Shown: piece by piece, positions 1 to 64,000 of the stretch
Layout: each line of letters opens with the position of its first letter
Position numbering within the stretch: the stretch's first letter is position 1
Assembly: GCF_002915175.1 (NCBI RefSeq)
Contig: NZ_NXEJ01000007.1
Coordinates: forward strand, 124,285-188,284
Reading direction: 5' to 3'
Source of the DNA: Agrobacterium rosae
GTDB taxonomy: Bacteria; Pseudomonadota; Alphaproteobacteria; Rhizobiales; Rhizobiaceae
DNA length: 64,000 nt
Position numbers and translations under genes: made by a program
Notes under the pieces: model-generated
The model's database searches: none
The model's input: the letters and a program-made list of their open reading frames with translations, nothing else
Told to the model about the DNA's origin: nothing

Positions 1-1056
1 AAAGCAGTGGATAAAAGCAAGGCACTGGAAGCGGCGCTTTCCCAGATCGAACGTTCGTTCGGCAAGGGATCGATCATGAAGCTCGGTTCCAATGAAAGTA
101 TCGTTGAGGTCGAGACCATTTCTACGGGGTCGCTCAGCCTCGATGTCGCACTTGGTATTGGCGGTCTGCCCAAGGGCCGTATCATTGAAATTTATGGACC
201 TGAAAGCTCCGGTAAGACAACGCTCGCTTTGCAGACGATTGCGGAAGCGCAGAAAAAGGGCGGCATTTGCGCCTTCGTGGATGCCGAACATGCGCTCGAT
301 CCGGTCTATGCCCGCAAGCTCGGCGTGGATCTCCATAACCTGCTGATTTCGCAGCCGGACACGGGTGAACAGGCGCTTGAAATCACCGATACGCTGGTGC
401 GTTCCGGTGCCGTTGATGTTCTCGTCATCGACTCCGTCGCGGCCCTGACGCCACGTGCGGAAATTGAAGGCGAGATGGGCGACAGCCTTCCGGGTCTTCA
501 GGCTCGCTTGATGAGCCAGGCGCTGCGCAAGCTGACGGCATCGATTTCCAAGTCGAAGACCATGGTGATCTTCATCAACCAGATCCGTATGAAGATCGGC
601 ATCTCCTACGGTTCGCCGGAAGTGACGACAGGCGGCAACGCGCTGAAGTTCTACGCTTCTGTTCGCCTCGACATCCGCCGTATCGGGGCGGTCAAGGATC
701 GCGAAGAAGTCGTCGGTAACCAGACACGCGTCAAGGTCGTCAAGAACAAGATGGCACCTCCCTTCAAGCAGGTCGAATTCGACATCATGTATGGCGAAGG
801 CGTTTCCAAAACCGGCGAGTTGGTGGATCTGGGCGTGAAGGCCGGTCTGGTCGAAAAGGCCGGTGCGTGGTTCTCCTACAAGAGCCAGCGTCTGGGGCAG
901 GGGCGTGAAAACGCGAAAACCTTCCTCAAGGAAAACCCGGCTGTGGCGGAAGAGATCGAACTGGCGCTGCGCCAGAACGCCGGACTGATTGCTGAAAAGT
1001 TCCTCCAGAATGGTGGACCTGAAGCGGACGCTGATGGTGTTGATCCCGACGCATGA
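1..1056 (+). CDS. recA: Recombinase RecA (5' end outside the window)
   Basis: RecA forms ATP-dependent filaments on single-stranded DNA, drives strand exchange and triggers LexA cleavage in the SOS response. The reading frame is open from base 1, and the residues before the first in-window GTG (K-A, then V-D-K-S-K) continue the usual RecA N-terminus, so the true start lies upstream and about 10-15 codons are missing. The Walker A motif GPESSGKTT, the segment [20 protein letters not shown], loop L2 around [10 protein letters not shown] and [19 protein letters not shown] are all present. The C-terminus ends in an acidic tail. A hairpin terminator follows, then alaS on the same strand. Identification is certain. 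Confidence 0.98.
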
Positions 1057-1106
1057 TCTGTCTTTGCCGAACGTAAAGTCAGGCAATATTTGAGCGTTTG
1101 AAGATC

Positions 1107-1141
1107 AAAGGTCGTGCGATTGTATCGCGCGGCCTTTATTT
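1107..1141 (+). terminator. Rho-independent terminator after recA
   Basis: A 13-pair stem with two G-U pairs (AAAGGTCGTGCGA against TCGCGCGGCCTTT) around a 5-base loop, followed by TTTATTT, lies 50 bases after the recA stop. Confidence 0.75.
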
Positions 1142-1248
1142 GTGTTGTAACCCTGCCCTCTTTGGCTGGACAGGCAGGGTGTCGGACGATAAAAGCCAGT
1201 GTTTTTTATGCTATGGCCGCGTGATCGCGTGGAAATGAAGGACTTCTT

Positions 1249-3912
1249 ATGAGCGGTGTAAACGAGATCCGGTCGACCTTCCTCGACTACTTCAAGAAGA
1301 ACGGTCACGAGATCGTGCCATCCAGCCCGCTCGTGCCACGCAACGACCCGACGCTGATGTTCACCAATGCTGGCATGGTTCAGTTCAAGAACGTTTTTAC
1401 CGGGCTCGAAAGCCGTCCTTATTCCACGGCTGCGTCTTCGCAGAAATGCGTCCGCGCCGGCGGCAAGCATAACGACCTCGACAATGTCGGCTACACCGCC
1501 CGTCACCACACCTTCTTCGAAATGCTTGGTAACTTCTCCTTCGGTGACTACTTCAAGGAAGAGGCGATCACCCACGCCTGGAACCTGATCACCAAGGAGT
1601 TCGGTATCGACAAGAACCGGCTGCTGGTGACTGTGTACCACACCGACGACGAAGCCTTTAACCTGTGGAAGAAGATCGCCGGTTTCTCCGATGATCGTAT
1701 CATCCGCATTCCGACCAGCGACAATTTCTGGGCGATGGGCGATACCGGTCCTTGCGGCCCCTGTTCGGAAATCTTTTACGACCACGGTGATCACATATGG
1801 GGCGGACCTCCGGGCTCTGCTGATGAAGATGGTGACCGCTTCATCGAAATCTGGAACCTCGTCTTCATGCAGTATGAGCAGGTGACGAAGGAGCAGCGCG
1901 TAGATCTGCCGCGCCCTTCCATCGATACGGGCATGGGACTGGAGCGTATTTCCGCGCTGCTTCAGGGCAAGCACGACAATTACGACACCGACCTGTTCCG
2001 CGCGCTGATTTCCGCATCCGTCGAAGCCACCGGCGTTCCGGCGGAAGGTGCGAACCGCGCAAGCCATCGCATCATCGCCGACCATCTGCGCTCTTCTGCC
2101 TTCCTCATTGCCGATGGCGTTTTGCCGTCCAATGAAGGTCGCGGCTACGTTCTGCGCCGCATCATGCGCCGTGCCATGCGCCATGCCGAATTGCTGGGTT
2201 CACGCGAGCCGTTGATCTGGAAGCTGCTGCCGGCACTCGTTCAGCAGATGGGTCGTGCCTATCCGGAACTCGTGCGTGCCGAAGCGTTGATTTCCGAAAC
2301 GCTGAAGCTGGAAGAAACCCGTTTCCGCAAGACGCTGGCCCGTGGTTTGACGCTGCTTTCGGATGCGACATCCACGCTCCACAAGGGCGATATGCTGGAT
2401 GGCGAAACGGCATTCAAGCTCCACGACACCTACGGCTTCCCGCTCGATCTGACGCAGGACGCGCTGCGCGCCCGCGAAATCGGCGTGGATGTTGCAGGCT
2501 TCACCGACGCGATGGAGCGCCAGAAGGCCGAGGCCCGTTCGCATTGGACCGGCTCCGGCGACAAGGCAACCGAAACCGTTTGGTTCGAACTCAAGGAAAA
2601 GCACGGCGCAACCGAGTTTCTGGGCTACGATACCGAGACCGCCGAAGGCATGGTTCTGGCCATCGTCAAGGACGGCAAGTCGGTGGAGAGCGCTGCTGAC
2701 GGCGAAACCGTCCAGCTCGTCGTCAACCAGACACCGTTCTACGGCGAATCCGGTGGCCAGATGGGCGATACCGGTATCATCGCGTCCGACGAGGGCACCT
2801 TTACGGTGACTGATACGCACAAGAAGGGCGAGGGCCTGTTTGCGCATATCGGCTCCGTCTCCAAGGGTGGCATCAAGGTCGGCGACGAAGTGCAACTCAC
2901 TGTCGATCACAACAGACGCTCGCGCCTGCGCGCCAATCACTCAGCCACGCACCTGCTGCATGAAGCGCTGCGTGAAGTTCTCGGCACACACGTTGCGCAG
3001 AAGGGTTCGCTGGTGGCTCCAGAGCGCCTGCGTTTCGACGTTTCTCACCCCAAGCCCATGTCGGCTGAGGAGTTGAAGATTGTCGAAGACATGGCCAACG
3101 AAATTATCCTCCAGAACTCGCCTGTCGTCACTCGCCTGATGAGCGTCGATGACGCCATTGCCGAAGGTGCGATGGCGCTGTTTGGCGAAAAATACGGTGA
3201 TGAAGTTCGTGTTGTATCGATGGGCACAGGCATTCACGGTGCCAAAGCCAACCGGCCTTACTCTGTCGAGCTTTGCGGCGGCACGCATGTTGCGGCCACT
3301 GGTCAGATCGGTCTCGTGCGGGTTCTCGGCGATAGCGCCGTGAGCGCGGGCGTGCGACGTATCGAAGCCGTTACCGGTCCGGGCGCACTTGCTTACCTTG
3401 CCGAGCAGGACGAACGCGTCAAGGCGCTGGCATCTTCGCTCAAGGTTCAGCCCTCCGAGGTCCTGACCCGCGTTGAAAGCCTGATGGATGAACGCAAGAA
3501 GCTGGAACGCGAACTGGCAGACGCCCGCCGCAAGCTCGCCATGGGTGGCGGTTCGTCAGATGGCTCTGCTGGCGATGTGAAAGACATTGGCGGCGTGAAG
3601 TTCCTCGCCAGATCCATGTCGGGTATCGATGCGAAAGACCTCAAGGGCCTTGCCGACGAAGCCAAGACCAGCCTCGGTTCCGGCGTGGTCCTACTGATCG
3701 CCGTGTCCGACGATGGCAAGGCCAGTGCCGTCTCTGCCGTAACCGAAGACCTGACGGCTCGCTTCAGCGCCGTCGATCTCGTCCGCACCGCATCCGCTGC
3801 TCTCGGCGGCAAGGGCGGCGGCGGTCGCCCTGACATGGCGCAGGCCGGTGGCCCGGATGGTGATAAGGCCGATGCGGCTATTGAGGCGGTTGCAGCTGCG
3901 TTGGCCGGTTGA
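1249..3912 (+). CDS. alaS: Alanine--tRNA ligase
   Basis: This cytoplasmic class II aminoacyl-tRNA synthetase charges tRNA-Ala. The 887-residue length is normal for the family. The aminoacylation domain starts immediately ([10 protein letters not shown], then [13 protein letters not shown] and [19 protein letters not shown]). The editing domain carries the zinc-binding NHSATHLLH and the CGGTH motif near residue 680. The C-terminal coiled-coil and glycine-rich oligomerisation domain ends in [16 protein letters not shown]. The ATG at 1249 is preceded by GAAGGA at a good distance. The recA-alaS order is conserved in rhizobia. Confidence 0.98.
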
Positions 3913-3996
3913 GTTGACGGGAGTGCTGGGAAAGCACTTCATGTCATGCAAAGTGCCGCAATGACGATGGAGATGAGCCAGCATCACACCTCCCTC

Positions 3997-4110
3997 CGTC
4001 ATTCCGGCCTTGAGCCGGAATCCAGTCAGACCAAGTCCTTGGTCTGAAAGACCTCTTTTAGCCGCGCAGACGCGCGTCTACTGGACCCCGGATCAAGTCC
4101 GGGGCGACGA
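3997..4110. repeat. Palindromic intergenic repeat, family A, copy 1
   Basis: The element has three hairpins in a row: ATTCCGGC/GCCGGAAT, CAGACCAAG/CTTGGTCTG, then a GCCGCGCAGACGCGCG core and CCCCGGA/TCCGGGG. The same layout, including the CCAGTCA junction and the GCGCGNNGACGCGCG-type core, recurs at 29821-29935 and 61545-61659. Here the outer arms are GGC-rich rather than the TGTG-type of the other two copies. It fills most of the 307-base gap between alaS and the GST gene and encodes no evident protein. Confidence 0.85.
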
Positions 4111-4140
4111 GAAGAGGAAGCGTCTCGTCAGACAGTCGTT

Positions 4141-4161
4141 GGGACAAGCCCCAGGGTGACG
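4141..4161. repeat. Half-copy of palindromic repeat family B
   Basis: GGGACAAGCCCCAGGGTGAC matches, with a few differences, the 3' arm of the element at 15309-15392 (GGACAAGCCCTAGGATGACG). It lies 30 bases after repeat A copy 1, giving a mosaic of two repeat families in one gap. Confidence 0.5.
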
Positions 4162-4219
4162 TTGGATAGGTATCGACTTCAGTCATAACCAAAGTGTTGC
4201 ACATTCCGATCGTGGTGAC

Positions 4220-4849
4220 TTAAACCACCGCCTGCTGTGCCTTCACAGCGTCGTCATCCAGCTGCGTTGCGCGCTTGCAGGCTGGACGATCTTGGACATC
4301 GGCGAGATAATCCACGAAACGCTGGCGTTTTTCGATTGAGCCGAAACGTAGACCAAAGCTGATTTGTGAGCCGATGTAGACGTCAGCTGCCGTAAACTGG
4401 TCTCCCGCAATATAACGGTTGGCGTTGAGTGCGTGTTCCAGCGTGTCCATGACATCGCTATACGCGCCGCAGCCTGCCATGCGCTGTTTGTCCGGGCCGA
4501 TTTCAAAGCCCATGGCTTTGGTGGTCACGGCCATTTCCAGCGGTCCAGCGGCATAGAAAAACCAGCGGTAATAGGTGCCGCGATCCGTGATCGGCGGGGC
4601 GAGATTGGCCTGCGGGAATGCGTCTGCAAGGTAGGCGCAGATGGCTGCGCATTCCGTCACCACTGTATCACCGTGTTTGATGGCCGGTACTTTGCCCATC
4701 GGGTTAATAGCCTTGTAGAATTCTGACTTCATGCCAGCGCTGTCGTAGCCAAGATAGTGCGTTTCGTAGGTCGCGCCCACTTCCTCCAGCATCCAGCGCA
4801 CGATGCGTCCGCGCGACATGGGGTTGGTGTAGAATGTCAGTTCGCTCAT
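4220..4849 (-). CDS. Glutathione S-transferase family protein
   Basis: This 209-residue cytosolic protein has an N-terminal thioredoxin-like GST domain (ELTFYTNPMSRGRIVRWML at residues 3-21) with the cis-proline segment GKVPAIKHGDTVVTECAAI at about 50-70. An all-helical C-terminal domain follows (FTAADVYIGSQI). Such proteins conjugate or reduce substrates with glutathione, but the substrate cannot be read from sequence. The start at 4849 has GAGAAGG upstream; the ATG 72 bases earlier lacks a good ribosome site. It sits between alaS and icd, and points toward alaS. Confidence 0.88.
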   Translation of the reverse strand: MSELTFYTNPMSRGRIVRWMLEEVGATYETHYLGYDSAGMKSEFYKAINPMGKVPAIKHGDTVVTECAAICAYLADAFPQANLAPPITDRGTYYRWFFYAAGPLEMAVTTKAMGFEIGPDKQRMAGCGAYSDVMDTLEHALNANRYIAGDQFTAADVYIGSQISFGLRFGSIEKRQRFVDYLADVQDRPACKRATQLDDDAVKAQQAVV

Positions 4850-4927
4850 GATGCCTTCTCCCTCTGATTTTCTGATTTCGAAATTGCATTGCGTCTGCGA
4901 CGTAATCAAGACAGAGGCCATTAGGCC

Positions 4928-4957
4928 AAAAGAAAACCCGGCACGAAGGCCGGGTTT
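4928..4957 (-). terminator. Rho-independent terminator after icd
   Basis: Read on the minus strand, an AAACCCGGC/GCCGGGTTT stem is followed by TTTTCTTTT, 26 bases beyond the icd stop. Confidence 0.85.
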
Positions 4958-4983
4958 CTGTGGTCAGTTGTGAAGGTCGCAGA

Positions 4984-6198
4984 TTAGGCAGCCATGGCCT
5001 TCTTGAGGTTTTCATCGATCTTGTCGAGGAACGCCGTTGTGGAGAGCCAAGGCTGGTCCGGGCCGATGAGCAGCGCCAGATCCTTGGTCATGTAACCGGC
5101 TTCGACGGTGTCGACGCAGACGGTTTCCAGCGTAGAGGCGAAGCGTGCCAGTTCCGCATTGTCGTCCAGCTTGGCGCGGTGGGCGAGGCCACGGCTCCAG
5201 GCGAAGATCGATGCGATGGAGTTGGTCGAGGTTTCCTGACCCTTCTGGTGCTGGCGGTAGTGACGTGTCACCGTGCCGTGCGCAGCTTCGGCTTCAACCG
5301 TGCGGCCATCTGGCGACAGAAGAACCGAGGTCATCAGACCGAGCGAGCCGAAGCCCTGCGCAACCGTATCGGACTGCACGTCGCCATCGTAGTTCTTGCA
5401 CGCCCAGACGTAACCACCGGACCACTTCAGCGCAGAGGCAACCATGTCGTCGATCAGGCGGTGCTCATAGGTGATGCCGACTTCGTCGAACTTCGCCTTG
5501 AATTCAGCCTGATAGATTTCTTCGAAGATGTCCTTGAAGCGACCGTCGTAAGCCTTGAGGATGGTGTTCTTGGTGGACAGGTAAACCGGCCACTTGCGCA
5601 TCAGGCCGTAGTTCATGGATGCGCGGGCGAATTCGCGGATCGACTCATCAAGGTTGTACATGGCCATGGCAACGCCAGCGCCGGGCGCGTCGAACACGTC
5701 CTTCTCGATGACCTGGCCGTCTTCACCAACGAACTTGATCGTCAGCTTGCCCTTGCCTGGGAACTTGAAATCGGTTGCCTTGTACTGGTCACCGAAAGCG
5801 TGACGACCGACAACGATGGGCTTTGTCCAGCCTGGAACGAGGCGCGGCACGTTCTTGCAGATGATTGGCTCGCGGAAAATAACGCCGCCGAGAATGTTGC
5901 GGATTGTGCCGTTCGGGCTCTTCCACATCTGCTTGAGGTTGAATTCCTTGACGCGATCTTCGTCTGGCGTGATCGTCGCGCACTTGATACCGACGCCATG
6001 CTTCTTGATGGCGTGAGCCGCATCGACCGTTACCTGGTCGTTGGTAGCATCGCGGTTTTCAACGGAAAGATCGTAATATTCGATATCGAGATCGAGGTAT
6101 GGCAGGATCAGCTTGTCCTTGATGAGCTGCCAGATGATACGGGTCATTTCGTCGCCGTCGAGATCGACGACCGGATTGGCTACCTTGATCTTTGTCAT
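4984..6198 (-). CDS. icd: NADP-dependent isocitrate dehydrogenase
   Basis: The enzyme oxidatively decarboxylates isocitrate to 2-oxoglutarate in the TCA cycle and makes NADPH. At 404 residues it matches the homodimeric eukaryote-like subfamily found in alphaproteobacteria. Visible landmarks are [20 protein letters not shown] at the N-terminus, [12 protein letters not shown], the metal-site region [20 protein letters not shown] and the cofactor segment [17 protein letters not shown]. The ATG at 6198 is preceded by GAGGTGAA. An in-frame ATG at 6351 adds 51 residues unlike the family and was rejected. Confidence 0.97.
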
Positions 6199-6410
6199 GA
6201 ATTCCTCACCTTCGAGAACGATTGCGCCGGGAGGGCGCGATATGCAGAAAATATCCCGTGGCGCTATAGCATCGTGAGCGCGCAACGCAAAGCCATGCAC
6301 ATGCTTTTTTGGTCTTTCTAAAACAACTGGAAGCGCATTGCCAAAACCCAACGGCGAACTAAAGTCTGGCGAATCGCTTCAATCGGTCAGCTCTGCTTCG
6401 GGACATCATC

Positions 6411-6944
6411 ATGCGGAAATTTCTGCTCGCCACCGCCGCTACTCTTCTTTTTTCCTGCAACGCCTTTGCGGCAGACCCGACAGAACCGGTCAAGAAGGTG
6501 ATGGATATCACCGTCAAGAACTGGTCGGGCGAGGCGGATGACTGGAAGTACATTTTCGATGAGGATTTGCTGACGACGTTATTCAGCAAGCAGTTTGTGA
6601 CGCAGTACCGGGAAGCTTCCAAGAAACCGGCCTCTGATGTTGAAAACAGCGATAAGGGCGATCCCTTCGGCTATGATGTGGTCACCAATTCGCAGGATGG
6701 CTGCCCGTTGCAGGACGTTACCATCGCACCTGCACCGCCTAAGGACGGCGTGACTGACGTCACCGTGAAGTTCAAACTTTGGGCCTGCATGGATGAGGCC
6801 GAAATGAAGGCGACGGTCGATCAGGTGAATTTCGACGTTGTTGAAGAAGACGGCAAGCCTGTCATCAACGACATCCACCGTGTGGGTGACGAGGGCAGGG
6901 ATTCGCTGCTTCAGGAAATGGCAAACATCATCAAGGGCGAATAA
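6411..6944 (+). CDS. Conserved secreted protein of unknown function
   Basis: The protein has 177 residues. A signal peptide ends at about residue 20 (LLFSCNAFA|AD), so the product should be periplasmic. The mature part is acidic and has two cysteines (DGCPL and LWACMD) that could form a disulfide. It has no membrane segment beyond the signal. The N-terminal half (VKKVMDITVKNWSGEADDWKYIF) and the sheet-rich C-terminus resemble small DUF3828-type secreted proteins, but I cannot assign the family firmly. It is divergent from icd and precedes trmJ by 76 bases. Confidence 0.75.
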   Translation: MRKFLLATAATLLFSCNAFAADPTEPVKKVMDITVKNWSGEADDWKYIFDEDLLTTLFSKQFVTQYREASKKPASDVENSDKGDPFGYDVVTNSQDGCPLQDVTIAPAPPKDGVTDVTVKFKLWACMDEAEMKATVDQVNFDVVEEDGKPVINDIHRVGDEGRDSLLQEMANIIKGE

Positions 6945-7020
6945 TGCGGTCATCCGCTGCGCGTGCCTTTGATTTGTCCTGAAATCTATGCCAGTGAAGC
7001 CTAAAAATCGGAAGGCGAAT

Positions 7021-7851
7021 ATGGCAGGCACGAACAGCGAGCTTCAGCTTTTGGCGGAAGGCCCGGCGATCATTTTGGTCGAACCTCAACTCGGTGAAAA
7101 CATCGGCATGGTGGCGCGTGCCATGGCCAATTTCGGCCTGGCCGAGCTTCGGCTGGTCAACCCGCGGGATGGCTGGCCAAGCGAGAAGGCGCGCTCTGCC
7201 GCATCGAAGGCCGATCATGTCATCGATCGCACGCGGGTTTTTGACACGATCGAAGAAGCGACCGCCGATCTGCAATTTACCTATGCGACGACGGCGCGAG
7301 AACGTTACGGTTTCAAGCCGGTGCGTGCGCCTGTCGTTGCAGCCGAAACCCTGCGGACAAAATTCAAATCCGGCGAAAAGACCGGCATCCTCTTTGGTCG
7401 CGAACGTTGGGGCCTGACCAATGAAGAGGTGGCGCTGGCTGACGAGATCGTAACCTTTCCGGTCAACCCGGCCTTTGCCTCGCTCAATATTGCGCAAGCC
7501 GTGCTGCTGATGTCCTATGAGTGGATGAAGTCCAGCATCGAGGATTTGAGCGAAACCTTGTTTGAGCCTCTGGAGCAGCAACAGGCAACGAAGGAACAGC
7601 TTTATGGGCTGTTCGACCAGTTGGAAGAGGCGTTGGACGCGCGGGGCTACTTCCGCCCAGAAGGCAAGAAGCAGCGCATGATCGAGAACCTGCGAGCCGT
7701 TCTGTCGCGCCGAGCGCTGACGTCGCAGGAAATCAGTGTATTGCGCGGCGTGTTCGGTACCTTCGACAAATACGGTCGGCAGACGCCGCGTGGCAGTAAT
7801 GGTCCTTATGCCGAGGGGAGCACGAAGGAAGATGACGGCGATAACGCGTGA
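7021..7851 (+). CDS. trmJ: tRNA (cytidine/uridine-2'-O-)-methyltransferase TrmJ
   Basis: TrmJ is a SpoU-class (trefoil-knot) methyltransferase that uses SAM to 2'-O-methylate position 32 of tRNAs. The 276-residue protein shows motif 1 ([21 protein letters not shown]), motif 2 ([15 protein letters not shown]) and motif 3 ([19 protein letters not shown]), with the basic C-terminal extension typical of TrmJ. The ATG at 7021 has GGAAGG upstream; an ATG at 6988 is less well placed. Its last 20 bases overlap murI, which suggests translational coupling. The exact tRNA substrate is inferred from family membership. Confidence 0.88.
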
Positions 7852-8659
7852 TTCCGTAGACACACTCAAACCGGTGCTTCTTCTCGATAGCGGCATCGGT
7901 GGTTTGACCGTTCTGCGTGAGGCGAGGGTACTGATGCCCGAGCGGAGCTTTATCTACGTCGCCGATGATGCTGGCTTTCCCTATGGCGGGTGGGAAGAAA
8001 GCGCGCTGACGGAGCGGCTTCTTTCGCTGTTCGCACGGTTGATCGAGACCCATAATCCAGAAATCTGCATTGTTGCCTGCAATACGGCCTTTACGCTGGC
8101 AGGTGCGGCTTTGCGGGCAGAGTTTCCAGATATGACGTTTGTGGGCACCGTTCCCGCCATCAAGCCGGCGGCGGAGCGCACCCGTTCCGGCCTCGTCTCG
8201 GTTCTGGCCACGCCCGGCACTGTCAAGCGTGCCTATACGCGTGATCTCATCCAGTCCTTCGCCTCGCAATGCCATGTGCGCCTTGTGGGGTCTGAGAACC
8301 TTGCGCGCATGGCGGAAGCGTGGATCAGAGGCGAGCCGATTTCCGATGAGGCCGTTCTGGCGGAAATTTCGCCCTGCTTTATCGAGGAGGCGGGCCGGCG
8401 CACGGATATCGTCGTGCTGGCCTGTACGCACTATCCCTTCATGGCAAATGTCTTCCGCCGCCTTGCGCCATGGCCGGTGGATTGGCTGGACCCGGCAGAG
8501 GCGATTGCCCGGCAGGCGCGGCGAAAGGTCGAGTTGGTCGAGGGTGTGGAGCACCCGGATGGTTTCGACATCGCGATTTTCACATCCGGCCAGCCGGATT
8601 TCAACACGCGACGCCTGATGCAAGGCTTCGGTTTGAGAATCGCCGCTCCAGCACCGTGA
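7832..8659 (+). CDS. murI: Glutamate racemase
   Basis: MurI makes D-glutamate for peptidoglycan in the cytoplasm. The 275-residue protein has [15 protein letters not shown] at the N-terminus, the first catalytic cysteine in IVACNTA and the second in [10 protein letters not shown]. The ATG at 7832 has AAGGAAG upstream and lies inside the end of trmJ, in another frame; upstream alternatives would extend far into trmJ. Both catalytic cysteines are intact. Confidence 0.95.
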
Positions 8660-8779
8660 GTGTTGTATTTCTGCATTATTCTTGAATATCGGTTGCAATT
8701 CGAGATTGAACCTCTTGTTTTGCGAAAAAAGCTGTGGCACAAAACTCAAGCTCGCAACTCAAACATCAGGAGGCGTCTA

Positions 8780-8869
8780 ATGACTACATTTATGCATACA
8801 CGCCTTTCTGGCGCAGCACGTAAGATGGTACCGGTCCTTACCGGAATTATTGTACCATCCTACCGATAA
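8780..8869 (+). CDS. Putative 29-residue small protein upstream of the DUF1127 gene
   Basis: A very strong ribosome site, AGGAGG, lies 6 bases before the ATG. The 29-residue product is basic and starts MTTFMHTRLSGAARKMVPV; it has no signal peptide and only a short hydrophobic run near its end (VPVLTGIIVP). It occupies the 368-base gap between murI and the DUF1127 gene, 158 bases before the latter. It could be a small protein or a translated leader. Support comes from the ribosome site only. Confidence 0.45.
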   Translation: MTTFMHTRLSGAARKMVPVLTGIIVPSYR

Positions 8870-8993
8870 AGGTCTGTCAATCCGGCCTTTTCTCTGCCTA
8901 TAGGCATTTCACACACTAACTCGTCGCAAACGCCTCTGTCGTCGCATATCTGCGCGTCCGTCGCTTTTGCGCGTCTTTTCCATCACGAAAGGA

Positions 8994-9016
8994 CCTGGTC
9001 GCTTGATCGCGCCAGG
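8994..9016 (+). promoter_or_regulatory. Hairpin overlapping the DUF1127 ribosome binding site
   Basis: CCTGG-T-CGC, loop TTGATC, GCG-CCAGG forms an 8-pair stem with one bulge. The last bases of the 3' arm (AGG) are part of the AGGACGG that should serve as Shine-Dalgarno for the ATG at 9028. It could limit translation until opened. No trigger is visible. Confidence 0.45.
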
Positions 9017-9027
9017 ACGGATTTCCT

Positions 9028-9264
9028 ATGTCTCATGAACAATCTTTGCGTGTAAATGATGTTTCGAAAGCAGTTGATGATCTGTTCCAGCACTTCGGTG
9101 TATGGACGACATTCAAAGCCATGCTGGTCGTTGCCTGGAAACACCGGCAGGCAAGAGTGCATGTCTCGCACCTGTCGGATCACATGTTGCGTGACATCGG
9201 CCTTCCAGTCAGCAAATATCGGTCTGAAAAGCCGTTGATACCCCCCTGGGTCCCACGCTTTTGA
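9028..9264 (+). CDS. DUF1127 domain small protein
   Basis: This 78-residue protein carries a DUF1127 motif at about residues 35-60 (hydrophobic/basic helix, then LSDHMLRDIGLP). DUF1127 proteins are small, arginine-rich or basic proteins common in alphaproteobacteria, and several have been tied to stress, phosphate or RNA-related functions. This one is longer than the minimal 45-50 residue members because of an N-terminal extension. A hairpin overlaps its ribosome site and a terminator-like hairpin follows its stop. Function is not known from sequence. Confidence 0.8.
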   Translation: MSHEQSLRVNDVSKAVDDLFQHFGVWTTFKAMLVVAWKHRQARVHVSHLSDHMLRDIGLPVSKYRSEKPLIPPWVPRF

Positions 9265-9271
9265 GGGGATC

Positions 9272-9306
9272 GCCTCCTCGGCAGTCATTCTGCCGGGGAG
9301 GCTTTC
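9272..9306 (+). terminator. Terminator-like hairpin after the DUF1127 gene
   Basis: GCCTCCTCGGCAG pairs with CTGCCGGGGAGGC (one mismatch) around the loop TCATT, and TTTC follows. The U-tract is short, so termination may be partial. Confidence 0.6.
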
Positions 9307-9337
9307 AAGTGATGAAGCCGAAGTTTTGAGATTATCT

Positions 9338-9853
9338 ATGCAGATTTCCATACACAAATTGTCTGCCTCAGACGCTAACGACTATCGCGACCTTCGTCTG
9401 GAAGGCTTGGTTGCTCATCCGGAAGCCTTCGGAGCTTCGTTTGAAGATGAGGCCGTGTTGTCGGTCAATGATTTCGCTCAACGCCTCGACCAGGGAAACG
9501 TTTTTGGCGCTCGCCGCACCGATACGAATGCTTTGGTGGGAGCCGTGGGCCTTCGCATCTCGACGGCCTCGAAGACCAGACATAAAGGTGCGATCTGGGG
9601 CATGTATGTGCGACCAGAGACGCGCGGCTCGGGCATCGGTGCTGCTCTCATCAAACACGCACTGGACTATGCCAAGCCGCTTGTTGAAGAGGTGACCATC
9701 ATCGTCGGAGCATCGAATATTGCCGCCCACAAACTCTATATCAAGATGGGGTTCGAGCAGTATGGATTTGAACGGCGGGCGTTGAAAATCGGGCAAACCT
9801 ATTACGATGAGGTGCTGATGGCGGTGGTTCTCAATCCGCCCACCGGGCAGTGA
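9338..9853 (+). CDS. GNAT family N-acetyltransferase
   Basis: This 171-residue cytosolic GNAT protein has the acetyl-CoA pyrophosphate-binding motif A at about residue 95-110 (GMYVRPETRGSGIGAALI), with the R-x-x-G-x-G/A pattern intact, and motif B near NIAAHKLYIKMGFEQYG. The substrate cannot be predicted. The ATG at 9338 has only a weak ribosome site; a TTG at 9326 in the same frame is an alternative. It stands alone between the DUF1127 gene and a LysE exporter. Confidence 0.85.
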   Translation: MQISIHKLSASDANDYRDLRLEGLVAHPEAFGASFEDEAVLSVNDFAQRLDQGNVFGARRTDTNALVGAVGLRISTASKTRHKGAIWGMYVRPETRGSGIGAALIKHALDYAKPLVEEVTIIVGASNIAAHKLYIKMGFEQYGFERRALKIGQTYYDEVLMAVVLNPPTGQ

Positions 9854-9934
9854 CGGCCTAAGGTTGACCGCATCGATTGACATGCTTTCGACTTGGTGGC
9901 TTGCTCCGCATTATCATCACAAGGGGATATCATC

Positions 9935-10567
9935 ATGCCGATTGAAAACTGGCTGGCCTTCGTGGCCGCATCCGCTGTTATGCTCGCCATTCCCGGGCCG
10001 ACGATCCTGCTGGTTATCTCCTATGCGCTCGGCCATGGCCGCAAGGCGAGTTCGGCGACGGTTGCTGGTGTGGCGCTGGGCGATTTTACCGCGATGACGG
10101 CGTCCATGCTGGGGCTGGGCGCGCTACTGGCAACATCGGCGGCTCTGTTCACGGTGCTCAAATGGGTTGGTGCCGCCTATCTGATTTATCTCGGTATCAA
10201 GTTGTGGCGTGCGCCGGCGGGCGGCGAGGGAGCTCCAGAAAATGCTACGGCCAAGGAACGGCCGCTTAAAATCTTCCTGCACACCTATATCGTCACGGCC
10301 TTGAACCCCAAGAGCATCATCTTCTTCGTGGCCTTCCTGCCGCAGTTTTTGACGCCATCGCTGCCATTCTGGCCGCAGGTGATGATCTTCGAAGTGACGT
10401 TCCTTGTGCTTGCCACCTGCAACGCGGCCCTTTATGGGTTGCTGGCAAGTGCGGCCCGCAATTCCATTCGCAAGCCAAAAGTCCAGCGCATCGTCAACCG
10501 TACAGGCGGCAGTCTGTTGATCGGGGCTGGCCTGTTGACCATGGGTTGGAAGCGCGCCGCCGGTTAA
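9935..10567 (+). CDS. LysE/RhtB family amino acid exporter
   Basis: This 210-residue inner-membrane protein of the LysE superfamily exports amino acids or related small molecules. It has about six hydrophobic segments. The N-terminal family signature is clear (AIPGPTILLVISYALGHG at about residues 19-36), as is the mid-protein ALNPKSIIFFVAFLPQF. The ATG at 9935 follows AAGGGG; an earlier in-frame ATG at 9893 lacks a ribosome site. The neighbouring EamA-type gene is another efflux protein, so both may export amino-acid metabolites. Confidence 0.9.
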   Translation: MPIENWLAFVAASAVMLAIPGPTILLVISYALGHGRKASSATVAGVALGDFTAMTASMLGLGALLATSAALFTVLKWVGAAYLIYLGIKLWRAPAGGEGAPENATAKERPLKIFLHTYIVTALNPKSIIFFVAFLPQFLTPSLPFWPQVMIFEVTFLVLATCNAALYGLLASAARNSIRKPKVQRIVNRTGGSLLIGAGLLTMGWKRAAG

Positions 10568-10610
10568 GACCGCCGCAAACCTGTGTGGCATCCTATTGGA
10601 TAAAAACAAA

Positions 10611-11498
10611 ATGGCAGTGCCGCACATCTTTCTCGCCCTCATTACTGTGTTTTTGTGGGGCTTCAATTTCGTTGTCATCAAGGTTGGCGTCATGGATATG
10701 CCGCCCTTGTTTCTGACGGCGTTGCGGTACTTCTTTGCCGCTGTTCCACTGATCTTCTTTCTGCCGCGTCCCAAGGTGCCGTGGAAACACATGATCGTCT
10801 ACGGCATGGTCATGGGCTGCGCGCAGTTCGGGCTTTTGTACACTGCCATCAAGTGGGGGTTGCCCGCCGGGTTGGCGTCGCTGGTCATGCAGTCGCAAGC
10901 GTTTTTCACCATGGCACTGGCGGTAACGCTGCTGGGTGAAATCCCGCTGAAATCTCATATTGCAGGTGCCGCCGTTGCCTTCGGCGGCCTGGCCGTCATT
11001 GGTCTTGAGCGCTTGAACATTACCGCTATGGTGCCGCTTCTGATGTGCGTGGGCGCAGCGTTCAGCTGGGCCATCGGCAATATAGTCAATCGCAAGGTCG
11101 GGCGCGTCAATGCCGTGTCCTTCATCGCTTGGACTAGCCTCGTGCCGGTGCTGCCGCTTGTCATCCTGTCGTTGGTGCTAGAAGACCCTCAAGCCATCGC
11201 AGACGGGCTTACCCTTGCGTCGCCGATGACAGTGATGGTGGTGATCTACATGGCCTACGGCGCAACCATCGTCGGCGCTGGCATCTGGAGCTATCTGCTG
11301 TCCCGCTATCCGGCGGGAACGGTCGCACCTTTTTCGCTGCTGGTGCCGATCGTCGGGTTTTTGGGCGCTTACTTCGCTTTCAATGAGGAAATAACGCTGT
11401 TTGAAGTCATTGGCAGCAGCCTTGTCGTTGCAGGTCTGGCGCTCAACGTCTTTGGCAGGCGCATTTCCTTTGCGGGTTTCCGGTCTGCGCGTTCGTAA
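10611..11498 (+). CDS. eamA: EamA (DMT) family O-acetylserine/cysteine-type exporter
   Basis: This 295-residue membrane protein has two EamA repeats and about ten transmembrane helices. The start (LALITVFLWGFNFVVIKVGV, then MPPLFLTALRYF) and the segment GLPAGLASLVMQSQAFFT closely follow E. coli EamA (YdeD), which exports O-acetylserine and cysteine. The substrate is inferred from that similarity. The ATG at 10611 has no obvious ribosome site; TTG at 10596 is possible. It lies 43 bases after the LysE gene and may be cotranscribed with it. Confidence 0.82.
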   Translation: MAVPHIFLALITVFLWGFNFVVIKVGVMDMPPLFLTALRYFFAAVPLIFFLPRPKVPWKHMIVYGMVMGCAQFGLLYTAIKWGLPAGLASLVMQSQAFFTMALAVTLLGEIPLKSHIAGAAVAFGGLAVIGLERLNITAMVPLLMCVGAAFSWAIGNIVNRKVGRVNAVSFIAWTSLVPVLPLVILSLVLEDPQAIADGLTLASPMTVMVVIYMAYGATIVGAGIWSYLLSRYPAGTVAPFSLLVPIVGFLGAYFAFNEEITLFEVIGSSLVVAGLALNVFGRRISFAGFRSARS

Positions 11499-11617
11499 TG
11501 TTCAATTCCCTGTGCATTGTCTTTATCAGGCAGGGAAATGACCGAAAATTTTGCTAAAGGACGTGTTCGCCGTCTTCTCGGAGAATCGGCCATATCCATT
11601 CACAGTGCAGGGAAGCT

Positions 11618-13144
11618 TTGACATTGCAGGTCGGTATCGACATGGGAACTCTATCGGGCGGGCAGGCGGCCAAGCTCGATATAGAGGAATTGCTTGCCAC
11701 GCGTCTGCTGGTGCAGGGCAATTCCGGTTCTGGTAAATCACATCTGCTGCGTCGCTTGCTGGAACAATCCGCACCGTGGGTCCAACAGGTCATCATCGAT
11801 CCCGAAGGCGATTTCGTTACGCTGGCCGATAAATTCGGCCACGTGGTTGTCGATGGAGAGCGCACCGAAGGTGAACTCGCGGGCATCGCCAACCGTATCA
11901 GGCAGCATCGGGTCTCATGCGTTCTGACGCTTGAGGGTCTCGATGTGGAGCAGCAGATGCGCGCCGCCGCCGCTTTCCTCAACGGCCTGTTCGATGCTGA
12001 CAGAGAGTTCTGGTATCCGGTTCTCGTCGTCGTGGACGAAGCGCAGATGTTTGCGCCATCCGTGGCGGGCGAGGTGACGGAAGACGCCCGCAAGATGTCG
12101 CTGGGTGCCATGACCAACCTGATGTGCCGTGGCCGAAAGCGCGGTCTGGCTGGCGTCATCGCCACGCAGCGTCTGGCAAAGCTTGCCAAGAACGTCGCCG
12201 CTGAAGCATCCAACTTTCTGATGGGCCGCACTTTCCTCGACATCGATATGGCGCGCGCGGCAGATCTCTTGGGCATGGACCGCCGTCAGGCGGAAATGTT
12301 CCGCGATCTTCAGCGCGGCAACTTCGTGGCACTTGGACCGGCGCTGTCTCGCCGCCCGTTACCGATTATCATCGGTGCGGTGGAAACATCGGCACGCTCG
12401 TCTTCGCCGAAGCTGATGCCGCTGCCCGATTCGCCGCAGGACGTGGAAGACCTGATCTTCACGCCCGACCCTGAAGAGTTTACCCGTGGCCCCGTGCGCC
12501 GCACGCCGCCTGCACCGCGTCCAACCACGGATATTCTGGCGGAGCTTTCGCGCTCCACGCCGGCTATCGGTGGGCCGGAGCCGCAACAACAGCCGCAGCG
12601 CAGCAGCCAGCCGGATATGTCACCGGAAGAGCGGACCGAGAAGATTTCGGCCGTACTTTCAGAAATCATGGATGACCCGCAATCGGCCTATCGCACCGAT
12701 GCCGTGCTCTATCAGGAGTTTCTGGTGCGCGCCCGCATGCGCCGCATTCCCGGTACGCCGATGGCGCTTTCTGAATTCCGGCGTCAGGTGGCGATCACCC
12801 GCTCGGGCGTGGATGTGGAAGTGGCGGCAAGCGAGGACTGGCAGAAAGCACTGGAGCTTTCAAAGAACGTCTCCGACGATTTGCAGGGTGTTTTCCTTCT
12901 ACTGGTCAAATCCGCGCTTAAAGAGGAACCTTGCCCGTCTGACGCGCGTATCGCTCGCGCTTATGGCACGCATTCCGCCCGTCGCGCGCGCATGTTGCTT
13001 GGCTACTTCGAGGAGAAAGAACTCGTGGTCGTCCACGCAGATTTCTCCGGCAAGCGCATCGTAGCGTTTCCTGATCTGGACGCCAAAACCGCACCCGGCG
13101 ATGCGGATGCGGCTGATGATGTTGCTAAGCTGGCGGCTGAGTAA
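11618..13144 (+). CDS. HerA-like (DUF87/DUF853-type) ATPase
   Basis: This 508-residue ATPase belongs to the HerA/FtsK class. Walker A (VQGNSGSGKSHLLRRLLE) lies at about residue 32-49 and Walker B (PVLVVVDEAQMFAPS) at about 133-147. An arginine-rich segment follows (NLMCRGRKRGLAGVIATQRL), as in HerA motors. The middle is proline-rich and disordered (residues ~290-345); the C-terminus looks winged-helix-like (ARAYGTHSARRARMLLGYFE). HerA relatives pump DNA with nucleases such as NurA, but no nuclease gene is adjacent. The start is TTG 11618 or 11624 (AGGGA upstream); ATG 11642 is also possible. Confidence 0.82.
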   Translation: MTLQVGIDMGTLSGGQAAKLDIEELLATRLLVQGNSGSGKSHLLRRLLEQSAPWVQQVIIDPEGDFVTLADKFGHVVVDGERTEGELAGIANRIRQHRVSCVLTLEGLDVEQQMRAAAAFLNGLFDADREFWYPVLVVVDEAQMFAPSVAGEVTEDARKMSLGAMTNLMCRGRKRGLAGVIATQRLAKLAKNVAAEASNFLMGRTFLDIDMARAADLLGMDRRQAEMFRDLQRGNFVALGPALSRRPLPIIIGAVETSARSSSPKLMPLPDSPQDVEDLIFTPDPEEFTRGPVRRTPPAPRPTTDILAELSRSTPAIGGPEPQQQPQRSSQPDMSPEERTEKISAVLSEIMDDPQSAYRTDAVLYQEFLVRARMRRIPGTPMALSEFRRQVAITRSGVDVEVAASEDWQKALELSKNVSDDLQGVFLLLVKSALKEEPCPSDARIARAYGTHSARRARMLLGYFEEKELVVVHADFSGKRIVAFPDLDAKTAPGDADAADDVAKLAAE

Positions 13145-13151
13145 TGCATGA

Positions 13152-13169
13152 AGGCGGCTTTCGCCGCCT
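13152..13169. terminator. Bidirectional hairpin between convergent genes
   Basis: A perfect AGGCGGC/GCCGCCT stem with a TTTC loop lies between the stops of the HerA-like gene and terC. It lacks a clear U-tract on either strand, so its strength is uncertain. Confidence 0.5.
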
Positions 13170-13181
13170 CCACATATGACC

Positions 13182-14165
13182 TTACTCTATCGCTTTCGGT
13201 TCCTTACGCGTGGCAACCAGCGAACCCACAACACCCGTCACCAAGATGGCAACCGTAACACCCAGTGAGACGGCAGGCGGTATTTTCGCGATGCCCAGCA
13301 TATCCGCCAGAAAGATTTTCGAGCCGACGAAGACCAGAACCGCAGCCAGCGCATATTTCAGATACGCAAAGCGGTGGATCAGGGCAGCCAGTGCAAAGTA
13401 GAGCGCACGCAGGCCAAGGATCGCGAAGATGTTCGACGTGTAGACGATGAACGGGTCCGTGGTGATCGCAAAGATCGCCGGGATCGAATCGACCGCGAAG
13501 ATAAGGTCGGCAATTTCCACCATGATCAGCGCCAGGAAGAGCGGCGTGACGAAGGTCTTCAGTTTACCAGTTTTCTCGTCGACTTCCTTGACGATGAATT
13601 TTTCGCCATGCAGCGCATTGGTCACTGGCAGGTGACGGCGCAGGAACTTCAATATTTTGTTGTTGCCGATATCGTTTTCATCATGGTCCGACGAAAACAG
13701 CATCTTGAGGCCGGTGAAGACCAGAAACGCTGCAAAGATATAAAGTACCCAGTGGAAGTTTTCGACGATCGCTGCTCCTGCTGCGATCATGATGCCACGC
13801 AGAATGATCACGCCCAGAATACCCCAGAGCAGCACACGGTGCTGGTACTGGCGGGGAATGGCGAAATAGGAGAAGATCATGGCGATGATGAAGATGTTGT
13901 CCATCGCCAGGCTTTTTTCGACCACGAAGCCGGTGACGTATTCCATCGCCGATTGCTGGCCGGACTGGTACCAAATCCAGCCACCGAAGGCCAAGCCGAT
14001 ACCGATATAGAATGTGGACATCAGCATGCTTTCGCGAATGCCGATTTCCTTGGAGTTTTTATGGAGAACACCCAAGTCGAGGGCCAGAAGACCCAGTACG
14101 AGGGAAATGAAGACGGCCCACATCCATGTGGGCGTGCCGAGAAAATCCGAAAAGAGGAATTCCAT
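13182..14165 (-). CDS. TerC family membrane protein
   Basis: This 327-residue integral membrane protein of the TerC/Alx family has about eight to nine hydrophobic segments. The acidic signature residues lie in VVEKSLAMDNIFIIAMIFSY (about residues 80-100) and VEIADLIFAVDSIPAIFAIT (about 215-235). TerC/Alx proteins are linked to tellurite resistance and to manganese export during protein secretion; the role here is inferred. It starts at ATG 14165 with AAAGG about 10 bases upstream. I looked for a yybP-ykoY manganese riboswitch upstream and found no match to its conserved core. Confidence 0.9.
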   Translation of the reverse strand: MEFLFSDFLGTPTWMWAVFISLVLGLLALDLGVLHKNSKEIGIRESMLMSTFYIGIGLAFGGWIWYQSGQQSAMEYVTGFVVEKSLAMDNIFIIAMIFSYFAIPRQYQHRVLLWGILGVIILRGIMIAAGAAIVENFHWVLYIFAAFLVFTGLKMLFSSDHDENDIGNNKILKFLRRHLPVTNALHGEKFIVKEVDEKTGKLKTFVTPLFLALIMVEIADLIFAVDSIPAIFAITTDPFIVYTSNIFAILGLRALYFALAALIHRFAYLKYALAAVLVFVGSKIFLADMLGIAKIPPAVSLGVTVAILVTGVVGSLVATRKEPKAIE

Positions 14166-14368
14166 GAGTCAACCTTTGGCCGGACGAGGTTGGCTTTACG
14201 GATGGGGAACGCATGACAGAAATAAACGTGGCCCCAACCTTTAAAAACTCGACATCGCGTATTGTCCGGTAATACGCCAGAGGGGCCCGAGTTCTGATCA
14301 CGGACGGGAAATAATGTGGCGCAACTGCATTTCAAGGGTGATAGCGATAAAAAATGAGATAGGCGTGT

Positions 14369-14397
14369 TTGACAAATTTGTGAGATGTGTCTAGAAG
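14369..14397 (+). promoter_or_regulatory. Sigma-70-type promoter for rpsD
   Basis: TTGACA, a 17-base spacer and TAGAAG sit 219 bases upstream of the rpsD start, in the divergent terC-rpsD gap (14166-14615). The -35 box is a perfect consensus. The implied leader is about 210 nucleotides. Confidence 0.65.
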
Positions 14398-14571
14398 CCG
14401 CTCAACACCGGGCAGCAATGCTCGGTGTATTTAGTTGGTTGCCCTGTGGTTCTTGAACGACGTTCGGCAATCGACATCACCGACATGTCCCGTGGCTTCT
14501 CCGTACGCAAATGTGAGAAACCTGTCAGAGGTCCTAAAACGGGATCTCAGAGGAGGGCGTGTTTCCTTGAT

Positions 14572-14591
14572 CCGGTTTGGCAACAAACCGG
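14572..14591 (+). promoter_or_regulatory. GNRA-loop hairpin in the rpsD leader
   Basis: A perfect 8-pair stem, CCGGTTTG/CAAACCGG, closes a GCAA tetraloop 24 bases before the rpsD ATG. No U-tract follows, so it is not a terminator. Its position suits autoregulation by ribosomal protein S4, which is known in other bacteria but not shown here. Confidence 0.45.
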
Positions 14592-14615
14592 TGTAACGTT
14601 CTGAAAGGAAATACG

Positions 14616-15233
14616 ATGAGCAAGCGCGAATCGTCTAAGTATAAAATTGACCGCCGCATGGGCGAAAATATCTGGGGTCGTCCTAAGTCCCCAGTAAACC
14701 GCCGCGAATACGGCCCAGGCCAGCACGGTCAGCGCCGCAAGGGCAAAATGAGCGACTTCGGCACGCAGCTGCGCGCCAAGCAGAAGCTCAAGGGCTATTA
14801 CGGTGAAGTCCGTGAAAAGCAGTTCCGCGCAACCTACGACGAAGCAAACCGTCGCAAGGGTGACACTTCCGAGAACCTGATCGGTCTGCTCGAGTCCCGT
14901 CTGGACGCGATCGTATACCGCGCAAAGTTCGTTCCGACCGTTTTCGCTGCTCGCCAGTTCGTCAACCATGGCCACGTCACGGTTAACGGCGTTCGCGTCA
15001 ACATCGGTTCTTACCGCTGCAAGCCAGGCGACGTTGTTGAAGTTCGTCAGAAGTCCAAGCAGCTCGTAACCGTTCTCGAAGCCGTTGCTCTCGCAGAGCG
15101 TGACGTTCCTGACTACGTCGAAGTTGACCACAACAAGATGGTCGCGACATTTGTTCGCGTTCCTGCTCTTGCTGACGTGCCATACGCCGTCGTCATGGAA
15201 CCACACCTCGTGGTCGAGTTCTACTCGCGTTAA
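14616..15233 (+). CDS. rpsD: 30S ribosomal protein S4
   Basis: S4 nucleates 30S assembly on the 16S rRNA 5' domain. The 205-residue length is normal. The protein has the N-terminal S4 domain ([20 protein letters not shown]) and an S4 RNA-binding domain at about 95-160 ([19 protein letters not shown], then HGHVTVNG). The start ATG has AAAGGA upstream. It is a single-gene unit with its own promoter and terminator, away from the ribosomal protein operons, as in other alphaproteobacteria. Confidence 0.98.
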
Positions 15234-15253
15234 TCTGCCTGTAGCATCCATTG

Positions 15254-15282
15254 AAAAAGCCGCCTTTCGGGGCGGCTTTTTT
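15254..15282 (+). terminator. Rho-independent terminator after rpsD
   Basis: AAAAAGCCGCC pairs with GGCGGCTTTTTT around a short loop and ends in a U-tract, 20 bases after the stop. Confidence 0.9.
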
Positions 15283-15308
15283 GTTTGTAGATTTCGCGTT
15301 TTACTCAA

Positions 15309-15392
15309 CGTCATCCTAGGGCTTGTCCCTAGGATCTAAACACGTTGAATGTTGGGGTTCGTTAGATCCTATGGACAAGCCCTAGGATGACG
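15309..15392. repeat. Palindromic intergenic repeat, family B
   Basis: An 84-base near-perfect inverted repeat. The left arm (CGTCATCCTAGGGCTTGTCC, continuing CTAGGATCTAA) is mirrored by the right arm TTAGATCCTATGGACAAGCC, continuing CTAGGATGACG. Each arm also holds its own small palindrome around CCTAGG. A related half-copy lies at 4141-4161. It sits between rpsD and gph. Confidence 0.8.
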
Positions 15393-15411
15393 AAATAGAG
15401 GTTGCGCTCTG

Positions 15412-16113
15412 TCAACCCGCAGCCACCCGCTTGGCTATCAACCGATCGATCAGCGCGGCATCCAGCTTGTCATAGCTGTCGATCACCACATCAGGTCCAA
15501 GCTCAGCCATGGGCACATCCGTATAACCGAACGTGACGCCAACGGATGGAATGTCGGCATTCTTGGCGGAAGCGATGTCGTTCAGGCTGTCGCCGACCAT
15601 CACGCTTTTGGCGATGTCGCCGCCTGCCTTCTCGATTGTGCCGGTAATGTGGCGGGCATCGGGTTTGCGCCACTCGAACGTATCGCCACAGGTAACCGCT
15701 GCGAAATGGTGGCTGAGGCCGAGTTTCTCCAGCAGTGGAATTGCCAGAACCGTTGTCTTGTTGGTGCAGACAGCCAGTGTGAAACCGGCTGCGGTCAATC
15801 TGTCGAGCGCCGATATGATGCCGGGGTAGGGTATGCTCTGCCCAGGCATCTGTTCGAGGTAATGGGCGAGAAAGCGCTCGTACAGCGGCTCCAGATCGGC
15901 GTCGGAAAGCTCCTTGTTGCGCAAGGCGAAAGCCCGCTTGATCATTACGCGCGCGCCATGACCGACCAGATGCTTGAGGTCTGCATAGGTCGTCGGTGCA
16001 AGATCGGCTGCGGCAATGGCGTAATTCAGGCTGTCGATGAGATCGGGGGCGGTGTCGACCAGTGTGCCGTCGAGATCGAATATGACGAGGGGAGATGTCA
16101 AGGAATGCCTCAT
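15412..16113 (-). CDS. gph: Phosphoglycolate phosphatase-like HAD hydrolase
   Basis: This 233-residue HAD-superfamily phosphatase has motif I VIFDLDGTLVDTAPDL near residue 10, motif II VCTNKT near 115, and motifs III/IV in KPDARHITG and MVGDSLNDIASAKNADIP. The helical cap after motif I (SLNYAIAAADLAP) is the Gph type. Gph removes phosphate from 2-phosphoglycolate; other small phosphate esters are possible. The ATG at 16113 fits the family start. Upstream in-frame ATGs would add 44 unrelated residues. It is divergent from rpiA across a 191-base gap. Confidence 0.85.
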   Translation of the reverse strand: MRHSLTSPLVIFDLDGTLVDTAPDLIDSLNYAIAAADLAPTTYADLKHLVGHGARVMIKRAFALRNKELSDADLEPLYERFLAHYLEQMPGQSIPYPGIISALDRLTAAGFTLAVCTNKTTVLAIPLLEKLGLSHHFAAVTCGDTFEWRKPDARHITGTIEKAGGDIAKSVMVGDSLNDIASAKNADIPSVGVTFGYTDVPMAELGPDVVIDSYDKLDAALIDRLIAKRVAAG

Positions 16114-16304
16114 GATGAACTGACTATGTCCGTCAAGGCTAAGCAAAGGCGCGGGCTTTTGCAACGAAACCTTTGGACGGTTGCTTGTCGCTATTCGAAA
16201 GGGCTTCCGTTTGCTATTCGACCCGTGTAAACAGCACGCCAGCATGGGGTCCGAAAGCCGGATCGACGCGCTTATCGAGTTAGCACACCGGAGTTTGCAG
16301 CCGA

Positions 16305-17003
16305 ATGGATGCCCGCCAAATGAAGATCAAGGCCGCAGAAGCGGCGTTGTCCTATGTCGAAGACGGAATGCGTCTCGGTATTGGTACGGGTTCCACAGCA
16401 GAGGAATTCGTCAGGCTTCTCGCGGAAAAAGTATCGGCTGGTCTCAGAGTTCAGGGCGTTCCGACGTCAGAGCGCACCGCACGTCTGTGCGTTGAGCTGG
16501 GCGTTCCACTGAAGTCGCTGGACGAGTTGCCGGAACTTGATTTGACCATCGATGGTGCAGACGAGGTCGACCACGGCCTGCGTCTCATCAAAGGCGGCGG
16601 CGGTGCTTTGTTGCGCGAAAAAATAGTCGCGGCTGCTTCGTCTCGCGTCATTGTGATCGCGGATCAGACCAAGGTCGTGGAAACGCTTGGCGCGTTCCCT
16701 CTGCCTATCGAGATCAACATTTTCGGCCAGGTCGCAACCTGCATCGCAATCGAAAAACTGGCAGCAAAGCTGGGCCTTTCGGGCGATTTGAAGCTGCGTT
16801 CTCTGGAAGACGGTCCCTTCAAAACGGACGGTGGACACCTCATTTTCGACGCATCTTTTGGCCGTATTCCTGATGCAGAAGCACTGGCACGCGAGCTGAA
16901 CACCATACCCGGTGTTGTCGAGCACGGACTTTTCATTAATCTGGCATCGCTTGCCATTATCGCCGGGCCTGATGGCGCCCGCGTAATGCAGGCGAAAATA
17001 TAA
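16305..17003 (+). CDS. rpiA: Ribose-5-phosphate isomerase A
   Basis: RpiA interconverts ribose-5-phosphate and ribulose-5-phosphate in the pentose phosphate pathway. All signature blocks are present in 232 residues: [15 protein letters not shown] (phosphate loop), [21 protein letters not shown] (catalytic acids), [13 protein letters not shown] and DGGHLIFD. The DUF2059 gene follows after 17 bases, suggesting cotranscription. Confidence 0.97.
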
Positions 17004-17020
17004 CAGGAGCGAGAGATTTC

Positions 17021-17623
17021 ATGATCAAACTTGCGGGACTAGGCAAAGCTGCCGCTGCTTCGATCCTCATTTCCGGTATCGTATTCGGCACTGCCGTTCG
17101 CGCACAGGAAATCTCGGAAGAGCATATCGCTGCTGCAAAGCAGGCTATCGGTACGCTGGGTGTGACTGACCGTTTCGATGACATTCTGCCGGGTCTCGCA
17201 GAACGTTTGAAGGCCGAACTTATTCAGGCTTCGCCGAACGTTCAGGACGCGATCACCGCGACCGTCGATACGAAGGCGCTGGAACTTGCTCCACGCCGCG
17301 CCGATCTGGAGCGTGAAGCTGCCCTGACCTATGCGCGCGCTTTCTCGCTGGACGAGTTGAAGGCGATCTCCGCTTTCTACGGCAGCGAAGCAGGCAAGAA
17401 GTTGCTGAAGGATGGCCCGATTGCGACCCGCGAACTGATGAAGGCTGCCGATATCTGGGCCGCTGGCATCAACCGCGATCTCAACACGTCCAGCATGGCC
17501 GAGCTTCAGAAGGTTGCCGGTGCTGATCTTCAGCCGCTTCCAGCCAACAATTCCAACGTCGGTGGTGCACCGGGTGCATCCGCAGCGCCTGCACCTGCAC
17601 CTGCTGCAAAGCCCAAGCCCTGA
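17021..17623 (+). CDS. DUF2059 domain secreted protein
   Basis: A 200-residue protein with an N-terminal signal peptide (hydrophobic run to about residue 28, cleavage near VRA|QE). DUF2059 spans about residues 70-150 (LTYARAFSLDELKAISAFYG and SEAGKKLL are its hallmarks). The tail after residue ~175 is rich in alanine and proline (repeated PAPA). DUF2059 proteins are helical and of unknown function, expected here in the periplasm. AGGAGCGAGAG precedes the ATG. It follows rpiA closely and ends in a strong terminator. Confidence 0.88.
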   Translation: MIKLAGLGKAAAASILISGIVFGTAVRAQEISEEHIAAAKQAIGTLGVTDRFDDILPGLAERLKAELIQASPNVQDAITATVDTKALELAPRRADLEREAALTYARAFSLDELKAISAFYGSEAGKKLLKDGPIATRELMKAADIWAAGINRDLNTSSMAELQKVAGADLQPLPANNSNVGGAPGASAAPAPAPAAKPKP

Positions 17624-17650
17624 TCTTTTGATCTAGCTTCAGAATTATTC

Positions 17651-17677
17651 AAAGCCCGGATTAAACTCCGGGCTTTT
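17651..17677 (+). terminator. Rho-independent terminator after DUF2059 gene
   Basis: AAAGCCCGGA pairs with TCCGGGCTTTT around a short A/T-rich loop, 27 bases after the stop. Confidence 0.9.
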
Positions 17678-17729
17678 CATTTATGCGGCGCAACACCTAT
17701 ATGGGTGCGACACCATCAGAGGCTGATCC

Positions 17730-19118
17730 ATGACAACTTATGACTATGACCTTTTCGTTATCGGCGGCGGCTCCGGCGGCGTTCGTAGCGCCCGTGTGGC
17801 GGCTTCGCTCGGCAAACGCGTCGGTATTGCAGAAGAATACCGCTATGGCGGAACCTGCGTCATAAGAGGCTGCGTGCCTAAGAAGCTGTTTGTCTACGCC
17901 TCACAATATCCCGAACATTTCGAAGACGCTGCGGGCTATGGCTGGACGGTCGGCAAAAGCACATTCGACTGGAAGAAGCTGATTGCCGCCAAGGACAAGG
18001 AAATCGAGCGTCTGGAAGGCCTCTATCGCAAGGGTCTTGAAAACGCCAAGGCCGACATCTTCGATAGCCGCGCCGAACTAGTGGATGCTCACACCGTCAA
18101 GCTGACGAAAACCGGCCAGACGGTTACGGCAGAGCGCATCGTGATTGCCGTCGGCGGCACACCAAATCCGCATGTCGCCTTGCCCGGCTATGAACTGACG
18201 ATTTCGTCCAATGAAGCTTTCCATCTGGATGAGCTGCCGAAGTCGATACTGATTGCAGGCGGCGGTTACATCGCGGTGGAGTTCGCCAATATTTTCCACG
18301 GTCTTGGTGTCGAAACCACACTGATCTATCGCGGCAAGGAAATCCTGTCGCGCTTCGACAGAGACATGCGTGAAGGCCTGCACGAGGCCATGGCGGCCAA
18401 GGGTATCCGCATTCTTCTTGAAGACGTTATTCAGGAGGTCAGCAAGGACGGAGCCGACGGTTTCGTTGCACGCACCAAGCAGGGCCATTCCCTCAACGTC
18501 GGTCTGGTGATGCTGGCACTGGGACGTGACCCGAACACCCAGGGGCTTGGTCTTGAAAACGCTGGTGTCGCCGTCAATGAACGGGGCGCAATCATCGTGG
18601 ACGATTATTCGCGCACCAATGTTCCCGGCATCTTCGCACTGGGTGACGTCACCGACCGGGTACAGCTGACGCCGGTCGCCATCCACGAAGCGATGTGCTT
18701 CATCGAAACCGAGTTCAAGAACAACCCGACAAAGCCGGACCACCATCTCATTGCGACGGCGGTGTTCTCTCAACCGGAAATCGGCACGGTCGGTATTTCC
18801 GAGGAAGAGGCGGCTGCCAAGTTCGAGGAGATCGAAGTCTACCGCGCGCAGTTCCGCCCGATGAAGGCGACGCTTTCCGGTCGTACGGAAAAGACGATCA
18901 TGAAGCTCATCGTCAATGCCGCAGACCGCAAGGTCGTGGGTGCGCATATTCTGGGGCATGATGCTGGCGAGATGGCGCAGCTTCTGGGCATTACGCTGAA
19001 AGCCGGCTGCACCAAGGACGACTTCGATGCCACCATGGCCGTGCATCCAACGGCATCGGAAGAGTTGGTGACGATGTATACGCCGAGCTACCGGATCAAG
19101 AACGGTGAAAGGGTATAA
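17730..19118 (+). CDS. gor: Glutathione-disulfide reductase
   Basis: This FAD enzyme regenerates reduced glutathione with NADPH. The 462 residues show the FAD-binding GGGSGGVRSARVAASLG at about residue 12, the redox-active disulfide GTCVIRGCVPKK near 45, a second dinucleotide fold IAGGGYIAVEFANIFHGLG near 175, and the C-terminal HPTASEELVTMY with the catalytic His-Glu pair. It runs as a single gene after a terminator. Its last 23 bases overlap the convergent LysR gene. Confidence 0.95.
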   Translation: MTTYDYDLFVIGGGSGGVRSARVAASLGKRVGIAEEYRYGGTCVIRGCVPKKLFVYASQYPEHFEDAAGYGWTVGKSTFDWKKLIAAKDKEIERLEGLYRKGLENAKADIFDSRAELVDAHTVKLTKTGQTVTAERIVIAVGGTPNPHVALPGYELTISSNEAFHLDELPKSILIAGGGYIAVEFANIFHGLGVETTLIYRGKEILSRFDRDMREGLHEAMAAKGIRILLEDVIQEVSKDGADGFVARTKQGHSLNVGLVMLALGRDPNTQGLGLENAGVAVNERGAIIVDDYSRTNVPGIFALGDVTDRVQLTPVAIHEAMCFIETEFKNNPTKPDHHLIATAVFSQPEIGTVGISEEEAAAKFEEIEVYRAQFRPMKATLSGRTEKTIMKLIVNAADRKVVGAHILGHDAGEMAQLLGITLKAGCTKDDFDATMAVHPTASEELVTMYTPSYRIKNGERV

Positions 19119-20007
19119 CCGAGCTTTCGCTTCGGTCTTCCCGGACGTCTGACGTGCCACCAAAAAGAGCCTCGTTGCGCTTCAACAGCGCAGCGAGGCG
19201 GTCTATCAGAAGCCTCATTTCCGGGGCGTGACGGTCATCGTCGTTGACGGCGAGCCACAGCGGACGAGACAGTTCCTCTATTGCCTCGCCATCGCGGACT
19301 AGACCCGGCGTCGCGTCTCCCAGAAATGACGGCAAGATGCCGAGTCCAGCGCCGCTGGCAATGAGCTTCGGCAGCAACTCGGGCGCATTGGTCCAGGTGT
19401 GGATCATGGCCTCATGATTGCGGAACACCCATTTTTCCGCATCTGAGACGGCCACTTCAGTCCCGATTGATATCCAAGGCATGTTATCGCGGGCGGAAAG
19501 GTAGGTGGCGCGGTACGCATGATACGTCATCGTCACTGATTTGCGGACGGCGAAATTTCCGTTTTTGGGTGCCTTGTCGAAAATCGCCACCATGCCGCGG
19601 CGAAATGTTAGGTCATCATCGTCACCGATGCGTTTGCAACACAAACGAAACGCGTCTTGCGGTCCACGCAAGTCGGCGGCGTTATCCGCCACAAAACCCA
19701 TCAGCCAGATATTGCTCGCCACGGAGACGATGGGCAGTGAAAAAGCGTCGCCGTGCCATTGGCTGATATCCAAAGCGGTTTTCTGCATGGATTGCACGCG
19801 CTCGAACAAGGTGACACCATCCGGCGCAAGCCGGTAGCCTTGTGGACTCCGTATAAAAAGCGTCCGGCCCATCGATCGCTCGAGAAGCAGCATCCTGCGC
19901 CCGATTGTCGGCGCGCTGATGCCGGTCAAGCTTGCGGCACCGGCCAGGCCACCCTGCGAGGCCACGATATGGAAGAGCTTGAGATCGTCCCAATTCACGT
20001 CTTTCAT
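19096..20007 (-). CDS. LysR family transcriptional regulator
   Basis: This 303-residue regulator has an N-terminal winged helix-turn-helix (DDLKLFHIVASQGGLAGAAS, then LTGISAPTIGRRMLLLE, residues ~5-45). A periplasmic-binding-protein-like effector domain follows; it keeps only part of the usual LysR pattern (SGAGLGILPSFLG near 230). The start at 20007 has GGGGA about 9 bases upstream; the ATG at 20016 is too close to it. It is convergent with gor (overlapping) and divergent from a small ORF. Targets are unknown; the adjacent divergent region is the natural first candidate. Confidence 0.88.
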   Translation of the reverse strand: MKDVNWDDLKLFHIVASQGGLAGAASLTGISAPTIGRRMLLLERSMGRTLFIRSPQGYRLAPDGVTLFERVQSMQKTALDISQWHGDAFSLPIVSVASNIWLMGFVADNAADLRGPQDAFRLCCKRIGDDDDLTFRRGMVAIFDKAPKNGNFAVRKSVTMTYHAYRATYLSARDNMPWISIGTEVAVSDAEKWVFRNHEAMIHTWTNAPELLPKLIASGAGLGILPSFLGDATPGLVRDGEAIEELSRPLWLAVNDDDRHAPEMRLLIDRLAALLKRNEALFGGTSDVREDRSESSVIPFHRS

Positions 20008-20123
20008 GACAATCATCCCCGCTGATGACGGACATTATACGCAAAGGCAGCCGCCGGTGCACCGTGCAAGACTGAAATACCCGTTTCAGTGGTGCGTCTA
20101 TGAAGTGCGTGCATCTGGCCATA

Positions 20124-20148
20124 CCTCCCTGATATCAAAACAGGGAGG
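20124..20148 (+). promoter_or_regulatory. Inverted repeat containing a ribosome binding site
   Basis: CCTCCCTG and CAGGGAGG form a perfect 8-base inverted repeat with a 9-base loop. The right arm is itself the Shine-Dalgarno of the ORF at 20154. It could be an mRNA hairpin that hides the site, or a DNA operator in the region divergent from the LysR gene. Confidence 0.5.
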
Positions 20149-20153
20149 CTACT

Positions 20154-20378
20154 ATGCTACCGGAAACGATGTTTGTAATAGAACGTGTGCGGCATATGCA
20201 GGCGGTAAAGAATAACGCAAAGCTTGCAGGTCCGCTTGAGGATTGGCCATCGACACGGCTGGAGCGCGCCGCCTTGTGGTTTTCGAGGTGGGTGAATGGT
20301 TGGGAGGAATTTCCCCGCCCTGATGCCGTTTCGGGTGAGGCAGGTGCTGGCGAACTTCGCCTTTGCAAGCGGGTGTGA
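20154..20378 (+). CDS. Small conserved-looking protein of unknown function
   Basis: A 74-residue ORF with a strong AGGGAGG ribosome site five bases before ATG. The product (starting MLPETMFVIERVRHMQAV) has no signal or membrane segment. A central tryptophan-rich amphipathic stretch (WFSRWVNGWEEFPRPDA) may bind a partner. It is divergent from the LysR gene and ends 75 bases before aroG. I do not recognise a family. The antisense frame is also open, so the call rests on the ribosome site. Confidence 0.5.
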   Translation: MLPETMFVIERVRHMQAVKNNAKLAGPLEDWPSTRLERAALWFSRWVNGWEEFPRPDAVSGEAGAGELRLCKRV

Positions 20379-20391
20379 AAGTGTTTATAAG
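20363..20391 (+). promoter_or_regulatory. Candidate promoter for the DAHP synthase gene
   Basis: TTGCAA, a 17-base spacer and TATAAG lie 63 bases upstream of the aroG ATG, overlapping the end of the small ORF. Near-consensus boxes with ideal spacing, but not confirmed by any transcription data. Confidence 0.45.
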
Positions 20392-20453
20392 CGCGCGATT
20401 AACAGGGAGAGTTGCTGCCTCTGGTCTAAAGCGGCGTCACAAGCGAGAACACA

Positions 20454-21830
20454 ATGGCACAGAATTGGACACCGAGCAGCTGGAGGCACAAGCCAATCCA
20501 GCAGGTTCCGGAATACCCGAATGCGACTGCAGTTGCTGCAACGGAGGCAACGCTTGCAACCTATCCACCGCTGGTGTTTGCCGGTGAAGCACGTCGCTTG
20601 AAAAAGCAGCTTGCCAGCGTTGCAGATGGTGAAGCGTTTTTGTTGCAGGGTGGCGATTGCGCGGAAAGCTTTCTGGAACATGGCGCAGATAACATCCGCG
20701 ACTTCTTCCGTGCGTTTCTGCAAATGGCCGTCGTTCTGACCTATGGCGCGCAGCTTCCTGTCGTCAAGGTTGGCCGCATCGCCGGTCAGTTCGCCAAGCC
20801 GCGTTCGTCCAATATCGAAACGCTGGATGGTGTCAGTCTGCCATCCTACCGTGGTGATATCATCAACGGCATCGAATTCAACGAAACCTCGCGCGTTCCG
20901 AACCCGGAACGTCAGCTTGACGCTTACCGTCAGTCGGCTGCGACGCTGAACCTTCTGCGCGCCTTCGCCATGGGTGGCTATGCCAACCTCGAAAACGTGC
21001 ACCAGTGGATGCTGGGTTTCGTAAAGGACAGCCCACAGGCTGACCGTTACCGCAAGCTGGCTAACCGTATCTCCGAAACCATGGACTTCATGAAGGCCAT
21101 CGGTATCACGGCTGAAAACCAGCCGAGCCTGCGCGAGACCGATTTCTTCACCAGCCATGAAGCTTTGTTACTTGGTTACGAAGAGGCGTTAACCCGTATC
21201 GACTCGACATCTGGAGATTGGTACGCAACGTCAGGCCACATGCTGTGGATCGGCGACCGTACCCGCCAGCTGGACCATGCGCATGTGGAATATTTCCGCG
21301 GCATAAAGAACCCGATCGGTTTGAAGTGCGGCCCATCCTTGCAGCCCGACAATCTGATCGAGCTGATCGACGCGCTGAACCCGTCCAACGAAGCGGGCCG
21401 TCTGACGCTGATCTGCCGCTTCGGCCACGACAAGGTTGCCGAAGGCCTGCCAAAGCTCATCCGGGCCGTCCAGAAGGAAGGCCGCAAGGTCGTCTGGTCG
21501 TGCGATCCGATGCATGGCAACACCATCACGCTCAATCACTACAAGACGCGTCCATTCGAGCGCATTCTGTCGGAAGTCGAAAGCTTCTTCCAGATTCACC
21601 GCGCCGAAGGCACACATCCGGGTGGTATCCACATCGAGATGACCGGCAAGGACGTGACCGAATGCACCGGTGGTGCACGCACGGTGACCGCTGATTCGCT
21701 GTCCGACCGTTACCACACCCACTGCGACCCACGCCTCAACGCCGATCAGGCGCTGGAGCTGGCGTTCCTGCTGTCTGAGCGCATGAAGAGCGGCCGCGAC
21801 GAGAAGCGCTTGGCTGTCGTCAACGGCTGA
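20454..21830 (+). CDS. aroG: Class II 3-deoxy-7-phosphoheptulonate (DAHP) synthase
   Basis: The enzyme condenses phosphoenolpyruvate and erythrose-4-phosphate, the first step of the shikimate pathway. The 458 residues and motifs identify the plant-like class II type: [18 protein letters not shown] at the start, [11 protein letters not shown] near 65, [17 protein letters not shown] near 100, [35 protein letters not shown], and [12 protein letters not shown] near 345. It is unrelated in sequence to E. coli AroF/G/H. A strong terminator follows. The symbol is a convention; aroF is also used for this class. Confidence 0.95.
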
Positions 21831-21849
21831 TAGGATTTGAGAGACAAAC

Positions 21850-21881
21850 AAAAGCCGCCGGAGTGATCCGGCGGCTTTTTT
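21850..21881 (+). terminator. Terminator between aroG and the TadG-like gene
   Basis: AAAAGCCGCCGGA pairs with TCCGGCGGCTTTTTT, loop GTGA, 20 bases after the aroG stop. Its A-rich left flank may also let it end the convergent TadG transcript. Confidence 0.9.
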
Positions 21882-21893
21882 ATTTGTTTCCCG

Positions 21894-23624
21894 TTACTGC
21901 ACCAGTGCCGGACTCATGCAGCGGAGATCCGTGACCCGCACATCCGCTTCGCCGACCTTGATGCCGAGCAGCATCAGCGTGTTGTAAAGCAGACCGTCGA
22001 TTGGTGCGGTTGCGACGGAGAGGGTTTCCGCCAGCGCAGCCTGAACGAGTGTGGGCGTGCCGATGGTGATGAAGAGGACGTTGATATCGACGTCGAGATT
22101 TTTTAGCAGCGACTTGATGAGGGAGGTCGAGATATCCTTGGTGGATACGGTTTTGACCGTTGCCTGCGTGATGTCGGTTTGCTGGAAGGTCAGTTTCGTT
22201 TTTGTCATGTTGGCAGCATCGACATGGGCCATGCCATTGATTTTCAGCGCCAGCGCATCCACGATTGCAGCCTTGGTAACCCGCGGATCCCTGCCGAAAT
22301 TGTTGAAAGCTGTCGTGTCGACATTGCCAAGGGAAATTTCGGCGATGCCGGGAACGACCTCCACATCCACGGTGCCGGTGCCATTGGCGTTGCAGCGAAT
22401 GTCGGACAACTTCGCTTCCGCATTGGCGACCTCGACATAGAGCGGCAGGTTGACCGAAAGGCCGAGCAGCGCTTTCAGCCCATCGACCTTTGTTTCGATG
22501 GAAAGACGCGTCTGTGAGGTTCTGACGATGGTGCCGGTCGATCCGACTGCAAGCGACGGCGTGCCAACGGGTGGCTCGCCAATAGCAAGCGTGATTTTTG
22601 TGGAGGCAAGTCCCGGAACGGTGACACCGGCATCCACCGCAACCTGCTTGCCGCCGTTGGCCGCCGTCGCTGCGGCGGTGATGAGGTCGAACACGCCGGC
22701 TTGGACGTTGAGGTTCTCAGAGTTGCCGATCTGCTTGTCGAGAATAGGCTCGAGCGCCAGCACCTGTTCCAGCCGAAGTTTGACGGTGGTCTTGTTGAGT
22801 GTCTTTTCCAATGTCTTCAGCGCTGCCGTAACCACTGGTCTGGTACCTGTGGCTTTGGTGAGTGCGGTTATGAATTTGCCATAGGTGATTTCGGTTTTTA
22901 GGACGTCGCGATAAGTGCCGGCTGTGATGTTGAGGTCTGTGGCCAAGGCGTCGATGATCGTAAGCGCATTGACATCGGCAGCAACGAGCGCCTGGTAGTC
23001 CACAAGGTTCAGCGTAATCGTCGTTCCGAGCAGACCACTCAGCAGGTTGTTCAAAAGTCCGCTGTTGAGGCTCGCAACACGTGAGCCGACGGAGAAGGCG
23101 GCAATACGTTGTGCAGCCGCTGTTCCGACTGCGGAAATGGTTGGCGCTGTCGTGAAGCTTCCGGCGAAATAGATGCGGCCTTTTTCAAAGATGTTGACCT
23201 TTACCGCATTCGTCGGAGTAGCATTTTCAACAAAACGTTGGCCAATCGCCACGTTGGCATCAGGCACATAACGCCCTTTGATGATCTCCGCATATCCGTC
23301 ACGGCTGGAAAAGGCCGTCAGCGGATCGAATGGCGTCGTGCCGGTCTCAGTCAATATGCCGGATGCCGTCTTGACGCCGATGTTCTTGTTGTTGAGTTGG
23401 AAGTACTGAAAAACGGCGCGGTCCGTATCCGTGGCGGAGGCAGCCGAGATGGCAGCAAGATCAGCCGTCTGTTGCAATTGCCGTTTTTGCAGTGTCAGCG
23501 AGCCGTAATCGACGCCTAGCGCCAATACACCCATCATCAGTGGGGCGGTGATGCCAGCCATAATGGCAACGTTGCCAGAGCGGTTACGGTAGAGACGTTT
23601 TAGAACTGAGACGGTTCTGCGCAT
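21894..23624 (-). CDS. TadG-like pilus assembly/secreted membrane protein
   Basis: This 576-residue protein has the N-terminal Tad motif: RSGNVAIMAGITAPLMMGVLA at about residues 15-35, a single hydrophobic segment, then LTLQKRQLQQTADLAAISAA. This is typical of TadG/Flp-associated proteins (DUF2134-type) whose bulk lies outside the inner membrane. The rest is a long threonine- and alanine-rich, sheet-like region, with CMSPALVQ at the end. The start at 23624 has GGGGGAAT upstream, one base after the TadE stop. The usual tad/cpa motor, protease and pilin genes are absent nearby. Confidence 0.8.
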   Translation of the reverse strand: MRRTVSVLKRLYRNRSGNVAIMAGITAPLMMGVLALGVDYGSLTLQKRQLQQTADLAAISAASATDTDRAVFQYFQLNNKNIGVKTASGILTETGTTPFDPLTAFSSRDGYAEIIKGRYVPDANVAIGQRFVENATPTNAVKVNIFEKGRIYFAGSFTTAPTISAVGTAAAQRIAAFSVGSRVASLNSGLLNNLLSGLLGTTITLNLVDYQALVAADVNALTIIDALATDLNITAGTYRDVLKTEITYGKFITALTKATGTRPVVTAALKTLEKTLNKTTVKLRLEQVLALEPILDKQIGNSENLNVQAGVFDLITAAATAANGGKQVAVDAGVTVPGLASTKITLAIGEPPVGTPSLAVGSTGTIVRTSQTRLSIETKVDGLKALLGLSVNLPLYVEVANAEAKLSDIRCNANGTGTVDVEVVPGIAEISLGNVDTTAFNNFGRDPRVTKAAIVDALALKINGMAHVDAANMTKTKLTFQQTDITQATVKTVSTKDISTSLIKSLLKNLDVDINVLFITIGTPTLVQAALAETLSVATAPIDGLLYNTLMLLGIKVGEADVRVTDLRCMSPALVQ

Positions 23625-23625
23625 G

Positions 23626-24048
23626 TCAGATTCCCCCGATCCGGATTGTCGAAAAACGACGAATGGTCTTGTCTGGAAGCGCGAAGCTGTAGAGGCTCCA
23701 GATCGGCAGTTCGGTCGCGTCATATTCAATGGTGACTGTGAACTGATTGACATTCACGGGGTCGCTACCGACGCTGACGTTCACGCGTCTCTTGTCCAGA
23801 AAGGCGTAATTCAAAGCGCTTTTGTCGACGAAATTTTTCGCTAGGGTTTCCCGCTCGGTTTTGTTGATACCCGCCACCGCCGTGCGCGCTGCATCCGCGG
23901 CCACCTGCTGCACGGCATAGGCCGCAGTAAGATAGATGCCGTAGGCGATCATTGTCAAAAGAACGAGAATGAAGACTGGCGCGACGATGGCGAACTCAAC
24001 TGCCGCCGAGCCGGAACGATTGCGGACTATACCTGCCATATTCATCAT
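23626..24048 (-). CDS. TadE-like protein
   Basis: A 140-residue TadE-family minor pilin-like protein. Residues 8-45 hold the family signature: RNRSGSAAVEFAIVAPVFIL then a hydrophobic helix, with the Glu of AAVEFA as in type IV-like pseudopilins, followed by AVQQVAADAARTAVAG. Such proteins are processed by TadV-type peptidase in Flp pilus systems. Translation could begin at either of two adjacent ATGs behind GGGGGG. It is cotranscribed with, and one base upstream of, the TadG-like gene. Confidence 0.85.
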   Translation of the reverse strand: MMNMAGIVRNRSGSAAVEFAIVAPVFILVLLTMIAYGIYLTAAYAVQQVAADAARTAVAGINKTERETLAKNFVDKSALNYAFLDKRRVNVSVGSDPVNVNQFTVTIEYDATELPIWSLYSFALPDKTIRRFSTIRIGGI

Positions 24049-24196
24049 GGCACCCCCCGATCCGAAAACTTATTATTTTCGAAAAGACTAATTTAGAGAT
24101 ATTGATTTTTTGTTAATGGGGAAATTTATGGTTGTGCCGTTTCTGGAAAAGGCATGTAAAGCGCGTATTTATTGTAAAAATACAGGGCTTTATACG

Positions 24197-25036
24197 TCAG
24201 ATCAGTCTCAAACCCTTGAAGCTGACATGCCCATCCTTGCCGATGATGATGTGATCATGCACGGCGATGCCGAGTGGCTTGGCGGTATCGATGATCGTCT
24301 TGGTCATGTCGATATCAGCGCGGGAAGGGGTCGGGTCGCCGCTTGGGTGGTTGTGGACGAGGATGATCGCGGTGGATGAGAGCTCCAACGCGCGGCGCAC
24401 CACTTCACGCGGATAGACGGGCGTGTGGTCCACCGTGCCTTGCCCCTGAACTTCATCGGCAATCAACACATTGCGCTTGTCCAGAAACAGAATGCGGAAC
24501 TGTTCTCGGGCTTCGTGGGCCATGACTGCATGGCAATAATCAATGACCGATGACCAGGAACCGAGCACCTGCTTGTTGCGAATTTCGCTTTTCAGCATGC
24601 GTTGGGAAACCGACGCGATGAGCTTGAGGTCCAGCGCCACCGCTTCGCCTACACCCTTGACCTCCTGAAGCAGACCAGCAGGCGCGCCCAAGACGCCGCC
24701 CAATGTACCGAACCGGGTAATCAATGCCTTGGCGATGGGCTTGGTATCGCGCCGTGGAATGAGGCGGAACATCAAGAGCTCCAGCAATTCGTAATCTGCC
24801 AGAGCAGCGTCGCCATTGTCGCGAAATTTGGCGCGCAGCCGCTCGCGATGGCCGTGATAGTGCGCAACATCACCATCTGGTGACGGCGTTGGCTGCGCCT
24901 TCAGTTTTTTCGAGGCCTGCATCGGCTCGGCAAAGAAGCCGCGCTCGTCCATGGTTTCCGCCATGCCGTCCATCTTGTCGTCAGCGCCGTTTTTCGTGCT
25001 GAACATCGTCTTCTGGTCGGCGGGGCGTTTGGCCAT
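24197..25036 (-). CDS. radC: RadC family JAB-domain protein
   Basis: The 279-residue protein has a helix-hairpin-helix-type segment ([20 protein letters not shown], residues ~130-150) and a C-terminal JAB/MPN metalloprotease-like domain with the zinc motif [19 protein letters not shown] near 230-248. The family was once thought to act in DNA repair; that is not well supported, and the biochemical role is unsettled. The ATG at 25036 gives the conserved core plus a variable 70-residue N-terminus. It starts 17 bases after the map stop, in a phaC-sfsA-map-radC run. Confidence 0.9.
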
Positions 25037-25053
25037 TGGGTGTCGTCTCTCGT

Positions 25054-25884
25054 TTAGAGCGGTGGCAGGCCGGGGCGGTGCAGGCCACCGGGCGATAGGG
25101 TGAAGACTTCGCACCCTGTCGCAGTCACACCCACGGCATGTTCGTACTGAGCCGACAGCGAGCGGTCACGTGTCACGGCTGTCCAGCCATCCGAGAGTAC
25201 CTTCACATTCGCCTTGCCGAGATTGATCATCGGCTCGATGGTGAAGATCATGCCTTCGCGAATTTCAGGCCCGTCCGTGACCTTGCCATAATGGAGAATG
25301 TTCGGCGTATCATGAAACAGCCGACCGACGCCGTGGCCGCAGAAATCCGTGACGACCGAGCAGCGCTCCGCTTCTGCATAGGCCTGAATGGCGGCACCGA
25401 TGGCACCCGTGCGGGCGCCGGGCCTGACGGCGGCAATGCCGCGCATCAGGCATTCATAGGTCACTTCCAGCAGACGCTCCGAGGCGCGCTTGATCTGCCC
25501 CACCGGATACATGCGGCTGGAATCACCGTACCAGCCATCCAAGAGATAGGTGACGTCGATGTTGACGATATCGCCTTCGCGCAACGGCTTGTCATCGGGA
25601 ATGCCGTGGCAGACGACATGGTTGATGGAGGTGCAGACGGATTTGGTATAGCCGCGATAATTGAGCGTTGCGGGCAGGGCGTTGTTGTCCATCCCGAATT
25701 CGAAGACGAAGCGGTCGATAGTGTTGGTGGTAACGCCCGGCTTGACGATGTCGGCGAGCTCATCCAGGCACCGCGCCGTCAACTGGCTGGCCTTGCGCAT
25801 GCCCTTGAAGTCCTGCGCATTATAGAGGCGAATGACGCCCGTATTTTTCGAGGGTGCCGTTGCCGCGTCGACGTAAGTAACCAT
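25054..25884 (-). CDS. map: Methionine aminopeptidase, type I
   Basis: Map removes the initiator methionine from nascent proteins in the cytosol. The 276 residues contain the metal-site pattern: the substrate histidine in [14 protein letters not shown], two aspartates in [20 protein letters not shown], histidine in [13 protein letters not shown], and glutamates in FTIEPMI and QYEHAVGV. A short N-terminal extension precedes the catalytic core. It lies between sfsA (31-base gap) and radC (17-base gap). Confidence 0.96.
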
Positions 25885-25915
25885 TGTATCGCTTTCTGTC
25901 CTTTTATGCTTTCGT

Positions 25916-26635
25916 TCATAAAGCAGCAGGGTGCCAGTCGTCTATTGCAACCATCTCGTTTGCGACGATTTCCCGTGATGAGACACTGCATTTTATCGCA
26001 TATGCCTCCACGCCACGCGTCATGGCGCGCTGAAACGCTGCGAAATACACCGGATCGAGATCGGCGCAGATGCGAAAGCGGTCACAATCGCTCCGTTGGA
26101 TGAGGTAGAGCATGACCGCGCGGTAGCCGGATTGGGCCGCATCGCCCAGTTCTTCGAGATGTTTGGTGCCGCGCTTGGTGGCGGTATCTGGAAATTCCGC
26201 CAGACCCTTTTGCCGCATGAAGTGGACGTTCTTGACCTCTACGTAGGCATTGGGCCTGCCGGGGGCAGACAGCAGAAAATCGATTCGGGAATTGATACCG
26301 TACTTCTGCTCTCGTGTGATAGTCGTGTAGCCGGCTAAGGATGGAACACGGCCAGCGCGAATCGCTTCTTCCGCGAGCTTGTTCGGCATCCCGGTATTGA
26401 TGCCGACGACGGTCCCATCTGCCTCTACCATTTCAAGCATGTGGCGATATTTGCGGGTAGGGGTGTCGTGTTGCGAAAGCCAGATGCGGGAACCCGGCGT
26501 GGTCAACCCACGCATGGAGCCGGTGTTGGGGCAGGAGCCGGTGATTTCAGTGCCATCTTCCAACGTCGCATCGAACAGGAAACGCTTGTATCGGGAAATC
26601 AGCGTGGCGGGAATAAGGGGCGAATCAAACTGCAT
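25916..26635 (-). CDS. sfsA: SfsA family DNA-binding/sugar fermentation stimulation protein
   Basis: A 239-residue protein of the SfsA family. Landmarks are [20 protein letters not shown] at the start, HCPNTG-type [11 protein letters not shown] near 35, [14 protein letters not shown]-like [14 protein letters not shown], and [20 protein letters not shown] near 130-150. SfsA has been linked to maltose gene activation in E. coli, and the family has an OB-fold plus nuclease-like domain. Its role here is unknown. It follows phaC by 26 bases and precedes map. Confidence 0.93.
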
Positions 26636-26661
26636 GGCGCAGTGTCATGTTCGCCGCGATC

Positions 26662-28509
26662 TTATTCAAGCACGTAGGTTCCCGGTGCGTCGCAAAGCGG
26701 TGTCAGAGCGCCGTCACCGGGAATGCGGGCGGCGACCTTGCGCTTGTCGATGCCTTTGATCCACTTCTGCCAGTGCGGCCACCACGAGCCCTTATGCTCC
26801 GTCGCTGTTTTTTGCCAATTTTCAAAGTCACCACCCGGCGACGCGCCCGTCCAATACTTGTATTTCTCCATCTCTGGCGGGTTGACGACGCCTGCGATGT
26901 GGCCGGACGCGCTGAGCACGAATTCCACCGGGCCGCCGAAACAGGAAGCCCCGGTGAAGACGGATTTTGCGGGCGCGATATGGTCTTCGCGGGTGGCGAG
27001 ATCGTAGACGGGAATGTCGATGTCCTTCAGGTTCAGGACCTTTCCGGCGACTTTCATGCGTCCCTCGGACAGATTGTTCTCCAGATAACAATTGCTCAGA
27101 TAAAACGAATGGTTGGCGGCGGCAACCCGCGTCGAATCGGAGTTCCAGTAGAGCAGGTCGAAAGGCGGCGGTTGGGCGCCGCGCAAATAATTATCCACCA
27201 CATAGGGCCAGATGAGATCGGAGGCACGCAGCATGTTGAAGACGCTGGCCATGACCGCGCCATCCAGATACCCCACCGCCTTCATATGCCTGTCCAGTGC
27301 CGCCAATTGCTGTTCGTCTATGAAAACCTTCAGGTCGCCCGCATGAGTGAAATCTGTCTGTGCGGCAAGCAGCGTGGCGGAACGGATGCGGCGGTTTTTC
27401 TCCTGCGCATGCAAAGCGAGCGTGGAGGCCAGCAGCGTACCGCCGATGCAGTAGCCGATGGCATTCACATTGCCTTCGCCGGTTGCCTGTTCGATGGCAT
27501 CGAGTGCGAAATCGATTCCCTCTCGCGTATAATTCTCCCAACCTTTTTCGGCGTGGCGCGCATCGGGGTTGATCCATGAGATCATGAAAACGCTGTGGCC
27601 CTGATCGACACACCATTTGACGAAGGATTTGCGGGCATTGAGATCGAGAATGTAGAACTTGTTGATCCACGGCGGGATGATCAAAAGCGGCCTCTTCAAC
27701 ACCTTTTCCGTAGAAGGCGCATATTGAATGATCTCGCACAGGTCGCTGCGGGCAATGACCTTGCCGGGGGTCACGGCAATGTTCTGGCCGATGACGAATG
27801 AGCTATAATCCGTCTGGCGCAGTTTGATATTGCCGTTGCCCGCCGCCATGTCCTCGGCCAGTTGCGCCATGCCCTTGACCAGATTGGCACCGCTGGTTGC
27901 TACGGTCTCGCGAAAGACCTGCGGGTTGGTGAAGGCGAAGTTGGCGGGCGAAATGGCCTCTGTGACCTGGCGCATATAAAACCGGGCTTTCTGGCGCGTC
28001 TTTTCGTCCAGCCCGTCCGCTTCCGTAACCATGCGGTCTGCCCAGCCAGCGGTGGCGAAATAGACTTTCTGCAGAAAATCGAAGAACGGATTTTCCTGCC
28101 AGTCGGCATCGGCAAAGCGCTTGTCCTTGCGCCTCGTTTCGGGTTGTTCCGCTGTCTTTTCAGCCTCGCCGGAATATTGCGCCATCGATTTCTGCCAGAT
28201 ATCGAAATAGCTGGACAGCAGATGGGTCTGCGCCTCCACGGAGCGCTTCGGTTCCGCCATCCAGTACTCTGCGACATCGGACAGCGTCTGAAACAGGTCG
28301 CTCATGGGGCTGGCGCTGTTGTGCGGAATTTCACCTCGCTCTCGCGGGGCAATCCATTCGGATGCCGCTTTGCCGAGGTTTTCCAGCGCCTTGGCGACAT
28401 TCATGGCGAAGGCTTGCGGATCACGCAGAATGTAGGCGTCGGCTGATTTGGGATCGAAACCATCAGGCTTCTCCTCCTCGTCTTTCACTTCGCCTTGCCT
28501 GCCTGCCAT
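26662..28509 (-). CDS. phaC: Class I poly(3-hydroxyalkanoate) synthase
   Basis: PhaC polymerises 3-hydroxybutyryl-CoA into storage granules. The 615-residue length and single-subunit type mark class I. The lipase-like box with the nucleophilic cysteine is GYCIGGTLLASTLALHAQ near residue 355. The charge relay aspartate lies in ATREDHIAPAKS and the histidine in SGHIAGVVNPPEMEKYKYW. PPWINKFYILDLNARKS is a strong class I signature. The N-terminus (to about residue 30) is acidic. It heads the sfsA-map-radC run, with the next gene 26 bases away. Confidence 0.95.
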   Translation of the reverse strand: MAGRQGEVKDEEEKPDGFDPKSADAYILRDPQAFAMNVAKALENLGKAASEWIAPRERGEIPHNSASPMSDLFQTLSDVAEYWMAEPKRSVEAQTHLLSSYFDIWQKSMAQYSGEAEKTAEQPETRRKDKRFADADWQENPFFDFLQKVYFATAGWADRMVTEADGLDEKTRQKARFYMRQVTEAISPANFAFTNPQVFRETVATSGANLVKGMAQLAEDMAAGNGNIKLRQTDYSSFVIGQNIAVTPGKVIARSDLCEIIQYAPSTEKVLKRPLLIIPPWINKFYILDLNARKSFVKWCVDQGHSVFMISWINPDARHAEKGWENYTREGIDFALDAIEQATGEGNVNAIGYCIGGTLLASTLALHAQEKNRRIRSATLLAAQTDFTHAGDLKVFIDEQQLAALDRHMKAVGYLDGAVMASVFNMLRASDLIWPYVVDNYLRGAQPPPFDLLYWNSDSTRVAAANHSFYLSNCYLENNLSEGRMKVAGKVLNLKDIDIPVYDLATREDHIAPAKSVFTGASCFGGPVEFVLSASGHIAGVVNPPEMEKYKYWTGASPGGDFENWQKTATEHKGSWWPHWQKWIKGIDKRKVAARIPGDGALTPLCDAPGTYVLE

Positions 28510-28634
28510 CCATTATTCTCCAGCGCATTTTTGGTTTGCACATCCTGCATGAAAACGAATACAAGTTCCAGCAGGGCGAACGCCGCAGATGTGGCGTATG
28601 ATATTTGATAATACCTTATGGACGGGACATTGAA

Positions 28635-29036
28635 ATGGGCGAGCATATGCAAAGCGTAAGAGCTGCAACTGTCGTGGCGGTTTGCGGCATGCTTTTACCG
28701 CTGCTTGCCGCATGCAAGTCTCCAGAGCCGATCGTCGCGCCTGCTTACATGCAGCGCCCGAAAGCGCAGGTGGTTGGACCGCAGCCGGTTGATGCATCTC
28801 CCGTTTCTCAAAAGCGTGACACAGGAACCTATCCGACCTTTGCCAAGCCCATGACCGCTGCCTTGCCGCAGATGGAAAAAGAAGAGGCCGTGACCATGGA
28901 AGAAACCATGACACGGCTGGGCAACGCCCGCCGCAGGGGGCAGATTTCTGAAAAAGAATACAACCGTCAGGTTGCCGAACTGCGTGCGCTTTACGAGCAG
29001 CAAAAGCCCACTGCCACACCTGCGGCGTCGCAGTAA
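28635..29036 (+). CDS. Putative lipoprotein with a SHOCT-like C-terminus
   Basis: A 133-residue protein whose N-terminus ends in a lipobox (LLPLLAAC, Cys at about residue 27), suggesting a lipid-anchored envelope protein. The middle is proline- and glutamine-rich. The C-terminal helix pair (RLGNARRRGQISEKEYNRQV) resembles a SHOCT domain, an oligomerisation motif seen at the end of many bacterial proteins. The start could be 28635 or the ATG at 28647; both retain the lipobox. It is divergent from phaC. Function is unknown. Confidence 0.75.
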   Translation: MGEHMQSVRAATVVAVCGMLLPLLAACKSPEPIVAPAYMQRPKAQVVGPQPVDASPVSQKRDTGTYPTFAKPMTAALPQMEKEEAVTMEETMTRLGNARRRGQISEKEYNRQVAELRALYEQQKPTATPAASQ

Positions 29037-29189
29037 TTCTGCTGTTTAAAGAAGTGTGAGTTATCGGGTTTGATTTTTACGCATTCCCGAAACAAGGCGA
29101 TTACCGCGTTCCTTAAGCCCATATAGGCAGTTTAGCGCTATAGTCTCAGCCAAGCGACGCCGAAGACGTCGCAGGCCAGGGGGCGTAAA

Positions 29190-29294
29190 ATGAAGTGTCT
29201 CTTTATCTGTTTGATCGTTGCTGTTTCGGTTTTCCAACCCGTACAGGCCAAGGCACCATCCGTGCTGGGCAACTACACCAGCCACATGCGCTGA
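29190..29294 (+). CDS. Putative 34-residue secreted peptide
   Basis: AGGGGGC lies just upstream of an ATG that opens a 34-codon ORF. The first 20 residues form a textbook signal peptide (MKCLFICLIVAVSVFQPVQA), leaving a 14-residue mature peptide, KAPSVLGNYTSHMR. It lies in the 469-base gap between the lipoprotein gene and acpXL, in no apparent operon. Such a short ORF could arise by chance, but ribosome site and signal sequence together support it. Confidence 0.45.
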   Translation: MKCLFICLIVAVSVFQPVQAKAPSVLGNYTSHMR

Positions 29295-29438
29295 TCAGTC
29301 ATTTTCCGTAACGTCGGCAGCACGTCCAGATCGCCTGCGGTGATGTGGCGATGTCGAAGGCTAAGAGGCGCGGGCGGCATTTGGTTGCTGTTTAGGCAAC
29401 ACTTTGCGCTGAAAATTCAATGATCCTTCACGAAAGCA

Positions 29439-29484
29439 TTGGCTTTTTTGCCCAACTTGCCTATGTGGTGCCTCATACATTAAA
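29439..29484 (+). promoter_or_regulatory. Candidate promoter region for the acpXL operon
   Basis: Two overlapping sigma-70-like arrangements are visible: TTGGCT-17-TATGTG and TTGCCT-16-ATTAAA. The second would place the transcription start almost on the ribosome site, so the first is more plausible. Neither is near-perfect. Confidence 0.35.
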
Positions 29485-29505
29485 GACACACGAAGGATTA
29501 TGGGC

Positions 29506-29784
29506 GTGACAGCTACATTCGACAAGGTTGCAGACATTATCGCTGATACCAGCGAAATCGATCGCGAAACCATTACGCCGGAAAGCCACACGATCGACGA
29601 TCTGGGCATCGACAGCCTCGACTTCCTCGATATCGTTTTCGCGATCGACAAGGAATTCGGCATCAAGATTCCGCTGGAACAGTGGACCCAGGAAGTCAAC
29701 GAAGGCAAGGTTTCGACCGAGGAATATTTCGTTCTCAAGAACCTTTGCGCCAAGATTGACGAGCTGAAGGCCGCTAAGGGCTGA
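29506..29784 (+). CDS. acpXL: Acyl carrier protein AcpXL for very-long-chain fatty acids
   Basis: AcpXL carries the C28 hydroxylated acyl chain made for lipid A in rhizobia. The phosphopantetheine serine is in [18 protein letters not shown] (about residue 37). The sequence, including [19 protein letters not shown] and the [15 protein letters not shown] end, is the AcpXL type and not housekeeping AcpP. GTG at 29506 gives 92 residues beginning [12 protein letters not shown], with GAAGGA 8 bases upstream; the ATG two codons earlier sits too close to it. First gene of the long-chain lipid A cluster. Confidence 0.95.
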
Positions 29785-29820
29785 TTGTTCGATAGCGAGT
29801 GGCGGCCATGCTGTGCTGCC

Positions 29821-29935
29821 TTCATTCCTGTGCTTGTCACAGGAATCCAGTCAGCCCGAGGCCTTGAGCTGAAAAAACTCTTCCGTCGCGCAGACGCGCG
29901 ACGACTGGATTCCTGTGACGAGCACAGGAATGAGG
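29821..29935. repeat. Palindromic intergenic repeat, family A, copy 2
   Basis: The outer arms are inverted copies of each other (TTCATTCCTGTGCTTGTCAC opposite GTGACGAGCACAGGAATGAG), each containing its own ATTCCTGTG/CACAGGAAT hairpin. The inside keeps CCAGTCAGCCCGAGGCCTTG and the CGTCGCGCAGACGCGCGACG core hairpin. It lies inside the lipid A operon, 37 bases after acpXL and 61 bases before the FabZ-like gene. Confidence 0.9.
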
Positions 29936-29995
29936 GAAGCCGGCCTTGTCGGCATCGCCATCCTATTGCGCGCACCAAACATTTACGGACGGAAC

Positions 29996-30475
29996 ATGCT
30001 TCTAGAATATTTCCAGATGGTGGACCGTATCGAGTCCATCGACAGATCCGCTCGCATTTTGAAGGCACGCTCGGTCGTGCCGGATAAAAGCCCGGTTTTC
30101 GAAGGGCATTTTCCCGGCATGCCGCTGGTTCCCGGTGTTCTTCTGATCGAGACAATGGCGCAGGTGTCCGGCATGCTGGTTCTGGCGATGACCAATTTTG
30201 CAGCCATGCCGTTCCTCATGACCGTCGATGGGGCGAAGATGCGGACATTCGTCGAGCCGAATGCCGTTCTCGATATCGAAGCATTTTTGGAGCATGACGG
30301 TTCTGGCTTTGCCGTGACCAAGGCGAAGATTACCTCTGATGGCAAGAAGGTGTGCGATGCGCAGTTGAAACTGCGGACCATGCCGTTTTCGGAAATTCCG
30401 CTCGGACCGATTGTCAAGAAGCGGGCCGAAGAAGTCGGACTGATGGCGGCGATTGCTGCGGATACGTCGGTTTAA
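29996..30475 (+). CDS. fabZXL: FabZ-like 3-hydroxyacyl-ACP dehydratase of the VLCFA cluster
   Basis: A 159-residue hot-dog-fold dehydratase. The catalytic histidine and glutamate lie in FEGHFPGMPLVPGVLLIETMAQ at about residues 36-57, as in FabZ. It should dehydrate AcpXL-bound 3-hydroxyacyl chains during C28 elongation. The ATG at 29996 follows ACGGACGGA; an upstream ATG at 29915 lies in repeat sequence. It belongs to the rhizobial acpXL-fabZ-fabF2-fabF1-adh2-lpxXL order, but is flanked on both sides by palindromic repeats. Confidence 0.92.
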   Translation: MLLEYFQMVDRIESIDRSARILKARSVVPDKSPVFEGHFPGMPLVPGVLLIETMAQVSGMLVLAMTNFAAMPFLMTVDGAKMRTFVEPNAVLDIEAFLEHDGSGFAVTKAKITSDGKKVCDAQLKLRTMPFSEIPLGPIVKKRAEEVGLMAAIAADTSV

Positions 30476-30499
30476 GCCGTCGAGATTCATGAGTGCGTG

Positions 30500-30684
30500 A
30501 TGGTGGGTGTGGCTTACCCCCCTCTGTCCTGCCGGACATCTCCCCCACAGGTGGGGAGATCGACTCGTTGAGACCTCTCGCGCATCTCTAAGGTTGCGGG
30601 TGGAGGGGGCTAAGCGCCCAGCCAATCTCCCTCCTTGTGGGGGAGATGTCCGGCAGGGCAGAGGGGGTAAGCCACACCCACCAT
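30500..30684. repeat. Long palindromic repeat, family C (RIME-like)
   Basis: The outer 48 bases are almost perfectly inverted (ATGGTGGGTGTGGCTTAC opposite GTAAGCCACACCCACCAT), enclosing TGCCGGACATCTCCCCCAC and its mirror GTGGGGGAGATGTCCGGCA, with a central stretch of about 90 bases. This looks like the rhizobial intergenic mosaic elements (RIMEs), an identification from memory. It sits between the FabZ-like gene and fabF2XL and carries no convincing ORF. Confidence 0.85.
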
Positions 30685-30690
30685 CGTACC

Positions 30691-30885
30691 ATGAGCGAAA
30701 AGCCCCGTTTTTTCCCATGGACCTCTGAAAATCCATGCATTCCGCAGGCTGTTTGGGCCTTCGCCATTGCAAAGCCGCATCGTGAGCATTATTCCGCATG
30801 GCACATACGGTCATTGGACCGCTTTAAAAAGCTGGCCTGCTTCATCATGGGCAAGCGACGAAGGATGACGGATTATGAAGTCTGA
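30691..30885 (+). CDS. Doubtful 64-codon ORF between fabZXL and fabF2XL
   Basis: An ATG just after repeat C opens a frame starting MSEKPRFFPWTSENPCIPQA and ending in MGKRRRMTDYEV, overlapping the fabF2XL start by 11 bases in another frame. The sequence is not low-complexity and could couple translation to fabF2XL. There is no ribosome site before the ATG and I recognise no family, so it may be non-coding spacer. Confidence 0.2.
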   Translation: MSEKPRFFPWTSENPCIPQAVWAFAIAKPHREHYSAWHIRSLDRFKKLACFIMGKRRRMTDYEV

Positions 30886-32068
30886 CAATGATGTGGTGAT
30901 TACCGGGGTTGGTATCGTGACCTGTCATGGTGTTGGTATCGACGCCCATATTGCGCTGCTGTCGGCAAGCTCTGCGCCTGACGCGATTGTCGAGACGGAA
31001 AAGTTTGCGCCCTATCCGATCCATCCGCTGCCGGACATTGACTGGTCGAACCAGATTGGCCGCAAGGATCAGCGCCAGATGGAAAACTGGCAGCGCCTTG
31101 GTGTATTCGCTGCGGGTCTGGCACTTGATGATGCCGGTCTGAAGGAAGACGCGGAAGCCTGCGGCACCATGGACATGATCGTGGCTGCCGGTGGTGGCGA
31201 GCGTGACATCAATGTCGACACGCTGATCGTGGACGAAGGGCTGAAGCGTAACGACCGCGAAGTCATGCTCAACGAAAAGCTGACGACCGAGCTTCGCCCG
31301 ACACTGTTCCTTGCCCAGCTTTCCAACCTCATGGCTGGTAATATTTCAATCGTCCACAAGGTGACCGGTTCGTCGCGCACCTTCATGGGTGAAGAGGCGG
31401 CAGGTATTTCCGCGGTTGAGACGGCATTTTACCGTATTCGCTCCGGCGAATCGAGCCATGCGCTCGTGGGTGGTGCGTTTGCCGCGGAGCGGCCTGATAT
31501 GACGCTGCTGTTCGAAGCCATCGGCGCACATGCGCAGGGTGAGTGGCAGCCGCTGTGGTCGCGCGCAGACGGTGAGGGCGGTGGCATGGTCACCGGCTCT
31601 GTCGGCGCATTCCTCGTGCTGGAATCCCGCAAGCGTGCTGAAGCGCGTGGCGCAAAGATTTATGCCCGCATTGACGCCATCGAGGGTGATCGCGGCGCAC
31701 GTCAAGACGGCAAGTTTGAGCAGAGACTGGAGCGACTTCTGGCCCCGGCCAATGATTCGGCTGAAACGGTCATTTTCTCTGGCGCTAGCGGATATGACGC
31801 CGTGACCGTTCGTGAGAAGGATGTGCTTCAAAAGGCGCTGCCGAAGGCCGTCCTTCGCGGCTTCAGCGGTGTGACCGGCCATGGGCTGGAGGCGCAGTTT
31901 CCGTTGGGCCTTGCGCTGGCGGCACTTGCGCTGAATGGCAATGCGAAAGTTCCGGCATTCGACAGTTCTGCTGAAAAGCCAATGACGTCAGCTGCCTCAC
32001 AGGTGGTTGTGACGACGGTTGGCCATGTGCGTGGCGAAGGTGTCGCCGTGCTTTCCAATGACGCTTGA
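30875..32068 (+). CDS. fabF2XL: Ketosynthase-like protein lacking the active-site cysteine (FabF2XL)
   Basis: This 397-residue protein has the beta-ketoacyl-ACP synthase fold but not the catalytic set. Where active enzymes have T-A-C-A/S-G it reads HKVTGSSRTFMGEEAAGIS, without cysteine, and the first active-site histidine block (NAHGTST) is replaced by FSGASGYD. The last histidine remains in GVTGHGLEAQF. This pattern matches chain-length-factor partners of type II polyketide synthases. It is followed after 12 bases by the intact FabF1XL, suggesting a heterodimer. The AAGGA ribosome site precedes ATG 30875. The symbol follows the rhizobial cluster order. Confidence 0.9.
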   Translation: MKSDNDVVITGVGIVTCHGVGIDAHIALLSASSAPDAIVETEKFAPYPIHPLPDIDWSNQIGRKDQRQMENWQRLGVFAAGLALDDAGLKEDAEACGTMDMIVAAGGGERDINVDTLIVDEGLKRNDREVMLNEKLTTELRPTLFLAQLSNLMAGNISIVHKVTGSSRTFMGEEAAGISAVETAFYRIRSGESSHALVGGAFAAERPDMTLLFEAIGAHAQGEWQPLWSRADGEGGGMVTGSVGAFLVLESRKRAEARGAKIYARIDAIEGDRGARQDGKFEQRLERLLAPANDSAETVIFSGASGYDAVTVREKDVLQKALPKAVLRGFSGVTGHGLEAQFPLGLALAALALNGNAKVPAFDSSAEKPMTSAASQVVVTTVGHVRGEGVAVLSNDA

Positions 32069-32080
32069 GGAGTAGACACC

Positions 32081-33367
32081 ATGGCATCCAGCACATTCAA
32101 GGATCACCTCGGTCGCCCCATCGTTGCCGTTACCGGCATGGGCATTCTCACCTCGCTCGGCCAAGGGCTCAAGGACAATTGGGCGGCGTTGACCTCCGGC
32201 AAATCCGGTATTCACAAGATCACCCGTTTCCCTACCGACAATCTTTCCACCAAGATTTGCGGCACGGTGGATTTCATCGACATTCCAAAGCCAAACTCCG
32301 TCGAGCGGTCTTTTGCATTTGCCCGCGAAACCACGATCGAGGCTTTGGCGCAGGCTGGCATTTCGGGCGATTTCAACGGCCCGCTGTTTTTGGCTGCACC
32401 ACCGATCGAGCCGGAATGGAGCGCCCGTTTTGAGCTGGGCGACCGTTCTCCGCCTGCGGCAAAACCTGGCGATGCCTATGACCGCTTCATGGCCGCTCTG
32501 CGCGAGCGTCCAGATCCGGCCTTCCAGGAAGCTGCATTGTTCGGCGCGATCTCGGAGCGTCTCGCTGACCGTTTCGGTACGCGGGGCCTCCCGGTTACGT
32601 TGTCCACAGCCTGTGCGTCAGGTGCAACGGCGATCCAGCTTGGTGTCGAAGCCATTCGTCAGGGGCGCACGGACCGCGCCTTGACGGTTGCGACTGACGG
32701 TTCCGTTAGTGCCGAAGCGCTCATCCGCTTCTCGCTGCTGTCTGCACTCTCCACGCAGAACGAACCGCCGGAAAAGGCGTCCAAGCCGTTCAGCAAGGAT
32801 CGTGATGGCTTCGTGATTGCCGAAGGTGCAGCGACCCTGGTGCTGGAATCGCTTGAGGCTGCGGTTGCCCGTGGCGCAAAAATTCTGGGCATCATAAAGG
32901 GTGCTGGCGAAAAGGCCGATAGTTTCCATCGCACCCGCTCGTCGCCAGACGGCGGTCCTGCGATTGCGACCATTCGCGCAGCCCTTGCCGATGCGGGCGT
33001 GGCTGAAGGCGATATCAACTATATCAATGCCCACGGCACTTCGACGCCTGAAAATGACAAGATGGAATATGGCTCCATGCTCGCCGTGTTCGGTGAGGGG
33101 CTTAAATCCATTCCCGTCTCATCCAACAAGTCGATGATCGGTCATACGCTGACAGCAGCCGGTGCGGTGGAAGCGGTGTTTTCGCTGCAAACCATGCTGA
33201 CCGGTACGGTGCCGCCGACTATCAACTACACCAATCCCGATCCGACGATTGCGCTGGACGTGGTGCCGAATGTGAAGCGCGATGCGGATGTGACCGCCGT
33301 GCTTTCCAATTCCTTCGGCTTCGGCGGACAGAACGCAAGCCTTGTCATGACGCGGGAACCGGCTTAA
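32081..33367 (+). CDS. fabF1XL: Beta-ketoacyl-ACP synthase II of the VLCFA cluster (FabF1XL)
   Basis: This 428-residue condensing enzyme has the whole catalytic triad: cysteine in TLSTACASGATAIQ near residue 178, histidine in NYINAHGTSTPENDKME near 320, and histidine in SNKSMIGHTLTAAGAVEA near 357, plus the C-terminal SNSFGFGGQNASLV. It should elongate the AcpXL-bound chain toward C28 in the cytoplasm. It starts 12 bases after fabF2XL and is followed by adh2XL, consistent with one operon. Confidence 0.95.
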   Translation: MASSTFKDHLGRPIVAVTGMGILTSLGQGLKDNWAALTSGKSGIHKITRFPTDNLSTKICGTVDFIDIPKPNSVERSFAFARETTIEALAQAGISGDFNGPLFLAAPPIEPEWSARFELGDRSPPAAKPGDAYDRFMAALRERPDPAFQEAALFGAISERLADRFGTRGLPVTLSTACASGATAIQLGVEAIRQGRTDRALTVATDGSVSAEALIRFSLLSALSTQNEPPEKASKPFSKDRDGFVIAEGAATLVLESLEAAVARGAKILGIIKGAGEKADSFHRTRSSPDGGPAIATIRAALADAGVAEGDINYINAHGTSTPENDKMEYGSMLAVFGEGLKSIPVSSNKSMIGHTLTAAGAVEAVFSLQTMLTGTVPPTINYTNPDPTIALDVVPNVKRDADVTAVLSNSFGFGGQNASLVMTREPA

Positions 33368-33421
33368 TCGGTTCTCTTCCATCACAACAAAATAAACGCC
33401 TTCGGGCGAAGGACTACTATT

Positions 33422-34450
33422 ATGCGCGCCTTGCAACTCGTAGATGACCGTAAGCTTGAGAGAGTGGAATTGCCTGAACCGGAAGCGCCAGCGCCCGGTG
33501 AAGTGACACTTCGGGTCAAGGCCGTCGCGCTGAACCACATCGATGTCTGGGGCTGGCGCGGCATGGCATTTGCCAAGCGCAAGATGCCGCTGACCATCGG
33601 CGCGGAAGCGTCGGGTGTGGTCGAAGCCATCGGTCCTGGTGTCTCCAATGTCCTGCCGGGTCAGCTCGTGTCGATCTACGGCGCGCGTACCTGTGGTCGT
33701 TGCCACCACTGCGTGGCTGGCCGCGATAACCTGTGCGAAAATGTGGGCGGTGTTCACGGTTTCCATCTGGATGGTTTTGCGCAGGAAAAGATCAACATTC
33801 CCGCTCGCCAGCTCGTTCTCGCACCGCCGGGTATCGACGCGGTGGCTGCTGCTCTTGCCCCTGTAACCTTCGGCACCGTCGAGCATATGCTGTTCGACAA
33901 TGCGAAGCTTCAGCCCGGCGAAACGATTCTTATCCATGCGGGTGGTTCGGGCATCGGTTCTGCTGCCATTCAGCTTGCCAAGAAAATGGGCTGCACGGTC
34001 ATCACCACCGTCGGTTCCGATGATAAGATCGAGCGTGCCAAGGCATTGGGTGCCGATCACGTCATCAATTACCGCGTCGACCGTTTCGAAGGTGTGGTTC
34101 GCAAGCTGACGAAGAAGAAGGGCGTCGATGTCGTCTTTGAACATGTCGGCAAGGATACCTGGGCGGGTTCGATGTTCTGCCTGAAGCGTGGCGGACGCCT
34201 CGTCACCTGCGGCTCTACATCGGGCGTTTCGGCGGAAATAAACCTGATGATGCTGTTCCAGCAGCAGTTGAAGCTTCTCGGTTCCTTCGGTTGCCGTATG
34301 GAAAACATGGCAAATGCCATGCAGAAAATGGCGCGAGGCCTTGTGCATCCGGTCATCGATACCGAAGTAACCTTCGATACTATCGAGATGGCGCTGGAGC
34401 GGATGGAAAGCCGTCAGGTCTTCGGCAAAATCGTCCTGCGGATGGATTGA
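33422..34450 (+). CDS. adh2XL: Zinc-binding dehydrogenase of the VLCFA cluster
   Basis: A 342-residue medium-chain dehydrogenase. The structural-zinc cysteines are in ARTCGRCHHCVAGRDNLCEN near residue 83-102. The nucleotide-binding fold is HAGGSGIGSAAIQLAKKMG near 178. The N-terminal half is GroES-like. In this cluster the enzyme is thought to act as a ketoacyl or enoyl reductase for the long acyl chain; the exact reaction is inferred from context. It begins 54 bases after fabF1XL. Confidence 0.9.
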   Translation: MRALQLVDDRKLERVELPEPEAPAPGEVTLRVKAVALNHIDVWGWRGMAFAKRKMPLTIGAEASGVVEAIGPGVSNVLPGQLVSIYGARTCGRCHHCVAGRDNLCENVGGVHGFHLDGFAQEKINIPARQLVLAPPGIDAVAAALAPVTFGTVEHMLFDNAKLQPGETILIHAGGSGIGSAAIQLAKKMGCTVITTVGSDDKIERAKALGADHVINYRVDRFEGVVRKLTKKKGVDVVFEHVGKDTWAGSMFCLKRGGRLVTCGSTSGVSAEINLMMLFQQQLKLLGSFGCRMENMANAMQKMARGLVHPVIDTEVTFDTIEMALERMESRQVFGKIVLRMD

Positions 34451-34461
34451 TCCTTTTGAAA

Positions 34462-35391
34462 ATGTTGATAACGCGCATCGTCCTGGCGTTCGAAAACTTT
34501 CGCCAGTGGCTGAATGCGACGATTGCGTTTAGTGTTCTGAACCTGTTGAAGCTTTTGCCAGCCGATCCTGCCATCCGGTTTGCGGACAGGCTTGCCCGCA
34601 AGATCGGCCCTAAAACGCCACGCCACAAGCTGATGCTCTACAATCTCGAGCGCGCCTTTCCCGAGAAATCGGAAGCGGAGCGTATGGAGATTGCGCTGGA
34701 TAGCTGGGGCAATATGGGACGCCTGGCTGCGGAATATGTTTTCCTCGATCGCCTATTCGATTTCGATCCGGCACAGGACAAGCCGGGCCGTGTCGAAGTC
34801 GTTGGCACAGAGACGTTTCTCGAACTGAGAGACAATCCGCGCCCCTTCATCGTGTTCACTGCGCATTCGGGTAACTTCGAGCTGCTTCCGGTTGCAGGCT
34901 CGGCGTTCGGGCTGGATGTGACGGTGCTGTTTCGCCCGCCGAACAATCCCTATGTCGCGAAACGCATTTTCGATTTCCGCAAGGAGCGTATGGGCAACCT
35001 CGTTCCGTCTCACGCCGGTTCGTCCTTTGCTCTGGCGCGGCAATTGGAAAAAGGGGGCGGTATTGGCGTTCTGGTTGACCAGAAGTTTAGAAAAGGCCTG
35101 CCGACGCAATTCTTCGGCAACGACGTTTTGACCAACCCCTTGCTGGCAAAGCTGGTGCGGCAATTCGGCTGCGATGTGTTTCCGGCGCGTTGCATCCGTC
35201 TGCCGGATAATCGTTACCGGCTGGAAATCGAGCCCAAGGTCGAGATACCGTTGAACGAAAAAGGCTCTGTCGATGTGCAGAAGACGGCACAACTGCTCAA
35301 TGACAAGGTCGAGAGTTGGGTGCGAGAATATCCCGGACAATGGTTGTGGTATCACGACCGTTGGCATATCAAACGTCATATCAAGGACTAG
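34462..35391 (+). CDS. lpxXL: Very-long-chain acyltransferase LpxXL
   Basis: LpxXL transfers the 27-hydroxyoctacosanoyl chain from AcpXL to lipid A at the inner membrane. The 309-residue protein is of the LpxL/HtrB family: a short hydrophobic N-terminus and the H-x4-E catalytic motif in FTAHSGNFELLPVAG near residue 133. VLVDQKFRKGLPTQFFG and WLWYHDRWHIKRH follow. ATG 34462 has no good ribosome site; TTG 34456 gives MKMLITRIV and is a real alternative. Last gene of the cluster, 11 bases after adh2XL. Confidence 0.93.
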   Translation: MLITRIVLAFENFRQWLNATIAFSVLNLLKLLPADPAIRFADRLARKIGPKTPRHKLMLYNLERAFPEKSEAERMEIALDSWGNMGRLAAEYVFLDRLFDFDPAQDKPGRVEVVGTETFLELRDNPRPFIVFTAHSGNFELLPVAGSAFGLDVTVLFRPPNNPYVAKRIFDFRKERMGNLVPSHAGSSFALARQLEKGGGIGVLVDQKFRKGLPTQFFGNDVLTNPLLAKLVRQFGCDVFPARCIRLPDNRYRLEIEPKVEIPLNEKGSVDVQKTAQLLNDKVESWVREYPGQWLWYHDRWHIKRHIKD

Positions 35392-35433
35392 AATAGGATC
35401 GTTCTGATTCATTGAAAGCGATAACATCTCAGG

Positions 35434-35461
35434 ATTGTGAATGTATAATGTTCTTCACAAT
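35434..35461. promoter_or_regulatory. Inverted repeat around a -10 box upstream of the first PAS gene
   Basis: ATTGTGAA and TTCACAAT are perfectly inverted, 12 bases apart, and the spacer contains TATAAT (35444-35449). No good -35 box is visible at the right distance. The arrangement fits an operator over a promoter. It lies 173 bases before the TTG start at 35634, in an AT-rich gap (35392-35633). Confidence 0.45.
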
Positions 35462-35633
35462 TTCTGGGATTTGTTAAAGCCGTCCTGCGTGTGTTAATTT
35501 ATCTTGTGTAATGGCGGTGCTGTTTCTCGTTACGTCATTTTTTACGGTGATACCCTATAACGAGTCTCGTGCCGCTTGGCCGGAATGTATTTGAAAGTGC
35601 GAGTGGCGCACGATCATCCGGGGGAGAGTCGAG

Positions 35634-36326
35634 TTGAAAGCTTTGATTGACTTGTTCTGGCAACGATATTCGGAGCTGAAAGGCGCCGTGGATCGCAACG
35701 ACGCCCCGAAAATTGCGATCCTTGATCGTGAGCTAGATGCCTTGCTTGAAAGCATAACGAGCAGAAAAACCAAGACCACGTCTGAGGTTCTTGAGCAGTT
35801 CCGCTTTGCGATCGATCTCCTTAATGAAGAGGCGGAGGACACCGGCTGCGTTCAGCGCAATTCCGAACTCTTGCGCCGGTTGGTGGACAGGTACATCGGT
35901 GCTGGTCTGCCATATGATGGCGTGACGCCCGATGGCGAAGCTGCGACATGGAGCCCTTACGTCATTCTTGACGAAGATCGGTTGGATGATCTGGATGAAC
36001 GCGTCTTCGTGGTTTCACCCGGTTATCGGATCAACTACACCAATGCCATCAATGCGCTGTGCTACGAGGCCAAAACCAACGATCTCGTTGGGCGGCATAT
36101 CGCCGAATTCATCGGCATACATCATTTCCAGCAAGCGCTGCGCGAAAAGCTCGACGCATGCTTTAAGGGGCAGGCCGCAAAATACACCTATGCGGAAGAC
36201 ATTGATGGGCACACAGTGGTGCGCTCTTATGAAATGTCGCCTTGTTACTCCCCGTCCTATAAGCTCGTTGGCGCAATTATAATCGTAAAAGAACTGGCCG
36301 ACCGTCGTCATCGGGCCGTGGCATAA
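35634..36326 (+). CDS. Standalone PAS-domain protein, tandem copy 1
   Basis: A 230-residue soluble protein with an N-terminal helical region (ALIDLFWQRYSELKGAVDRN, then LDRELDALLESI) and a C-terminal PAS-like domain from about residue 115 (VFVVSPGYRINYTNAINALC, then VGRHIAEFIGIHHFQ). It has no kinase, cyclase or DNA-binding output domain. The 253-codon neighbour shares the whole layout, so the two are tandem paralogues. Translation starts at TTG behind GGGGGAGAG. It likely senses a ligand or redox state and passes the signal to a partner; this is inference. Confidence 0.8.
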   Translation: MKALIDLFWQRYSELKGAVDRNDAPKIAILDRELDALLESITSRKTKTTSEVLEQFRFAIDLLNEEAEDTGCVQRNSELLRRLVDRYIGAGLPYDGVTPDGEAATWSPYVILDEDRLDDLDERVFVVSPGYRINYTNAINALCYEAKTNDLVGRHIAEFIGIHHFQQALREKLDACFKGQAAKYTYAEDIDGHTVVRSYEMSPCYSPSYKLVGAIIIVKELADRRHRAVA

Positions 36327-36922
36327 GGCAGTCTGGGTATTCCAGTCTCCAACCGACCACTTTGTCCGCTACCGTACCATGTCTTTTGACATGCCAGAAA
36401 TGAGATAGGGTGGGAGTTCGATGTCGATCTTTTCGACGTCGCGACGGGGTTTAGAAGCGCAGTATTTATCTGGCCAAGTCTGATCTCTAGTCAAGATCAC
36501 CTTTATTCACCAAAGAAAAACCGATGAATAATGCCATACATTCACGCTTATTGTAAACGATTACATCTTTGTTATTTGCAGTATTGATGGGTGCCATTTA
36601 CCGCGTCTTCGGGTCTAATAGCGTAACGGCAGAGTGATAATCATATAACAAATGTTAATGACCTACGCACGGATAGGTTAAATCTCGTGTATTGACGAAA
36701 TGGACAACGATAGTGTTCATATCTCAGAACAATGTAGTTTCATGGGTAGCTCATATTCGGATCATAGATGTCTCTTTGGCCTCATCGATACGGCAGCCCG
36801 TGGACCCAAAGTTAAAATGATCTGAGCCTGCTTCGGCAACGGTTTTTGAAAGAAGGAGGTTTTCCTGATCGTGTCCGGCACAATGATTGGACAGTGTCAG
36901 AATGGGAAACCTGTGTGATGAA
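36327..36922. other. Long AT-rich intergenic region between the two PAS genes
   Basis: About 600 bases, clearly poorer in GC than the rest of the window. I see no ORF with family-like sequence. It contains a possible -35 TTGACG at 36692 with a poor -10, several A/T runs, and an unusually strong AAGGAGG at 36853-36859 that is too far from the PAS start. It is a likely regulatory region or a decayed sequence. Confidence 0.5.
36871..36918 (+). CDS. Possible 15-codon leader ORF
   Basis: GTG 36871 lies 11 bases after AAGGAGG and opens a 15-codon frame whose TGA stop is 4 bases before the ATG of the second PAS gene. It could couple translation of that gene. The product is too short to judge and the spacing to the ribosome site is long. 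Confidence 0.2.
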   Translation: MSGTMIGQCQNGKPV

Positions 36923-37648
36923 ATGGAGGCTCCATTGATTGGGCTCTTCGACGCCTTTTCGCTGAAATGCACGCAGTTGAAACAGGCTGTGGCCGGTGGT
37001 CATGACGATCTTGTGCGTGTGCTGGATCGAGAACTTCAGCCGATGATCGCGGGTATCCTGTCATATAGGGCAGAAACCCGCGAGGAAGTGCATATGCAGT
37101 TGCAGTTCCTCAACAGTTTGATCCGCGACGAGGCCGAAGATAAATCAAGCGTTACGCGCCGTAGTGCTGACATGTCGATGCTGATCGATCGTTATTTCCC
37201 CAATTCGAGCGGCAAGGGTGATCGCATCCAACGTCCGACATTACGGCCGACTGATGAGAACGCTGTATTCGAGATGCCGAACCAGCCTCTGTTCAATGAG
37301 GCTGTGCTGGATAGTTTGCCGGATCGCATTGGCGTCGTCACCAAGGATTATCGCTATCTGTATGCCAATCAGGCAAACGCGCAGTATTTGAACCGCACCG
37401 CGCTATCCATGATTGGCTGTCATGTTTCGGAGTTTGTGGGGGAGGAAAGCTTCAGGACCATGGCCCAGCCAGCGTTCGAAAAATGCTTTCACGGTCATAA
37501 GGTCGACTACATCCACAAGGGACGTCGCGATTCCTGCAGTTTCACAACCCGTTGCCGCATGACGCCATTGCGTGGTGGAAACAATAAGATTGTCGGCGCT
37601 GTCATCGTTCTCCAAAGCGTTGATGAAGTCGCCCTGAACTGCAATTGA
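36923..37648 (+). CDS. Standalone PAS-domain protein, tandem copy 2
   Basis: A 241-residue paralogue of the preceding PAS protein: N-terminal helices (PLIGLFDAFSLKCTQLKQAV then VLDRELQPMIAGI) and a C-terminal PAS fold (LPDRIGVVTKDYRYLYANQA, MIGCHVSEFVGEESF, IVGAVIVLQSV). ATG 36923 is chosen because its product aligns with the start of copy 1; TTG 36887 and ATG 36902 lie upstream in frame. No output domain follows. It ends 4 bases before the convergent permease gene. Confidence 0.75.
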   Translation: MEAPLIGLFDAFSLKCTQLKQAVAGGHDDLVRVLDRELQPMIAGILSYRAETREEVHMQLQFLNSLIRDEAEDKSSVTRRSADMSMLIDRYFPNSSGKGDRIQRPTLRPTDENAVFEMPNQPLFNEAVLDSLPDRIGVVTKDYRYLYANQANAQYLNRTALSMIGCHVSEFVGEESFRTMAQPAFEKCFHGHKVDYIHKGRRDSCSFTTRCRMTPLRGGNNKIVGAVIVLQSVDEVALNCN

Positions 37649-37652
37649 GGGC

Positions 37653-38465
37653 CTAGCCGCCCGTAAGACTTGCGAAGAATGAGCCCACCGCAGAGACGGC
37701 ACCGGCGTCCAGAAGCAGTTTCGTCGCCATTGCTAGGCATGAGATCACCAGCAGAGGCCGAATGATTTTTGCGCCGTTGTTCATGGCAAGTCGCGAACCC
37801 ATCTGCGCGCCCAGAAACTGCCCCAAACCCATGACCAGTCCCAGCTTCCATAAGATTGCGCCGCTGAGTGTAAAGACGAGGAAGCCGCCGAAGTTCGAGC
37901 CGAGGTTGAGAAGCTTGGTGTGAGCCGTTGCCTTCAACATACCGAAGCCCGCCAACCCGACAAATGCCAGCATGTAAAACGAACCGGCCCCTGGCCCGAA
38001 AATGCCATCGTAGAAACCCACCAGTGGAACGACGGTCAGGCCGAATACGAGGGGCCTTACGCGTTGGTGACTATCCAGATCGCTGAGGTTGGGTTTGAAG
38101 GCAAAATAAAGGGCTATCGCGATCAGCAAAAACGGCATGATGGCTCGCAGAACATCAGGCGGCACGAACGACGCCGTCAAGGCCCCGAAGACACCGCCTA
38201 AGAGTGCCATCATTGCCATGGGGAATTGCTTTTTTAGGTCCACATGGCCTCGACGCGCGTAGGCGATGGTGGCTGATGCCGAGCCGAACTGCGCCTGCAA
38301 TTTGTTCGTTCCCAAAACCTCAAGCGGCGGAACGCCCAGGATGAGCATGGCAGGGATGACGATCAACCCGCCACCACCGGCAATCGAATCCACAAAGCCT
38401 GCGAAAATGGCCACCAGAAAAAGGATGAGAAAAAGCTGAAGAGCGACATCGTGCACGGGGAGCAT
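37653..38465 (-). CDS. TauE/SafE family sulfite exporter-like permease
   Basis: A 270-residue inner-membrane protein with about eight hydrophobic segments and the TauE/SafE repeats: FAGFVDSIAGGGGLIVIPAM near residue 20-40 and GFYDGIFGPGAGSFYMLAF near 150. Family members export sulfite, sulfoacetate or other organosulfonates; the substrate is not evident. It is convergent with the second PAS gene with a 4-base gap, and divergent from the nucleoside hydrolase gene (167 bases). Confidence 0.88.
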   Translation of the reverse strand: MLPVHDVALQLFLILFLVAIFAGFVDSIAGGGGLIVIPAMLILGVPPLEVLGTNKLQAQFGSASATIAYARRGHVDLKKQFPMAMMALLGGVFGALTASFVPPDVLRAIMPFLLIAIALYFAFKPNLSDLDSHQRVRPLVFGLTVVPLVGFYDGIFGPGAGSFYMLAFVGLAGFGMLKATAHTKLLNLGSNFGGFLVFTLSGAILWKLGLVMGLGQFLGAQMGSRLAMNNGAKIIRPLLVISCLAMATKLLLDAGAVSAVGSFFASLTGG

Positions 38466-38632
38466 TCCAGGAGGGTGATGGTGACGCCGCTTCTCTCACC
38501 GAATTATGCTTGTTGCAACGGTTTTCGTGTCTTGCGTCGAGGGCATTGCGCGGATTGTGCGTCCGTTTATGGTGCATTCGCTGTTTCGTCGTTCGTGGGC
38601 GATTCTGCTCTAGATGAATTTGAGGACATGGC

Positions 38633-39592
38633 ATGCATAAGGTAATTTTCGACACGGACCCCGGCATCGACGACGCAATGGCGTTGCTGTTTCTGCATCG
38701 CCACCCGGATATCGATCTGGTTGGTGTCACGACGGTTTTCGGCAATGCTCCGCTCGATATTACCACCCGCAATGCGTTGTTCCTCAAGCAGCAATGGGGC
38801 ATGACGGCACCGGTGGCCAGAGGTGCAGGCGTCACGTTCGATCCATCCCGCCCGGAAGGTCATTGGCCGACTTTTATCCATGGCGAAGACGGCCTCGGCA
38901 ATATCGGTGTTCCCGATACGATTGATCTGCCGCTGGATCCACGCCCGGCGCATCACTTCATTATCGATACCGTCAAAGCAAACCCGGGTGAGGTGACGCT
39001 GATCGCCGTCGGCCGCATGACGAACCTCGCCTTGGCGCTGCGTGAAGACCCGGATTTTGCGACTTTGGTCAAGCAGGTCATCATCATGGGTGGCGCTTTC
39101 GATATCAACGGCAATGTCAGCCCCGCGGCAGAAGCCAATATTCATGGCGATCCTGAAGCCGCAGACCTGGTTTTCACTGCGCCGTGGCGCGTGACGGTCG
39201 TTGGCCTCGATGTGACGACGCGCACGGTCATGACATCGAAATTCATGGACGAGATGGCGAAGGAGGGCGGGGCACCCGTCCAGCTTCTGTCGGATTTGTC
39301 GCAGTTCTACATCGAGTTTTACAATCAGCGTACCGGCGACGGCATGGTGGTGCATGACAGCTGCGCCTGCGTCTACCTGACCAACCCCGAACTTTTCGAC
39401 ACCCGCAGCGGTGCGATTCGCGTCGTGTGCGGCGGTATTGCCGATGGCCAGACGATCCAGAAGCCGGACGGTGTCGGTTTTCCGCCTGGGAAATGGGATG
39501 GGCATCCAAGCCAGCTCGTCTGTACCAATATCCAGCCTGATCGTGTGCTTTCGGTCATCCGTTCGACAATTGTGCATGGCGAGCGCGGCTGA
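38633..39592 (+). CDS. Inosine-uridine preferring nucleoside hydrolase family protein
   Basis: This 319-residue enzyme hydrolyses ribonucleosides to base and ribose. The calcium-binding aspartate cluster is at the very start (VIFDTDPGIDDAMALLFLH), and TLIAVGRMTNLALAL, IMGGAF and the late VVHDSCACVYL block complete the active site. GAGGACATGGC lies just upstream of the ATG. Whether it prefers purines or pyrimidines cannot be told. It is a single gene, probably for nucleoside salvage. Confidence 0.92.
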   Translation: MHKVIFDTDPGIDDAMALLFLHRHPDIDLVGVTTVFGNAPLDITTRNALFLKQQWGMTAPVARGAGVTFDPSRPEGHWPTFIHGEDGLGNIGVPDTIDLPLDPRPAHHFIIDTVKANPGEVTLIAVGRMTNLALALREDPDFATLVKQVIIMGGAFDINGNVSPAAEANIHGDPEAADLVFTAPWRVTVVGLDVTTRTVMTSKFMDEMAKEGGAPVQLLSDLSQFYIEFYNQRTGDGMVVHDSCACVYLTNPELFDTRSGAIRVVCGGIADGQTIQKPDGVGFPPGKWDGHPSQLVCTNIQPDRVLSVIRSTIVHGERG

Positions 39593-39838
39593 TTGGTCGC
39601 GCGCGCTGCCAAACGCGGCGTCTTGCCTTGCATTTTTGAAAAAACTCGCGTTATGCAGGTTTTGCAGGCCGCGTTCATTTTGCTGGCTGCGACCGCTTGC
39701 GGAAAACCAATTCGTGTTTTTCAGCACATGCGTTACACTTAAATGATACGGGTCCGATGTGTTCGTGTCGGCTGTATTTGAAACCAAAAAACGAATGTTA
39801 TGTGAGCCGCTAATTTGGCTCATTTCCACGAGGAAAAG

Positions 39839-41059
39839 ATGGAAGAGTTTCACAAGGTCAAGCGTCTGCCGCAATACGTGTTCGAACAGGTCAACCGTTT
39901 GAAAGCGAGCGCGCGAGCGGGCGGAGCCGACATTATCGACCTTGGCATGGGCAATCCCGACCTTCCGACACCGAAGGCCATTGTCGATAAGCTGTGCGAA
40001 GTGGTTCAGGATCCACGCACACACCGTTACTCGTCCTCCAAGGGCATTCCCGGTCTTCGCCGTGCGCAGGCGGGCTATTACGCCCGCCGTTTCGGCGTGA
40101 AGCTGAACCCCGATACGCAGGTTGTCGCCACGCTGGGCTCCAAGGAAGGCTTTGCCAATATGGCGCAGGCCATCACGGCACCTGGCGATGTCATTCTTTG
40201 CCCGAACCCGACCTATCCGATCCATGCGTTTGGCTTTCTGATGGCGGGTGGCGTTATCCGCTCGATGAATGTCGAGCCGGACGAAACCTTCTTCGGCCCG
40301 CTCGAGCGCGCTGTCCGCCACTCCATTCCCAAGCCGCTTGCGCTGATCATCAACTACCCGTCGAACCCAACGGCGCACGTCGCATCGCTGGATTTCTATC
40401 GCGACATCATTGCTTTCGCCAAGAAGCATGATCTGATCGTGTTGTCGGACCTTGCCTATTCCGAAATCTACTTCGACGACGCCAACCCGCCGCCATCCGT
40501 TCTGGAAGTGCCGGGTGCGATGGACGTTGCGGTGGAATTCACCTCCATGTCCAAGACCTTCTCGATGCCTGGCTGGCGTATGGGCTTTGCAGTCGGCAAC
40601 GAGCGGCTGATTTCGGCCCTGACGCGTGTGAAATCCTACCTGGATTACGGCGCATTCACGCCTATTCAGGTTGCGGCCACCCACGCATTGAACGGTGATG
40701 GTTCCGATATCGCTGAAGTGCGTAGCGTCTATCGTCGCCGCCGCGATGTCATGGTCGATACGTTCGGAAAGGCCGGTTTCGAGGTTCCACCTCCAGCGGC
40801 CACCATGTTCGCATGGGCAAAAATTCCGGAAAAATTCCGCCACCTCGGCTCTCTGGAGTTTTCCAAACTCCTCGTGGAGAAGGCCGATATTGCCGTCGCT
40901 CCCGGCGTCGGCTTTGGCGAAATGGGCGACGATTACGTTCGCCTTGCGCTTGTTGAAAACGAGCATCGAATTCGCCAGGCAGCGCGCAATTTGAAGCGCT
41001 TCCTGTCGACAGCGGACGATACGTTGCACAACGTCGTTTCGCTCAACGCCCATCGTTAA
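39839..41059 (+). CDS. alaC: AlaC-type pyridoxal-phosphate aminotransferase
   Basis: A 406-residue fold-type I aminotransferase. The pattern follows E. coli AlaC closely: RLPQYVFEQVNRLKASAR, IIDLGMGNPDLPTP, RYSSSKGIPGLRRA, NPTYPIHAFGF, INYPSNPTAHV, VLSDLAYSEIYFD, and the lysine in FTSMSKTFSMPGWRMGF. AlaC makes alanine from pyruvate and glutamate; LL-diaminopimelate aminotransferases are close relatives. GAGGAAAAG precedes ATG 39839, so the ATG 24 bases earlier is unlikely. It precedes hom by 63 bases. Confidence 0.9.
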   Translation: MEEFHKVKRLPQYVFEQVNRLKASARAGGADIIDLGMGNPDLPTPKAIVDKLCEVVQDPRTHRYSSSKGIPGLRRAQAGYYARRFGVKLNPDTQVVATLGSKEGFANMAQAITAPGDVILCPNPTYPIHAFGFLMAGGVIRSMNVEPDETFFGPLERAVRHSIPKPLALIINYPSNPTAHVASLDFYRDIIAFAKKHDLIVLSDLAYSEIYFDDANPPPSVLEVPGAMDVAVEFTSMSKTFSMPGWRMGFAVGNERLISALTRVKSYLDYGAFTPIQVAATHALNGDGSDIAEVRSVYRRRRDVMVDTFGKAGFEVPPPAATMFAWAKIPEKFRHLGSLEFSKLLVEKADIAVAPGVGFGEMGDDYVRLALVENEHRIRQAARNLKRFLSTADDTLHNVVSLNAHR

Positions 41060-41072
41060 GGGCATCCAACCG

Positions 41073-41092
41073 GGTGGCCGTTTCCGGCCACC
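41073..41092 (+). terminator. Terminator-like hairpin between alaC and hom
   Basis: A perfect 8-pair stem, GGTGGCCG/CGGCCACC, with a TTTC loop and TCTTC after it. It is weak in U residues, so some readthrough into hom is likely. Confidence 0.5.
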
Positions 41093-41122
41093 TCTTCACG
41101 TCAGCAAATCAGGAATATACCA

Positions 41123-42433
41123 ATGGCAGATTCATTGAGAATCGGCATAGCGGGACTCGGCACTGTCGGCTCTTCGCTCGTGCGCATCCTCCAGCAGAGA
41201 AGCAACGAACTTGCAATTACCTGCGGACGCGCAATTGAGATTATTGCAGTCAGCGCACGCGACCGTTCGCGTGATCGCGGTCTTGATCTCAAGGGTATTA
41301 CCTGGTTTGACACGCCTGAAGAGATGGCGGCAAAAGCCGAAATTGACGTTTTTGTAGAGCTGGTCGGCGGTGCCTCCGGTACCGCGGAAAAGGCCGTGCG
41401 GGCCGCGCTGTCACGCGGTCTCCACGTGGTGACAGCTAACAAGGCGTTGCTTGCCAAACACGGCGTTGAGCTTGCCATTCTCGCGGAAGAGAGAGGCGCG
41501 CTGCTGAACTTCGAAGCAGCTGTCGCCGGTGGCATTCCCATCATCAAGGCCCTGCGTGAGTCGCTGACCGGCAACCATGTGTCGCGCATCTACGGCATCA
41601 TGAACGGCACCTGCAATTACATCCTGACCAAGATGGAAAAGGAAGGCTTGTCCTTCGAGGCGTGCCTCAAGGAAGCGCAGCGGCTTGGTTACGCCGAAGC
41701 CGATCCAGCCTTCGATATCGAGGGCAATGATACCGCTCACAAACTGGCAATCCTCACCACACTTGCCTTTGGCTCCAAGATTGCAGCTGATGACATCTAT
41801 CTCGAAGGCATCTCCAATATCTCGATCGAGGATATTCAGGCGGCTGCTGATCTCGGTTATCGCATCAAGCTGCTGGGCGTTGCGCAGGTAACGGAATCAG
41901 GCATCGAACAGCGTGTACACCCGACCATGGTACCGCTGGATTCAGTCATTGCGCAGGTGGATGGCGTGACCAACGCTGTTGCTGTCGAATCGGACATTCT
42001 CGGTGAACTGCTGATGGTTGGACCCGGCGCAGGTGGCAATGCCACGGCGTCCGCTGTTCTGGGTGACATCGCAGACATCGCTAAGAGCCGCCCGGGCGTG
42101 CAGCAGGTACCGGTGCTTGGCCGTCCGGCAAAGTCGCTGACCGAATACCGTCGCGCCAAGATGAAGAGCCACGAAGGCGGTTACTTCATTCGCCTGACGG
42201 TGAAGGACAAGGCCGGCGTTTTTGCCAGCATCGCAACGCGCATGGCGGAAAACAATATCTCGCTGGAATCCATCGTCCAGCATTCTCGCGTTCCCGTCGA
42301 GGGCGGTGCGCAGACGATCATCCTCGTTACCCACGCAACGATGGAAGACGCTATCCGCAAAGCCGTCAAAGGCATAAAGAGCGAAAAATACCTGGTGAAC
42401 GAACCGCAGGTCATTCGCATCGAACGGACCTGA
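41123..42433 (+). CDS. hom: Homoserine dehydrogenase
   Basis: Hom reduces aspartate semialdehyde to homoserine on the way to threonine and methionine. The 436-residue monofunctional enzyme has the NAD(P) motif IGIAGLGTVGSSLVRIL at the start, the catalytic domain with GIMNGTCNYILTKME and GYAEADPAFDIEGNDTAHKL near 190-210, and a C-terminal ACT domain (FIRLTVKDKAGVFASIATRM onward) for likely threonine feedback. A strong terminator follows. Confidence 0.96.
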   Translation: MADSLRIGIAGLGTVGSSLVRILQQRSNELAITCGRAIEIIAVSARDRSRDRGLDLKGITWFDTPEEMAAKAEIDVFVELVGGASGTAEKAVRAALSRGLHVVTANKALLAKHGVELAILAEERGALLNFEAAVAGGIPIIKALRESLTGNHVSRIYGIMNGTCNYILTKMEKEGLSFEACLKEAQRLGYAEADPAFDIEGNDTAHKLAILTTLAFGSKIAADDIYLEGISNISIEDIQAAADLGYRIKLLGVAQVTESGIEQRVHPTMVPLDSVIAQVDGVTNAVAVESDILGELLMVGPGAGGNATASAVLGDIADIAKSRPGVQQVPVLGRPAKSLTEYRRAKMKSHEGGYFIRLTVKDKAGVFASIATRMAENNISLESIVQHSRVPVEGGAQTIILVTHATMEDAIRKAVKGIKSEKYLVNEPQVIRIERT

Positions 42434-42460
42434 TCGTCTGATTTCACGATATGACATGGA

Positions 42461-42491
42461 AGCCATCGGCGGTAGCGTCGGTGGCTTTTTT
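42461..42491 (+). terminator. Rho-independent terminator after hom
   Basis: AGCCATCGGCG pairs with CGTCGGTGGCT (two G-U pairs) around GTAG and runs into TTTTTTG. Confidence 0.85.
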
Positions 42492-42594
42492 GTATTTTTG
42501 CTCCGTATCTGCCATCAGCACCCTGTAAAAAAACTGCTGCACCTTGTCGGCAGGCGCGTTACGTCTTCGTCTTAGAACGGAGAAGGAGAGTGAG

Positions 42595-42969
42595 ATGCAT
42601 TACGCGATTCTGTGTTACGCCGATGAGGAAGCCGTCTTCGCCTGGTCAAAGGAAGAAGAGGAGGCTGTCATGGGCAAGCTCTATGCGGTGCAGGAACCGC
42701 TGGCCAAGGCTGGCAAGCTGGGACCCACAGGGCGGCTGATGCCGACCACGACAGCCACGACCGTTCGCAAGGGCAAGCAGGAACCGTTGGTGCTGGATGG
42801 CCCCTTTGCCGAAACGAAGGAAGTGCTATTGGGTTTTTACACCGTGGATGTGGAAAATCTGGATGAGGCAGTCGATTTCGCCAAGCAACTGTCCGCTGCC
42901 AATCCGGGCTCTACCTCCTACGAAATCCGGCCGTTTTACGTCTTCCATCCCACAGGTGCGCCCACATGA
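42595..42969 (+). CDS. YCII/DGPF domain protein
   Basis: A 124-residue single-domain protein. MHYAILCYADEEAVFAWSKE starts the domain, and the DGPFAETKEVLLGFY motif near residue 65 names the DGPF family. It is the typical partner of ECF42 sigma factors. The biochemical role is unclear; related YCII proteins are thought to bind or transform small molecules. The ATG follows GAAGGAGAGTGAG. It overlaps the sigma gene by ATGA, indicating translational coupling. Confidence 0.92.
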   Translation: MHYAILCYADEEAVFAWSKEEEEAVMGKLYAVQEPLAKAGKLGPTGRLMPTTTATTVRKGKQEPLVLDGPFAETKEVLLGFYTVDVENLDEAVDFAKQLSAANPGSTSYEIRPFYVFHPTGAPT

Positions 42970-44213
42970 CAGATATCGCATGGATCGACCTTGCGTTGAC
43001 GGCCGCGCGACCACAGGCGCTGGGCGCATTGCTGCGTTATTTCCGCGATCTGGACACAGCGGAAGAAGCCTTTCAAGAGGCCTGCCTACGCGCGGTGCGG
43101 ACTTGGCCCGAGAAAGGCCCGCCCCGTGATCCTGCAGCATGGTTGATCTTTGTCGGGCGCAACAGCGGCGTGGATGCCATTCGCAAACATTCGAAATCCG
43201 TGCCTTTGCCGGAAGAGGACGTCCTATCCGATCTCTCCGATGCGGAAGCCGATATTGCAGAGCGGCTGGACAACTCCCATTACCGCGATGACATTCTGCG
43301 CCTGATGTTTGTCTGCTGCCATCCGGATTTGCCGGCAACGCAGCAGATCGCGCTTGCACTGCGCATCGTCGCTGGCCTTAGTGTCACGCAGATCGCCCGC
43401 GCGTTTCTGGTGACGGACGCCGCGATGGAGCAGCGCATTACCCGCGCCAAAGGGCGTGTCGCCAAAGCCGGTGTACCCTTCGAGAACCCGACCGCATGGG
43501 AGCGGCAGGAGCGTTTGGACAAGGTCTGCGCCATGCTCTATCTCGTTTTCAACGAAGGCTATTCGTCGGCTATCTCCAACCCGGACAGCATGACGATGTG
43601 TGAAGAGGCGATCCGCCTTGCGCGCATTCTGTTGCGCATATTTCCATCCGAAACTGAGATCATGGGGCTTCTGACCCTGATGTTGTTGCAGCATTCGCGT
43701 CGCAACACCCGGTTTTCACCGGATGGTGACATCATTCTGCTGGAAGATCAGAACCGCGACGGCTGGGACCGGCAGATCATCGATGAAGCGCTGGCGCTGC
43801 TGGACAAGGCGATGCGCCACCGCAAACCCGGCCCTTACCAGCTTCAGGCAGCCATTGCTGCTCTGCATGCGCGGGCAGCCACGGCGAAGGATACCGACTG
43901 GTTCGGCATCGACCTGTTGTATCAGGCGCTGGAGCATCTCCAGCCATCACCCGTCGTCACGCTCAACCGGGCTGTCGCCGTTTCGAAAATGGATGGACCG
44001 GAGGCGGCGCTTGCCGTGCTTCAGACGTTGGATGGAAAGCTGGACGCCTATTTCTACTATCACGGCGTTCGTGGTGGGCTATTGATGCAGGCGGGCAGGG
44101 CGGCTGAAGCCCGCGAAGCCTTCGACCGGGCCATCGCCCTTGCCAATACGCCGGCCGAAGCCGCGCATATCCGCCAGCAGCTGGACAAGCTTGCGCTGGA
44201 AAATACGAAATAA
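42966..44213 (+). CDS. ECF42-type RNA polymerase sigma factor with C-terminal extension
   Basis: At 415 residues it is twice the length of ordinary ECF sigma factors. Sigma region 2 lies at about 15-85 (DTAEEAFQEACLRAVRTWPE) and region 4 at about 120-175 (LALRIVAGLSVTQIARAFLV). The long helical C-terminus (IFPSETEIMGLLTLMLLQHS, then repeats to YFYYHGVRGGLLMQ) is the ECF42 hallmark. In ECF42 that extension, rather than an anti-sigma factor, is reported to control activity. It is coupled to the DGPF gene and followed by SRPBCC and DoxX genes. Confidence 0.93.
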   Translation: MTDIAWIDLALTAARPQALGALLRYFRDLDTAEEAFQEACLRAVRTWPEKGPPRDPAAWLIFVGRNSGVDAIRKHSKSVPLPEEDVLSDLSDAEADIAERLDNSHYRDDILRLMFVCCHPDLPATQQIALALRIVAGLSVTQIARAFLVTDAAMEQRITRAKGRVAKAGVPFENPTAWERQERLDKVCAMLYLVFNEGYSSAISNPDSMTMCEEAIRLARILLRIFPSETEIMGLLTLMLLQHSRRNTRFSPDGDIILLEDQNRDGWDRQIIDEALALLDKAMRHRKPGPYQLQAAIAALHARAATAKDTDWFGIDLLYQALEHLQPSPVVTLNRAVAVSKMDGPEAALAVLQTLDGKLDAYFYYHGVRGGLLMQAGRAAEAREAFDRAIALANTPAEAAHIRQQLDKLALENTK

Positions 44214-44302
44214 TTTTTGAGTGTGTGTCGTGTGGTTGTCTGCTCAGACGTCCTTGCAGCATCATCATAGAGATGAACCAAACCAAGCGAAAGGAAACGA
44301 CC

Positions 44303-44773
44303 ATGAACAATCATCACGGTGCCCACGATCTGGTTCTCATACGCGAATTCGATGCTCCGCGTGAAAAGCTCTACGAAGCGTGGACCGACCCCAAACTGTT
44401 GAAGCAATGGTTCTGCCCCAAGCCCTGGGGTGTGTCCCATGCCGAACTGGATCTGCGTTCCGGTGGCGCAAGCCTCATCGTCATGGCTGGGCCGAATGGC
44501 GAAGTGGTCGAAAATCGTGGCGTCTATCTGGAAGTCGTTGCCAATGAAAAACTCGTCTTCACCGATGCTTATACCAGTGCTTGGGTGCCTGCCGAAAAAC
44601 CGTTCATGACCGGCATCGTTCTGTTCGAAGATATGGGCGATGGCCGCACGAAATATACCGCGATTGCGCGGCACTGGACGGCAGAAGACAAAACGGCCCA
44701 TGAGGCGATGGGCTTCCATGAAGGTTGGGGAATGGCCGCTGACCAACTGGCTACCCTCGTTGCAACGCTCTGA
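44303..44773 (+). CDS. SRPBCC (AHSA1-like) domain protein
   Basis: A 156-residue protein with an AHSA1-type SRPBCC fold: LIREFDAPREKLYEAWTDPK at residues ~12-31, LKQWFCPKPW after it, and a C-terminal helix HEGWGMAADQLATLVA. These proteins bind hydrophobic ligands in a deep pocket. The ATG at 44303 follows AAAGGAAA; the ATG at 44273 is an alternative. It belongs to the ECF42 unit (89-base gap), often seen with such proteins. Confidence 0.88.
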   Translation: MNNHHGAHDLVLIREFDAPREKLYEAWTDPKLLKQWFCPKPWGVSHAELDLRSGGASLIVMAGPNGEVVENRGVYLEVVANEKLVFTDAYTSAWVPAEKPFMTGIVLFEDMGDGRTKYTAIARHWTAEDKTAHEAMGFHEGWGMAADQLATLVATL

Positions 44774-44797
44774 CGCGAAAAGGGGAGGAATCACCTG

Positions 44798-45217
44798 ATG
44801 CCTGACGTTGCTGTTCCAATGCCTCTGCCGCGCTGGCAGAGGCTGACAGGGTCCGTGATGAGCGGTCTTATCGTGGCTTTTCTGATTTTTGACGGTGCCA
44901 TCAAACTCGCGCCCATTGCGCCCGTGACGGAAACGATGGTTGCGCTTGGATATTCGGTTGACCCGTCGCTGGCGCGTGGCCTTGGCGTCATGACGCTCGC
45001 TATCGCGCTTCTTTATGCCATTCCCCGTACATCCTTGCTCGGCGCAATTTTGATGACGGGGCTGCTGGGCGGTGCAATCGCAACCCATCTGCGTGTCGGA
45101 AGTCCGCTGTTCACCCACATGTTCTTCGGTGTCTATCTCGGGCTGCTGGCATGGGGTGGGCTCTATCTGCGGTCTGAAGCGCTGAGACGTCTCATTCCAT
45201 TGCGTGGTAAACACTAG
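44798..45217 (+). CDS. DoxX-like membrane protein
   Basis: A 139-residue protein with four hydrophobic segments and the DoxX-like N-terminal pattern (VMSGLIVAFLIFDGAIKLAP). It lies 24 bases after the SRPBCC gene behind AGGGGAGGAA, so it is probably the last gene of the ECF42 unit. The family is associated with thiol redox or oxidative stress in some bacteria; no catalytic motif is visible here. Confidence 0.85.
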   Translation: MPDVAVPMPLPRWQRLTGSVMSGLIVAFLIFDGAIKLAPIAPVTETMVALGYSVDPSLARGLGVMTLAIALLYAIPRTSLLGAILMTGLLGGAIATHLRVGSPLFTHMFFGVYLGLLAWGGLYLRSEALRRLIPLRGKH

Positions 45218-45288
45218 GCTGTAAATGAGGGTGTGCTGGTCGAATCACGCTTCCGGTGCTTTATTTGCGGTAGTTGTGGGGACGTTGT

Positions 45289-45798
45289 TTGATCAGTATT
45301 CGCCCGGCGAGAGAAGGAGACGCAGCGGTGCTGGCGGCCATCGGTTTGCGGGCGTGGGCAAACGCGACATCGGCTCTGGGGGTGACGGAAGAGTTGCGCG
45401 AAAATGCGCGGGCCGCATTTGAGAATTTCACGCATTCGTCGAGGCTCGCCATCACTGTGGCTGAGGTGGATGGCGCAATCGCTGGCTGGGCCGCGCGCGA
45501 ACATTTCGATGAGACCATTACGGATTTCTGGATCGATCGGGTCTATAAGCGCCAAGGCGTCGGTACTGCGCTTTTAAGCGAGATCGAGCGGCAGATCGTG
45601 GACCGCGGTTTTCCGGTCGGTATGCTGGAAAGCCATGCCCAGAACCATCAGGCGGTCTCGTTTTTTCGCAAACATGGATACGCCGTCAGTTGGTTTTCCA
45701 TGAAATATTCTGCAAAGCTGGACCGCGACGTGCAATCCATGGGTCTTCAAAAGCAGCTGGTGACGATGGAAACAGGTGGCTATGGCTTCGGTTTTTGA
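45289..45798 (+). CDS. GNAT family N-acetyltransferase
   Basis: A 169-residue acetyltransferase with the CoA motif near residue 85-105 (WIDRVYKRQGVGTALLSEIE) and motif B (NHQAVSFFRKHGY). The likely start is TTG 45289 giving MISIRPAREGD, with GGGGA upstream; TTG 45274 is possible. Substrate unknown. Its last 19 bases overlap the convergent DUF1294 gene. Confidence 0.82.
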   Translation: MISIRPAREGDAAVLAAIGLRAWANATSALGVTEELRENARAAFENFTHSSRLAITVAEVDGAIAGWAAREHFDETITDFWIDRVYKRQGVGTALLSEIERQIVDRGFPVGMLESHAQNHQAVSFFRKHGYAVSWFSMKYSAKLDRDVQSMGLQKQLVTMETGGYGFGF

Positions 45799-46112
45799 GC
45801 CATTGTTTCCAGGAACGTAAGCGTCGTTCGTGGCCATTGCGGCATGATGATGAGGGAGAGACCAATCCCGATGTGTAGGACGATGATGAAGAGCAAATAA
45901 CTGCGGAAGGGCTCTTTTCGCGTTTTGTGGCGCAGCAAACGTTGCGCGAGCACGGCACCTGCGCTGCCGCCCAGAAAGGCCAGCCAAAGCAACGTACTTT
46001 CGCTGACACGCCATTCGCCATTCCTGGCCGCCTCCTTATCCCACCAGTAGATGAGGAAAACGAGAAGGTTGAAGGCAAGATATGTGGCGAAGGCCAGAGC
46101 AAGTGTAATCAT
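45780..46112 (-). CDS. DUF1294 membrane protein
   Basis: A 110-residue inner-membrane protein with three to four hydrophobic segments. DUF1294 motifs are visible: FLIYWWDKEAARNGEWRVSE near residue 19-38, FLGGSAGAVLAQRLLRHKTRK near 47-67. The function of the family is unknown. It is convergent with the GNAT gene and divergent from gatB. Confidence 0.85.
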   Translation of the reverse strand: MITLALAFATYLAFNLLVFLIYWWDKEAARNGEWRVSESTLLWLAFLGGSAGAVLAQRLLRHKTRKEPFRSYLLFIIVLHIGIGLSLIIMPQWPRTTLTFLETMAQKPKP

Positions 46113-46261
46113 GATTCCATTAAAATTCAGAATTGTAAAAAAACATTCTCAGGCTCGCCAAAAATTTTGGTCTTCATGCCTTTGACGCGACAAGCCTTGC
46201 GCCACGGTGCCAATTGTTCTACCTCACCATAGACAGAAATTCCGTATATTAAGAGCTTGAT

Positions 46262-47764
46262 ATGACCCTTGTAGACGTGCGCACACCAGACCCGAAACGC
46301 TTCATTCCCGGCGCGACCGGCGATTGGGAAATCGTCATCGGCATGGAGGTTCACGCCCAGGTTCTCTCCAATTCCAAGCTGTTTTCCGGTGCTTCCACCA
46401 CCTTCGGCAATGCCCCGAACTCCAACGTTTCGCTGGTGGATGCTGCCATGCCTGGCATGCTGCCCGTGATCAACGAGGAATGCGTGGCACAGGCCGTGCG
46501 CACCGGTTTGGGCCTGAAGGCGCAGATCAACAAGCGCTCCATCTTTGACCGCAAGAACTACTTCTACCCTGATCTGCCGCAGGGCTACCAGATTTCGCAG
46601 TTCAAGGACCCGATTGTTGGTGAAGGCCAGATCGTCATTTCGCTGGGGCCGGACCGTCAGGGCAATTTCGAGGATATCGAAATCGGCATCGAGCGTCTGC
46701 ATTTGGAACAGGATGCCGGCAAGTCGATGCACGACCAGCACCCGACCATGTCCTATGTCGACCTGAACCGTTCCGGTGTGGCGCTGATGGAAATTGTGTC
46801 AAAGCCGGACATGCGCTCTTCCGACGAAGCCAAGGCTTACATGACCAAGCTTCGCTCCATCGTGCGCTATCTCGGCACCTGCGACGGAAACATGGACGAA
46901 GGTTCGATGCGCGCCGACGTCAACGTCTCCGTGCGCAAGCCAGGCGAGGCTTTCGGCACGCGTTGCGAAATCAAGAACGTCAACTCTATCCGCTTCATCG
47001 GTCAGGCCATCGAATACGAAGCCCGGCGCCAGATTGCCATTCTGGAAGATGGTGGCACCATCGATCAAGAAACCCGCCTGTTCGATCCCGGCAAGGGCGA
47101 GACGCGGTCCATGCGCTCCAAGGAAGACGCGCATGACTATCGCTACTTCCCGGACCCGGATCTGCTGCCTCTGGAATTCGACGATGCCTTCATCGAACGG
47201 ATGAGCAAGGATTTGCCGGAACTGCCTGACGACAAAAAGGCACGATTCGTCAGCGAACTCGGCCTGTCCGTCTATGATGCATCGATCCTCGTGTCGGAAA
47301 AGGCGATTGCCGATTATTACGAACTGGTCGCCAACGGCCGCGATGGCAAGATTGCCGCCAACTGGGTCATCAACGATTTGCTCGGCGCGCTGAACAAAGC
47401 CAGTAAGGGTATCGAAGAGACACCCGTTTCCGCTGACCAGCTCGGCGGCATCATCGACCTTATCAAGGCCAACACCATCTCGGGCAAAATCGCCAAGGAC
47501 CTTTTCGAAATCGTCTGGAACGAGGGCGGCAACCCGGCTGAGATTGTCGAAAGCCGCGGCATGAAGCAGGTCACGGATACGGGTGCCATCGAAAAGGCCG
47601 TGGACGAGATTATCGCTGCCAACCCGGATCAGGTCGATAAGGTCAAGGCAAAGCCGACACTCGCCGGCTGGTTCGTCGGTCAGGTCATGAAAGCCACGGG
47701 TGGCAAGGCCAACCCGCAGGCGGTGCAGGAACTGGTCAAGGCGAAGCTTGGTCTTGAGGAGTAA
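46262..47764 (+). CDS. gatB: Asp-tRNA(Asn)/Glu-tRNA(Gln) amidotransferase subunit B
   Basis: GatB, with GatA and GatC, converts mischarged Glu-tRNA(Gln) or Asp-tRNA(Asn). The 500-residue length is typical. It has [20 protein letters not shown] near the start, [14 protein letters not shown], the signature [17 protein letters not shown] near 165, [16 protein letters not shown], and the C-terminal YqeY-like helical domain ([17 protein letters not shown]). gatA and gatC are not in the window. A terminator follows. Confidence 0.97.
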
Positions 47765-47785
47765 GCGCTCCTATCGGTGACGTCG

Positions 47786-47809
47786 AAGCCGGGATTGCTC
47801 CCGGCTTTT
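47786..47809 (+). terminator. Rho-independent terminator after gatB
   Basis: AAGCCGGG pairs with CCCGGCTTTT around a short loop, 21 bases after the stop. Confidence 0.85.
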
Positions 47810-47834
47810 CTATTTCAAGACTAAGGGGGGAATC

Positions 47835-48332
47835 GTGTTCTTCATTCGCACCGCCAGTGAGCGTGATATCGAGCCGGTGAGGGCGTTGTTGGCCCGGACT
47901 TGGCATGCCACCTATGATTCGATCTATGGTGCGCAGCGGGTCAGTCAGTTGATTACCGAGTGGCATTCTCCCTCGGCCATGAAAGAGCGCGTCCAGAAAA
48001 AGGGTGGCGAGTTTCTGGTGGCTGACGATGGCAAACGCATCGGTGGCATGGGCTATGCGGCGATGTCAGCCAAGATGCCGAAGACGGCTTTGCTTCACCA
48101 GCTTTACATCGACCCGCATTTTCAGCGACAGGGCGTTGGGCGCGATATTTTTGCTGAGCTCGAAACGTGCTTTCCCGACGCTGATATCATGCGCCTTGAG
48201 GTCGAGCCTAAAAACACTGTCGCCGTCGCTTTTTACGAAGGTCTGGGCTTTACCGAGGTTGGGCATGTCGAGCGCATGGCAGGCGTTGAAGGTCTTCCGG
48301 GTATCGCGATGGAAAAGACGTTGGCCCGATGA
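47835..48332 (+). CDS. GNAT family N-acetyltransferase
   Basis: A 165-residue GNAT protein. Motif A is LHQLYIDPHFQRQGVGRDIF at about residues 91-110, followed by NTVAVAFYEGLGFTEVGHVE. The GTG start has GGGGGG just upstream. Its stop overlaps the next acetyltransferase gene by four bases (ATGA), so the two are translationally coupled. Substrate unknown. Confidence 0.85.
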   Translation: MFFIRTASERDIEPVRALLARTWHATYDSIYGAQRVSQLITEWHSPSAMKERVQKKGGEFLVADDGKRIGGMGYAAMSAKMPKTALLHQLYIDPHFQRQGVGRDIFAELETCFPDADIMRLEVEPKNTVAVAFYEGLGFTEVGHVERMAGVEGLPGIAMEKTLAR

Positions 48333-48802
48333 GCGCGACACTCGAAAACCTGGTTATTCGATGCGCCCGGGAGGGTGATCTGCCTGCGCTCGCAGCAATG
48401 TTCGCCGCGGACGAGCTCGGTGGTCACGGCGATACGACCGACGTTTCGGCACTGCCGGATTACCTCTCTGCATTTCGCGCCATCGAACAATCATCCAACG
48501 AGACGCTCTATGTCGCGGAGCTGGATGGTGAGGTCGTCGGGACTTTTCAAACGGTGATTCTCACCAAGCTCGTAGGTCGTGGCGCAACCTCGATGAAGAT
48601 AGAGGCGGTGCAAACCCGCAACGATATGCGCGGTCGCGGCATTGGTGCGATCATGATCCGTTATTGCATCGATGATGCTCAAAAACGCGGTGTCAAAAAC
48701 ATCCAGTTGATATCGAACATGATGCGGGTCGATGCGCACCGGTTTTACGACCGTCTCGGCTTCGAGAAGCGCCATTTCGGTTTCAGCATGGCACTGAAAT
48801 AG
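48329..48802 (+). CDS. GNAT family N-acetyltransferase
   Basis: A 157-residue GNAT protein coupled to the preceding one. Motif A is QTRNDMRGRGIGAIMIRYCI near residue 92-111, and the C-terminus ends MRVDAHRFYDRLGFEKRHFG. The two neighbours are only distantly similar, so they are more likely partners or an old duplication than a recent one. Substrate unknown. Confidence 0.87.
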   Translation: MSATLENLVIRCAREGDLPALAAMFAADELGGHGDTTDVSALPDYLSAFRAIEQSSNETLYVAELDGEVVGTFQTVILTKLVGRGATSMKIEAVQTRNDMRGRGIGAIMIRYCIDDAQKRGVKNIQLISNMMRVDAHRFYDRLGFEKRHFGFSMALK

Positions 48803-48913
48803 CAGCTGGTGGCAGGGGAAATACTGGACAATTGACGCATGGAGCGGCATAAGCTTGTGCTGTGCTGCGCAATCCAAATCGCCGCAGTGCATTCAAGCCC
48901 CGAGGAATGGATA

Positions 48914-49312
48914 ATGAAGACTCTCCTGACGCAAATCTTCACCTGGTGGAACGGCCAGACGATCGGAACGCGCTTTCACACATGGCGTTTTGGAAAGAAG
49001 GTTGGACAGGACGAGTTGGGTAACACCTATTATGAAGGTGGCACCACATCCTGGGGCATGCCGCGTCGTTGGGTCACCTATAATGGTTACGCGGACGCAT
49101 CAGCGATCACACCTGGCTGGCATGGCTGGATGCACTATCGCACCGACGTTCCGCCAAGCCAGGAAAGCTACGCGGCGCGCGAATGGGAAAAGCCGCATTT
49201 GCCAAACATGACCGGTTCTTCCAAGGCTTACCGTCCGCAGGGCTCGCTCGCTGTTCCCGGTGAACGCCCACGCGTGACCGGTGACTACGACGCCTGGACA
49301 CCCGGCAACTGA
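48914..49312 (+). CDS. NDUFA12 family (B17.2-like) complex I subunit
   Basis: A 132-residue homologue of the mitochondrial complex I accessory subunit NDUFA12, found in alphaproteobacteria. Family hallmarks are FTWWNGQTIGTRFHTWRFGK at about residues 8-27, VGQDELGNTYYE, RRWVTYNGYADAS and PPGWHGWMHY-like TPGWHGWMHYRTDVPPSQES. It likely binds the peripheral arm of NADH:ubiquinone oxidoreductase. ATG 48914 follows GAGGAA. The nuo operon is elsewhere. Confidence 0.93.
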   Translation: MKTLLTQIFTWWNGQTIGTRFHTWRFGKKVGQDELGNTYYEGGTTSWGMPRRWVTYNGYADASAITPGWHGWMHYRTDVPPSQESYAAREWEKPHLPNMTGSSKAYRPQGSLAVPGERPRVTGDYDAWTPGN

Positions 49313-49440
49313 TTGCGTTTGGGTGGCGCGTGCATGGCCTTTCTATGTGCCGGCACACCACCCGTTTTCGCCACATTCCGCCTGTAGGCGTTTAACCCTC
49401 GCTGAGTTGGCGCGGGAAATCTTTCTGGAGACGGTTCGAT

Positions 49441-49884
49441 ATGGGAAAATTCACGCGAGAGACTTCTTTGCGTGCACTGGCTGTGGCTTTTGTTGCGCTT
49501 TTGCCCATGACCGGCTTCGTCTCCTCCGCCTCTGCCGCCCGCATCGAGAACCGCGTAGCGGTCTTTTCTGGCATCGACAAGATCACAGGCCGCATTACCT
49601 CCTTTGACGTGTACCTGAACGAGACGGTTCAATTCGGCGCGCTTCAGGTGACCCCGAAGGTCTGCTATTCCCGCGATGACACCGAAGCGCAAAAGATCGA
49701 CGCCTTCATCGAAGTCGATGAAATTACGCTTGACCGTAAGATCAAGCGCATCTTCACCGGCTGGATGTTTGCCGATAGCCCCGGCCTAAACGCCGTCGAG
49801 CACCCGATCTACGACGTGTGGCTAACCGGCTGCAAGCAGGAATCGGACGTGCCTGCTCCGTCTTCTGCGGCAAAGACGAACTAG
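49441..49884 (+). CDS. DUF2155 secreted protein
   Basis: A 147-residue protein with a signal peptide (cleavage near residue 32, SSASA|AR). The DUF2155 core reads VFSGIDKITGRITSFDVYLN, then FGALQVTPKVCYSR, FTGWMFADSPGLNAVEHPIYD and VWLTGCK. Two cysteines are likely disulfide-linked in the periplasm. The role of this alphaproteobacterial family is not known; it commonly neighbours NDUFA12 and aat-acc genes, as here. Confidence 0.92.
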   Translation: MGKFTRETSLRALAVAFVALLPMTGFVSSASAARIENRVAVFSGIDKITGRITSFDVYLNETVQFGALQVTPKVCYSRDDTEAQKIDAFIEVDEITLDRKIKRIFTGWMFADSPGLNAVEHPIYDVWLTGCKQESDVPAPSSAAKTN

Positions 49885-49903
49885 TCCTAATCACCTTGAT
49901 ATT

Positions 49904-50290
49904 CTAATCGCTGCCATTTTCACCGGCGACTTTGGGTTGGATGGAAAGTGGTAGTATAAGCCACTCACCAGCGATAGCTGCGGGCGGGACAGGAAAGTTT
50001 GTCTCTTCAATCAGGTGATAAACAGCGACTTTTGATTCAGGTCTTGCTTTGGTATTTTCCGTGAATGAAATCGACTGCGCTTTGCCCTTCCCGTCGATCC
50101 GAAACCGAACGTAGAGCATCTGCAACTCACCGGTCGCCAACTCTTTTAATTCCGGTTTGTTTATTATTGGGACTAGTTCACTGGCGAGTTGCCTTTTCCA
50201 AGAAATAACATCTTGATCTTGGGCCGACGGTGCAGCAATGGCTGCAACGGTCGTAAAAACAGTCATGAAAATGAATGCGAGTAGCGGCAT
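49904..50290 (-). CDS. Secreted protein with TonB C-terminal-like sequence
   Basis: A 128-residue protein with a signal peptide (to about IAA|PS, residue 20). The core LQMLYVRFRIDGKGKAQSIS and the FPVPPAAIAGEWLILPLSIQ end resemble the TonB C-terminal/energy-transducer fold, without membrane anchor or proline-rich spanning region. It is richer in A and T than its neighbours and lies convergent to DUF2155, suggesting a gene gained in this lineage. No function assigned. Confidence 0.7.
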   Translation of the reverse strand: MPLLAFIFMTVFTTVAAIAAPSAQDQDVISWKRQLASELVPIINKPELKELATGELQMLYVRFRIDGKGKAQSISFTENTKARPESKVAVYHLIEETNFPVPPAAIAGEWLILPLSIQPKVAGENGSD

Positions 50291-50364
50291 GACAACCCTG
50301 TTTAGACATTCGCCTGAAAATTAGGTCAGGGCTTTGCGTAGGGCAAGTTGCGAACTATCGCCCG

Positions 50365-50994
50365 TCATCGATTTTGATTCCCATCGAAATCCAGATGTTC
50401 CGAGCGCATTGCCGCATCCAATATCTTCGCATACTCAACCTTCGGCACATCGATTGCACCGAATGTCTTGAGATGTTCGGTGGTAAATTGCGTGTCCAGC
50501 AGGGTGAAGCCCTTTTCACGCAGATGCTCGACCAGATGGACGAGGCAGATCTTCGAGGCGTTGGTGCGTCGAGAAAACATGCTTTCGCCAAAGAAGGCAG
50601 AGCCCAGCGAGACGCCGTAGAGACCACCGACGAGTTCGTCGCCTTCCCAGGCTTCGACACTGTGAGCGTGGCCGATCTCGTGGAGTTCGACATAGAGCTT
50701 TCGGATCGTCTTATTGATCCAGGTGCTGGGACGATCCGGTGCTTCTGCTGCGCATCCAGCCATGACACCATCGAAATCCGTATCAAAGCGGATGTCGAAT
50801 TGGCGTTTGCGGATGGCCTTGGCCAGACTTTTGGAAACGTGAAAATCATCAAGCGGGATTATGCCCCGCATTTCGGGCTCGACCCAGAAAAGCTCCGGAT
50901 CATCGGCCGAATCGGCCATGGGAAACAGGCCGATGGAGTAGGCGCGCAGCAGAATATCGACGTCGATGTCGCTATCTCTGCCGCGCCGTCCCAT
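50365..50994 (-). CDS. aat: Leucyl/phenylalanyl-tRNA--protein transferase
   Basis: Aat attaches Leu or Phe to N-terminal Lys/Arg residues and so marks proteins for ClpS/ClpAP degradation. The 209 residues show [80 protein letters not shown] and [19 protein letters not shown]. It starts three bases after the accC stop, so it is likely cotranscribed with accBC. Confidence 0.95.
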
Positions 50995-50997
50995 CTC

Positions 50998-52341
50998 TTA
51001 CTTCGCGTCGCCGGCCAGATATTTTTCCAGCCAGTGGATGTCGTAGTCGCCCTTCAGAATGTCTTCGTTTTGCAGAAGATCCTGAAACAGCGGCAGGGTG
51101 GTCTTGATACCGTCCACGACGAACTCGTCGAGCGCGCGGCGAAGGCGGCGAATGCATTCGTCGCGATTGCGACCATGCACGATCAACTTGCCAATCATGC
51201 TGTCGTAATAAGGCGGGATCTTGTAGCCCTGATACGCACCGGAATCGACGCGAACGCCAAGACCGCCGGGTGTGTGGAAGTAGGTCAGCGTACCTGGAGA
51301 CGGCACGAAGGTACGCGGGTCTTCGGCGTTGATACGGCATTCGATGGCGTGGCCATTGAACTTCACCTCATCCTGCGTAACCGAAAGGCCCTGGCCGGAA
51401 GCAACGCGAATCTGCTCCTGCACGAGGTCCATGCCGGTGATGGCTTCCGTGACCGGATGTTCCACCTGAAGACGGGTGTTCATTTCAATGAAATAGAACT
51501 CGCCGTTCTCGTAAAGGAACTCGATGGTGCCGGCACCGCGATATTTCAGCTTGCGCATGGCATCGGCGCAGATTTCGCCGATCTTCATGCGCTGCTCGAA
51601 GGTCAGCGCTGGCGAGTTGGCTTCTTCCAGAACCTTCTGGTGGCGGCGCTGCAAGGAGCAGTCGCGTTCACCCAGATGGATGGCCTTGCCTTCACCATCA
51701 CCAAACACCTGCACTTCGATGTGGCGTGGCTTGCCGAGGTATTTTTCCATGTAGACGGCGTCGTTACCAAAAGCGGCGAGCGCTTCGGAACGGGCCGTGG
51801 AAACGGCTTCTTCAACTTCCGACTCGTCTTTCGCGACCTTCATGCCACGTCCACCGCCACCAGCGGTCGCCTTGATGAGAACCGGGAAGCCGATCTTGCG
51901 GGCGATTTCCAGCGCGTTTTCAGGCTTTACTTCGCCATCCGAGCCGGGAACGACGGGAATGCCGAGTTCCTGCGCGGTCTGCTTGGCGGTGATCTTGTCA
52001 CCCATGATGCGGATGTGATCTGCGGTCGGTCCGATGAAGGTGATGCCGTGTGCGTCGAGAATATCCGCGAACTTGGCATTTTCAGACAGGAAGCCGTAGC
52101 CAGGGTGAACGGCATCCGCACCGGTGATTTCGCAGGCCGCAACGATCTGGTGGATGTTGAGATAGCTGTCACGCGAAGGCGGCGGGCCGATGCAGACGCT
52201 TTCGTCGGCAAGGCGCACGTGCATGGCATCTGCGTCCGCCGTGGAATGCACGGCAACCGTTGGGATGCCCAGTTCCTTGGCGGCGCGCAGCACGCGAAGG
52301 GCGATTTCGCCGCGATTGGCGATGAGGATTTTGGATACCAT
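50998..52341 (-). CDS. accC: Acetyl-CoA carboxylase, biotin carboxylase subunit
   Basis: AccC carboxylates the biotin on AccB with ATP and bicarbonate, the first half of malonyl-CoA synthesis. The 447 residues carry [20 protein letters not shown] at the start, [16 protein letters not shown], the ATP-grasp loop [51 protein letters not shown] and [20 protein letters not shown]. It follows accB by 11 bases. Confidence 0.97.
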
Positions 52342-52352
52342 GTAATTCGCCC

Positions 52353-52832
52353 TTATTCGATGACCACGAGGGCTTCACCATACTCTACGGGCTGCGAGTC
52401 GTTGACGATGATTTCCGTAACCTTGCCGGATTTTGGTGCCGGGATCTGGTTCATGGTTTTCATGGCTTCAACGATCAGAAGCGTCTGGCCTTCCTTGACG
52501 GTTGCGCCGACTTCAACGAAAGGACGCGCGCCGGGAGCGGACGACAGGTAGACGGTACCGACCATTGGCGAAGTCACGGTGTTGGCCGGGTTGCGGGCAG
52601 GGGCCGCAGGTGCTGCCGTACCGGGTGCGACAGCCGGGGCCGCGGCGGCTGCAGGAGCAGGGGCGTATTGTGGGGCGGGAGCCGTTGCGTAAACCGGCGC
52701 AGGTGCTGCACGAGAAACGCGAATACGCAGATCGTCCTGCTCGACTTCGATCTCGGAAAGGTCGGTGTCGTTGAGAATGTTCGCGAGGTCGCGGATCAGT
52801 TCCTTGTCGATACCGTGTTTCTTTTCAGACAT
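52353..52832 (-). CDS. accB: Biotin carboxyl carrier protein of acetyl-CoA carboxylase
   Basis: A 159-residue BCCP. The N-terminal helical region ([20 protein letters not shown]) is followed by an alanine/proline-rich linker at about 45-85 and the biotinyl domain with the target lysine in [18 protein letters not shown]. It carries CO2 to the transcarboxylase in fatty acid synthesis. It lies between aroQ (26-base gap) and accC (11-base gap). Confidence 0.96.
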
Positions 52833-52858
52833 GACAAACCCTATTCTGATTGTTTCTT

Positions 52859-53296
52859 TTATGCCGTGATATTCTTCAAAGCGTTGAGCGCCATGATGTA
52901 GCCGTATGGTCCGAAGCCACAGACCATTCCCTTTGCCGCGGGCGCTATCATCGATTTATGGCGGAATTCCTCACGGGCGTGGATGTTGGAAATATGCACT
53001 TCCACGACCGGAACTGAAATGGCTCTGATAGCATCATGAAGAGCGATCGACGTGTGGCCGTAGGCACCAGGATTGATGATGACGCCGATGGCGCGTTCAC
53101 CAGCCTCATGCATGAGGTCGACTAGCGCGCCCTCATGATTGGACTGATGGCACTCGACCACAAAACCAAGTTCTTCGCCCGCCTTGATGCAGTCGTTCTC
53201 GATGTCCTTCAGCGTCTTGCCGCCATAAATGCCCGGCTCACGTTTTCCCAACATGTTGAGATTGGGTCCGTTGAGGACAAAAATCGTGTTGCTCAT
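52859..53296 (-). CDS. aroQ: Type II 3-dehydroquinate dehydratase
   Basis: AroQ converts 3-dehydroquinate to 3-dehydroshikimate. The 145-residue type II enzyme shows [20 protein letters not shown] with the catalytic tyrosine, [36 protein letters not shown] with the catalytic histidine, and [20 protein letters not shown]. The start at 53296 has GGAAG upstream. It heads the aroQ-accB-accC-aat run. Confidence 0.96.
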
Positions 53297-53476
53297 TCGA
53301 AACTTCCGCCAGAAAATCAGCGCCACCTATAGACCGCACAACCGCGAAGGAAAAGCCCCGAAGCGCTCAAAGCAGGGATTGTCCTTAATCTTGTGGGGTT
53401 TGACGATGTTTTTTGGTGTATTTCCCATCTCCGAAGACGTGGCTGGCGTTTCCAAGAATGAGATGACGGCGTGTTA

Positions 53477-54244
53477 TTACGAGCAAGTCGCCTTGCCGCA
53501 GGTGCGCATGTTGGCGATCTTCTCCTTCAGCGGCGTCGTGCCGACTGCGCCGAAAATGGCTTCGTTGCCGATAACGTAAGAAGGGGTGCCGGTGATGCCG
53601 AGGTTGGTGGCGAGCTGGTAGGCTTCCTTGACCTGGGCGTCGTTGGGGTTCGCGGCCATGGATTTGCGGATATCGGCTTCCTTGATTCCCAGCGATTCCG
53701 CGACCTCGATGGCGCTTGCCTCGTTTGCGCGGCCCGTGCTTCCCAGCAGTGTGCGCTGGAATTCAGGGTATTTTTCAGGTGCCAAGAGTTTGACAGCGTT
53801 GGAAACCTTGTGGGCCTCCAGTGATTCCGGTCCGAGAATCGGGAATTCCTTCAAAACGAAGCGGACGTTCTTATCTGTTTTCAAGATGGCGTCGACGTCG
53901 CTCATGGCGCGTTTGCAATAACCGCAATTGTAGTCGAAGAACTCGACCAGTGTCACATCACCATTTGGGTTGCCCAGCGACAGATCGTATTTGGACTGGA
54001 AGATGGTTTTCTGGTTGTCCGCTACCGCTTCGGCGGCTTTGGCATTGCGCGTGTCATATTGCTTGCGCTCCAGGGCTTCCTGAACCTCCAGCATGATCTC
54101 CGGGTTCTCGATCAGGTATTCCTTGATGAAAGCACCGAATTCTTTTTTCTGCTGGTCATCCAGTGCATGAGCGGGCAGGGACACGAAAACCGTGGATAGG
54201 GCCGTCAGGCAGGCAAAAGCCGTGGATTTAAGGGAAAGTGCCAT
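53477..54244 (-). CDS. DsbA family thiol oxidoreductase with ScsC-like N-terminus
   Basis: A 255-residue periplasmic protein. A signal peptide ends near residue 27 (LPAHA|LDD). A ScsC-type helical oligomerisation segment follows (FGAFIKEYLIENPEIMLEVQ), then a thioredoxin-like domain with active site FDYNCGYCKRAMSD and the cis-proline loop GTPSYVIGNEAIFGA. Two extra cysteines close the C-terminus (MRTCGKATC). It may act as oxidase or isomerase. GAGGACCGAC precedes ATG 54244. Confidence 0.9.
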   Translation of the reverse strand: MALSLKSTAFACLTALSTVFVSLPAHALDDQQKKEFGAFIKEYLIENPEIMLEVQEALERKQYDTRNAKAAEAVADNQKTIFQSKYDLSLGNPNGDVTLVEFFDYNCGYCKRAMSDVDAILKTDKNVRFVLKEFPILGPESLEAHKVSNAVKLLAPEKYPEFQRTLLGSTGRANEASAIEVAESLGIKEADIRKSMAANPNDAQVKEAYQLATNLGITGTPSYVIGNEAIFGAVGTTPLKEKIANMRTCGKATCS

Positions 54245-54408
54245 GTCGGTCCTCATCGTTTTGTTGCAGAGTGGTGATTCTGTTGTCCCACGCAATTACC
54301 CTAATTTAATGCGATTGCCATATCGCATAATAAATCTGCCCATTGCGATCTCGCCATTGTGAAGACCGCAATAATACGGCAAATCTCCGACAGTTTGATA
54401 GAAAGAGC

Positions 54409-55572
54409 ATGCTTTTGATAACGTTGTCCAAGCGAAGCGCGGTCGAGCCATTCCATGCGATGGATATTTTGGCAGAAGCAAACCGTCTGAGACAAGCGGG
54501 ACGACCGGTGATCTCTATGGCTGTTGGCCAGCCGTCACACCCCGCGCCCAGGGCGGCTCTGGATGCGGCCAACGAAGCGCTGAAACACGGACGTGTCGGC
54601 TACACCGATGCGCTGGGCTTGCGCGATCTGCGGGAAGCCATTGCCTCCAGTTACCGCCTTCGCCACGGTGCCATTATCGATCCCGCCCGTATTGCGGTGA
54701 CGACGGGGTCTTCGGCGGCCTTCAATCTGGCATTTCTGGCTCTGTTCGATCCCGGCGATGCCGTGGCGATTGCACGTCCGGGATATCCGGCATACCGCAA
54801 TATTTTGAAGGCACTCGGTCTTCACGTGGTGGAGGTGCCGGTCACTGCGGAAACCGGATATACGCTCACGCCTGCCAGCCTTGAACGTGCAGAAACCAAA
54901 GCCGGCCGCAAGTTGAAGGGCGTGCTTCTGGCAAGCCCGGCCAACCCGACGGGTACGGTGACGGGTCGCGAGGCGCTAAAGCGGCTGGTGAATTATTGCG
55001 ACAGCCGCAACATCGCGTTTATTTCGGATGAGATTTATCACGGCCTGACTTTCGTCGGCGAGGAAACGAGTGCTGCCGAAATCAGCGAAAACGTCGTCGT
55101 CATCAATTCCTTCTCGAAATATTATTGCATGACGGGTTGGCGTATCGGCTGGATGGTGCTGCCTGAGATGCTGATACGGCCGGTCGAATGTCTTGCGCAG
55201 AGCATGTATATTTCAGCGCCTGAGCTTTCGCAGCTCGCCGCCAAGGCTGCCTTTTCTGCGGAAGACGAGCTCGATGTCTACAAGGAAAGCTACCGCACCA
55301 ACCGCGATTTTCTGATGAGCCGTCTTCCGGAACTGGGTCTGCCGCTGGCATCACCCATGGACGGCGCGTTCTATGCTTATGTGGACACAAGCCGCTATTC
55401 GAATGACAGCATGGATTTCGCCAAGCGAATGCTGGCGGAAATCGATGTTGCGGCCACACCGGGGCTGGATTTCGACCCGCTGGAAGGCCACCGCGCGCTG
55501 CGGTTTTCCTATGCCGGTTCCGTATCCGATATCGCCGAGGCGGTCGGTCGGATCGGCGGCTGGTTGAAATAA
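54409..55572 (+). CDS. Pyridoxal-phosphate-dependent class I aminotransferase
   Basis: A 387-residue fold-type I aminotransferase. Key blocks are FHAMDILAEANRL, VISMAVGQPSHPAPRAAL, GYTDALGLRDLREAIASSY, VTTGSSAAFNLAFLALFDPG, ARPGYPAYRNIL, LASPANPTGTV, FISDEIYHGLTF and the lysine in INSFSKYYCMTGWRIGWMV. The substrate cannot be set beyond an aspartate/aromatic-type transaminase. ATG 54409 follows GAAAGAGC. Divergent from the DsbA-type gene. Confidence 0.88.
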   Translation: MLLITLSKRSAVEPFHAMDILAEANRLRQAGRPVISMAVGQPSHPAPRAALDAANEALKHGRVGYTDALGLRDLREAIASSYRLRHGAIIDPARIAVTTGSSAAFNLAFLALFDPGDAVAIARPGYPAYRNILKALGLHVVEVPVTAETGYTLTPASLERAETKAGRKLKGVLLASPANPTGTVTGREALKRLVNYCDSRNIAFISDEIYHGLTFVGEETSAAEISENVVVINSFSKYYCMTGWRIGWMVLPEMLIRPVECLAQSMYISAPELSQLAAKAAFSAEDELDVYKESYRTNRDFLMSRLPELGLPLASPMDGAFYAYVDTSRYSNDSMDFAKRMLAEIDVAATPGLDFDPLEGHRALRFSYAGSVSDIAEAVGRIGGWLK

Positions 55573-55659
55573 AGCTGTCATCTCCCATCAATGATTTTGG
55601 TTCGAACTTGCTGGTAAAACCGGTTAGGCTCGAACTTCAAGCATCATGGGAGCACAAAA

Positions 55660-56364
55660 ATGTCGGCAGAAAAAGTGGCGGTGGTAACGGCAGGTGGCAG
55701 CGGCATGGGCGCTGCTGTGGCAAAACGTCTGGCCGCAGATGGCTACAAGGTCGCGATCCTGTCATCCTCCGGCAAAGGGGAAGCGCTGGCCGCAGAGCTG
55801 GGTGGCATCGGTGTTACGGGTTCGAACCAGTCCGTTGACGATCTCCAGAGGCTTGCCGATCTGACGCTCGAAAAGTTTGGCCGGATCGACGTGCTGATCA
55901 ACAGCGCCGGCCACGGCCCGCGCGCGCAGATTTTAGAAATAACCGACGAACAATGGCACACGGGTCTCGATGTCTATCTGCTGAACGTCATCCGCCCAAC
56001 ACGCATCATAACGCCGACGATGGTGTCGCAAAAGTCCGGTGCCATCATCAATATTTCGACCGCTTGGGCGTTCGAGCCCAGCGAGATGTTTCCAACGTCG
56101 GCCGTGTTTCGGGCGGGCCTTGCCGCCTACACCAAAATCTTCTCCGACACCTATGCGCCAGACAATGTGCGCATGAACAATGTTCTGCCGGGCTGGATAG
56201 ATAGCCTGCCCGCAACCGATGCCCGGCGCGACATGGTGCCGATGCAACGTTACGGTAAAAGCGAGGAAATCGCAGCGACCGTCGCGTTTCTGGCGTCGGA
56301 AGGTGCCGGTTATATTACCGGCCAAAACCTGCGGGTGGATGGTGGCCTAACCCGTTCTGTGTGA
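55660..56364 (+). CDS. Short-chain dehydrogenase/reductase
   Basis: A 234-residue SDR with the cofactor glycine motif VTAGGSGMGAAVAKRLAAD near residue 8-26, LINSAGHGP (variant of NAG), and a C-terminal GYITGQNLRVDGGLTRSV. The catalytic tyrosine of the usual YxxxK is present as AAYTKIF, and IINISTAWAF supplies the serine. Substrate unknown. It follows the aminotransferase by 87 bases. Confidence 0.88.
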   Translation: MSAEKVAVVTAGGSGMGAAVAKRLAADGYKVAILSSSGKGEALAAELGGIGVTGSNQSVDDLQRLADLTLEKFGRIDVLINSAGHGPRAQILEITDEQWHTGLDVYLLNVIRPTRIITPTMVSQKSGAIINISTAWAFEPSEMFPTSAVFRAGLAAYTKIFSDTYAPDNVRMNNVLPGWIDSLPATDARRDMVPMQRYGKSEEIAATVAFLASEGAGYITGQNLRVDGGLTRSV

Positions 56365-56397
56365 ACACTATTCCTGCCCCAAATGATTTATAGTGTC

Positions 56398-56423
56398 CCA
56401 CGCGGTTCAATTTTATCGCGTGG
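56398..56423. terminator. Hairpin after the SDR gene
   Basis: CCACGCG and CGCGTGG are inverted around an 12-base A/T-rich loop, 34 bases after the stop. No U-tract follows, so it may instead be an operator or a weak terminator. Confidence 0.3.
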
Positions 56424-56539
56424 ATAAGGTCGTATTCTAGATGCGGCAAAGGAACTTGCATGGCTGCGTGGCGTTGTTCAATCCAAGGTCAAAAGTTTTC
56501 ACAAACACGACGCTTGGATGTAAAAGCAGGTAGCCAGTA

Positions 56540-56917
56540 ATGGGACAACGCAACGCATACGCAAAACAAGTGGTCCTCGTCGTTGAAGACGACCCTCTGT
56601 TACGCATGATGGCGGTCGATCTCGTAGAAGATGCAGGCTTTGACGCCGTTGAGGCTTGCGGTGCTGATGAGGCAATGGAAATTCTCGACAGCCGTCCAGA
56701 TATCGACGTGCTATTCACGGACATCGACATGCCCGGAAGCATGAATGGCGTCGGACTGGCAAACTGGGCCTACAGGGCCCACACACCACTTGGTATCGTG
56801 CTGACGTCTGGGCACCAGAACCCGTCAGAAGACGTTTTGCCGGAACGAAGCGTGTTTTTTCGCAAGCCCTATGACTTTACGAAGGTCGTCGATACGTTGC
56901 GGATGATGACGGTATGA
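56540..56917 (+). CDS. Single-domain response regulator
   Basis: A 125-residue CheY-like receiver protein with all catalytic residues: acidic pair in VVLVVEDDPLL, phospho-acceptor aspartate in VLFTDIDMPGSMNG, LTSGH and the lysine in VFFRKPYDF. No output domain. It could be part of a phosphorelay or act on a partner protein. No histidine kinase gene is nearby. It precedes a double-receiver protein by 137 bases. Confidence 0.9.
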   Translation: MGQRNAYAKQVVLVVEDDPLLRMMAVDLVEDAGFDAVEACGADEAMEILDSRPDIDVLFTDIDMPGSMNGVGLANWAYRAHTPLGIVLTSGHQNPSEDVLPERSVFFRKPYDFTKVVDTLRMMTV

Positions 56918-57054
56918 TTTGCTTCGCGTTGCGGAGCAAGACTGTGGTTTGCGAATAAGTAACCATAGTTCATACACTGTTTTCCCGATTAATTATTCTG
57001 AAAATATCAGGAGTTATAGTCGCTCTCAAAGCTTTATGGGTATTTGGGGGCACT

Positions 57055-57891
57055 ATGAATTTTCTGGGAATTACGGGCATGCAGTATTCTGGCGTGCCAT
57101 TTCACGACATAAGAATATTGCTGGCCGAAGACTCAAACGTCTTTACCCAGATGATCGGCGCGCGTCTCAAGGAGTTGCTTGGACTGTCTGTCGAAGTCTG
57201 CCGCAACTTCGAAGAATTGCAGGAATGCTACGAGCGTTCCTCGGAAGAGGTGACGTTGGCGATCTCCAACATCAATCTTCCCGGTGCGGAAAACGGTGAA
57301 GCACTGGAATATCTGGTCGATCTCTCCATTCCCACCATCGTGTTTACCAGCACGTTCCATGAAGATACGCGCGAGAAGCTGATCACCAAGGAAGTGGTCG
57401 ACTATATTCTCAAGGACAACGTCTTTGCGGTGGATATGCTGACGGAATCGGTCTGCCGCTTCCTGACCAACCACCGCCATCACGTGCTGATCGTGGATGA
57501 TAGCCCGACCGCTCGTGCACTGCTTTCCAGCCGTCTGAAGCGCTACAATTTCCGCGTCAGCCTCGCAGACAACGGCGCGAAGGCCCTCGATATTCTCAAG
57601 AACAATCGTGATATCGGTCTTGTCGTCACTGACTATAACATGCCCGACATCGATGGCTTCGAATTGACGCGCCGGATTCGCACAATGCGCGGTTCGCACG
57701 AACTGCGTATCATCGGTGTCTCGTCTTCGACCAACCGCCTTCTGTCCGCTCGATTCCTGAAGGCTGGCGGAAATGACTTCATGTTGCGCCCCTTCATTGA
57801 CGAAGAGTTTTATTGCCGCGTCAACCAGAACCTGGACACGCTGGTACAGATTCAAGCGGCCAAATTGGTCGCCAGTAAAGCTGCCGCTTGA
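57055..57891 (+). CDS. Response regulator with two receiver domains
   Basis: A 278-residue protein of two tandem receiver domains without output domain. The first (residues ~18-135) keeps LLAEDSN and ILKDN but reads AISNINLPGAENG where the phospho-acceptor aspartate should be, so Asn replaces Asp. The second (~143-265) has HVLIVDDSPTARALLSSRLK and the acceptor in VVTDYNMPDIDGFEL, but Arg replaces the conserved Lys in DFMLRPF. Only the second should be phosphorylated. The layout resembles PleD without its GGDEF domain. Confidence 0.88.
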   Translation: MNFLGITGMQYSGVPFHDIRILLAEDSNVFTQMIGARLKELLGLSVEVCRNFEELQECYERSSEEVTLAISNINLPGAENGEALEYLVDLSIPTIVFTSTFHEDTREKLITKEVVDYILKDNVFAVDMLTESVCRFLTNHRHHVLIVDDSPTARALLSSRLKRYNFRVSLADNGAKALDILKNNRDIGLVVTDYNMPDIDGFELTRRIRTMRGSHELRIIGVSSSTNRLLSARFLKAGGNDFMLRPFIDEEFYCRVNQNLDTLVQIQAAKLVASKAAA

Positions 57892-57949
57892 ACTAGGCGA
57901 GGCGGTGGCACTCTCTTGATGCCGCCGCCTTCATCATCCTCGTTCGACG

Positions 57950-58540
57950 TCAGGCTTCCTGTTCCACAGGGCGACCCATGGCCAGCTTTTGCGCAAGGTC
58001 TGGACCCAGCTTCTCCACATAGGTCTGGTCGGGCGATGTGCCGAGCGCGTCCAGCGTTTTGGAAAAGAAGCAACGGGCGGCAGCCGCAGCCACGATATCA
58101 AAGATTTCTGCATCGGTCAGAGCGTGGGTTTTCAGGGCGTCGATATCGGCCTGGGTGATTGAGGTCGCGTCGCGCACCACTTTGGTCGCGAAGATCATGA
58201 TGGCGCGCTCCTGCTCGTTCAAAGGCGCATCGTCAGCACCCTCAACGATGGATTCCAGCTCGTCGCCAGATACGCCGTCCCGCACCAGCACTGCCCCATG
58301 GGCCAGCATGCAGTAGGATGAGCGAAGTTCGCGCGCCGCGGCGAGCGTTACCAGCTCATACCGGCGGGGCTCGATGTTGCCGCGTAGACTGACGAGGAGC
58401 GCGCTCCAGCTTTCCATCACCTCGGGGCGGTGGCCGAATGCAAGATACATATTCGGGAGATATCCGTAAGTGTCCCTGGCACCGCGATACATTTCCGCAA
58501 TCTTGCGGCTCGCGGTCGGTTCTGGCGGGGCGATAAACAT
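57950..58540 (-). CDS. Carboxymuconolactone decarboxylase (CMD) family protein
   Basis: A 196-residue CMD/AhpD-like protein. The family motif near residue 75-85 is ELRSSYCMLAHGAVL: one cysteine and the following histidine are present, while the second cysteine of the AhpD CxxC pair is not. It may still act as a peroxidase-related or non-redox CMD enzyme. CAGGAG sits at proper distance for ATG 58540; the ATG at 58555 is too close. Confidence 0.82.
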   Translation of the reverse strand: MFIAPPEPTASRKIAEMYRGARDTYGYLPNMYLAFGHRPEVMESWSALLVSLRGNIEPRRYELVTLAAARELRSSYCMLAHGAVLVRDGVSGDELESIVEGADDAPLNEQERAIMIFATKVVRDATSITQADIDALKTHALTDAEIFDIVAAAAARCFFSKTLDALGTSPDQTYVEKLGPDLAQKLAMGRPVEQEA

Positions 58541-58624
58541 GGGCTTCTCCTGCATTTCAACTCTTTCTGAAATGCGTGAGCAGCCGATTGGATCAGTTTA
58601 GCAGTCGCTTTTTCTGCAAAAACA

Positions 58625-60181
58625 TCAAAGCTGCGATTCCAGAGGCAGCAATCCCATCGCTATAACCAATGCACGGCGACTAAAGCTGGCGAAGGGTTCG
58701 TGTGTATAGTGGCGTGGTTCGCCTTTCACCAACCCTGTCCATACCAAACGCCGCCGCTTATTCAGCGTCAGTTCGAAACTCATCTGTCGGCTGATTTCGT
58801 CCGCAAAGATTTCGTCCATTGCTGTCACGAGGCCGGGCGATGAAAACAGGACGCCCATTTCGGTGTTCAGCGAGATGGAGCGTGGATCGAAGTTCAGCGA
58901 GCCGATAAAACCAATTTCCCCATCTCTTGTGAAGGCCTTGGTATGCAGGCTCGCTTGGCCTGAGCCTCTAAGCGAAAAGGATTTGTGCTGGTCAGCAAGC
59001 GAGCGCAACTCATGAATCTTCACATTATTGACCAGCAACGGTCTTCGATAACGCGAGTACCCGGCGTGAACAGCTGCCACATCGGTTGCGGCCAGGGAAT
59101 TCGTGAGGACGTTGACGGAGACACCCTCCGCGGAAAGACGCGAAAGCGTCTCGACGCCTTTCTGGCCAGGAATGAAGTAGGGCGAGGTGATCTTAAGCTG
59201 TCGCTTTGCGTCCTCCATGATGGGAAGCAGGGTTTCCATCAGGAAGTTATGACCGCTCCTGCGCTTTCCTGCCGCCTTTTCCGGTGGATCGGCCACCACC
59301 TGCGCGCTTTCCACCCAGTGGAGATTGTCCGACATCAGGAATTGGCCTGAGTGATGCTGGCTTTCCACCTGCTCAAGATAGGGCCGTGCGGCCTCGCTGG
59401 AAGCCAGAATGTCCATACGTCGGCGCAGTTTTGTAAGCTTGCTGGGCCTGCGAGACAGCAACGACTTAACGGGAACGGCGACGGCGCTGTTCCAGTAATC
59501 GTCGAAAATCTCTTCGGCTTCTGCAACACATTGACCGTAGGCAATGACATCGAAATCCCGGAAATTTGCCTGTTCCGCAGCGTCGAAATAGGCGTCGCCG
59601 ATGTTGCGCCCGCCGACGATCAGAACCCGGCCATCCGCAATCCAAGCCTTGTTGTGCATCCGCCGGTTTACGCTGCGAAACCGAAACACCATCTCTATGC
59701 CGCGTCTGAAGACGTTCTCACGCGCCTTGGTAGGGTTGAACAGGCGCAGTTCGATATTGGGGTGGCTGTCTATGGCGTGGAAGGCGCGGTCGGAAATGGA
59801 CACGCCGAGATCATCCAGCAGCAGACGTACCCGCACGCCGCGATCGGCAGCGGCGATCACCTCACGCATGACGAGCTGGCCGGTCAGATCAGCATTCCAC
59901 ATGTAGTACATGAGGTCGAGACTACGCCCAGCCGCTCGCGCTGAGCCCACCCGTGCTGCGAAAGCGCCGACATTCGACTGAATTAGGGAGAGGGCGTTGG
60001 GTTCCGCGTGATCACGATGAATGTCTGCCCAGTGTCGATCAAGCGGTGTCTTGTCATCGTCCTTGGGAAGAGCAGTCGATGCGATCTTGATGATGATTTT
60101 GTCGCGATGCCGCGTGGCCAAAGCCATACCCGCGACGATGACGAGTACGATAAGGATCGCGATAGCGACAGTGGCATTCAC
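58625..60181 (-). CDS. Phospholipase D / cardiolipin synthase family protein
   Basis: A 518-residue inner-membrane-anchored phosphatidyltransferase-like protein. An N-terminal helix (AIAILIVLVIVAGMALAT) precedes two HKD motifs: RRMHNKAWIADGRVLIVGGR near residue 195 and SLHTKAFTRDGEIGFIGSLN near 415, each with the expected serine/asparagine follow-up. Such enzymes join phosphatidylglycerols or exchange head groups; the exact reaction is not certain. No cardiolipin-specific partner is near. Confidence 0.87.
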   Translation of the reverse strand: MNATVAIAILIVLVIVAGMALATRHRDKIIIKIASTALPKDDDKTPLDRHWADIHRDHAEPNALSLIQSNVGAFAARVGSARAAGRSLDLMYYMWNADLTGQLVMREVIAAADRGVRVRLLLDDLGVSISDRAFHAIDSHPNIELRLFNPTKARENVFRRGIEMVFRFRSVNRRMHNKAWIADGRVLIVGGRNIGDAYFDAAEQANFRDFDVIAYGQCVAEAEEIFDDYWNSAVAVPVKSLLSRRPSKLTKLRRRMDILASSEAARPYLEQVESQHHSGQFLMSDNLHWVESAQVVADPPEKAAGKRRSGHNFLMETLLPIMEDAKRQLKITSPYFIPGQKGVETLSRLSAEGVSVNVLTNSLAATDVAAVHAGYSRYRRPLLVNNVKIHELRSLADQHKSFSLRGSGQASLHTKAFTRDGEIGFIGSLNFDPRSISLNTEMGVLFSSPGLVTAMDEIFADEISRQMSFELTLNKRRRLVWTGLVKGEPRHYTHEPFASFSRRALVIAMGLLPLESQL

Positions 60182-60240
60182 AGCGATGGTATCACCCGCA
60201 TCTTTTCATTGACTATGTCTGGTCAGATATCTGGTCTGGA

Positions 60241-60429
60241 TCAATGGATTTCAATGCTTCGCTTGTCGGCCTCTTCCTTGATGATGTCTTCTACGAGCTG
60301 TCGCTTCAGGGCCGGGTCGCCGAGCAGATAATCTTCTGCGATTTCAAAAATGGATTTTGGGTTCTCGGTTTTCTTCAGCGTATCGAGATCCTGTCCGATG
60401 CGTTGGCGAAGTTCGGCGTAATTGTCCAT
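60241..60429 (-). CDS. Small helical protein of unknown function
   Basis: A 62-residue soluble protein starting MDNYAELRQRIGQDLDTLKK, predicted to be almost all helical and acidic. The Shine-Dalgarno GGAGG is well placed. It lies 59 bases from the cardiolipin-synthase-like gene in the same direction and is divergent from the B12 riboswitch. I recognise no family; the short length and conserved-looking helices suggest a real but undescribed gene. Confidence 0.7.
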   Translation of the reverse strand: MDNYAELRQRIGQDLDTLKKTENPKSIFEIAEDYLLGDPALKRQLVEDIIKEEADKRSIEIH

Positions 60430-60544
60430 AAGGTGTCCTCCATTGTGCAGGGAGAATGCGGTAACGGGGTGGAGGGTTCCGGCATCAATTGGCAAATGAC
60501 ACGGGATTGTCTTGCTTCTTCGCGTTTGCCTCGCGATAACGCCT

Positions 60545-61474
<930 letters not shown>

Positions 61475-61544
61475 GATATTTTGCGGTGTTTCAGATGTCA
61501 CAGGCCATGACATCAAGGTCTTTTATTGGGGATGCCTCACGCTC

Positions 61545-61659
61545 CTCATTCCTGTGCTTGTCACAGGAATCCAGTCAACCCAAGTCCTTGGGTTGAGGAG
61601 AGTCTTTCGCCGCGCGGACGCGCGTCGGCTGGATCCCTGTGACAAGCACAGGGATGAGG
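61545..61659. repeat. Palindromic intergenic repeat, family A, copy 3
   Basis: Arms are CTCATTCCTGTGCTTGTCAC and its near-mirror GTGACAAGCACAGGGATGAG, with the internal CCAGTCAACCCAAGTCCTTG hairpin and a GCCGCGCGGACGCGCG core. It is closely related to copy 2 at 29821-29935. It lies 70 bases after bluB and before the convergent DUF2865 gene. Confidence 0.9.
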
Positions 61660-61730
61660 AACGGTGGGTGGATCGAATAGAAAGAGGCTGTGTAGTGCGG
61701 CAAAAGCTGCCCACCTCTACGGAACATGCT

Positions 61731-62891
61731 CTACTGCTGCTGCGGCTGTGCGCCCTTCAAAGCCGGATTTTTCAGATCGATGCGGCTCGTTTCTGCGGGC
61801 AGGAACTGCGGGCCGACGATGCGGACCTTGCTGTTGTTGGGGTCGTAGTCCCGCTCAGGAACAGGCTCTGCCTTCTCCACCGGTTTCGGCTCTGCTGGCT
61901 TGATGTCAGCAGGTTTCGGCATCGTGTCACTCTTCGGTGACGTAATGGTCGTGATGCTCGACATGTCCTGTGACGGGGTCGATTGCGGTGCTTTTGCCTG
62001 ATCTTCCTGCTTTTTCATCTCGTCGTGATAGGCGGCCATGTTGCAGCTGCAGGATGGCGGGCGGCTGGTGCTCGGGCTGTTACGATAGGCAAAGGCTGTC
62101 GGCATGGAGGCGTAGGGTTGGCCGGTTTTGGCGGATACCATGTCCGAACTTTCCTGGCCCTCAAGCGAATGGTAAAACAGTTCGGTCTGGGTGCCGGGAC
62201 ACATGCGCTCGCATTGAGCGGCCTGAGCGCGGAAATCCAAAGGCGTGGCATTCGAGGAAATCGGGAAGAACGCGCCGTCGCAGGTTCTCACGCAAAGAGT
62301 TCTGAGGCCACCTTGCATGGGCATATCGGGCGAGGGGCGGTAGTCCTGATTGTCAGGGTTGTCGAAGGGATCCGCTGTCCCGCCCATAGTCTGATCTTGC
62401 GATGGGTCGGTCGAGGTGAATGATGGCGGTTGCTCATCGAAGCAGCCTTGCGCATCCAGCGCGGCCATGATGCGTTCGCGGTTGTCCTGCACATTATCAT
62501 CGCGCTGCGAGGCCAGCATGCGGTCACGATCTTCCGAAATCATGTCACGGTCAGATTCGGCCTGAACCAGCGCATCGCCGATTTCACCGCAGAGCTGAGC
62601 ATTGGGATTGCCATAGACAATCACGCTGCCAGACGAGCAGCCGTAGCCGCGCATATCGTTCTTGATCCGCCGAATGAGAATATTCTGTTGCGCCAGCGCA
62701 TTGGCGTAGCGTCGCACCTCGGCGGTGTTGCCGATGATGCGGGTTGGCTGGGCGAGTTGCTGGCGCAGCCCATCGCAGACGACACTGGCCTGCGCCGACA
62801 GGGGCGCTGCGAGCATGAGGGTGATAAATGTGCCGATCAAGCGGCGGCGGCGCGGGATCAATGGTCCGTCCGTTTCCTGCCCTGCCATCAT
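61731..62891 (-). CDS. DUF2865 secreted protein
   Basis: A 386-residue protein with a signal peptide (IGTFITLMLAAPLSAQA, near residue 33). The DUF2865 core is at about residues 190-250: LRTLCVRTCDGAFFPISSNA, then AQAAQCERMCPGTQTELFYH and GQESSDM. Nine or more cysteines suggest several disulfides. The C-terminus is proline/lysine-rich and disordered. Function unknown; likely an envelope protein. ATG 62891 has AGGA 10 bases before it; ATG 62900 is possible. Confidence 0.87.
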   Translation of the reverse strand: MMAGQETDGPLIPRRRRLIGTFITLMLAAPLSAQASVVCDGLRQQLAQPTRIIGNTAEVRRYANALAQQNILIRRIKNDMRGYGCSSGSVIVYGNPNAQLCGEIGDALVQAESDRDMISEDRDRMLASQRDDNVQDNRERIMAALDAQGCFDEQPPSFTSTDPSQDQTMGGTADPFDNPDNQDYRPSPDMPMQGGLRTLCVRTCDGAFFPISSNATPLDFRAQAAQCERMCPGTQTELFYHSLEGQESSDMVSAKTGQPYASMPTAFAYRNSPSTSRPPSCSCNMAAYHDEMKKQEDQAKAPQSTPSQDMSSITTITSPKSDTMPKPADIKPAEPKPVEKAEPVPERDYDPNNSKVRIVGPQFLPAETSRIDLKNPALKGAQPQQQ

Positions 62892-63010
62892 GCAGGTCAT
62901 ATCCTGTTGATCATCGTCCGCGGGATGCGAAGCATGTCTATGCGTTCAGGATAACATAAGCCCGTGCCGCAAAGCGGCAAGAGCCAGTTCAAAATTATGT
63001 TAACCCGGCC

Positions 63011-64000
63011 TTACACCGAAGGGTGTGAGGCCTGAACCGTTGCAAGGGCCGCCATGTTCACCACACCACGTGATGTCACCGTTGGTGACAGGATGTGGAC
63101 GGGCAGGGCCGAGCCGAGCAGGATCGGGCCGACATGCAGGCCTTCGGTCATGGTGCGCACGACGCCGAGCGTGATGTTGGCCGAATCGAGGTTCGGGAAG
63201 ACCAGAAGGTTTGCTTCGCCCGACAAGGCGCTGTTGGGCATGGCGCGCTTGCGCAGGATTTCAGACAGGGCAGAGCCACCCTGCATTTCGCCATCGATTT
63301 CCAGTTCCGGTGCAGCACCGCGCACGATCTGAAGCGCACGACGCATCTTGCGAGCGCTTTCCGAATCGCGCGAACCGAAATTCGAATGGCTGACCAGCGC
63401 GATTTTCGGCGTGATACCGAAGCGCTTGATTTCCTTAGAGGCCAGTATCGCAAGTTCGGCCAGATCTTCCGCCGTCGGTTCGTAATTGACGAAAGTGTCG
63501 GTCAGGAAGATCGCGCCTTGCTGGGTAATCAGCAGGCTGAGGCCGCCGAATGTGTGGGCACCTTCACGTTTGCCGATAATCTGGTTGACGTCACGCAGAT
63601 GCCGGTCGAAGCGGCCTTCGAGACCGCAGATCAACGCATCCGCTTCACCGCGCTTGACGGACAACGCGCCGATGACGGTGCTGTTGGTGCGAACGATGGT
63701 GCGGGCTGCTTCCGGGTTGATACCGGCGCGACCAACCAGCGCGAAGTAGTCATCGACATATTCACGGTAGCGCGGATCATCCTCGGGATTGACCACGGCA
63801 AAGTCTGCATTCGGGCGAATGCGAAGGCCGAAACGCTTGAGGCGGGTCTCGATGATCTGCGGACGACCGATGAGGATCGGAACGCCGGTGCCTTCTTCCA
63901 GCAGCACCTGGGCTGCGCGCAGCACGCGTTCGTCTTCGCCTTCGGCAAAAATGATGCGCTTCTTTTCCGCTGTCTTTGCCAGGTTGAAGATCGGCTTCAT
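63011..64000 (-). CDS. maeB: NADP-dependent malic enzyme, C-terminal phosphotransacetylase-like part (5' end outside)
   Basis: Only the last 329 or so residues are present; the frame stays open to the window edge, so the gene starts beyond 64000. This part is a phosphate acetyltransferase-like domain: RIIFAEGEDERVLRAAQVLL, GRPQIIETRLKRFGLRI, KIALVSHSNFGSRDSESARK, and GSALPVHILSPTVTSRGVVN. Rhizobial NADP-malic enzymes (Tme) carry exactly this C-terminal domain, which is thought to be regulatory. A standalone Pta is the other reading, but the edge Met is not a family start. Confidence 0.82.
   Translation of the reverse strand: MKPIFNLAKTAEKKRIIFAEGEDERVLRAAQVLLEEGTGVPILIGRPQIIETRLKRFGLRIRPNADFAVVNPEDDPRYREYVDDYFALVGRAGINPEAARTIVRTNSTVIGALSVKRGEADALICGLEGRFDRHLRDVNQIIGKREGAHTFGGLSLLITQQGAIFLTDTFVNYEPTAEDLAELAILASKEIKRFGITPKIALVSHSNFGSRDSESARKMRRALQIVRGAAPELEIDGEMQGGSALSEILRKRAMPNSALSGEANLLVFPNLDSANITLGVVRTMTEGLHVGPILLGSALPVHILSPTVTSRGVVNMAALATVQASHPSV

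Follow-up and report, generated by a model that had tools for sequence, protein, structure and literature searches.

By analogy, the nearest working precedent for the 2 proteins described here, which we call PAS1 and PAS2, is MopJ (CCNA_00999) of Caulobacter crescentus, although MopJ belongs to another PAS family. PMC4432633 describes MopJ as a single-domain PAS protein that acts by contact with DivJ on other regulators, and assigns it to PAS_5 (pfam07310), with a length of 165 residues and a PAS domain that starts at residue 15. Binding to DivJ and polar localisation are traits of the MopJ family. Like PAS1 and PAS2, MopJ is a small alphaproteobacterial PAS protein without an output domain, but none of the 35 PAS1/PAS2-family members analyzed matches PAS_5 (PF07310) at E ≤ 0.01. 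The genome that bears PAS1 and PAS2 has a single, separate PAS_5 match of the MopJ type (G000:C18:289401-289811, L162). The PAS_4 (PF08448) parts of larger proteins belong to the same domain family as the PAS domains of PAS1 and PAS2, and profile matches outside their own family lie nearly all in long frames; PAS1 and PAS2, in contrast, pair the PAS domain with an N-terminal helical module only. PAS sensor kinases and cyclases carry an output domain on the same chain, whereas PAS1 and PAS2 have no such match over the cut-off. PAS sensors of the haem (FixL-like), LOV, and PYP types have an invariant cofactor residue. In the PAS1/PAS2 family, no His or Cys occupies an invariant or near-invariant column of the 35 aligned sequences, and there is therefore no sign of a bound cofactor. 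Literature searches, with most subscription journals outside their coverage, found no paper on this family, in agreement with an earlier note on this DNA that had proposed an undescribed signalling unit. SMc04267 was considered as the S. meliloti counterpart and rejected, this gene being described in PMC5498481 as an LPS sulfotransferase.

PAS1 and PAS2 are encoded in a stretch of DNA of 64,000 nucleotides (hereafter the window), which also holds a VLCFA lipid A cluster with FabA-like, ketoacyl synthase, alcohol dehydrogenase, and lipid A acyltransferase genes. The last gene of this cluster, lpxXL, ends at 35391, and the region that follows it contains these features:

34462-35391, + strand: lpxXL, with an in-frame ATG at 34462 (Pfam Lip_A_acyltrans, E 1.4e-41)
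35434-35461, no strand assigned: perfect inverted repeat ATTGTGAA-N12-TTCACAAT, which frames TATAAT at 35444-35449 and is kept only in close relatives
35471-35500, + strand: promoter-like element of PAS1 (TTGTTA, 18 nt, TAATTT), conserved, with a weak consensus match
35530-35542, + strand: conserved element TTACGTCATTTTT, between the promoter-like element and PAS1, found with at most one mismatch in 26 of the 31 genus genomes
35634-36326, + strand: PAS1, 230 aa, TTG start with GGGGGAG upstream, helical module and PAS fold
36378-36393, no strand assigned: palindrome CATGTC-TTTT-GACATG (CATGTCTTTTGACATG), just 3' of PAS1, operator- or hairpin-like
36690-36720, + strand: conserved element TATTGAC-N14-TAGTGTTCAT, upstream of PAS2, a candidate promoter or operator
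36853-36859, + strand: AAGGAGG, too far from the likely PAS2 starts for a ribosome site
36935-37648, + strand: PAS2, 237 aa from TTG 36935, a paralogue with the same architecture
37653-38465, - strand: TauE/SafE-type permease, the convergent neighbour of PAS2 (Pfam TauE, E 2.7e-50)

The gap between lpxXL and PAS1 measures 242 nt. That between PAS1 and PAS2, previously described as about 600 AT-rich bases, measures 608 nt and has 44.4% G+C, against 56.5% for the whole window. An Rfam scan of the window gave 2 matches, a terC RNA at 14240-14298 (- strand, 45.3 bits) and a Cobalamin riboswitch at 60533-60713 (+ strand, 117.8 bits), and none within 35-38 kb.

Both open reading frames are present and paralogous (29% identity over 229 columns, E 2e-31) and their first 89 residues are 36% identical, which agrees with the initial description of 2 standalone PAS proteins with a shared helical N-terminus and no output domain. 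Each protein is predicted to begin with approximately 89 helical residues, which a linker of variable sequence joins to a PAS fold; in PAS1, the helical module comprises residues 1-89 and the PAS fold approximately residues 112-222. PAS2 scores above the Pfam cut-off for PAS_4 (39.2 bits versus 23.1) and above that for PAS, whereas PAS1 falls below the PAS_4 cut-off (19.4 bits versus 23.1). All 35 family members matched PAS_4 at E ≤ 0.01. Outside the PAS families, these 35 members (8 Pfam families matched) produced just 3 weak matches, each in one member, and no kinase, cyclase, DNA-binding, or other output domain was found over the cut-off in PAS1, PAS2, or the 35 members. We also modelled PAS1 (mean pLDDT 69.8) and its helical module alone (76.6, pTM 0.71), using 4-row alignments that gave models of moderate quality. 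Four helices were predicted in the PAS1 model (residues 2-20, 24-43, 49-68, and 77-89). The predicted fold of PAS1 had 351 PDB matches at E ≤ 0.001, and the 50 of these shown are, judging in part from their titles, PAS, LOV, or PYP proteins. PDB sequence searches with PAS1 and PAS2 singly returned nothing at E ≤ 1, and a search with the family profile returned mostly PAS proteins together with one designed TIM barrel among 33 rows. The model of the helical module had no PDB match at E ≤ 0.001, and its VIA-align rows resemble generic helical bundles. The flagellar chaperones FliT and FliS, which are small helical bundles, were among its weak fold matches (Z 5.5 and 5.0); this resemblance was not significant (Foldseek E 0.97 or worse, with Z values usual for unrelated bundles).

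On balance, PAS1 and PAS2 are probably soluble, stand-alone PAS sensor-adaptors that act by protein contact. An output by contact is proposed because no kinase, DNA-binding, or other output domain was recognized in them. In such a mechanism, the C-terminal PAS domain would detect a partner or a small cue in the cytosol, and the N-terminal four-helix module would relay the state of the PAS domain by protein contact. PAS1 would be the conserved core of the system and PAS2 an ancient paralogue, kept in some lineages and diverging faster. The domain layout is directly supported by the analyses above, as are the conservation, purifying selection, old duplication, and lpxXL linkage by those that follow, and we infer solubility, signalling, and contact-based output.

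A search for the pair in other genomes showed that these genes are no rare accident. PAS1 was present in all 37 genus genomes examined and PAS2 in 16 of them, the other 21 having no PAS2 counterpart. As a unit the pair fared less well: the genes are conserved, but the pair is not the conserved unit, because PAS1 occurs in every genus genome examined, where it alone is universal, and 42 of the 51 family-sample carriers of the full architecture have a single copy (9 have 2). These 51 carriers, out of 247 genomes in the family sample, were defined by module matches in open frames of 224-338 residues, a definition under which G080, with a protein of 216 aa that does contain a PAS domain, is not counted. 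The helical module by itself matched 64 of the 247 genomes. At E ≤ 0.001, PAS1 had matches in 51 and PAS2 in 58 of them, the weakest matches being PAS parts of long proteins. In the class sample, the module was found in one of 337 genomes, which was the window's own. The full profile, when searched against the order sample, gave matches beyond the own family that are PAS parts of other open frames, almost all of which are longer; a possible exception is G530, where profile positions 22-222 matched a 311-aa open reading frame with no searched cluster gene near it. In the plasmid collection, a PAS gene was detected on one Shinella record, which is 4.6 Mb long and almost unannotated. From this record, we take the bacterial family that bears these genes to be the Rhizobiaceae.

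The earlier note missed the fixed place of the PAS gene behind lpxXL. In 38 of the 51 carriers, the PAS gene follows lpxXL directly and in the same orientation, 102-522 nt past the last lpxXL match. An upstream lpxXL on the same strand was found at 38 of 39 family-sample loci and at all 31 genus loci examined (synteny was analyzed in 31 of the 37 genus genomes). Such a position would be expected if PAS1 specifically regulated VLCFA lipid A synthesis, or the attendant envelope stress, an alternative that we consider possible although unlikely. In its favour, a search for downstream neighbours of the window, TauE included, found none of them at 6 lpxXL-PAS loci of other genera (L112, L114, L115, L116, L131, and L132; 12-16 kb). 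Four of the 13 carriers with another arrangement also fit this alternative: in 3 of them (L113, L123, and L124) the PAS gene is located downstream of an fnr-type gene, with approximately 3 kb between it and the far end of the cluster, and in one it is located beside fabZ (L125). The remaining 9 have the PAS gene behind hemN near fnr (L129 and L130) or elsewhere (7 carriers). Moreover, at L144 (4514-4870, genome G172) a 118-aa open reading frame that contains the module without PAS lies directly behind lpxXL, a place taken by the full protein in G069, a genus-mate of G172. Therefore, the module is linked to lpxXL no less than the PAS domain is. Against a dedicated lipid A regulator, PAS1 has a conserved element of its own in the 242-nt gap, no cluster gene was found within approximately 7 kb in 9 of the 51 genomes (at L129, only a distant dehydrogenase match was found), and linkage alone shows no function. 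Furthermore, Atu1592 of A. fabrum C58, which by gene order (L118) would be the PAS1 orthologue, is reported in PMC11901934 as a separate unit that is not co-transcribed with the cluster. Any envelope link is one that we infer, and the fixed linkage to lpxXL may indicate a more specific role than that of a free adaptor.

A regulation of its own had been proposed for the pair, and this was partly sustained: conserved elements precede each gene and the flanks are AT-rich, but the role of TATAAT as a promoter is weakened. The inverted repeat does frame this box upstream of PAS1, as the earlier note described. When the 242-nt region was shuffled 2000 times with dinucleotides preserved, 109 of the shuffles contained an 8-bp repeat with a gap of 3-25 nt, and the repeat is by itself mildly unusual, not very improbable. 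The 5.46-Mb genome contains a single perfect copy of it and one other site with 2 mismatches, and no regulon for the repeat was found in the genome. Among 31 genus genomes, the repeat is present in 10, of which 7 have it in perfect form and 3 with pairing at 7 of the 8 arm positions; the best match in the other 21 has at least 4 mismatches. At L011, the innermost pair is altered on both sides with pairing retained. From this pattern, the repeat would be a local operator at most. With ATAACA 17 nt before it, TATAAT agrees with the consensus at 10 of 12 bases and ranks first among the sigma-70-like sites of the region, in a scan of 35300-37700 that gave 4 promoter-like sites versus 3.0 in shuffles. 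However, of the 10 repeat carriers only the window has TATAAT, the others having TATATT (5), CATATT (2), TATTTT (1), or CACCTT (1). This weakens the promoter reading and does not refute it, because TATATT could still work as a box in those 5 relatives. The promoter-like element at 35471-35500 is conserved more widely than the inverted repeat and is weaker than TATAAT by consensus, its hexamers fitting at 4 of 6 and 3 of 6 bases, and it is absent from the promoter scan list. Its counterpart TTGAAA-N18-TATTTT occurs unchanged in 15 of the 16 single-copy species and with one mismatch in the other. Among the 15 pair species, TTGTTA-N18-TAATTT has 0-2 mismatches in 11 and 3 in 2, and was not found in 2.

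In the PAS1-PAS2 gap, the palindrome after PAS1 (ATGTCTTTTGACAT) has 0-2 mismatches in 9 of the 15 pair species. Its core has one exact copy in the genome and one more with 1 mismatch, and the genome search found no regulon for it. For the element at 36690-36720, 11 of these species show 0-3 mismatches and the remaining 4 show 4-5. AAGGAGG does precede PAS2, as had been noted, but a role as a start signal does not follow, since it ends 63 nt before the in-frame ATG 36923. An AAGGA-like stretch is present in several of the nearest relatives with no start at a fixed distance after it, judging the alignment by eye. A short open reading frame after AAGGAGG (GTG 36871) was considered and rejected, as by eye it is not kept in the alignment of the relatives. 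GGAGG at 36925-36929 sits 5 bases before TTG 36935 of PAS2; alternative in-frame starts are ATG 36923, TTG 36887, and ATG 36902, and the alignment indicates that translation in some relatives must begin at the equivalent of ATG 36923. Of the 52 sequences closer to PAS1, 51 have TTG at the aligned start position, as do 19 of the 35 closer to PAS2, and ATG was the start in all 15 control adh genes. The TTG starts may reflect modest translation by design. Judging from the conserved elements, PAS1 and PAS2 are probably transcribed apart from lpxXL, each with its own element.

The occurrence of short open reading frames that carry the helical module without a PAS domain suggests that the module can work alone. 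We examined 12 module-only loci, excluding L156, which has a PAS domain, and leaving out the open reading frames of L148. In 3 of these loci, the module-only frame is near LuxR-type genes (L151, 4927-5238; L152, 5020-5295; L155, 4671-5153), in surroundings that we take to be flagellar. Besides, in G193 (L127) a GerE-domain gene at 7741-8571 has the PAS protein (8601-9503) behind it on the same strand, at 29-101 nt depending on the start chosen, with a module-only frame nearby at 10145-10507. These arrangements would fit a module that is a partner of LuxR-type regulators, PAS1 and PAS2 being sensory versions of a LuxR modulator. We regard this as very unlikely: the module matches at the 3 loci are modest (E 5e-9, 4e-7, and 1e-5), the other 9 module-only loci have no such neighbour among their listed open reading frames, and none is beside the genes of the window.

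That PAS1 takes part in oxygen control, alongside hemN and a regulator of the FNR type, is highly doubtful. In several genera (L113, L123, L124, L129, L130, and L090), fnr-type and hemN genes lie next to the cluster or to the PAS gene, and an FNR-like box with one mismatch occurs in 3 upstream regions (L037, L041, and L083) versus none in shuffles. However, FNR boxes are not enriched overall, the best match having at least 3 mismatches in 79 of 87 upstream regions versus 72 of 87 single-base shuffles, and there is no hemN or fnr match within the window. Separately, a palindrome, AAGCGCTT, which we assume to resemble a LacI-family operator, was observed 113-144 nt before the PAS gene start in 10 of the 87 upstream regions, from several genera (L037, L044, L045, L050, L051, L054, L055, L057, L059, and L090), and not at L001, the locus of the window.

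The proposal that PAS1 and PAS2 arose by duplication followed by divergence was borne out by a midpoint-rooted tree of 75 sequences, from which L004, L005, L007, L008, L023, loci that were duplicates or nearly identical, and the majority of the single-copy loci of the genus were omitted. One clade (97/92) unites all 17 first copies with 29 of the 34 single copies and 2 ligA-like-adjacent copies; the name ligA, like some other neighbour gene names at family loci, is our assumption. None of the 17 second copies falls inside this clade. They come from 3 genera and are weakly ordered outside it, and L129, L127, L089, and L087 have long branches, so that their place is unsure. With the root unsure, a duplication older than the genus followed by repeated loss looks like the simplest reading. 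We then compared substitution rates between the locus of the window (L001) and 10 of the 14 pair-bearing relatives, in which many dS values exceed 1 and the ratios are therefore rough. For PAS1, dN/dS was 0.018-0.061 (9 finite of 10), with 0.020-0.046 in 5 further pairs; for PAS2 it was 0.098-0.155 (8 finite of 10), with 0.071-0.138 in 3 further PAS2-classed pairs; for lpxXL it was 0.026-0.047 where dS was finite. By these ratios, PAS1 appears to be under strong purifying selection and PAS2 to evolve faster. That the pair is a decaying duplicate without function, a reading already disfavoured, is barely credible: the 21 genus genomes without PAS2, its faster evolution, and the lost PAS part at L144 would agree with decay, but the PAS1 and PAS2 matches in the 37 genus genomes contain no internal stops and dN/dS is far below 1 for both genes.

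The sensor-adaptor reading can be extended to a signalling family, confined to one bacterial family and combining PAS with a helical module that no other class-sample genome has, that would couple a cytosolic cue to the state of the VLCFA outer membrane, with PAS1 and PAS2, in lineages that retain both, forming a hetero-oligomer in which the faster-evolving PAS2 would tune the input; we consider this extension quite unlikely as a whole. MopJ demonstrates that a PAS protein lacking an output domain can direct a regulatory network. PAS1 and PAS2 represent a second alphaproteobacterial family of output-less PAS proteins, unrelated to MopJ and with a helical module of its own. In many genera, this family has stayed next to the final gene for lipid A VLCFA synthesis. 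Should the envelope be its target, the family would give a testable entry point to the way in which these soil- and plant-associated bacteria adapt their outer membrane.
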